Origin: Nitrospira sp.
GTDB lineage: Bacteria > Nitrospirota > Nitrospiria > Nitrospirales > Nitrospiraceae
NCBI GenBank assembly: GCA_005116945.1
Contig: SWDH01000042.1
Location: 74,088-107,245, forward strand
DNA length: 33,158 nucleotides
Reading direction: 5' to 3'
Shown here: in pieces, positions 1 through 33,158 of the stretch
Layout: each line of letters starts with the position of its first letter
Position numbering within the stretch: position 1 is the first letter of the stretch
Translations under genes and position numbers: made by a program
Notes under the pieces: model-generated
The model's input: the letters and a program-made list of their open reading frames with translations, nothing else
Databases searched by the model: none
Told to the model about the DNA's origin: nothing

Positions 1-1073
1 AAGGCATGCAGTTTGACCGCGGCTACATCTCCCCGTACTTCGTCACCAACGCCGAGCGGATGGAAGCCGTCATGGAAGACCCGCTTATTCTCATTTCCGA
101 GAAAAAGATCAGCAGCATGAAGGACTTGCTGCCGGTCCTCGAGCAGGTGGCCAAGATGGGCAAGCCTCTCGTGATCCTTGCAGAAGACGTGGAAGGCGAA
201 GCCTTGGCCACCCTGGTGGTAAACAAGCTCCGCGGCACGCTCAACGTGACGGCCATCAAGGCCCCTGGCTTCGGCGATCGCCGCAAGGCCATGCTGGAAG
301 ACATCTCGATCCTCACCGGCGGCCAGGTGATCTCGGAAGACATCGGCATCAAGCTGGAAAATGTGAAGCTCACGGACCTTGGCCGCGCCAAGCGTGTCAC
401 GGTCGACAAGGACAACACCACGATCGTGGAAGGTTACGGCGATCCGAAGAAGATCGAAGGTCGCGTGAAACAGATCAAGGCTCAGATCGACGAGACGACC
501 TCCGACTACGATCGTGAGAAACTCCAAGAGCGCCTCGCGAAGATCGTAGGCGGTGTGGCCGTCATCAATGTCGGCGCCGCGACCGAAACCGAAATGAAGG
601 AAAAGAAGGCGCGCGTTGAAGATGCGTTGCACGCCACCAAGGCAGCTGTCGAAGAAGGGATCGTCCCCGGCGGCGGAACCGCGTATCTCCGTTGCATCGG
701 CGCGTTGGATTCGCTCAAGCTGGTGGCGGAGCAGCAAGTGGGTGTCAATATCATCCGCCGCGCACTCGAAGAGCCGATTCGTCAGATCGCAGTGAACGCC
801 GGGATGGAAGGTTCCGTCATCGTCGAGAAAGTGCGCAATGACAAGAATGCCAGCGGTGGTTACAACGCCGCGACCGAGGAATATGTGGACATGATCAAGT
901 CCGGCATCATCGATCCGACCAAGGTGTCTCGTTGCGCGTTGCAGAACGCCGCGAGCGTCGCGGGTTTGATGCTCACGACTGAGGTCATGATCACCGAGAT
1001 TCCAGAAGAGAAGAAAGAGCCTGCCGGCGGTGGCGGTGGACACAACCACGGCGGCATGGAAGGCATGTACTAA
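1..1073 (+). CDS. groL: Chaperonin GroEL (60 kDa), N-terminus cut by window edge
   Basis: This is the ATP-dependent cytosolic folding chaperonin that forms double heptameric rings with GroES. The reading frame is open to the left edge. The first full codon is Gly at base 3, and the visible protein starts in the apical domain at the conserved GMQFDRGY stretch, about residue 190 of a ~545-residue GroEL. The remaining ~356 residues contain the [13 protein letters not shown] segment, the VGAATE motif and the VPGGGTA equatorial segment. The C-terminus is a Gly-rich flexible tail with two His residues, ending in GGMEGMY, as usual for GroEL. The ATG at base 6 is an internal Met, not the start. groES and any CIRCE operator would lie outside the window. 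A terminator follows at 1124-1164. Identification is certain. Confidence 0.98.
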
Positions 1074-1123
1074 GAGAAGACAAAGAGCTACTGGCAACTA
1101 GCCGATAGCTTGGCGTACACAGT

Positions 1124-1164
1124 GAAGGGCCTGGTGGATCAACCGCCGGGCCCTTCGTGTTTCT
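1124..1164 (+). terminator. Probable Rho-independent terminator of groL
   Basis: GAAGGGCC (1124-1131) pairs perfectly with GGCCCTTC (1149-1156). An inner GGT/ACC pairing is also possible, and a T-rich stretch (GTGTTTCT) follows. It lies about 50 bp after the groL stop codon. Confidence 0.75.
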
Positions 1165-1242
1165 GTGGCTTCTCCTTGCGCCACGATGAACATCAGTGTG
1201 AATAAACCGAGGGAACGTCCTTACAGACTCTTTCAGAGATCC

Positions 1243-1408
1243 TAGCAGGCTGTTCAGAAAGGCCGGAGGCGTGCCCTCTGGGGCGCACGGTGCGACGAAT
1301 AAGGAGCACCGCGTCTGTGCGCGCCGCCGAGTGGTGAGGCGGCCAGGTCCCCGTTGAAGGTCTGAACGATGCGAGAACGCCGCTGGCGGACTTTCTCAAG
1401 GCATGCTA
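1243..1408. repeat. MITE-like intergenic repeat, copy 1 (terminal inverted repeats)
   Basis: The left end reads TAGCAGGCTGTTCAGAAAGG. The reverse complement of the right end reads TAGCATGCCTTGAGAAAGTC, so the two ends form imperfect ~20-bp terminal inverted repeats. The right ~45 bp (from about 1354) match copy 2 at about 36 of 43 positions. There is no coding capacity and no transposase in the window. The right end overlaps the TAG stop codon of the minus-strand gene at 1406-1768. I recall similar sequences as dispersed repeats in Nitrospira genomes, but this could not be searched here. Confidence 0.6.
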
Positions 1409-1768
1409 GCCGCCTCCGGCGATTTCACTCGCCTGGAGCCGAATCTTCTCCTCCACGCTCGCCAGCATCTCGGCAAATTCTTTAGGTTGTGGCGCCGTTC
1501 TCGGATCGAAACACCCGGCATTCTGCAGCTTGTGCAAATAATTGAACTCCGTGAGCCACTTGCTCTTGTTGGCTCGTTCTTCCGCCAGCGCATAGTAGAT
1601 ATCATGGAGCGCGGTCTCAGGCGTAGAAAGTTGGAGGGTGCGCATATCGTTGAGGATGGTTGACACCGTCTTCTTACGAACGACTTGCATGCCTCTTGGT
1701 GAATTCATGAAATAGACTAAGGCCGCGCCGGCGGCGATGACCACAAGAAGGATCACGAGGATTTCCAT
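1406..1768 (-). CDS. Small single-pass membrane protein of unknown function
   Basis: I do not recognise a named family. The 120-residue protein starts with an N-terminal hydrophobic segment (about residues 2-21, MEILVILLVVIAAGAALVYF), so it is probably an N-terminally anchored inner-membrane protein. A charged cytoplasmic or periplasmic domain follows, rich in predicted helix (KKTVSTILNDM, ALAEERANKSKW, MLASVEEKIRL). The frame could open further upstream at a GTG ending at 1813, but the ATG at 1768 is preferred because it places the membrane segment at the very N-terminus. No strong ribosome binding site is visible for either start. The gene sits between two copies of a MITE-like repeat, and its stop codon lies inside the terminal inverted repeat of copy 1. 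The C-terminus may therefore have been set by insertion of that element. Confidence 0.6.
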   Translation of the reverse strand: MEILVILLVVIAAGAALVYFMNSPRGMQVVRKKTVSTILNDMRTLQLSTPETALHDIYYALAEERANKSKWLTEFNYLHKLQNAGCFDPRTAPQPKEFAEMLASVEEKIRLQASEIAGGG

Positions 1769-1827
1769 GGGAGGTAGCCTACACCCGGCAAGGAGGCCGC
1801 ACAAGTCACTCACCGATGCAAGAGAAC

Positions 1828-1932
1828 GCTTAACAAGGCCGCAGCGAGCGAAGAGACGGGTAGAGGCTTTGGTACCTTGAAGATCGGAGCGATGAGAGAA
1901 TGCCGCTGGCGAACTTTTTCAGCATCCTGCTA
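1828..1932. repeat. MITE-like intergenic repeat, copy 2 (degenerate left end)
   Basis: The right part reads CGATGAGAGAATGCCGCTGG and then CGAACTTTTTCAGCATCCTG, ending in CTA. It aligns with the right part of copy 1 with about 84% identity over 43 bp. The reverse complement of the right end, TAGCAGGATGCTGAAAAAGT, is a cleaner terminal repeat than in copy 1. The left end, around AACAAGGCCGCAGCGAGCG, no longer shows a clear inverted repeat. The element ends about 36 bp past the stop of the XRE gene. Confidence 0.55.
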
Positions 1933-1968
1933 GGGATGGGTTGGGATGTTCACTGGCATAGGGGGGAG

Positions 1969-2337
1969 TTATTTCGGCTCGCGAACAGGAAGGAGTCGTC
2001 GTTCAGGGCCTCCCGGTCTATTTTGATATCGTGCGATGAACATCTCCCCCGTAGTACGGGCATGATCCTCGGCCTCCTCTCGCGTCGCAAAGCGAGCCTC
2101 CCCCACTTGCCACCACGTTCTCGCACTAGCACTCTCTCCTAACAACTCCGTCACTGATACCCTCAGCGCCTTCGCCACTCGCACCAACGTGCTCAACGAA
2201 GGATCGTGCTGTCCCAATTCCAGCCTCGTCAGGAACGCGCGCGATAGGCCAGCGGTTACTGCAAGCTGCTCTTGGGTCTTACCACGGTGGGTTCGCAGTC
2301 GCTGAAGTTGTTTCCCGAAACGCTGAAGGGCACGCAT
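1969..2337 (-). CDS. XRE-family transcriptional regulator (Cro/CI-type HTH)
   Basis: The 122-residue protein has an N-terminal helix-turn-helix of the XRE/HTH_3 type (about residues 5-66). It shows KTQEQLAVTAGLSRAFLTRL as the recognition core, then PSLSTLVRVAKALRVSVTELL. The C-terminal ~50 residues (WWQVGEARFATREEAEDHAR) form a small extra domain that I cannot name and that may be a ligand or partner domain. It is predicted to be a cytoplasmic DNA-binding repressor. It lies 44 bp downstream of the large DUF4062-STAND-FGE gene on the same strand and is probably co-transcribed with it. Autoregulation of this pair is a reasonable inference, but no operator could be identified. Confidence 0.85.
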   Translation of the reverse strand: MRALQRFGKQLQRLRTHRGKTQEQLAVTAGLSRAFLTRLELGQHDPSLSTLVRVAKALRVSVTELLGESASARTWWQVGEARFATREEAEDHARTTGEMFIARYQNRPGGPERRLLPVREPK

Positions 2338-2381
2338 CGCATCTCCGATACAGAGAAGGGGGCCACGATTAAAAGATCACG

Positions 2382-4994
2382 TCAGAATGACGGGATCTCC
2401 TGAACCAAACGAAAGCCGACGCTGCTACCTCGGTCGTCGGCGGGGCTCCCAGAGCGGTTCGAAACACGCAGGACCTCTCGTTCGTTGTCCCAGGAGCCGC
2501 CGCGGACCACACGCTGGCCTGCTACCGACGCCTTCGTGACCACCGATTTGAACGCCTCAGGTTGTTCATACCCGTTTTGGCACCATTCCCAGATATTTCC
2601 CGACAGATCGAGAAGCCCGTGATGCGATGTTCCACTTGGATACAAGCCTACGGCGGTCGTCTGGCCCAGTCGGCTTTCCCAACTATTACATCGAGCCGTA
2701 TCCCAGCCGCCAGGCCATGGGTACTCCCTCGTTGGATCGCCTCCTGTGGCCGCCTGCTGCCATTCCCACTCGGTGGGTAAGCGAATCCTCGACTTCGTCT
2801 TATGGCTCAACCAGCGACAAAATGCCACGGCTTCATACCAGGAAACCGTTTCCCTGGGGGCATTGGCGTCCTTCCATCTCGGTTCAGCCGCCGCGTCGAT
2901 CTTCTCGAGGCCTTCCCACCAGGCGTCGTTCCCATAGCCGCAGTCGCCAATGAATACTTGAAATTGACTATTCGTCACCGGGTATTTGGCCATCTCGACC
3001 GCCTGAAGCATGAGACCACCCTGCGGAATCTCAATCCATGCGATATCCGGCAGACCGTCCTGGCACACGCCAACACCAGGCCGCGGATCGCCGAACTCCG
3101 CGAGCTTTTGACCGATCAAGAGGCGCTCTTGGTGAGAGAGTTTCTCGCTCGTAAGCTTCTCAATGAGCATCTGTTGTGGTTGTAGAAACATGCCAAGCTG
3201 AACCGATGGCGTTTTTTTGAATCGAGCCAGGGCCTGTTGAATCGACTGTGCCCGCTCATAGCGCCACAGCTCATGGAGATGCCCTCCAAGATCATGCCAT
3301 CGTATTGCTGCCTCCTCGGAGTAATCGATAAGTCGCAAGTCGGCTCCGTTACTATCGATCCAGTCTTTAAGCTTGTGCCAGGCGACGAACAGTTTTTCAT
3401 GCGCCACTTCTACAACTGAGTCCTGCTCATTGCCGCTCTTTACCAATACCCGGCAATCTGGCCCTGCCAGCGCATCAATCAGATAGTTCGCAGCCTTGTC
3501 TGAAATAAAGCGCGAGAATGCCGCACGCTTTCTCGTCGGCGGACGCTCACGTTCGAGGTGCACCAACTCTGCAAAGACGTTGTCGAAGGCGCCTCGAACA
3601 TCGGCAGCTAATCCAGCCATAACCTGATCGGCCTGCGTGCCGATGGCGCCGGCCACCCCGCCAATGGCTTTGTAGGTGTCATGGGTAAAAGTCCGCTCAC
3701 ACCGACGCTCATACAGTTGCTTTAGGACATAGGCAACAAGCGGTAAACTCCCAGGTTCTTGAGCAGATTCTCGTAAAATCTCATCAACTACTTGAGGATC
3801 AAAAGTGTGGCCTGTCGCATAGGCGGGCTGTTCAATCATGTCTTGCAATGCCCTCGGCGATACCGGACCCAGGTGATAGTGGTACCCGGCGTTGAGGACT
3901 TGGAGAATCGGCTCCGATTCTTCAAGACGTGCGATAAATTCACTACGCACAGTGGCGACCAGACGCACACGGTTCTGCTTATACTGGGCTGTGGCCACAA
4001 GTTGTGCCAGGACATTTTGAATGTCCTCGTGGTGAAAGCCACGCGTGAACAGCTCTTCCAGTTGGTCGATAAACAAGACCACTTCCTGCCCCTGGGCCAG
4101 GTGCGGAGCGAGAAGTTCCCCGATAGTCGTCTGACGCCCAGCCAGATCTTTGGCAAGTTCAGGTGCAGGTCGTGAGATTCCCCGGAAGATCTGTTTCAAG
4201 CCCTGTGCAAGTGAATGAAATGGGGTCTCGCCATCACTCGGCTGGATGCGCTGCCAGACCCAGTGCTGGCTACCTGGGAGCCGCCCTTCGTCAATGATGG
4301 CTTGCCACAGCCCGGCTGCTACCAGAGAGGACTTGCCTGACCCGGACGCCCCACTCACGAGGAGGACACGGCACTCGAGCTCGCTCATCTTGCCGACCAG
4401 GTCATCGATCTCCCGGTCGCGCCCGAAAAATAGCGAGGCATAATTCTCGTCGAACCACAGCAGGCCTGGATAGGGAGATTTGCCATCAGGCCAATCGATG
4501 CGCACATGCTTCTGAGGCTCAGCCTGGATCAATGCATGCTGTGTCAACCAGCGGGCCAGCGTCCCTGTCAGATCGATTGAGCGAGGCTCTAAGCCAAACG
4601 ATTCCACACCATGGCGTTTCTTCAGCTGTTCACGCCAGGTTTTGATCTCTACATCCTTGTCCATCTCATCGAATTTTCGAGGCCATGGCGCATCCTCTAA
4701 AAGCATGAAGGGGACAATATCGACGCCTTGCTTGACTGCCGCGTCGTATTCCATCTGTGTGATGCTCCGCGTTTCGCCATCGGGCACATAGCCTCGACGA
4801 AATCCAACAAGGAGCACGCACAGATCACAACCATGAAGCCGATCCTGGGAAAATCTCTTTGGTTCCTCGCTGTCCGCAGGCCACTCTTCCATGGGGTCCA
4901 CGACAAAACCCGCTCGCCGCAACGAGCGGATCACGTGAGCCCGATGGTCCTTGAGATCCTCAAATGTGGAAGACACAAACGCTTTGTACGCCAT
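2382..4994 (-). CDS. DUF4062 - STAND ATPase (nSTAND1-like) - FGE/sulfatase-modifying-factor fusion protein
   Basis: The protein has 870 residues. Residues 1-~150 are a DUF4062 domain (KAFVSSTFEDLKDHR start, then CDLCVLLVGFRRGYVP), a TIR-like Rossmann module. About 172-450 is a STAND P-loop ATPase. It begins with PYPGLLWFDENYASLFFGR, typical of nSTAND1, and carries Walker A GASGSGKSS (215-223) and Walker B VVLFIDQLEELF (305-316). The middle (about 450-640) is a helical linker. About 650-865 is an FGE-sulfatase (C-type-lectin-like) fold with YPVTNSQF, RLPTEWEWQQAA, DLSGNIWEW and VVRGGSWDNE. The paired cysteines of true formylglycine-generating enzymes near the C-terminus are absent, so this domain is probably a binding module and not an enzyme. 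By architecture it is a sensor-ATPase-effector protein of the kind found in anti-phage or stress signalling; this role is inferred. An XRE gene follows 44 bp downstream. Confidence 0.88.
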   Translation of the reverse strand: MAYKAFVSSTFEDLKDHRAHVIRSLRRAGFVVDPMEEWPADSEEPKRFSQDRLHGCDLCVLLVGFRRGYVPDGETRSITQMEYDAAVKQGVDIVPFMLLEDAPWPRKFDEMDKDVEIKTWREQLKKRHGVESFGLEPRSIDLTGTLARWLTQHALIQAEPQKHVRIDWPDGKSPYPGLLWFDENYASLFFGRDREIDDLVGKMSELECRVLLVSGASGSGKSSLVAAGLWQAIIDEGRLPGSQHWVWQRIQPSDGETPFHSLAQGLKQIFRGISRPAPELAKDLAGRQTTIGELLAPHLAQGQEVVLFIDQLEELFTRGFHHEDIQNVLAQLVATAQYKQNRVRLVATVRSEFIARLEESEPILQVLNAGYHYHLGPVSPRALQDMIEQPAYATGHTFDPQVVDEILRESAQEPGSLPLVAYVLKQLYERRCERTFTHDTYKAIGGVAGAIGTQADQVMAGLAADVRGAFDNVFAELVHLERERPPTRKRAAFSRFISDKAANYLIDALAGPDCRVLVKSGNEQDSVVEVAHEKLFVAWHKLKDWIDSNGADLRLIDYSEEAAIRWHDLGGHLHELWRYERAQSIQQALARFKKTPSVQLGMFLQPQQMLIEKLTSEKLSHQERLLIGQKLAEFGDPRPGVGVCQDGLPDIAWIEIPQGGLMLQAVEMAKYPVTNSQFQVFIGDCGYGNDAWWEGLEKIDAAAEPRWKDANAPRETVSWYEAVAFCRWLSHKTKSRIRLPTEWEWQQAATGGDPTREYPWPGGWDTARCNSWESRLGQTTAVGLYPSGTSHHGLLDLSGNIWEWCQNGYEQPEAFKSVVTKASVAGQRVVRGGSWDNEREVLRVSNRSGSPADDRGSSVGFRLVQEIPSF

Positions 4995-5175
4995 GCTATC
5001 TACGGCCTCGGTTGCACATGCCTCAGGCTATGTGGCAGACATACAAATGGCATAAAGAACACAGGGCAAAGGAACGTCCTGAGCAAGCCAGAAACATCGG
5101 CACTCTTTTCACGACGGTAGGAGATGAATATCTTGCTCATGATCTCGCACATTCCACACCGAACAACTCAAACGC

Positions 5176-5197
5176 GCCGGATGATATTTTATCCGGC
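5176..5197 (-). terminator. Hairpin downstream of the symporter gene, possible terminator
   Basis: GCCGGAT (5176-5182) pairs with ATCCGGC (5191-5197) across an 8-base AT-rich loop, about 40 bp past the symporter stop codon. The downstream tract on the minus strand (GCGTTTGAGTTG) is only weakly T-rich, so termination is uncertain. Confidence 0.4.
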
Positions 5198-5237
5198 CAT
5201 CGATGTAAAGAGAGAGCGGAATATTCCTCTGCGTTTC

Positions 5238-6596
5238 TCAGAATGGCTGTCTCTCTATTGGATTGGTGGTTTCGGATTGAGGTCGAAGCCCGATTGGTTC
5301 GGTAGCGGGCTCGATACGCCCGACATCGAGGAGGATGGCAACCAGCATGTCGCTCAAGACGTTCACGCCTGAGCGGGCTCGGGCAATGATCCAATCCACC
5401 GTCAGGATGAGTGGAATGGCGGCGACGATGACGTGGGTCGGCAAGCCGGCGGCTGAAAGAACGAGCGGCAACACGATCATCCCGGCTTCAGGAATACCTG
5501 CCACGCCGGCCCCTGCGATCATCGACGCAGCGACGATCAACAGTTGATTGCCCAACAGTAAATCGAAACCAAGCGCTTGGGCGAGAAAGAGCGCGGCCAT
5601 CGCTTCATAGAGGGTAATGCCATCATTGTTGAGATTGGTGCCGACACAGGCGGCGAGCCGCGCCGATTGCGGCGAGACCTGCATACGATCAAGGCAGCGG
5701 AGGGTGACCGGCACGGTGGCGAGGCTACTGTTGCACGACACGGCGGTCATGATCGCATCGGCCCCCTGACCCAGATAAATCTTTGGCGACTTCTTCCCCA
5801 CCAGCCAGGCGACGAGCGGGTAGTAGACGAGTGCGTGGATGGCAAGCCCCAAGAGCATCGCGGCGAGAAAGACCCAGAGGACAGCGAAGACGCCGATGCC
5901 TGCCTTGCCGACGACCTGCGCGACAACGCCGAACACGGCGAGCGGCACGGCAAGGATGATCCATCCGAGCATCTGCACAAGCCAGCGATAGATGCGCTCA
6001 ATGATCCGCGCGAGGGTATGGACGGCTCCGCGACCCTGGTCTGCCTCGCCCCGCAAGCGGCGAAGGATGGCACCGAGGCACAGGGCAAGAAGGACAACGC
6101 CGATGATATTGCCGCTCGAAAACGGCGTCATGATGGTGCTGGGAATATAGGACGCGAGGTATTCGATCGGACTCTGTGCACCGGTTTGCACAGTCGCTGG
6201 GGCGCCCGTCGATAACTTGGGGATTGGTACGAAGTTCAGCAATTCATCAACGTGGCCATGCCAGGCTAAGCCTGGCTGCCAGGTGTTCATGATCACAAGA
6301 CCAATGGTCATGGCTACGGAGACGTTGACGAGGCAGATGCCAAGGAGTTTTATTCCCTGGCGTAGCGGGAGGCTTGTGCGGATAAGGGCGTCGAGGATCG
6401 CAAAGAAAATCAGCGGGATGGCGAGGGTCTTGAGCAGCGTCACGACGAGCAGACCGAGCCAGCCAAGATCCTCGTTGCGCAGGCCGCCCAGATAGGGCTC
6501 CTGACCAAAGGCTGCTCCAAGCAGCGCGCCACAGGCCACGGCAATGAGCACTTGCGCGTAGAGCGGCAGAGGAATCCAGCGTGATGGTGCCTGCAT
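5238..6596 (-). CDS. SLC1/DAACS-family dicarboxylate or amino acid:cation symporter
   Basis: This is an inner-membrane secondary transporter of the GltP/DctA/SLC1 family, about 452 residues, close to the family norm, with many hydrophobic segments. The HP1 serine-rich loop reads AVSCNSSLATVPVTL. The TM7 cation-binding motif reads NLNNDGITLYE (NMDGT-like). HP2 reads GIPEAGMIVLPLVLSAAGLP. TM8 reads DWIIARARSGVNVLSD. The Arg that binds the side-chain carboxylate is kept, while the Asp that binds the amino group in aspartate transporters is Ala here. This hints at a dicarboxylate rather than an amino acid substrate (inference). The ATG at 6596 (MQAPSRWIPLP) was chosen over a GTG ending at 6638 because it fits the family N-terminus; neither has a convincing ribosome binding site. 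The gene stands alone and is divergent from the small secreted-protein gene. Confidence 0.9.
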   Translation of the reverse strand: MQAPSRWIPLPLYAQVLIAVACGALLGAAFGQEPYLGGLRNEDLGWLGLLVVTLLKTLAIPLIFFAILDALIRTSLPLRQGIKLLGICLVNVSVAMTIGLVIMNTWQPGLAWHGHVDELLNFVPIPKLSTGAPATVQTGAQSPIEYLASYIPSTIMTPFSSGNIIGVVLLALCLGAILRRLRGEADQGRGAVHTLARIIERIYRWLVQMLGWIILAVPLAVFGVVAQVVGKAGIGVFAVLWVFLAAMLLGLAIHALVYYPLVAWLVGKKSPKIYLGQGADAIMTAVSCNSSLATVPVTLRCLDRMQVSPQSARLAACVGTNLNNDGITLYEAMAALFLAQALGFDLLLGNQLLIVAASMIAGAGVAGIPEAGMIVLPLVLSAAGLPTHVIVAAIPLILTVDWIIARARSGVNVLSDMLVAILLDVGRIEPATEPIGLRPQSETTNPIERQPF

Positions 6597-6733
6597 AGTG
6601 GTTCGCGGAAGAATACCCCTTTCCCCACGAGAAAGCACGTGACGTTCTGAATCAGAACTAGAATGCGCCTTGCACTCTTCCTTCAGGAATGTCAGCCCAT
6701 CATGGTATAGTTTCAGAAACAGGGAGGCGGCGT

Positions 6734-6985
6734 ATGTACAGAACCATCATCAGTATCGTGGCTTTTTTGGTCGTAGGGTTTTCACAGGCTGCGGCAGCAG
6801 CCTCATCGGCCTCTCCCGATAATCATAAGACAGGGGACGGTAAGGGCCTCACGGTAGATGACCTCGGACGAGGGTTGAAAAGCGCCGCCAATAATATCGA
6901 GAAGGAGATTCCCAAATTCGGGTCTGCGGTTGGAAAGGCAATCAAGAAGATCACCGAGAAGGGGTCGGATAAGCCTGTGAAATAA
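6734..6985 (+). CDS. Small secreted protein, function unknown
   Basis: I do not recognise a family. The 83-residue product has a clear Sec-type signal peptide (MYRTIISIVAFLVVGFSQAAAAAS, cleavage probably after the Ala run). A mature ~60-residue Lys/Gly-rich region follows (LTVDDLGRGLKSAANNIEKE, AVGKAIKKITEKGSDKP) that could form one or two amphipathic helices, so it is a likely periplasmic or exported peptide. The ATG at 6734 was chosen because AGGGAGG lies 6 bases upstream (6721-6727), whereas an in-frame start at 6689 would place charged residues ahead of the signal peptide. A weak -10-like TATAGT is at 6706-6711. The gene is divergent from the symporter gene. Confidence 0.7.
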   Translation: MYRTIISIVAFLVVGFSQAAAAASSASPDNHKTGDGKGLTVDDLGRGLKSAANNIEKEIPKFGSAVGKAIKKITEKGSDKPVK

Positions 6986-7523
6986 AATATGAGACTCGCG
7001 CACACAGAATGTCGAGCATAAGTCCACTGAAGAAGACCGTTGTATTGCCTGTGACATGTCCGCCTCATAAGTGCGACCTACAAATCAATCAGATACACCG
7101 CACAGGCCAGATCAATCGAACCTACCTGCATTACTCCTACATGTGACACACCATCTGTTCCCCAGCTTCTGTGGGTAACTCTGTGGATGAGGGGGTTGTT
7201 TCGTTGAAAAGGCCGCCGCTGAAAGACCTTGTAGCTGTTTGCCTAATAATTAGGCATTGTGGCCTGCCCTATCGAGCCCCTATATTTTGTGGCTTGACGG
7301 ATCGATTCTTTCTTATTCCACGCATGTCGATTCTCGCGCGCGTTTTCGTTCAGTGCATACTTGAACTGCATCTCCCAATATGGGGTGATGAGAAATATTC
7401 TGCCCTTGAATAGGCATCATCACACGTCGCCATGAGACACCGGCAGAAAGCACGACCCGTACAACTGCATGTTGGGAAACAGTGGGATTCGTGAAATCGC
7501 TGTCGGACAGAGGTCGGACTGGG
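6986..7523. other. 538-bp intergenic region with no supported gene
   Basis: No convincing coding frame or RNA gene is seen. Two short features stand out. One is a tandem pair of DnaA-box-like 9-mers, TGTGGGTAA (7170-7178) and TGTGGATGA (7182-7190), each one mismatch from TGTGGATAA. The other is a palindrome GCCTAATAATTAGGC (7241-7255). No clear terminator was found for accC, whose transcript ends into this region. Confidence 0.5.
7241..7255. repeat. 15-bp palindrome, possible operator
   Basis: GCCTAATAATTAGGC is a perfect inverted repeat (7-bp arms, 1-base centre) in the intergenic region beyond accC. It could be a dimeric regulator site, but no adjacent promoter or gene start makes this firm. 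Confidence 0.3.
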
Positions 7524-8864
7524 TTAGCTGGTAAGGAAACGTTCGAGAAAACTGGTTGAGACGTGGCCTTTTTGGAAGTCGGGGTCGTTGAGGATGCGCT
7601 TGTGCAGCGGGATGGTCGTCTTGATGCCTTCAATCACAAATTCGTCGAGGGCCCGACGCATGCGAGCGATAGATTCCTGCCGGTCCCGGCCATGGGTGAT
7701 GACTTTGGCGATCATCGAATCATAGAATGGAACAACCATCATGTTCGGTTCCATCGCCGAGTCGACGCGCACACCGAATCCGCCAGGCGCGCTGTATTTA
7801 GTGATCATGCCGGGACATGGCGTAAACTTTTCAGGGTCTTCAGCGTTGATCCGGCATTCAAGACTGTGCCCGTTGAGCTTGATGTCTTGTTGTTTGAACG
7901 AGAGCGAGTGTCCGTCGGCGAGCCTGATTTGCTCTTTAATGAGGTCGATGCCGGTCACCATTTCGGTAATGGCATGCTCGACCTGGATACGGGTATTCAC
8001 TTCCATGAAGAAGAAGTTGTGATCCTTGTCGAGCAGGAACTCGACAGTCCCAACATTCCGGTAGTGAACCGCTTTCACGGCTTCGACGGCGACGCGGCAG
8101 ATCTCCCGGCGGAGCTTCTCATTGACGGCAGGAGACGGCGTTTCTTCAAGCAATTTCTGGTGCCGACGCTGGATCGAGCAATCCCGCTCGCCAAGATGCA
8201 CAACATGGCCACGATGGTCGGCAACAATCTGCACTTCGATATGGCGGGGCTCGAGAAAATATCGTTCGAGATAGACGGCGTCGTTGCCAAAGGTGGTCTT
8301 CGCTTCCGCCTGCGCAGCTTGAAACGCCCGAGCAAGATCCTCGGCTTTGTTGACGACGCGCATGCCGCGTCCTCCCCCACCGGCTGAGGCCTTGATAATC
8401 ACGGGATACCCGACTTTGTCGGCGGCTTCGAGGGCTCCCTGTTCGCTCTTCAATTCACCAGGACTGCCTGGCGTGACAGGTAAACCTCTGCCGGCAACGA
8501 TCTCACGAGCTTTGGCTTTATCGCCAAGCAGCGCGATATGTTCCGACGAGGGACCGATGAATTTCACACCGATGGATTCACAGACTTCAGCAAAGTGGGC
8601 ATTCTCTGAAAGGAACCCGTAGCCGGGATGGATGGCGTCTGCTCCGGTAATCTCAGCTGCACTCAGCACATTGGGGATATTCCGGTAGCTGAGCGCCGCG
8701 TCCGCAGGTCCGACGCAGACCTTCTCGTCCGCGGCACGCACATGTAGGCTCGATGCATCGGCTTCTGAGCAGATCGCGACGGTCTGAATGCCGAGTTCCT
8801 TACAGGCGCGTATCACGCGAAGCGCGATCTCACCCCGATTGGCTATTAGCACCTTCTTGAACAC
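7524..8864 (-). CDS. accC: Acetyl-CoA carboxylase, biotin carboxylase subunit
   Basis: Catalyses ATP-dependent carboxylation of the biotin on AccB with bicarbonate, the first half-reaction of malonyl-CoA synthesis. The 446-residue length is normal. It has the N-terminal MFKKVLIANRGEIALRVIRA preATP-grasp segment, the ATP-grasp Gly-rich loop KASAGGGGRGMR, ERDCSIQRRHQKLLEE, FFFMEVNTRIQVEH with catalytic Glu/Asn/Arg residues, and the biotin carboxylase C-terminal domain (LECRINAEDPEKFTPCPG). The start is GTG at 8864, with GGAG 8 bases upstream. It is the last gene of aroQ-efp-accB-accC, 32 bp after accB. The related pyruvate carboxylase subunit A is less likely because of the direct link to accB. 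Confidence 0.97.
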   Translation of the reverse strand: MFKKVLIANRGEIALRVIRACKELGIQTVAICSEADASSLHVRAADEKVCVGPADAALSYRNIPNVLSAAEITGADAIHPGYGFLSENAHFAEVCESIGVKFIGPSSEHIALLGDKAKAREIVAGRGLPVTPGSPGELKSEQGALEAADKVGYPVIIKASAGGGGRGMRVVNKAEDLARAFQAAQAEAKTTFGNDAVYLERYFLEPRHIEVQIVADHRGHVVHLGERDCSIQRRHQKLLEETPSPAVNEKLRREICRVAVEAVKAVHYRNVGTVEFLLDKDHNFFFMEVNTRIQVEHAITEMVTGIDLIKEQIRLADGHSLSFKQQDIKLNGHSLECRINAEDPEKFTPCPGMITKYSAPGGFGVRVDSAMEPNMMVVPFYDSMIAKVITHGRDRQESIARMRRALDEFVIEGIKTTIPLHKRILNDPDFQKGHVSTSFLERFLTS

Positions 8865-8896
8865 GCGCGTACTCCGGTGTGGGTCGAGGGAAGAGG

Positions 8897-9469
8897 TTAG
8901 GATGTGGCAGTCGGATCGATGAGGAAGAGCGATTGGCCATACTCCACCGGCTTGGTACTTTCAGCCAGAATTTTCGTGATCCGCCCATCCATCTCCGATT
9001 CAATTTCATTCATCAACTTCATCGCTTCCACGATGCAGAGGACCTGTCCCTTTTTCACGTAATCGCCTTCTTCGACATAGGGATCTGCGTCAGGCGAGGG
9101 AGACCGATAGAACGTGCCGACGATTGGGGACGCGATGGTGATCATGCCTGTCGTATCTTCGATCAGCGTGCCTGTCGTAGCAGGTGCATATGAGGCGGGT
9201 GTCGAGACAGACTTCCCAGGCTCCTGAACCGCCGCCGTCATCGTTCTCAGCCCCGTTTCATATCGCACGCGGATTCTGAGGCCTTCGCGCTCGATCTCCA
9301 TTTCGGTCAGGCTGTTCTTTTTCAGCAGATCGATCAATTCTTGAATCTGTGTGGTCTGCTGTCCTGACAACAAGGGCGCCCCTTCCCCACTTTGGGTCGA
9401 GGCTACGGTCTGCGAAACGATGACCGATTTCTTATTCTTCTTCAACTTGTTGGAAGCCGGTTTGCTCAC
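8897..9469 (-). CDS. accB: Acetyl-CoA carboxylase biotin carboxyl carrier protein
   Basis: Carries the biotin that shuttles carboxyl groups between AccC and the carboxyltransferase in fatty acid synthesis. The 190-residue protein has a Lys-rich N-terminal extension and then a linker with a [20 protein letters not shown] segment typical of AccB. A biotinyl domain follows with [14 protein letters not shown], whose Lys in EAMKLM is the biotinylation site, and the characteristic [14 protein letters not shown]. The start is GTG (9469-9467), and it overlaps the TGA stop of efp as GTGA, so the two are translationally coupled. The N-terminal ~45 residues are basic and longer than in E. coli AccB. An accC gene follows directly. 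Confidence 0.96.
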
Positions 9470-10026
9470 CGAACACGCTCCACATACTCGCGAGTACGGG
9501 TATCAATCCTGATCACAGTCCCAGTTTCCATATAGAGCGGAACCTTAATGGTGGCACCGGTTTCAAGCGTGGCGAGCTTGGTGCCGCCCGTGGCGGTGTC
9601 GCCCCGGAAACCCGGATCCGTATCGCTGACTTTCAGTTCGATAAAGTTTGGGAGCTCGACGTCGATCGGGCGGTGTTCGTATACCAGGATCTTCACCGTC
9701 ATGTTTTCTTTCAAGAGGTCCGCATTCCCACCGAGCTTTCCTTTTTCGAACGTGAGTTGTTCGAACGTCTCTGTGTCCATAAAGGTATAGGCATCGTCAG
9801 TCGCATAGAGAAATTGCATAGTGCGTTCTTCGAGATCAGGCTCCTCGAACCGTTCACCTGATCTGAAGGTACGGTCCAGAACATTGCCCGAGAGATAACT
9901 CTTGAGCTTTGTGCGCACGAAGGCTCCACCCTTCCCCGGTTTTACATGTTGAAACTCAACGATATAAAAAGGCTGGTTATCGACCATCAGGCGCACACCC
10001 CCGCGAAAATCTGTCGTGGAAATCAC
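9466..10026 (-). CDS. efp: Translation elongation factor P
   Basis: Binds the ribosome between the P and E sites and relieves stalling at polyproline stretches. The protein has 186 residues and three OB/KOW-like domains. The domain-I loop [14 protein letters not shown] carries a Lys at the usual modified tip. The central domain contains YLYATDD-like [17 protein letters not shown], and the C-terminal domain contains [16 protein letters not shown] and [12 protein letters not shown], the EF-P signature. The start is GTG at 10026 with GGGAG about 8 bases upstream. No epmA/epmB-type or earP modification gene is nearby. The stop overlaps the accB start (GTGA), and aroQ lies 50 bp upstream in the same operon. 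Confidence 0.97.
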
Positions 10027-10076
10027 TCGATACTCCCTTCAAACTGTACATGTCGGCAGTTGTTGGACCGGCTCCG

Positions 10077-10580
10077 TCATGATGTTGTTCTTTTTACCGC
10101 TCGTCGCGATGCCGTCTGCACTGGCATGCTCTTCCCGCCTTTGGATGTAGTCAGATGGTCGTGCAGCCCCCGGAGTGCAAGGAGATAGCCCGTCGGGCCT
10201 AGGCCTGAAATTTGTCCGATCGAGACTCCTGAAATATAGGATCGGTGACGAAATTCTTCTCGCTGATAAATATTGGACAGATGCACTTCAATCGTCGGCA
10301 GCCCAACTGCAGCAATTGCGTCACGAATGGCGATGCTGGTGTGGGTGTAGGCTGCAGGATTAATAATGATCCCGTCGTATTCCTCCCGAGCTTCTTGAAT
10401 CCAGGTCACCAACTCTCCTTCACTATTCGACTGGAGCAGGTCTACTTTCACCGCCAACTCAACTGCCAATTTCGTGAGTGCTGAGTCTATAGCCTCGAGG
10501 GAAAGCGTGCCATATAGGGATGGCTCTCTGCTCCCGAGGAGATTGAGATTGGGACCGTGTAGGACTCGTATTCGCAGCAT
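10077..10580 (-). CDS. aroQ: 3-dehydroquinate dehydratase, type II
   Basis: Converts 3-dehydroquinate to 3-dehydroshikimate in the shikimate pathway, as a cytosolic dodecamer. The protein has 167 residues. It shows [19 protein letters not shown] with the catalytic Tyr, [33 protein letters not shown] with the substrate-binding Asn and the Thr/Ser pair, [19 protein letters not shown] with catalytic His, and GPTGYLLAL. The C-terminus has a basic tail of ~20 residues beyond the usual end. It is the first gene of aroQ-efp-accB-accC, a common bacterial arrangement, and is preceded by a sigma70-type promoter at 10646-10674. Confidence 0.96.
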
Positions 10581-10645
10581 ATCGCACTGTTCACATAAGT
10601 TACGTAGCGGGTCCGAATCCCTCTCATACGATCCAGCAGGGCGGC

Positions 10646-10674
10646 ATTGTAGCAGCCTGCCTGGGACCGGTCAA
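10646..10674 (-). promoter_or_regulatory. Sigma70-type promoter for aroQ-efp-accBC
   Basis: On the minus strand, TTGACC (10674-10669) and TACAAT (10651-10646) are separated by 17 bp. The site lies about 65 bp upstream of the aroQ start and after the stop of the TPR gene, so it gives the aroQ operon its own start. Confidence 0.75.
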
Positions 10675-10688
10675 ACTTGTGAAAAGTC

Positions 10689-11429
10689 TTAGGATGCTTT
10701 GCGATGTGATTCGTTCACAGAGTCACGATCGTGACGACGGGATTGAATCCTATACAGCCAGGACTCTAACTGGACCACGACGTCAGCACGAGGCGTTGAA
10801 GAAGACTGCATAGCAGTCTCGGCGGGTGGGGAACCTGACTCCAGATCTGCGGGCCGCTCCCCTGTCAGATCCGTAGGGTCTGGGGCTGTCTCCGTGGATG
10901 TGGTTGCTGCAACCTGTGGCACAGCAGAGACAGTCTCCGGTTCGCCTTTCATTGATTTCGGCAGCTCCGATGGCGCAGGCGTAGCCAGTTCTTTCTTCTG
11001 AGCCTGTGGTCCACTCAGAGCAGATTGGATTGAGAGCGCTTCTTCATCACGCGGGTTGATGGCCAATATCAGCGAACAGGATTGCAGCGCGGACTCCATG
11101 AGCCCCTGGCTCTGGTAAATCTTCATCAGGGTTCGGTGAGCCCGCAGGTTATCGGGACTTAACCTGACAGATTCTTCCAGAATCGCCTTGGCTTTTGTGG
11201 CCTGACCCAACTGGTCGTAGACACGTCCGAGGGCGACCATGGCCGTAATAAAGCCAGGATACAGGATTAGACCATCTTCGAGCACGCCCGCAGCTTCTTG
11301 CCACATGCCGGCTTTTCCGTACTCTTCGGCCAGTGGCATAAATACTTTGGAGCGTGGATCCTTGGCTAACTGGACAGCCAGTCGGTCGATTTCCAGGGCG
11401 CTCTCGGCGGATTGCTGATTCTGAGCCAT
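10689..11429 (-). CDS. TPR-repeat protein with Pro/Ser/Thr-rich C-terminus
   Basis: The 246-residue protein has about four tetratricopeptide repeats in residues ~10-135. Examples are VFMPLAEEYGKAGMWQEAAG, PGFITAMVALGRVYDQLGQA and AHRTLMKIYQSQGLMESALQ. A low-complexity acidic and Pro/Ser/Thr-rich tail follows. No signal peptide is seen, so it is probably cytoplasmic; a scaffold or protein-binding role is the most that can be inferred. It starts 6 bp after coaBC and is the last gene of the long tsaD-to-TPR operon. The ATG at 11429 has only a weak ribosome binding site, so translation may depend on coupling with coaBC. The specific family was not recognised. Confidence 0.85.
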   Translation of the reverse strand: MAQNQQSAESALEIDRLAVQLAKDPRSKVFMPLAEEYGKAGMWQEAAGVLEDGLILYPGFITAMVALGRVYDQLGQATKAKAILEESVRLSPDNLRAHRTLMKIYQSQGLMESALQSCSLILAINPRDEEALSIQSALSGPQAQKKELATPAPSELPKSMKGEPETVSAVPQVAATTSTETAPDPTDLTGERPADLESGSPPAETAMQSSSTPRADVVVQLESWLYRIQSRRHDRDSVNESHRKAS

Positions 11430-11435
11430 AGGATG

Positions 11436-12431
11436 CTAGCGTCCTCCCATCACTGTGGTGGGGGTTTGGTTGGATTGTCTGGCGCGAATGAGCTCATAAG
11501 CCCGGCTCAAAATCGCATCGGCTAGCGCACGTTTTGGCATGAGGGGTAGTTCTGTCATGATCCCCTGACGGTCGATCAATGTCGCGGCGTTCTGATCGCT
11601 GCCGAATCCCGATCCTTCCCTCGTAACATCGTTGGCCACGATCAGGTCGAGGCCTTTTGCTGTCAGCTTGGCTTGTGCATGAGCGATAAGATCGCTGGTC
11701 TCAGCGGCAAAGCCGACCAGAAGTTGCGTAGTTCGTTGTGCAGATAAGGAAGCCAGAATGTCAGTGGTTCGCTCAAGGTTGAGTGTCTCGGCTCTTTGGT
11801 CCTGTTTTTTGATTTTTTGCGAGGCAGGGTGTATGGGGCGGAAGTCTGCGACAGCCGCAGCCATAATCACAGTGGTCGACCAGGCAAGACGCATGGATAA
11901 CACCTGCAACATCTCTTCAGCCGTAGCCACCGCCACAACCTCGATACGACCTAGTTCTGGAGTGACAACGGCCGTTCCCCTCGCGCACAACGTGTTCACA
12001 TGTTCTTGAACAGATGGATGCGTCCACATCCCGCCATCCATGGCAGGGGCCATGATCAACGGGCACTGCGACGTCAGAAGCATGGTCGAGAGCAGATCGT
12101 CTCCCAGCCCCAACGCTGCCTTGGCAAGACAATTCGCGGTGGCCGGCGCAATGATGATCGCATCTGCCTGCGCAGGCAATGACAAATGTTTCATTTCCTG
12201 ATGTGCTTCAAACAGATCTGTCGAGACCGGATGACCCGAGAGCACTTCAAACGTGAGGGGGGTGACAAATTTCGTGGCCGAGTGCGTCATCACGACCTGC
12301 ACAACCGCCCCTTCACGGATCAAGCTCCGGAGCAATGCCACAGCTTTATAGGCTGCAATGCTGCCGGTCACGCCAAGCACGATCCGTTTCCCGATCAATG
12401 TTGGGCCGATTGAATCGGAACTCTTCACCAC
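11436..12431 (-). CDS. coaBC: Phosphopantothenoylcysteine decarboxylase / phosphopantothenate-cysteine ligase, internally deleted
   Basis: CoaBC performs two steps of coenzyme A synthesis. The CoaC half (residues ~1-160) has VLGVTGSIAAYKA, EMKHLSLPAQADAIIIAPAT with the catalytic His, and LIMAPAMDGGMW. The CoaB half has IMAAAVADFRP, IKKQ, LLVGFAAET and DLIVANDV. The protein is only 331 residues against ~400 in the family. Alignment by eye to E. coli CoaBC shows that after VTPELGR (residue ~162, near base 11945) the sequence jumps to IEVVAVATAEEML. This skips about 75 residues: the LACG/LASG clamp loop of CoaC, the GRM segment, and the CoaB N-terminal motif GPTREPIDPVR...SSGKMG. The frame stays open. 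Such a protein should be inactive in both halves, so this is either a real in-frame deletion or an assembly error. The start is GTG at 12431, with GAGGAG 4 bases upstream. Confidence 0.9.
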   Translation of the reverse strand: MVKSSDSIGPTLIGKRIVLGVTGSIAAYKAVALLRSLIREGAVVQVVMTHSATKFVTPLTFEVLSGHPVSTDLFEAHQEMKHLSLPAQADAIIIAPATANCLAKAALGLGDDLLSTMLLTSQCPLIMAPAMDGGMWTHPSVQEHVNTLCARGTAVVTPELGRIEVVAVATAEEMLQVLSMRLAWSTTVIMAAAVADFRPIHPASQKIKKQDQRAETLNLERTTDILASLSAQRTTQLLVGFAAETSDLIAHAQAKLTAKGLDLIVANDVTREGSGFGSDQNAATLIDRQGIMTELPLMPKRALADAILSRAYELIRARQSNQTPTTVMGGR

Positions 12432-12440
12432 TGACTCCTC

Positions 12441-12800
12441 TTACTCCCCGCCCTCGGCCACCACCGGCGCTTTAGGGGAATCGTCGACATAGACGCTCAG
12501 TTCTTTCTTGATCTCTTTCGCATCGTCGCCGGTCATCAAGGCAATGCGCTCCATTTCGCCTTCTTTGCCGCGCTTCGACTCTTTCATGGCATCCCGCGCT
12601 TCCTGGCCGATGAGATAAGTGACCTGCCCTCGGAGAACTTCATCAAGGGCAATCGTCGTTTCTTTGGTGAAGCGTGAGGAGGCATGACGTGATCCCTGAA
12701 CAATGTGCTTCGCCCGCTGAGCCGCGATGATCGTCAAGCGGTGACGTGAATCGAATTCGCCTTCTTTATATTGGGGCAAGACTCTTAACATGTCGCTCAT
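12441..12800 (-). CDS. rpoZ: DNA-directed RNA polymerase omega subunit
   Basis: A small RNA polymerase subunit that supports beta-prime folding and, in many bacteria, ppGpp response. The 119-residue protein has the conserved core FDSRHRLTIIAAQRAKHIVQ, followed by TTIALDEVLRGQVTYLI (TTxALxEVxxGxI-like). The acidic C-terminal tail is variable. Its ATG overlaps the TGA stop of gmk (ATGA, 12797-12800), and gmk-rpoZ-coaBC is a classic bacterial gene order. coaBC begins 9 bp downstream. Confidence 0.95.
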   Translation of the reverse strand: MSDMLRVLPQYKEGEFDSRHRLTIIAAQRAKHIVQGSRHASSRFTKETTIALDEVLRGQVTYLIGQEARDAMKESKRGKEGEMERIALMTGDDAKEIKKELSVYVDDSPKAPVVAEGGE

Positions 12801-13531
12801 GGATCTGGTACTCCTTTGGGTGAAGGAAGATCTTTGCGATCTTCAGTTTTCTGTTCATCGTCAAGAATGAAATTATTTTCGAGCCATGTCATATTCAAAC
12901 GTTTGGTCTTCAAGCGTTCAGACCAGAAGATGCTTTCCAGATCGCGAAGGGATCGACCGAGGTCTTCATTACGGACGACATACGCGTATTCGCGATAACT
13001 CCACACCTCTTCTTTTACTTTGTTGAGCCGCCCCTGAATCTCTTCCGCAGTATCGGAGGCACGAGTCTGAAGACGGGATTTCAGCACGGCCATCGAGGGA
13101 GGGAGAATAAAGATCGACACAGAATCTTCGAATCGTTTCTTCACCTGCATGGCGCCTTGTACGTCGATCTCTAATAACACATCCATCCCTTGCTCGATCT
13201 TCTCGGTCAGTGATTTCCGTGGCGTTCCATAGAGATGTCCGTACACATGCGCCCACTCGACAAACTCATTCCGATCGATCATCTCCCGAAATGGTTGCTC
13301 TTCAATGAAAAAATATTCTCGCCCATGCTCTTCGCCTGGCCGAGGCTTCCTCGTGGTATAGGAAATTGAATGCCACAGCCCTGGGAGCTTCGCCGTCAGT
13401 TGCTTACACAGCGTTGTCTTCCCCGTCCCGGATGGTGCGGAGATAATGAAAAGAATCCCTCGCCTCTCCGTTGAGGAACGTGGGTGGCCTGATGCTGGTA
13501 CCGGAGAGCTGATAGTAGGGACTAAATTCAT
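12797..13531 (-). CDS. gmk: Guanylate kinase
   Basis: Phosphorylates GMP to GDP using ATP in the cytosol. The 244-residue protein has P-loop ISAPSGTGKTTLCKQL and the GMP-binding segment SISYTTRKPRPGEEHGREYFF. It also shows FVEWAHVYGHLYGTP, VLLEIDVQGA (Walker B), IFILPPS and the lid region SRLQTRASDT. It carries N-terminal (~22 residues) and C-terminal (~25 residues) extensions beyond the usual ~205 residues. The start ATG overlaps the TGA stop of yicC as ATGA, and the stop overlaps the rpoZ start in the same way, which indicates translational coupling along the operon. Confidence 0.97.
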   Translation of the reverse strand: MNLVPTISSPVPASGHPRSSTERRGILFIISAPSGTGKTTLCKQLTAKLPGLWHSISYTTRKPRPGEEHGREYFFIEEQPFREMIDRNEFVEWAHVYGHLYGTPRKSLTEKIEQGMDVLLEIDVQGAMQVKKRFEDSVSIFILPPSMAVLKSRLQTRASDTAEEIQGRLNKVKEEVWSYREYAYVVRNEDLGRSLRDLESIFWSERLKTKRLNMTWLENNFILDDEQKTEDRKDLPSPKGVPDP

Positions 13532-14406
13532 TCGACGTTCTGGACCTGTTCACGAATGCGTTCGAGCTCAGTCTTCATCTGAACGACGTGACCGGCGATT
13601 TCCGCATCATTCGCTTTGGAGCCTATCGTATTCACTTCCCGTCCGATTTCTTGAAGCAGAAAATCAAGTGTTTTGCCTATGGACTCTGCACGGTCAAGCG
13701 TCTGCTCAAACTGTATCATATGCGAGTCTAATCTGACTATTTCTTCCGTAATATCGCCACGGTCCGCATATACTGCCAATTCTTGGTAGAGGCGGGGAAG
13801 ATCGGGAATCTCCGATCCCAACAGCTTCTCTACCCGCCCCTTCATTTTCACAAACATCTCCTGGGCCAACAGCGGAGTTCGTGCTGCGACACGTGTACGA
13901 TGTCCTCGAATTGTCTGAATCCGTGAGCCCATATCCTCTGCCAGGGCCTTGCCTTCGCGTGTTCGCATGCCCTCAAGGTCCGATAGGGCCTCTGTCATCA
14001 ATTGCTGCGCCACCTTCGCCAGCTTAGGGTCTTCCGCCGGTTGATCCGATACCGACAGCACATCACGAAGCCCAGCCACGAGAGCAAGATCAATGGGACC
14101 GCTCAGCTTCAGAGTTTTTTTGAGCGTACGGAGGGCCTGATGGTACTGTTTTGCGAGGGGTTGGTCAAGGTTGACGCTTCCAGCCCGGCCTTTGCCGGCC
14201 TGGATGGTGACGGTGATGTCAATGCGTCCACGGGTGCAGCGTTGCTGGATAGCTTTTTTAAACACGTCTTCCAGATGGCTCAAGGGCCGGGGAAGACGGC
14301 AGGAAACTTCGAGGAAACGATGGTTGACGGAACGCATTTCCACCGTCACGGATCCATCCTGCCATGGGGCTTGTCGTCGGCCGAAACCGGTCATGCTTCG
14401 AGTCAT
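13528..14406 (-). CDS. yicC: YicC/YloC family endoribonuclease-like protein
   Basis: The family has been described as an endoribonuclease linked to RNA turnover. The 292-residue protein has the YicC N-terminal signature MTRSMTGFGRR, VEMRSVNHRFLEVSCRLPR and RGRIDITVTIQ. The DUF1732 C-terminal half carries RLDSHMIQFEQTL, GKTLDFLLQEIGREVNTIGSKANDAEI and VQMKTELERIREQVQN, the highly conserved end. The start was set at 14406 because MTRSMTGFG is the family N-terminus and AAAGG lies 5 bases upstream; it overlaps the nth stop as ATGA. It directly precedes gmk, as in many bacteria. Confidence 0.95.
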   Translation of the reverse strand: MTRSMTGFGRRQAPWQDGSVTVEMRSVNHRFLEVSCRLPRPLSHLEDVFKKAIQQRCTRGRIDITVTIQAGKGRAGSVNLDQPLAKQYHQALRTLKKTLKLSGPIDLALVAGLRDVLSVSDQPAEDPKLAKVAQQLMTEALSDLEGMRTREGKALAEDMGSRIQTIRGHRTRVAARTPLLAQEMFVKMKGRVEKLLGSEIPDLPRLYQELAVYADRGDITEEIVRLDSHMIQFEQTLDRAESIGKTLDFLLQEIGREVNTIGSKANDAEIAGHVVQMKTELERIREQVQNVE

Positions 14407-15065
14407 TGGGAACCTTTCTCTTTCCAGGTGCAAAGCGGATAGATCGGACAGGTCCGGCACTGGGGTTTTCTAGCAAGACAGACATAGCGGCCGTGCAGCA
14501 GCAAGCGTTGTGAGACAGCTGTCCACTGAGACCTCGGTATAAGCTGCTGCAGGTCCTGTTCGACCAGATCTGGTGTATCTGATCGGGTCAGACCAAGGCG
14601 TTTCGCCACACGCTTGACGTGAGTATCGACGACGATACTGGGTTGGCCGAAGGCGTTTCCAAGAATGACATTGGCGGTTTTTCGTCCGACACCCGGTAAG
14701 GTGATCAACTCTTCCATGTTCGTCGGAACGCGTTCGCTGAAGCGTTCGGTTACCGCTTTGCCGCAGGCGACAAGATGCTTTGCCTTGTTCTTAAAAAAAC
14801 CTGTAGAACGAATAATCTGTTCGACATCAGCAAGATGCGCGGCTGCCAGCGCTGCCGGCTGCCGATACCTCTGGAAGAGAGCGGGGGTGACCTGATTCAC
14901 CCGCTGGTCGGTACATTGAGCGGAGAGGATCGTGGCGACAAGCAACTCCCAGGGAGAACGATGATCCAGTTCCATCTTCGGGCTTGGCATCGCACGCTGA
15001 AGCGACTTCGCAATCTCTCGAAGACGCATTCGAGGATCCGATGATGGTTGAAGTTTCGTTGCCAT
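14403..15065 (-). CDS. nth: Endonuclease III (DNA glycosylase/AP lyase)
   Basis: Removes oxidised pyrimidines and cleaves AP sites in base excision repair. The 220-residue protein has the N-terminal WELLVATILSAQCTDQRVNQ and the helix-hairpin-helix LPGVGRKTANVILGNAFG with the catalytic Lys in GRKTA. VVDTHVKRVAKRLGL follows, with the catalytic Asp. The C-terminal [4Fe-4S] cluster loop, CLARKPQCRTCPIYPLC, has four Cys in C-x6-C-x2-C-x5-C spacing. The stop overlaps the yicC start (ATGA). hflX ends 33 bp upstream, so it is in the same operon. All key residues are present. Confidence 0.97.
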   Translation of the reverse strand: MATKLQPSSDPRMRLREIAKSLQRAMPSPKMELDHRSPWELLVATILSAQCTDQRVNQVTPALFQRYRQPAALAAAHLADVEQIIRSTGFFKNKAKHLVACGKAVTERFSERVPTNMEELITLPGVGRKTANVILGNAFGQPSIVVDTHVKRVAKRLGLTRSDTPDLVEQDLQQLIPRSQWTAVSQRLLLHGRYVCLARKPQCRTCPIYPLCTWKEKGSQ

Positions 15066-15098
15066 GGCTGATGTCAGAATATCCGATTGTGCAGCGGG

Positions 15099-16733
15099 TT
15101 AAGGGGGAGATGCAAGTGTCGGCCCCTGGGTCGTCAATTTATTCGGCGACCCGTCCAGTGGCACAAGGTCAGCCAATTGCTCTTCGAGATGCCGGAGTAG
15201 CGGAGGTAACGTTTCTGGCTGCAAAGCCGAAATCCCCATTGCGCTGTAGCGCCGACAGAGTACGTCTGCTTGCCCGACCGGAAGCTGGTCGCACTTATTG
15301 AAGACAAGAACCCGTGGTATCTGATCCAGGGTTAGGCTTTGAAGCACGGTCTCGACCGATGCAATGTGGGCAGCGAGATCTTTCGCCCCCGCATCGACGA
15401 CGTGCAAGAGAAGATCCGCATCGCGCATCTCGTCCAATGTTGTCCTAAAGGCTGCCAGCAGATCTTTGGGCAGATCGCGAATAAATCCCACCGTGTCTGT
15501 GAGAATGACTTCACGGCCATGCGGGAAATGCAGCCTACGGCTCGTGGTATCGAGCGTTTCAAACACGCGCGGAGCGGTGCTGACGTCACTCTTTGTTAAG
15601 ACATTGAGCAAGGTCGATTTACCGGCATTCGTATAACCCACGATGGAGAGGATTGGAAAGGCCTGCCGAACGCGACGCGATCGCCGCTGATCTTGGTGAC
15701 GGGCAAATCCCTCGATCTCTCGCTCCAAATGGTCGATGCGTTCCCTGATACGACGTCGATCTGTTTCGAGCTTCGTTTCGCCAGGCCCTCTGCTCCCGAT
15801 GCCGCCACCCAAACGTGAGAGGCTGGTTCCCTGACCGGAGAGACGCGGAAGTAGATACCGGAGTTGTGCCAGTTCGACCTGCACTTTACCTTCTCGACTA
15901 TGGGCTCGTTGGGCAAAGATGTCGAGAATCAGCTGGGTCCGATCGATCACGGTGAGGTCGGTGATCTCATCAATGGCTCGTAGTTGTGCGGGAGCCAAAT
16001 CTTGATCGAAAATGAGCAGGTCCGCGCCTTTCTGCATCGCGTGCATCAGCACGTCCTTGAGCTTGCCGCTTCCCAATTGAAATCGATGATGGCCGCTCTG
16101 TGTACGTTGCACCAACCGATCGATCACCGTGAGGTCTGCTGAAGAAGCCAGTTCGGCTAATTCGACAAGACGTTCCTCTTGGTCCGCCTTGTTCTGAGGC
16201 GAGGCACTCACAAGAATAGCTGTGGGCTTTTGAGCCATCGTATGAGATCCGCTCTGATGTTGAAGATCTGCCTCCAGTTCGCGAATGAATGTGTTGAAAT
16301 TCACCGGGCATAGATGGACCAACGTGGGCTTCAAGATGGTATAGAGCTCCCCCTTCGGACTGGGTGGATTCAGATGGGCCAAGGAAAGCAGCCCTGGCTC
16401 GCCTTTAGGAGTGACTGTCATCGTTCCGATCATGTCGAGTCGAAGCAAGCCCAACAGCGTGAGGTCCTCTTGAGTCAGAGGCTGCTCCTTCGGATGCGAC
16501 CGGATCAACCGAAGACCTCGCAACGACCGCGGGCTCGCTCGAAAAGCGGTCAGGGTCGTTGGTGAGGGCTCGGTCCCGGACCCGACCAGAACATCTTGCA
16601 CCGCTCCACGCCTGGTTATGACCAGACCTATCGGCCGCCGAATTTCATGCGTAAATTGGGCGAGAGTTTTTGCCGCTTCGGGCGATAACACTTCATCTGC
16701 GGACATCCGGCGGCGATACAACCGCTCAAGCAT
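15099..16733 (-). CDS. hflX: GTPase HflX (ribosome-associated), start uncertain
   Basis: HflX is a ribosome-splitting or rescue GTPase. The 544-residue protein has the HflX N-terminal domain, including the diagnostic GSGKLKDVL and IFDQDLAPAQLRAI. It also has the LGGGIGSRGPGETKLETDRR linker and a G domain with GYTNAGKSTLLN (G1), DTVGFIRDLP (G3) and NKCDQ (G4). The ATG at 16733 (MLERLYRRR) lacks a ribosome binding site. The frame continues open upstream with family-like sequence (PEIHGQVLGLRAGQLA) back to the tsaD stop, and no ATG, GTG or TTG occurs there. An AAAGGA sits 10 bases before an in-frame ATT, so an unusual start or coupling to tsaD is possible. It belongs to the tsaD operon. Confidence 0.95.
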   Translation of the reverse strand: MLERLYRRRMSADEVLSPEAAKTLAQFTHEIRRPIGLVITRRGAVQDVLVGSGTEPSPTTLTAFRASPRSLRGLRLIRSHPKEQPLTQEDLTLLGLLRLDMIGTMTVTPKGEPGLLSLAHLNPPSPKGELYTILKPTLVHLCPVNFNTFIRELEADLQHQSGSHTMAQKPTAILVSASPQNKADQEERLVELAELASSADLTVIDRLVQRTQSGHHRFQLGSGKLKDVLMHAMQKGADLLIFDQDLAPAQLRAIDEITDLTVIDRTQLILDIFAQRAHSREGKVQVELAQLRYLLPRLSGQGTSLSRLGGGIGSRGPGETKLETDRRRIRERIDHLEREIEGFARHQDQRRSRRVRQAFPILSIVGYTNAGKSTLLNVLTKSDVSTAPRVFETLDTTSRRLHFPHGREVILTDTVGFIRDLPKDLLAAFRTTLDEMRDADLLLHVVDAGAKDLAAHIASVETVLQSLTLDQIPRVLVFNKCDQLPVGQADVLCRRYSAMGISALQPETLPPLLRHLEEQLADLVPLDGSPNKLTTQGPTLASPP

Positions 16734-16810
16734 AGCAAGCTGGCCGGCGCGGAGACCAAGAACCTGTCCGTGGATTTCTGGAATGGGCGTCGTGTCCTTT
16801 TGGTCGTCGA

Positions 16811-17869
16811 TTACATCATGCGTGCGAATGATGTAACCAGTGAGGCTCGGGCATCGATGTCTAACGGAGCGCGGAGACCTGCCAGAAGGGCTTGCCGTCC
16901 TGCTGCTGCAATCATTGCGGCGTTATCGGTACAGTAGGCTAACGGAGGTAGACTGAGCTGTAGGCCTTCGGACACCGCTCGTTGTTGGAGCAGTGCACGT
17001 AATCGAGAATTGGCCGACACCCCTCCGACAACGGCCAAGGCATGTGCGCCAGATGCCCGAATCGCAGCAAAAGCTTTGTGAACCAAGACGTCCACAATCG
17101 CTTCTTGATAGCTGGCCGCCAAGTCAGCAGCCTGTGCCGCTCGGGAGTGTTCGGGTATGGATTGAAGTTTGTATAGCAAGGCTGTTTTTAAACCGCTGAA
17201 ACTAAAGTCAAGACTCCTACCTTTTAGATACGACCGGGGAAACACAATCGCCTCTGGGTTTCCCTGGCGAGCTACGCGATCAATGGCTGGGCCACCAGGA
17301 TACTCCAGCCCAAGTAACTGAGCGCCCTTGTCAAACGCCTCCCCTGCTGCATCATCCCTTGTAGCGCCCAGGAGACGATAGTATCCACTCACCTCTTTGT
17401 AATAGAGATGGGTATGCCCCCCGGATACGACCAGAACAACACAGGGTAATGGGAATGTCGGATCTTTCAGCCAAGCGGAGGCAATGTGGCCTTCAAGGTG
17501 GCTCACGCAGGCCATGGGAATATTTAGGACATAGGCAAGGGCCTTGGCATAGTTGACTCCGACAAGCAGAGCGCCGGCTAAACCCGGTCCTTGCGTCACG
17601 GCGATTCCTGTGAGATCCGACCATGCTAGGCCGGATTGTTGTACGGCCTCCGATGACACCTCTTCAATCGATTCAACATGCGCACGGGAAGCGAGTTCAG
17701 GAACGACGCCGCCAAATCGACGGTGCACCGCATGTTGTGAGGCAATCATGTTTGAGAGGACTGAGCCGTCTGCGGCCAGTACCGATGCGGCTGTTTCATC
17801 GCATGATGTCTCAATGCCCAGGACAGGCCCTGGCACCCAGGTTGCTGCAGGCAGTTCAACTGCTGTCAT
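16811..17869 (-). CDS. tsaD: tRNA N6-threonylcarbamoyladenosine transferase TsaD
   Basis: Catalyses the transfer step of t6A37 formation in ANN-decoding tRNAs, with TsaB and TsaE. The 352-residue protein is an ASKHA-fold metalloenzyme. VLGIETSCDETAASV is at the N-terminus. VTQGPGLAGALLVGV, SHLEGHIASA with metal-binding His, and VSGGHTHLYY follow. The AGEAFDKGAQLLGLEYPGGP and FSFSGLKTALL segments and VVGGVSANSRLR and CTDNAAMIAAAG with metal Asp complete the set. The start ATG at 17869 (MTAVELPAA) has AAGGTG 7 bases upstream. A longer in-frame start would run into the clpC terminator hairpin, so it was rejected. It is probably the first gene of a long operon running to the TPR gene. Confidence 0.96.
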   Translation of the reverse strand: MTAVELPAATWVPGPVLGIETSCDETAASVLAADGSVLSNMIASQHAVHRRFGGVVPELASRAHVESIEEVSSEAVQQSGLAWSDLTGIAVTQGPGLAGALLVGVNYAKALAYVLNIPMACVSHLEGHIASAWLKDPTFPLPCVVLVVSGGHTHLYYKEVSGYYRLLGATRDDAAGEAFDKGAQLLGLEYPGGPAIDRVARQGNPEAIVFPRSYLKGRSLDFSFSGLKTALLYKLQSIPEHSRAAQAADLAASYQEAIVDVLVHKAFAAIRASGAHALAVVGGVSANSRLRALLQQRAVSEGLQLSLPPLAYCTDNAAMIAAAGRQALLAGLRAPLDIDARASLVTSFARMM

Positions 17870-17929
17870 GCTATCACCTTCGACAATTACGCCACTGCGA
17901 CCGCTTGCCATTTCCCGATTCTGTGAGTG

Positions 17930-17973
17930 GTAAAATAATACGGCCCTTGTGGCCACTAGCGCCACAAGGGCCG
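17930..17973 (-). terminator. Rho-independent terminator of clpC
   Basis: CGGCCCTTGTGGC (17941-17953) and GCCACAAGGGCCG (17961-17973) form a perfect 13-bp stem with a 7-base loop. On the minus strand it is followed by TATTATTTT. It lies about 46 bp past the clpC stop and separates clpC from tsaD. Confidence 0.93.
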
Positions 17974-18019
17974 TGCGTACATTCCACCATGGCCTTGCGC
18001 AGGTATCGCGCTGGAGATA

Positions 18020-20446
18020 TTACACGCCCGCCATCGCTTCCTGTTCGATAAAAGCAGGAGCTCCGTCGCGAAGCACGACACGGATCTTCCGGGATTCCTT
18101 GAACCGTCCTCGAATCATTTCTTCGGAGAGCGGATCGCCGATCGCGCGCTGAATCGTCCTGCGCATCGGTCTGGCCCCGTACAGCGGATCATAACCCTCT
18201 TTAATCAACCATTGCTTAACATCGTCCTCAACCTCAATCTCGACGCCTTTTTCGAGCAGACGGACGTTGAGCTCTCCTAAGAGGATGTCGAGAATATTAG
18301 CAAGATGTGTTTTGTCCAACTGGTGGAAGACCACGATCTCGTCAATCCGATTGAGGAATTCCGGGCTGAATGAACGGCGTAATTCACCCAACACTTCTTC
18401 TTTTTTGTGGCGCTCTTGATCGCCTTCCGTGCTCTGAAATCCAAGCGAAACGCCCTTCTGGATCATCTTGGTCCCGATATTGGACGTCATGATGATCACG
18501 CAATTTTTGAAATCGACTTTGCGCCCAAGGCTATCGGTCAACACCCCATCGTCTAATACTTGAAGTAGGATATTGAATACATCAGGATGGGCTTTTTCGA
18601 TCTCGTCGAACAGGACGACTGAGTAGGGCCGGCGCCTGACTCGCTCGGTCAATTGGCCGCCCTCTTCATATCCCACATACCCAGGAGGGGCGCCGAAGAG
18701 CCGTGAGCTGGTGAACTTTTCCTGATATTCTGACATGTCGATCCGAATGAGCGAGTCTTCGCTGTTAAAGAGAAACTCGGCTAGCGTCCTTGCCAGTTCG
18801 GTCTTCCCTACCCCTGTGGGTCCTAGGAAAATAAACGAGCCGATAGGCTTCTTCGCTTCTTTCAGTCCGGCGCGTGACCGTCGAATAGCGCGGGCCACTG
18901 CAGAAATCGCCTCGTTTTGTCCAATCACTCGCTTATGGAGGAATTCCTCCATGCGAAGTAATTTGTTGGATTCTTCTTCTTCGAGCTTGAAGAGCGGAAT
19001 GCCCGTCATTTTAGAGACGACATAGGCCACCTCTTCTTTTCCGATCGTCGGTTTATTTTTTTCCTGGTTCTTCTTCCACTCGCGCTTGGATTCATCGAGG
19101 AGCTTGCGTAACCGTTCTTCTTCCTCGCGGTGACGAACAGCTTCTTCGAAGTTTTGCATCGAAATAGCCAATTCCTTATCGCGAGAAACTTTTTTCAACT
19201 CTTGCTCCATCGCCTTCAGTTCCGATGGTAAGGCATAGGTCTGCAACTTTGCGCGGGATCCAGTTTCGTCAATCAAATCGATTGCCTTATCTGGGAGAAA
19301 ACGGTCGCTAATATAGCGATCAGATAACTTGACTGCTTCAAGGATGGCCTCTTCAGATATTTCGACACCGTGATGTTCTTCGTACCGATCGCGCAGCCCT
19401 TGAATAATCAGCACCGTTTCGTCGATGCTCGGCGGCTGGACGTGAATCGGCTGAAACCGTCGCTTGAGCGCTCCATCTTTCTCAATATGCTTTCGGTATT
19501 CATCGAGAGTCGTGGCGCCAATACATTGAATTTCTCCGCGTGACAGCGCCGGCTTGAGCATATTCGAGGCGTCTATCGACCCCTCCGCCGCCCCTGCGCC
19601 AACCAAGGTATGGAGTTCATCGATAAAGACAATGATATTCCCGGCCTGCACGATCTCCTTCATCACAACTTTCAGCCGTTCTTCAAATTGGCCGCGATAC
19701 TTCGTTCCAGCAACCAATGAGCCAAGGTCGAGGGCTATGACACGTCGAGAAAGAAGGTTATCGGGCACTTCGGACTGGATGATTCGTTGGGCCAGCCCTT
19801 CGACAATGGCCGTCTTACCAACGCCGGCTTCCCCGATGAGCACGGGATTGTTTTTCGATCGGCGGCTTAGAATCTGAAGCACCCGCTCAATTTCATCAGC
19901 TCGACCGATGACTGGGTCTAGTTGCCCTGCCTGGGCAAGTTGGGTCAGATCCCGACCGAACTCATCAAGTGCCGGGGTGTTGCTCTTCCGATCACGCTCG
20001 CGAGGAGCAGACTTCCGCAAGAACGTCACGGTGAGTTGACGGGCGGTCAAAAGATTGGCCCCTAAGCTGCGAAGAATCTTTCCGCCAATCCCCTCCTCTT
20101 CCCGGAGAAGGCCCAATAACAGGTGCTCGCTGCCGATGTGGTTATGTCCAAGAAGACGAGCTTCTTCAACCCCATATTCAATCACCTTCTTGACCCGCGG
20201 ACTGAAGGGGATTTCACCAAAGGTCATGGTGGTCCCTCCGCCGGGCAAGTTCCGCTCAATTTCCAATCGAACTTGTTCGGTCGAAAGTCCCATCTTTTTC
20301 AGGATCATCAGGGCAATTCCGTCAGATTCACGGAGGATGGCCAAGACCAGGTGTTCCGTTCCGAGGTAATCGTTTTGATGACGCTCAGCCTCTTCCCGTG
20401 CGAGGATGATGATCTTCCGACCCTTATCCGTAAATCGTTCGAACAT
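18020..20446 (-). CDS. clpC: ATP-dependent Clp protease ATP-binding subunit ClpC
   Basis: An AAA+ unfoldase that feeds ClpP and acts as a stress chaperone in the cytosol. The 808-residue protein starts with the double Clp N-domain ([36 protein letters not shown]). D1 has Walker A GEAGVGKT and Walker [10 protein letters not shown]-like [19 protein letters not shown]-type middle motif is at [20 protein letters not shown]2 has [25 protein letters not shown] and MTSNIG. The UVR/M domain separates it from ClpB (longer coiled coil) and ClpA. The ATG at 20446 was chosen for AGGAGG 5 bases upstream and the canonical MFERFT start. It has its own promoter (20512-20540) and terminator (17930-17973). No ctsR or mcsAB genes are present. 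Confidence 0.97.
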
Positions 20447-20511
20447 CCTGCCTCCTTGTAGCTGGGCTATATGCGATTCCAGGAACAAAAGTTCTCGAAA
20501 AATCTGACCTA

Positions 20512-20540
20512 ATTCTAACTAGAAGGATTTTAAGTGTCAA
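20512..20540 (-). promoter_or_regulatory. Sigma70-type promoter for clpC
   Basis: On the minus strand, TTGACA (20540-20535) and TAGAAT (20517-20512) are separated by 17 bp, about 65 bp upstream of the clpC ATG. The -35 box is perfect and the -10 box matches 5 of 6. Confidence 0.8.
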
Positions 20541-20629
20541 GACTAGGAGACAATCACACAGGCAGAGAACTCCCGTGCCTGACGCACGTAATCACTTCTA
20601 ATTGAGAAGGTCTGCTATGCTTCGGTTCG

Positions 20630-20659
20630 TTGACTTCAAAAGAACCCTCCCGATACAAT
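20630..20659 (+). promoter_or_regulatory. Sigma70-type promoter for nadK
   Basis: TTGACT (20630-20635) and TACAAT (20654-20659) are 18 bp apart, about 50 bp before the nadK start. It is divergent from the clpC promoter. Confidence 0.72.
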
Positions 20660-20710
20660 CGCACACGTTTTTAGGGCTCTCAACACCGCCCCACAACAGG
20701 GTTGCATCAA

Positions 20711-21571
20711 ATGAAAAGTAAAAGCATCGGAATCCTGGTCAAGCCAAAATTTCCTGAGATCAAGAGTACGCTGCAGAATATTGTGACCTGGCTGCGTGCT
20801 CGAAGTATCGAGGTGATTTTAGATACGACATCGGCGAATCTTCTCGGTGAACAGGGGGGATATCAAAATACCCACTTGGCAGCCAAAGCAGATGTCCTTC
20901 TGGTCCTGGGTGGAGACGGCACCATGCTCAATGCCGCGCGACTTGCCGGGGAAAGAGGTATTCCTGTCCTTGGCGTGAATATGGGGGGACTCGGTTTTTT
21001 AACCGAGGTTCGGCTGGAAAACCTGTATCCTTCGCTCGAACGGGTATTTGCGAACGACTATGTCCTTGATGAGCGACTCATGCTCCGGACGCATATTCAC
21101 CGACATGGAGAAACAGTCGCGCAAGGCGTGGTATTGAACGATGTCGTCATCAGCAAGGGCACGCTCGCTCGGATGATCGAACTGAAAATTGCGATTCAGG
21201 GACGATTCGTGACCAACTTGCGTGGCGACGGGTTGATCGTCAGCAGCCCGACAGGATCCACCGCCTACTCCCTTTCAGCGGGTGGTCCCATTATCGATCC
21301 GGCAGTCCAGTCATTGATCCTGACGCCAATCTGCCCTCACACATTGACGCATCGGCCATTAATTGTGCCGGGCAATGCAGAGATCGATGTGACCCTCACC
21401 AGTAAAGATGATGGTGCGATGGCGACGCTCGATGGACAGGTAGGCGTGGCGATCGTGCAGGGGGATACCATCGCCATTCAGACCTCGGAGCACCGGACCC
21501 GGTTGATCCGATTTCCAGAGAGTAATTACTATGATGTGCTGAGAGAGAAACTCAAATGGGGAGATGGATAG
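20711..21571 (+). CDS. nadK: NAD kinase
   Basis: Phosphorylates NAD to NADP with ATP or polyphosphate in the cytosol. The 286-residue protein has the N-terminal IGILVKPKFPE and the catalytic LVLGGDGTMLNAARLAG with the GGDGT motif. It also has VLGVNMGGLGFLTEV, VLNDVVISKG, RGDGLIVSSPTGSTAYSLSAGGPI and the C-terminal LDGQ. The ATG at 20711 was chosen; an in-frame TTG at 20702 directly abuts the AGGG sequence and would leave it no spacing. The gene is convergent with the following oxidoreductase, with only 18 bp between the stops, and has its own promoter. Length and motifs are complete. Confidence 0.96.
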   Translation: MKSKSIGILVKPKFPEIKSTLQNIVTWLRARSIEVILDTTSANLLGEQGGYQNTHLAAKADVLLVLGGDGTMLNAARLAGERGIPVLGVNMGGLGFLTEVRLENLYPSLERVFANDYVLDERLMLRTHIHRHGETVAQGVVLNDVVISKGTLARMIELKIAIQGRFVTNLRGDGLIVSSPTGSTAYSLSAGGPIIDPAVQSLILTPICPHTLTHRPLIVPGNAEIDVTLTSKDDGAMATLDGQVGVAIVQGDTIAIQTSEHRTRLIRFPESNYYDVLREKLKWGDG

Positions 21572-21589
21572 AGTTCAGCGGCCGATCCG

Positions 21590-22945
21590 TCACGATTTCT
21601 CATGCTCAATTAGTTCGAGCATGTCCTGGTTGCTCGCATATTTGAATTCTCCGATACAGTCTTCACCCCAGTGGCTTTTTTCTCGTGATTCAAGTATGCG
21701 CAGTCCCTCCACACCGACCGGATGGCTTTTATGAGCGGTGAGCACTGCGGCAAGCTTGTCGAGGACAACTTTAGTGTCAGAATGATTCCCTGGGGATTTT
21801 GTCGAAAGATAGCGATTGACCACTTCCGCGCACCAATCCCCATCCCGTTTCGCGATACCCACTAATCCCTCACTCGCTTTGCGGGCCCATCCAGCGAGAA
21901 ATACCCCGTCGATGACTGTCTGTGTGGTTTCATCATAGGCTTGGAAGAGTGCATCATCCGGATCATTCCCGGTCTTGTTGGGACTTGTGACGAACATGCC
22001 GCTCTTATAAGGCAATCCAACCGTCTCATCAACTTTATCCCCGACGGCAAACACCACGGAGTCACAAGAAAATTCATAATATTGTTTCAGTCCGACCGCC
22101 ACGGTGTCCTCGCCCTTCGGATCAAGTTTGTTGTCTTCCATCTCCAAGCCCCGCACGCGATTGTTTCCATCGACGAGAATACGCCTGGGAGACGCAAGGA
22201 ACTTGAAGCCCATACTCGCGTCACTAACTTTCGGCTCGCATTTTGTAAACTCATCGGTCAGGCCCTTCAGCACCTCGCCGGCATTTTGGCCGACTGCGGC
22301 AAGGCGATCCTTGATCCGATCCACCTCATTGGTGATCCCCTCCACATCCATATTAGCGCACACTGCACGGATTTCTTTCGGATTGTACTTTCGCTCGGCA
22401 GGCCCACGCCGCACGATCGCTGTTACCCGCTCAACTTTCTTGTAGCGAACCAGCCAGTGTGCGATATCGACCATGACATCGCCGGCACCGATCACGGCCA
22501 CATGCTTGCCCATGTCGAACGGGCGATCCCCGAATCCTGGCAATCGATTGAAATGGTACACCACATCCTTTGCGTGAAAGACTCCTTGGGCCGAATCCCC
22601 TTCCACGCCGATCGCCTTGGTCCCCTGTGCGCCGATAGAAAATACGACCGCGCTGGCGCCAAGCTTTCGCACCTCATCAACGGTTAAGTCTTTCCCATTA
22701 CCGATTGAGATATTACCGAAATAGTGGACGTTCGATCGTTCGAGTAATTCCCAGTACTGCTTTTTGAGCCCGCCACGGAGCTTAAGCTTTGAGGGAAAGA
22801 TCCCATATTCAGCCAGCCCGCCAAACTTGATGTCCCGATTCAGAATAATGACCTCATGGCCTGCCTTCGAAAGCGAACTCGCCGCTGCCATTCCTGCTGG
22901 TCCGGCACCGGCCACAATGATCACATGTTTGTCCTGTGTATTCAT
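21590..22945 (-). CDS. FAD/NADP-dependent oxidoreductase, ferredoxin-NADP reductase (adrenodoxin reductase-like)
   Basis: The 451-residue flavoprotein has an FAD-binding GxGxxG motif at the N-terminus (VIIVAGAGPAGMAAASSLSK, residues ~9-28). GGLAEYGIFPSKLKLRGGLK is typical of the FprA/adrenodoxin-reductase and GltD-like group. A second nucleotide-binding loop, VAVIGAGDVMVDIAHWL, is for NADP, and GVFLAGWARKASEGLVGIAKRD near the C-terminus contacts FAD. No iron-sulfur motifs are present, so it lacks the GltD ferredoxin-like N-domain. The likely role is electron transfer between NADPH and ferredoxin in the cytosol; the direction is unknown. It has its own promoter at 23002-23031. It could instead be a specialised pyridine-nucleotide reductase. 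Confidence 0.85.
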   Translation of the reverse strand: MNTQDKHVIIVAGAGPAGMAAASSLSKAGHEVIILNRDIKFGGLAEYGIFPSKLKLRGGLKKQYWELLERSNVHYFGNISIGNGKDLTVDEVRKLGASAVVFSIGAQGTKAIGVEGDSAQGVFHAKDVVYHFNRLPGFGDRPFDMGKHVAVIGAGDVMVDIAHWLVRYKKVERVTAIVRRGPAERKYNPKEIRAVCANMDVEGITNEVDRIKDRLAAVGQNAGEVLKGLTDEFTKCEPKVSDASMGFKFLASPRRILVDGNNRVRGLEMEDNKLDPKGEDTVAVGLKQYYEFSCDSVVFAVGDKVDETVGLPYKSGMFVTSPNKTGNDPDDALFQAYDETTQTVIDGVFLAGWARKASEGLVGIAKRDGDWCAEVVNRYLSTKSPGNHSDTKVVLDKLAAVLTAHKSHPVGVEGLRILESREKSHWGEDCIGEFKYASNQDMLELIEHEKS

Positions 22946-23001
22946 ACAAAATGTCCCAAGAGAAATGAATGAAAAAGCCTAGAACATCAACAGTTCCGCG
23001 G

Positions 23002-23031
23002 ACTTTAACATAGCGTGTTTTGTGGTGTCAA
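23002..23031 (-). promoter_or_regulatory. Promoter candidate for the ferredoxin-NADP reductase gene
   Basis: On the minus strand, TTGACA (23031-23026) is followed 18 bp later by TAAAGT (23007-23002), about 60 bp upstream of the ATG. The -35 box is perfect and the -10 box matches 4 of 6. Confidence 0.6.
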
Positions 23032-23149
23032 AGCGAAAGGGCAACCCTGTCCAATCAAGATCTCGCGCAACAATCTATGGGGGATTGGAATTCAGGGTGC
23101 TGGGCGTGAGGGATTTCTAGGTTGGCTCTGAACGATCTCTTGAATTAAT

Positions 23150-23770
23150 TCATTTATTTGATGGACCAACCGCGGCTCCTTCCCCGACAACTTCAGTATC
23201 GCCAGACTCTTGTATCTCGTTTGCGTCTTCCGCTCCTTCGTTAAACTGTTCTGCCCGAGGGCCTCGTCCCTGGTCCTGCTCAATCAATTCCATCGCCCGT
23301 ACCTGGACTCGTTCATCCTTATCCTCGAGGGCTAGGATCAACGGATCAATCGCGCCTGATGGCGCTGACAGTGCCCATGTATCCAAGGCACGAAGCCGGG
23401 CATTCACATCCGGTGAGTCGAGTTCTTTGGCTATCCATGCCGGCACAACCAGGGCCCCCGGCATGTCTTCCGCTTTTGAAGGCGGGATAGGAACCTCGTG
23501 GGAACTGCCCTCCCCTGCGCCTGCCTCTTTCCCTGATGCGCCACCTGTTGCCTTTCCTAAGGCAAGAGGAGTGGGGTTTGCCGTTGAGGGAACTGGAGTC
23601 ACTGAGTTGTTGCCTGTGGATGGACTCGGCTTGGAAACAGGCGGTGCCCCCACGCTCGCCCGTGGCCCAAGATTCGGTGGGTTGTCGGACGAAGTCTGTC
23701 CACATCCAGCCAACCCCATAAGGACCATCATGCTTAAGAGCATCACCAAGCGTGGTTGTGATGGACGCAT
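23150..23770 (-). CDS. HEAT-repeat-like lipoprotein (paralogue of the gene at 26225-26767)
   Basis: The 206-residue precursor has a lipoprotein signal (LLSMMVLMGLAGC, lipobox LAGC), so it is a predicted lipid-anchored envelope protein. A ~90-residue Pro/Ser/Gly-rich linker follows, then a short HEAT-like helical module (KELDSPDVNARLRALDTWAL, IDPLILALEDKDERVQVRAM). The C-terminal tail is acidic. The start was set at 23770 because it begins a compact signal peptide; an ATG at 23827 would put ~19 extra residues ahead. It shares GLAGCGQ(T/A)SSDN, GPRASV and DSPDV-RLRALD-WA with the gene at 26225-26767. The two lie on either side of the cupredoxin-propeller gene. The function is unknown; a scaffold or chaperone role for that protein is inference. 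Confidence 0.8.
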   Translation of the reverse strand: MRPSQPRLVMLLSMMVLMGLAGCGQTSSDNPPNLGPRASVGAPPVSKPSPSTGNNSVTPVPSTANPTPLALGKATGGASGKEAGAGEGSSHEVPIPPSKAEDMPGALVVPAWIAKELDSPDVNARLRALDTWALSAPSGAIDPLILALEDKDERVQVRAMELIEQDQGRGPRAEQFNEGAEDANEIQESGDTEVVGEGAAVGPSNK

Positions 23771-24000
23771 GTCCCCATACCATTCAGATAGTGTGAAAAT
23801 GATGCGCTGCGTCAGCATCGGTTGCATCGCGGTTCAGTCCTGAACGTTGTCCTGGGTATAAACTTGCTGATATCAAACTGAAGGCCCCAAACTACCCGCG
23901 ATAGAAAGCCTTGTCAATACAAACAGCCTACAAGACCTTTCGATATTACTTCCATTTTTCTTGGCCAGCACTCTGTTTGATTCAACTCACAAAAACCAGA

Positions 24001-24039
24001 GGACCCGGTACGACGGTGTTGAGCCATCGCACCGGGTCC
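24001..24039 (-). terminator. Rho-independent terminator of the cupredoxin-propeller gene
   Basis: GGACCCGGT (24001-24009) pairs perfectly with ACCGGGTCC (24031-24039), with further partial pairing inside. The minus strand then reads TCTGGTTTTTG. It lies ~30 bp after the stop at 24070. Confidence 0.82.
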
Positions 24040-24069
24040 GTACTGTGCAGCTAGAGAGATCAGACCATT

Positions 24070-26055
24070 CTACTCATGGTCATCGTCATGAGCATCCGCA
24101 TCCGCATTCTCAGCTTGTGGGAACGGGTGCCTCTGCGCGTGTGTCAACTGGACCTTCCAGATGGCAGGAAGTTTCTGCACCCAACCGTTATAGACATTGG
24201 GGACTGGGAGCACACCCTGGCCACCTTGGCCTCGATTGCCCTCTACCTTGGTGATTGCATCATCTTTCGAGACGTTGTCATTGTCAAGAACCACCCAGCC
24301 GGCAATCTCCGCGTCGGACGCATCGCCATCCCGGTTTGGATCGTAGTCCAAGACGATCAGGCGGTTGGCAAACTTACTAGTGACATAGGCATAGTACCCG
24401 CCACCTCGCTTGGCTCCGAAGTTCACACCATGGCATCCTGGATCACAGATGAGGCTCTTCACCAGGGTGTCCGTCTTGGTGTCGATGATGGTAATCGTAC
24501 CGGTCAAGGTATTCCCCGTGATCACAAATTTTCCGTCTGGGCTCACAGGGGTTTGAATCGGCAATCCACCGATTGCCCCATTACCACCGACAGCCCCTGT
24601 AATCGGGTTATAGTTTTGAAGCAAGTTGATGTCCTTGATCTTCACCGGAGGATTGGCCTTCATATCGATCACGGACGTCGTATGCGACAAGTAGTTAGAC
24701 ACATAATACTTGCTCGAGTCCGGCATCATCGCTGCCGCAATAGGCAATCCGCCTGTAAAGAGTTTCGAGACAACCTCGTCCTTCTCGAAATCGAATAGGG
24801 ACGAGTCAGCCGTATTGGCGTTGGGTGTGGCCATAGTCTTACCATCGAACCCCATCCAATGGGCATGGGGTTGAGTTGGATCTGACTTCTTATTTGGATC
24901 TGGATCTTGCATCGAGATGACACGATGGGGACGGAGAAAGCCCCACCTATTCCGGTCCAGCTCCATCACACCATCTTCTCCATTGAGCGACACATGCACT
25001 TGTTGTGTGTCGACCCGCGTCATGACATGGGCTGGATCCTCGCCGACATTGATCTCCTGCATGAAACGGCCCGTGAGACGATCGATCACGAAGAGGCTCG
25101 CGCCATGCCATTCCGTCTGATAAATCTGTCGTTGATTATGGCTGGCCCACATGTTGTGGCCGTTGTTCATCTTCTGATGCGGCAGTGCGATCTTTCTTTT
25201 GACCTTCCAATTGCGATCGGGGAAGAAGGAACCGACTTCCACCACGCTGATCGTGCCAGGGAACTTTGGCCCTTTCCTGTCAGTCAACTCATATTGGCTA
25301 TCGACCCAGACTTCTCCAACTCCATTGATGCGGGGTCTCTTCGGAGGTGGGATGGTTTCACCATCAAACGTGGTTTGGAGGGCCTCATTTAAATCTTGGA
25401 CAACAGCGCCGCCAGTTAAGGCGACAGGCACAGGAGGATAGGCCGGCTTATAGGGGAGGCCCACCTTAGTGTAGTCTTTCCAATTCGACGGACTGGTCAC
25501 AACGAAAAATGCGCGCAGCAACCGAAGCCCCAGATTTGAATTGCTGGGAAAGTCTCCGACCCCTTCTAGGTGGAGATCATTGGCGCCGCCTTGGGCATTA
25601 CCGATATCAAATGCCGGGACTGTTTCCCCCTTCTTATTCACCGTTGTCGTGTTAGGATCGTCAACGATGACACCGCCGAGCATGTAGGGATGGACCTTGC
25701 ACACAAACACATACAAGCCAGGAGTCTTCAGAGTCACGTGAAAATTGTCGAAATTTGCCGCGGACTGGTCAAGCTTTTCGCTGTCGACTGCTGCCGCTGG
25801 GAAAATCAGGCTCGTGACGGTGTGCAGACTTTCTGAGGTGCGCCCGCGAACTGGGTCATTCTGGGTAAACGTCACCTTGTCGCCTGGGTTAATAATGGCC
25901 AGGGAGCGGGTCCCCACAATTTGATTGCCCGTATCGAACCAATACCCTGGGATATCAGTGACATCAAAATTCACGGTTGCTTGTTCGGCGAGAGCGAGAT
26001 CTCTCGCGCCAAGCATCAGTCCCGTCATTAACAGGGCTACTTGCAAGTACTTCAT
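24070..26055 (-). CDS. Periplasmic cupredoxin + beta-propeller copper-type metalloprotein
   Basis: The 661-residue precursor has a signal peptide (first ~23 residues, ending ALAEQA). Residues ~25-135 are a cupredoxin domain with a full type 1 copper ligand set: His78 (SLHTV), and Cys119, His122 and Met125 in VCKVHPYM. Residues ~245-625 form a YVTN/NosZ-like beta-propeller (SVIDMK, VSPDGKFVITGN, GTITIIDTKTDTLVKSL). The propeller is unusually rich in His (H300, H306, H317, H343, H397, H399, H542) and holds CDPGCHG at 537-543, a CX3CH arrangement. The C-terminus is His/Asp-rich (ADAHDDDHE). A periplasmic electron-transfer or metal-dependent redox role is inferred; no specific enzyme is recognised. 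The ATG at 26055 has AAGGAGG 6 bases upstream. It is flanked by two paralogous HEAT-like lipoproteins. Confidence 0.85.
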   Translation of the reverse strand: MKYLQVALLMTGLMLGARDLALAEQATVNFDVTDIPGYWFDTGNQIVGTRSLAIINPGDKVTFTQNDPVRGRTSESLHTVTSLIFPAAAVDSEKLDQSAANFDNFHVTLKTPGLYVFVCKVHPYMLGGVIVDDPNTTTVNKKGETVPAFDIGNAQGGANDLHLEGVGDFPSNSNLGLRLLRAFFVVTSPSNWKDYTKVGLPYKPAYPPVPVALTGGAVVQDLNEALQTTFDGETIPPPKRPRINGVGEVWVDSQYELTDRKGPKFPGTISVVEVGSFFPDRNWKVKRKIALPHQKMNNGHNMWASHNQRQIYQTEWHGASLFVIDRLTGRFMQEINVGEDPAHVMTRVDTQQVHVSLNGEDGVMELDRNRWGFLRPHRVISMQDPDPNKKSDPTQPHAHWMGFDGKTMATPNANTADSSLFDFEKDEVVSKLFTGGLPIAAAMMPDSSKYYVSNYLSHTTSVIDMKANPPVKIKDINLLQNYNPITGAVGGNGAIGGLPIQTPVSPDGKFVITGNTLTGTITIIDTKTDTLVKSLICDPGCHGVNFGAKRGGGYYAYVTSKFANRLIVLDYDPNRDGDASDAEIAGWVVLDNDNVSKDDAITKVEGNRGQGGQGVLPVPNVYNGWVQKLPAIWKVQLTHAQRHPFPQAENADADAHDDDHE

Positions 26056-26224
26056 GTAGGGCCTCCTTAAACAAACACGCGTATTTAGTTATGGACCTGA
26101 ACGCACCTGAACTGCCAGACGCTCATAGGACTTGACGTTATGCCTCCTTTCTGACTGCTTTGCATGACCGGTTAACTGCACGTCGCTCTTTGCTGTTAGG
26201 GTACCGCTCTCGGATGTTTCCTAT

Positions 26225-26767
26225 TCAGTCTCGCCCTTGCGCCTGCTCGACTTTCCAGTATCGCTCGATGATCTCCGTCGCCTTTGTCCGCACATCTTCA
26301 TTCTCGTCTTCCAGCGCCGCGATCACCGAATCCGGTAGCGCCGTGATTCCCTGCTTTGCCCATCGATCCAGCGCGCGAAGCCGTACATGGACATCCGGCG
26401 AGTCGAGGTCCTTGGCTATCGACTCTGGTATGCCTGGAATAGCCACCTTGTTCTGCCCATCGGTCTCAACATCGCTTGTATCTGCAGACTTGGTCAATTT
26501 GTTCTCCTGGACGATACTATTGTCTCCGGGGATTGTCCCGCGTCCCGATACAGAACCTGCTCCGTTTCCTGACGGGATAGGAGCAGCGTCTGTTTTTCTC
26601 CCTTGCCCTGCGCCTTGTGCCGCTGGCCCACTCACACTTGCACGCGGCCCAATGCTCTGCGCATTGTCAGACGAAGCCTGTCCGCACCCGGCCAGTCCAG
26701 CGAAGAACATCAGGCTCAGGAAAAGCGCCAGGCACGATCGCTGGGAACGTAATGCCTGTTTGCTCAT
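26225..26767 (-). CDS. HEAT-repeat-like lipoprotein (paralogue of the gene at 23150-23770)
   Basis: The 180-residue precursor has a lipoprotein signal ([16 protein letters not shown], lipobox LAGC), a Gly/Ser/Asp-rich linker of ~75 residues, and a short HEAT-like helical module. The module reads [20 protein letters not shown] and [20 protein letters not shown], ending in [11 protein letters not shown]. The start is ATG 26767 (MSKQALRSQ); ATG 26788 is an alternative. It lies ~170 bp upstream of the cupredoxin-propeller gene on the same strand and has a promoter at 26845-26873. The close sequence match to the gene on the far side of the propeller gene indicates duplication. The function is unknown. 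Confidence 0.8.
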
Positions 26768-26844
26768 GTTCGAACTAGCGAGACACATAGGTCGAGTACA
26801 TCCGTCAGTGAGCCCAATCGGCGCATAACTGCCATGAGAGCCGT

Positions 26845-26873
26845 TTTATACTAAAGCAGCTCTACTTAGTAAA
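26845..26873 (-). promoter_or_regulatory. Sigma70-type promoter for the HEAT lipoprotein gene
   Basis: On the minus strand, TTTACT (26873-26868) and TATAAA (26850-26845) are separated by 17 bp, ~78 bp upstream of the start codon. Confidence 0.65.
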
Positions 26874-27143
26874 CAAAAATCTTAGGTGAGTTAATGTAAA
26901 TACTCTCTCTATGACATTCTTGAGCAATCTAGAAATCTGACATCCAGCCACACAGCAAACTGCGTGCCCAACAGAACATGCACATGCCGTCGGTCGTTTC
27001 CTACGATTTTTTCAAGAATTTCTCCTGTGGAAAGTAGCCCGAGAAGGATGGAGTGTGTTCGAGGTGAATCGAATTGGATTCACCACCGAATCGAATAGAC
27101 CAGCTAAGGAGTTGTCGGGAAAGGAACGTGGATACACCGATCC

Positions 27144-27169
27144 GCCCACTGCTTCTGTTGGCAGTGGGC
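27144..27169 (-). terminator. Hairpin downstream of fumC, possible terminator without U tract
   Basis: GCCCACTGC (27144-27152) pairs perfectly with GCAGTGGGC (27161-27169) around an 8-base loop, ~20 bp past the fumC stop. The following minus-strand sequence (GGATCGGTG) is not T-rich, so it may act as an RNA 3'-end stabiliser rather than an intrinsic terminator. Confidence 0.45.
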
Positions 27170-27187
27170 ACTGTGAGCCGCGCCCTT

Positions 27188-28636
27188 CTATCCTCCCGCG
27201 CTGCCGACCGGGCCGCCCGGTTCGGTCATACGCCAGGGATCGAGCAACGCGGCGAGCCGCTTTTCTGAGAGGACGTTCTGTTCTTGGGCGATCTGACGCA
27301 CGGTCTTGCCTGACTTATACGCCTCCTTAGCCAGCCTCGCCGCCGCGTCGTAGCCGATCTCCGGGGCCAGCGCGGTACACATCGCCAGGCTCTCCTCGAT
27401 CAGACTCTTGCACCGTGCCTCGTTGGCAGTAATCCCATCAATGCACTTGGTCGCAAAGTTCGCAGAGGCGGTGGAGAGCAGTTCAATCGATTGGAACAGG
27501 TTATAGGCCATGACCGGCAGCATTACGATCAGTTCGAAGTTAGCCGCCTGCCCACCCACGGTAATCGTGACATCGTTCCCGATGACTTGCGCGCAGACCA
27601 TCGTCACCGATTCCGCAATGACCGGGTTCACCTTGCCCGGCATGATGGAGGAGCCTGGTTGGGTCTCCGGGAGATTGATCTCCCCTAGCCCGCAGCGGGG
27701 GCCGGAGCCCAACCAGCGGATGTCGTTGGCGATCTTCATCAGACTGACGGCCAGGGTCTTGAGCGCGCCGCTCGTCTCCACCAGTGAATCCTGCGCGGAC
27801 TGCGCTTCAAAGTGGTTTCCGGCTTCGAGAAAGGTACAGCCGGTCTCCTTGGAAATGAGGGCCAGGACCTTGGCGGAGAACTTCGGATGGCAATTGAGCC
27901 CGGTGCCGACGGCGGTGCCACCCAGCGCCACTTCGCTGAGGGCCGCTTGGGCCTGTTTCACCCGCTGAATCCCCAATTCAATCTGCCGGGCATATCCACC
28001 GAATTCCTGCCCCAATCGCACCGGCGTCGCATCTTGTAAATGGGTACGTCCGATCTTGACGATCCGATCGAATTCTTTCGCTTTGCGTGTCAACGATTTC
28101 TGTAAGCCGGTGAGGGCCGGAATGAGCTGCTGTTGGATCAGTTCTCCGGCGGCAATGTGAATGGCCGTGGGAATGACGTCGTTGCTGGATTGGCCAAGAT
28201 TCACGTGATCATTGGGGTGCACCAGCTTACTGCCGCGTGTGCCCCCTAACAGTTCGGTGGCCCGATTGGAGATCACCTCGTTGGTATTCATGTTTGTCGA
28301 AGTGCCTGACCCTGTTTGAAAGATATCCACGGGGAATTCCGCATCGAGTCGGCCTTCGATCACGTCGGTCGCGGCCTGCGTAATGGCACGGGCGGTGGCC
28401 TTGTCGAGGAGGCTCAGGGACTGATTGACGGTGGCTGCGGCCCGTTTGATCCGGCCCAAGGCCCGAATCATGGCGCGCGGGAAGCGCAGCGAACTGATGG
28501 GAAAGTTCTCAATGGCGCGGGCGGTTTGCACACCATAATAGGCGGTCGCCGGCACAGCCAGCTCGCCCATGCTGTCACGTTCAAGACGGGTGGTGGATGA
28601 AGACTGAATGGGGGCCGTGGGCGTTCGCTTCTTCAT
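27188..28636 (-). CDS. fumC: Fumarate hydratase, class II
   Basis: Interconverts fumarate and malate in the TCA cycle (oxidative or reductive). The 482-residue homotetrameric lyase has TGSGTSTNMNTNEVISNRA, HPNDHVNLGQSSNDVIPTAI, KIGRTHLQDATPVRLGQEFGG, NDIRWLGSGPRCGLGEI and the superfamily signature GSSIMPGKVNP. HPNDHVN favours fumarase over aspartase, which usually has HPNDDVN. The N-terminus has ~15 extra residues. The start ATG at 28636 has AGGAG about 8 bases upstream. It is a single gene, separated from mtnA by 270 bp in which I see no supported gene. Confidence 0.95.
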   Translation of the reverse strand: MKKRTPTAPIQSSSTTRLERDSMGELAVPATAYYGVQTARAIENFPISSLRFPRAMIRALGRIKRAAATVNQSLSLLDKATARAITQAATDVIEGRLDAEFPVDIFQTGSGTSTNMNTNEVISNRATELLGGTRGSKLVHPNDHVNLGQSSNDVIPTAIHIAAGELIQQQLIPALTGLQKSLTRKAKEFDRIVKIGRTHLQDATPVRLGQEFGGYARQIELGIQRVKQAQAALSEVALGGTAVGTGLNCHPKFSAKVLALISKETGCTFLEAGNHFEAQSAQDSLVETSGALKTLAVSLMKIANDIRWLGSGPRCGLGEINLPETQPGSSIMPGKVNPVIAESVTMVCAQVIGNDVTITVGGQAANFELIVMLPVMAYNLFQSIELLSTASANFATKCIDGITANEARCKSLIEESLAMCTALAPEIGYDAAARLAKEAYKSGKTVRQIAQEQNVLSEKRLAALLDPWRMTEPGGPVGSAGG

Positions 28637-28907
28637 ACGTCAGACTCCTGGTAAATAGATGCGTGGTACGGGCGGGCGTCATGATAAACGCTGCACGAGG
28701 ATGGACACAAGAGGGTGACGTGATAGACGCATTTATCTACCCCATCACATTCACGCCCGTCGTGACGTTTTTCATGGAAAGCAAGATGCAGTTCGAGATC
28801 AGCACACTATGGGAGCCAGGTTGGCGTGGGAATAGTCATTCTGTTGCCCTCCACTGCGATAGCTGGGTCATCATAAAAGTAGAACGTCTTCGTCTTACGG
28901 CGATGGG

Positions 28908-29939
28908 CTACAGCTGAAACTGTGCCGCGAGATCACCTGGCTTGAAGACGCCTCGTTCGGTGATGATACCGGTGATCCATTCCGCCGGGGTCACGTCGAA
29001 AGCCGGATTGTAGACGGGGACACCTTTGGGTGCCACGGGATGGCTACCATGGATGGTCGTGACTTCTGAAGGATTCCGTTGTTCGATCGGAATATCCGCT
29101 CCTGTTTTAGTCTTCAAATCGATCGTGGAATAGGGCGCTGCTACATAAAAGGGGATCCCGTGGGCTCTCGCCAGGACGGCCACTGAATAGGTACCGATTT
29201 TATTTGCCACGTCTCCATTGGCCGCAATCCGATCGGCCCCCACGATACAGAGGTGGATCTTCCCCTGCCGCATGAGTGCCCCGGCCATATTGTCTGTGAT
29301 AAGCGTCACAGGAATCTTGTCTTCCATCAACTCCCAGGCCGTAAGGCGCGCGCCTTGCAAGACCGGCCGGGTTTCGTCAGCAATGACCTGGATCTGCTTT
29401 CCCTGCTCCCACGCCGCGCGAATGACCCCCAGTGCCGTGCCATAGCCTGCTGTTGCCAGCGCACCGGCATTGCAATGGGTCAGGATCGTTTGGCCGCTTG
29501 CGATCAGATCTGCACCGTGTTTCCCCATGGCCTTACAGAGCGCAATATCTTCATCCAGAATGACTTGGGATTCCTTCAGTAGCGCAGTCTTGATGAATGC
29601 AATCGGCTCCCCACGTAAGGAGGCGAGCAGGTGTTTCATCCGCTCGATGGCCCAAAACAGATTGACCGCCGTCGGCCTGGTCGCCGCCAGATGATCGCAG
29701 ATCGTGTGCACCTGCCTGGCGAAGGACTCGTAGTCGGGAGAGATGACGATCTGAGCACCCAGTGCAACCCCCATCGCCGCCGTCACACCGATCGCCGGCG
29801 CCCCTCTGACTTTGAGCTGACGAATCGCATCGGCAACAGTCTGATAGTCACGGCAGTCTAGAAACTCGACGGACTCCGGTAACCGGCTCTGGTCAAGTAG
29901 TCGTACAGCGCCATCTTTCCATTCAACAGTAGGAACCAT
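28908..29939 (-). CDS. mtnA: S-methyl-5-thioribose-1-phosphate isomerase
   Basis: Isomerises methylthioribose-1-phosphate to methylthioribulose-1-phosphate in methionine salvage; cytosolic. The 343-residue protein has the aIF2B-like fold. The family start is [16 protein letters not shown], followed by [51 protein letters not shown] with the catalytic Cys, [20 protein letters not shown], and [20 protein letters not shown] with the catalytic Asp. The ATG at 29939 fits the family; an in-frame GTG ending at 30005 would add 22 residues and overlap the upstream gene. No good ribosome binding site is visible for either. No other methionine-salvage gene is adjacent. Confidence 0.95.
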
Positions 29940-29980
29940 GGAGGGATTTTGTAGCGGGAACTGCGGCACAGTGCAAGGGG

Positions 29981-31150
29981 TTAGTGCTTCTGGCGACCGC
30001 TCCATTCCAATATCGTGATAATGACCACAATCAAGGCCGCCTGTAGCAACAGTAACAGCGCTTCAGTGGTTTCGGCATGACGGAGCGCTAACGCCGCGAG
30101 CCCGAGGCAAATGGTCATCAAACAGATCACTGCGACACTGGCTTGGCGAGACCCCAAGGCACGTTCCAACCGATGATGAAGGTGGTCTTTCCCCACGTAG
30201 TCGAGCCACTCCTTGATGGAGTGCACTTTCCCTGTCGCGACCCGTTCCACGGTGATGTGGATCATATCGTAGATGAGCACGCCGAAGATGAGGAGCGGGT
30301 TGCTGAACGAGACGATTGGACTATGATCCGCCCAATTCCCTTTCACGGCGAGACAGGCCAGTGTGAATCCCAGGAAGGTTGCCCCCCCATCTCCAAGAAA
30401 AATGACAGCAGGCTTACGTCCTCGAAAATTATACGGAAGAAACCCTACCCCTGCGCCAATGACGGCAATGGCGAGCCAGCCCAATCCCGACTGATTCGTT
30501 TCAAACGCCACCGCGCCCATAAATCCAGCGATCAGAATGGCCAAACCTGTGGCCAGCCCATCCATGCCGTCGAAAAAATTAAAGGCATTCGTGATCCCGA
30601 CGATCCAGAGCAACGTCAGCATGACATTCGCCACATCGCCAACTGAGCCACTTGGAAACAGCGTCAGAACCTTGCCCGTTGCAATGACAATCCCCGCCGC
30701 CGCCAGTTGAGCAACCAGCTTGGACCATGCGGGCAGTTCACATACATCGTCGATCACGCCGACCACCAACAGCAGCGACCCCGCTGCAAGGATTCCGATC
30801 ATCCAGTCCGGCAGGATTGAATTCAACAGGACCGAACCGAGGAATCCTAGAAAGACAGCGACACCACCGAGCCTAGGAGTAGGATGCGCATGGATTTTAC
30901 GCGCGGACGGTTGATCGACCAACCCCCACTGATGGCTGAGATGTGCCATGAACGGTGTCAATGCGCCGGCGCCAAGAAAAGCGAAGAGGAGGATATAGAG
31001 CCACCGAAGACCTTCGAATACAAAGAATTGACGGACCATGGGAACCGCTAAAGCCACCACACCCAGCAGAGCCCCCAGGGCAATCGGTGTCAGCCAACGC
31101 CGGCTGCTACGCAACGCAAAGGGTGAAATCTCTATATCGATAGCCTTCAT
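29981..31150 (-). CDS. WecA/TagO-like undecaprenyl-phosphate N-acetylhexosamine-1-phosphate transferase
   Basis: An inner-membrane polyprenyl-phosphate sugar-1-phosphate transferase (MraY/WecA superfamily) that would start a lipid-linked glycan. The 389-residue protein has ~10 membrane segments. Motifs are [35 protein letters not shown] (Asp-Asp pair), [25 protein letters not shown], and the cytoplasmic His-rich loop [14 protein letters not shown]. The DHLHHRL form fits WecA/TagO more than MraY. The start ATG overlaps the stop of the DegT aminotransferase as ATGA (31147-31150), so they are translationally coupled. mtnA follows 41 bp downstream and could share the transcript. Confidence 0.9.
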
Positions 31151-32226
31151 GAAAGTACCTGCACCAATGATCGCTGAATCTGCAGAACTTCATCGTCTGT
31201 GAGATCGGGATAGAGCGGAATTGACAGTGCTGTTCGGTCCGCTTCATCGCTATGGGGGAAACCTGGCTGATCAAGATAACGGTGAAGCGGGCGGAAAACA
31301 GGCTGACGACAGTGAATCCCCTGCTGATCCAACCGGCTGATCATCATCGCGAGACCACCAGAGGCGGTCTGTGCATGTGGCAGCCTGATTACAAATCTAT
31401 AGTAACCATGCGTTCTACCATGGGGCACGGTCGGACAGACGGCAGTCTTAGAAGAAAGCGTGTCACGATACGCTGCAGCGAGGAGTGAGCGCCGTCCGTG
31501 AAAGGCAGAGAACCGCCCTAACTGAGAGAGCCCGAGCGCGGCTTGCAAGTCGGTAAGCTTGAGATTGAAGGAAGATGGATCTAAGGTTGCTGCGCCATCA
31601 TATTCACGCAGCGATGTGATTCGTTCGAGCAACGACGCGTCATTCGACAACACCATCCCACCTTCTCCACCACACAACATCTTCGTCGCATAAAAGGAAC
31701 AGATGGTGAGCCGCCCAACCGTGCCAACACGGCGACCCTGCTCTGTTACCCCTAACGTCTGAGCACAATCCTCAATCAATGGAATCCCCAGCCGCTCCAG
31801 CGCAGTCAGATCGGCCGGCAGGCCGAATAGATGTGGGACAATGATCGCACGTGTTTTCTTCGTCACCGCCAGACGGGCTGCAAGTGGATCGATATTGAAC
31901 GTATTCACATCAATGTCGACAAGCCTCGCCTGTGCCCCGACTCGTTGCGTCGCAAGCCAGGGCGCGGCACACACATAACTCGGCATGATTACTTCGTCGC
32001 CCGTTCCAATCCTAAGCGCCCGTAACGCCAGCTCCAGCGCCGCAGTCCCTGAGCTGACTGCCACCCCACCCCGCACGCCGACAAAGGAGGCCATCTCACG
32101 CTCAAATCGCTCAACCCAAGGCCCTTGAGCTATCTGACCAGAGCGAAGCACATCGGCCGTGACTTGCAAATCCTCCTGTGAAATCGCAGGCCGTGAGTGT
32201 GGAATCATGGTCGCCAGCGTCGTCAT
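31147..32226 (-). CDS. DegT/DnrJ/EryC1/StrS-family PLP-dependent sugar aminotransferase
   Basis: This family transfers an amino group to keto-sugar nucleotides for envelope polysaccharides. The 359-residue protein has the N-terminal SRPAISQEDLQVTADVLRSG and VAVSSGTAALELALRAL, which binds PLP phosphate. GDEVIMPSYVCAAPWLA and PLIEDCAQTLGV (PLP-interacting Asp) follow, and the Schiff-base Lys lies in SFYATKMLCGGEGGMV. The Cys after the Lys-Met replaces the more usual Ser/Asn. Both ends overlap neighbours by 4 bases: ATGA with the upstream PIG-L gene and ATGA with the downstream WecA-like gene. This makes a tight three-gene envelope-glycan operon. The exact substrate cannot be assigned. Confidence 0.92.
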   Translation of the reverse strand: MTTLATMIPHSRPAISQEDLQVTADVLRSGQIAQGPWVERFEREMASFVGVRGGVAVSSGTAALELALRALRIGTGDEVIMPSYVCAAPWLATQRVGAQARLVDIDVNTFNIDPLAARLAVTKKTRAIIVPHLFGLPADLTALERLGIPLIEDCAQTLGVTEQGRRVGTVGRLTICSFYATKMLCGGEGGMVLSNDASLLERITSLREYDGAATLDPSSFNLKLTDLQAALGLSQLGRFSAFHGRRSLLAAAYRDTLSSKTAVCPTVPHGRTHGYYRFVIRLPHAQTASGGLAMMISRLDQQGIHCRQPVFRPLHRYLDQPGFPHSDEADRTALSIPLYPDLTDDEVLQIQRSLVQVLS

Positions 32227-32807
32227 TGGCCGATATTAATAAACAATCGCAACGGCACGAAGCCTTCTGCATTTTTCACCCGACCCTGGATGCCGCGGAA
32301 ATGCGCCCCGGCCCGAATCACATCCACAATACTCAGACCTTCAATGTTGGTCTTCCTTACCTGCGAGGCGTGGGTCTCGATTGATTTGACCTTGTCCTCG
32401 AGCACATGGTCGATGTCGACGAACACGGTCGGCGAAAAATTCTGGGTAGTCGGTCCCTCATAGAACAACACGTTCTGAGTGTAGCGGGTTGCGGTAATCG
32501 TACTCATCGCCAGGTGCCGGTGATCTTGATGGGTGTCGTCGTGATAGTGCGAGAAAATGAAGTGTGGCTGAATTTCCTTTACCACCTCTTCAATTTCCTG
32601 AATGAGTTCGCGCCCCATCGGAACGGCCGTGTCCTCATACCCACCCCAATAAATTTTTTCGACCTGTAATTGTTTCGCCGATTCTTCCTGCTCGCGCTTG
32701 CGTACGCCGCCCACCCCACCCTTATCCCCGGACGTCATCACCATCAGGAAAATGCGATGCCCCTTTTGCGCATACTTGAGCAATGTTCCTCCGCACCCCG
32801 CTTCAAT
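32223..32807 (-). pseudogene. PIG-L family N-acetylglucosaminyl deacetylase-like protein, 5' end missing
   Basis: PIG-L proteins are zinc-dependent deacetylases acting on N-acetylglucosamine lipids and related sugars. The visible ~195 residues begin at IEAGCGGTLLKYAQKGHRIF and include VMTSGDKGG and EIQPHFIFSHYHDDTHQDHRHLA with a zinc-binding His. The expected N-terminus (Met...AHPDD, which supplies a His/Asp zinc ligand pair and the catalytic base) is absent. Upstream of Ile the frame stays open but turns into antisense of a YyaL-type gene. A TTG at 32783 is the only plausible start, and it would remove still more of the domain. The gene is therefore broken here, by deletion or by a chimeric assembly join at 32807-32812. 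It is coupled by ATGA to the DegT gene. Confidence 0.85.
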
Positions 32808-32811
32808 ATAC

Positions 32812-33158
32812 TTTCTCTTACTGGTACATCGAACATCAGAGGGAACACTGCTCCGTACCTCGCGGCAGGGCCGAGCCCATCTCGATGGAGTCCTGGAGGA
32901 CTATGCCTATCTCGCGGAAGGATTAGTCGACCTCTATGAAGCCTGTGGGCAGGAACGCTATCTCACGACCGCGCTTCAATTGGGGGAGCGGATGGTCAGT
33001 TCATTCCAGGACAAGGACCAGGGAGGGTTCTACACGACCGCAACGGCTCATGAAACGTTGATTATACGAGCGCGGGAGGGAGCGGATGGTGCAACACCCA
33101 GTGGGAACGCCGTGGCGGTTTCAGCCCTCGCCAGACTCTCCTTTCATTACGATCGCCA
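32812..33158 (+). pseudogene. YyaL/SPATA20-type thioredoxin-domain (DUF255) protein, internal fragment, cut at both sides
   Basis: The plus-strand frame from about 32812 to the window edge encodes SEGTLLRTSRQGRAHLDGVL, EDYAYLAEGLVDLYEACGQE, RYLTTALQLGERMVSSF, GGFYTTATAHETLIIRAREG and ATPSGNAVAVSALARLSF. These match the six-hairpin (alpha/alpha-toroid, GlcNAc 2-epimerase-like) C-terminal half of YyaL/DUF255 proteins, about residues 430-545 of ~690. No start codon, ribosome binding site or N-terminal thioredoxin domain precedes it. The sequence immediately upstream is the truncated, opposite-strand PIG-L gene. The C-terminal end runs off the window. The cellular role of this family is poorly known. 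Confidence 0.8.

Follow-up and report, generated by a model that had tools for sequence, protein, structure and literature searches.

Results

Organization of the coaBC locus

The window, meaning the whole 33,158-nucleotide stretch of DNA that was analysed, spans positions 74088-107245 of contig 37 of a Nitrospira draft genome (G000; 3.39 Mb in 46 contigs, 82.43% completeness, 2.01% contamination) and is bounded by scaffold N runs, with 100 Ns before it and 10 Ns after it. Its first gene resembles the later part of what is presumably groEL. On the minus strand, positions 2382-4994 encode an 870-aa protein with DUF4062, nSTAND1 NTPase, and FGE-sulfatase domains, as in STAND-type sensors, and positions 24070-26055 encode a 661-aa protein for which the only Pfam beta-propeller matches were weak and below the cut-off. 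The coaBC gene adjoins gmk, rpoZ, and efp, as do the full-length CoaBC genes (TIGR00521) of Nitrospira sp. RSF6 and CG24A. Both its 331-aa open reading frame, which reads VTPELGR and then IEVVAVATAEEML, and the presence of the neighbouring operon genes agree with an earlier sequence-only reading of this DNA. The gene is made up as follows:

11436-12431, minus strand: coaBC as assembled, 331 aa, GTG start (open reading frame; TIGR00521, 300 bits)
11948-12431, minus strand: 5' part, CoaC (Flavoprotein) up to VTPELG (DNA identity to relatives; PF02441 profile 1-146)
11947-11948, minus strand: junction, without 270 bp that the relatives G004 and G009 have (DNA alignment)
11436-11947, minus strand: 3' part, CoaB lacking its initial ~60 residues but retaining KIKK (DNA identity; PF04127 profile 54-186)

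The protein belongs to CoaBC by the TIGR00521 model (300 bits against a curated cut-off of 219.7), the match falling in two stretches. Its Flavoprotein match (PF02441) covers profile positions 1-146 of 162, compared with 1-155 of 162 in the intact G009 protein, and its CoaB domain is incomplete, with a DFP match (PF04127) over positions 54-186 of 186 compared with 1-186 in G009. These truncated matches bear out the proposal that conserved motifs of both halves of CoaBC are removed. The K-X-K-K motif of CoaB, which is named in PMC7794376, is present in the translation as KIKK.

A blunt, in-frame gap of 270 bp

Judged by coaBC, the closest relatives of G000 are G009, which corresponds to Nitrospira sp. 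RSF6 (SWDP01000002.1), and G004, which corresponds to Nitrospira sp. CG24A/RSF2 (NEWT02000017.1). Exactly 270 bp (90 codons) present in both (loci L003 and L004, respectively) are absent in frame from the window gene, which has no indels outside the gap. Identity to G004 and G009 is 95.9% and 96.1% for the 5' piece (513 bp, including 29 bp upstream of the open reading frame) and 96.7% and 93.6% for the 3' piece (547 bp, extending 35 bp beyond it). Thus, both flanks are 93.6-96.7% identical to the RSF6 and CG24A genes, and only in the window gene are codons 165-255 of the relatives' 424-codon frame reduced to one, a hybrid Arg codon (net loss of 90). The clean in-frame deletion described previously is therefore seen in DNA alignment, but its size had been put at ~75 residues, an underestimate obtained by comparison with E. 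coli CoaBC.

The join is blunt, free of Ns, and without insertion; the last base before the gap is window position 11948 and the first after it is 11947, and the nearest N runs lie ~12 kb and 21 kb away. No repeat of at least 8 bases bounds the join, and the nearest direct repeat in G009 is spaced 255 rather than 270, which led us to reject a direct-repeat deletion, including the one formerly suggested between the similar sequences GGTCGTAT and GGTATCGAGG. A hairpin cause was set aside since folding of the lost stretch is ordinary (z -0.82); two short inverted repeats lie within it, with no established tie to the gap. Across 17 genus coaBC genes, conservation of the lost stretch does not consistently exceed that of the remainder (invariant fraction 0.40-0.67 versus 0.17-0.67), which leaves a collapse of conserved DNA unproven as the cause. 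A strain chimera at the junction was likewise rejected, as identity to the two relatives shows no clear switch there (adjoining 250-bp blocks, 0.928 and 0.964 for G009 and 0.968 and 0.948 for G004).

In G009, the lost stretch begins within PLASGQIGQGRL, passes GPTQEPIDPVRFISNRSSGKMG, and ends at TALPTPRG; the protein thereby loses the CoaC end together with ~60 residues at the start of CoaB, roughly the initial third of that domain. The sequence-only reading had counted the CoaC active-site Cys of an LACG/LASG loop among the losses, but G004 and G009 both read LASG, with Ser, at this point. M. smegmatis CoaBC (6tgv) and E. coli CoaB (1u7u) are homologous to the intact G009 protein across its whole length, whereas the window protein is missing the stretch in which the counterparts of R207 and N211 are inferred to lie, two residues described in PMC7794376 as common to the active and allosteric sites of M. 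smegmatis CoaBC. In the 6tgv alignment, these positions correspond to R216 and N220 in G009 numbering, inside the lost codons, assuming a one-residue offset of the crystal chain. With the CoaC end and CoaB start gone, neither the CoaC nor the CoaB half of the window protein should work, to judge from its anatomy.

Coenzyme A pathway genes in G000

The search for a second coaB proposed in the earlier reading was run and turned up neither another CoaB nor another CoaC: in the 82%-complete G000 assembly, the single PF04127 match and the single PF02441 match both lie in the window coaBC, unlike the standalone CoaB and CoaC of split forms. Nor does G000 hold a counterpart of the lost 270 bp (best DNA match 29 bases, E 0.229). 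CoaD and CoaE are present. The pantothenate kinase CoaX, a family matched in 29 of 32 genus genomes, is represented in G000 by profile positions 1-48 of 205; because the locus ends 4 bases beyond the match, we take this fragment to be cut by the contig end rather than shortened by a deletion. No match to the CoaA family (pantetheine-kinase type) was found in G000, G004, or G009.

coaBC in the genus and family

All 32 genus genomes matched coaBC, and 28 carry it as one open frame of 417-440 codons, the exceptions being G000, G006 (frames of 243 and 277), G024 (220 and 132), and G022 (cut by the contig start). In a family draw of 118 genomes, 114 matched coaBC, 107 of them in one near-full-length match. 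The other seven (G000, G006, G024, G063, G065, G112, and G119) are drafts of 46-1030 contigs whose lesions comprise contig cuts, frameshifts, a duplication, and deletions; the gene is cut by contig ends in G063, G065, and G112 and apparently frameshifted near codon 346 in G119. Four family genomes (G034, G057, G070, and G117) gave no coaBC protein match, and a DFP family search of these found nothing in G034, G070, and G117 and a match below the cut-off in G057. Of these, G070 is 97% complete in 60 contigs, and neither search matched coaBC in it.

A short in-frame CoaBC was seen once, in G000, and in none of the 31 other genus genomes or the 113 other matching family genomes. This survey, together with the domain search of G000, led us to reject a natural short variant or a split enzyme; the split or alternative CoaB raised by the sequence-only reading is not supported by these results. 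A lesion hotspot was also considered and dropped: among eight genomes in which coaBC is broken or cut, six have lesions that touch codons 158-272, but that range was picked after looking.

Other lesions and their frequency

Two further coaBC lesions were located. In L051 (G006, Nitrospira sp. RSF48), a 46-bp near-duplicate at 5570-5660 breaks the gene, and its copies differ at several bases around a common 21-base end, which we read as two sequence variants joined. In L062, a Lac Pavin MAG locus whose coordinates fit G024, ~362 bp are absent at 5246-5248; the loss falls between codons 85 and 207 and is out of frame. Across 33 Nitrospira loci (L038-L070 of 53, G000 left out), coaBC is intact in 31 and internally broken in 2, whereas the 226 copies of seven neighbour genes comprise 223 that are intact, 3 cut by the locus end, and none with an internal break.

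When contig 37 was compared with G004 proteins, 65 matched, 52 intact and 13 not, and only coaBC fell into two separated pieces, the other 12 being single partial matches. With G009 proteins, 51 were intact and 14 were not, 3 of them in pieces: coaBC, an ORF split by a 970-bp insertion, and an ORF with stops in G000 that we take for spurious. By the criteria we applied, six deletions of at least 30 bp were counted in G000 against each relative, and only the 270-bp one lies at the same place against both, much of contig 37 aligning to one relative only or to neither. At ~28083 of its contig C9, G004 itself has a blunt, N-free loss of 181 bp in an OmpA-family gene (homologue at 46576-47613 of G000 contig 37), which is matched in one piece over 1-346 in G002, G008, G010, G014, G021, and G031 and is broken also in G005. 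Blunt internal loss is thus peculiar neither to coaBC nor to G000.

Selection on the retained codons

In the kept parts of coaBC, we counted codons at which two of the three species agree and the third is different. Silent and replacement changes number 10 and 6 in G000, 8 and 6 in G004, and 22 and 6 in G009. The 6 replacements among 16 changes in G000 are few relative to neutrality (P 0.0017-0.0062), and the replacement share resembles that of the sisters (P 1.0 and 0.30). The retained codons have therefore been under purifying selection for most of the G000 branch. Such constraint means that the gap is either recent or not real, and the result fits both alike.

Discussion

We attribute the 270-bp gap, with a probability of roughly three in four, to an error of assembly or consensus in a MAG derived from mixed strains; misassembly is also the best supported of the three explanations offered by the sequence-only reading. 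In the scenario we infer, several close Nitrospira strains would have been present in one metagenome, the assembler would have followed a path, or made a join, that left out 270 bp of coaBC, and the cells would hold the full gene and make a normal CoaBC of ~421 aa. The Danish sand-filter Nitrospira MAG set, which includes G004 and G009 by name, is described in PMC8751384 as the product of IDBA-UD co-assembly, metaWRAP reassembly, and MeDuSa scaffolding, with 14,437-45,664 within-population SNPs per Mbp. G004 and G009 contain N runs of 100 and 10 resembling those of G000, which probably belongs to this set or came from such a pipeline.

Several lines of evidence favour an artefact. Full-length coaBC is the rule in the genus (28 of 32 genomes) and in the family (107 of the 114 with a match), and the other seven family genomes are drafts; the coaBC lesions in G006/L051 and G024/L062 are of different kinds, in a gene broken in 2 of 33 loci where its neighbours show 0 breaks; the sister MAG G004 carries a blunt loss of its own elsewhere; coaBC is a single-copy gene of an essential pathway, with no CoaA-type kinase found; the retained codons are under purifying selection; and strain-mixed co-assembly with scaffolding is documented for the sand-filter MAGs in PMC8751384.

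Other observations weigh against an artefact. The length of the loss is divisible by three, an outcome with a chance of one in three; identity to G004 and G009 gives no clear sign of a strain change at the junction; and the lost stretch has no unusual folding. That coaBC alone of 65 G004 proteins is in two pieces on this 228-kb contig indicates that such gaps are not pervasive in the assembly. For a de Bruijn assembler to make a join, reads across it are normally needed; as this join is blunt, lacks Ns, and lies far from any N run, the gap may be present in some molecules, whether real or chimeric. The main rival to an artefact is a real deletion of recent date, carried by some of the sampled population or by dying or merodiploid cells, that the assembler chose over the full allele, and the protein would then be non-functional for both CoaC and CoaB. 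The blunt join, what is as far as discernible the same strain on both sides, the preserved frame, and purifying selection on the remainder would all be consistent with such an event. However, coaBC is essential in B. subtilis, where PMC11487621 describes its deletion as possible only with pantethine, via a CoaA-dependent route, and neither a CoaA-type kinase (in G000, G004, or G009) nor a second CoaB or CoaC (in G000) was found. We therefore regard a recent deletion as unlikely, although more plausible than any of the readings that follow.

It is very improbable that the 331-aa protein functions as a minimal CoaBC, or that the genome encodes an unrecognised CoaB or CoaC replacement. The open frame, the retained KIKK, and selection on the remainder would suit a functional protein, but CoaC has lost its end and the CoaB domain its first third, including the presumed counterparts of the R207 and N211 described in PMC7794376, and the form is absent from the 113 other matching family genomes. 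A real and fixed deletion compensated by an intact copy within the missing ~18% of the genome would take advantage of the 82.43% completeness of G000, yet a single coaBC locus was found in each of the other 31 genus genomes, of which 19 reach 90% completeness or more, and we give this reading very little credence. Just as doubtful is a Nitrospira lineage without CoaBC function that lives on phosphopantetheine or pantetheine taken up from its neighbours; if true, it would mean a dependence on coenzyme A cross-feeding in a chemolithoautotrophic nitrifier.

A literature search found no publication naming both Nitrospira and coaBC. If the gap is an artefact, as we favour, it calls for caution, since a family-level score of 300 bits, above the cut-off, still calls the gapped coaBC intact, and a clean loss that keeps the frame and leaves no Ns can, in an essential MAG gene, mimic biology.
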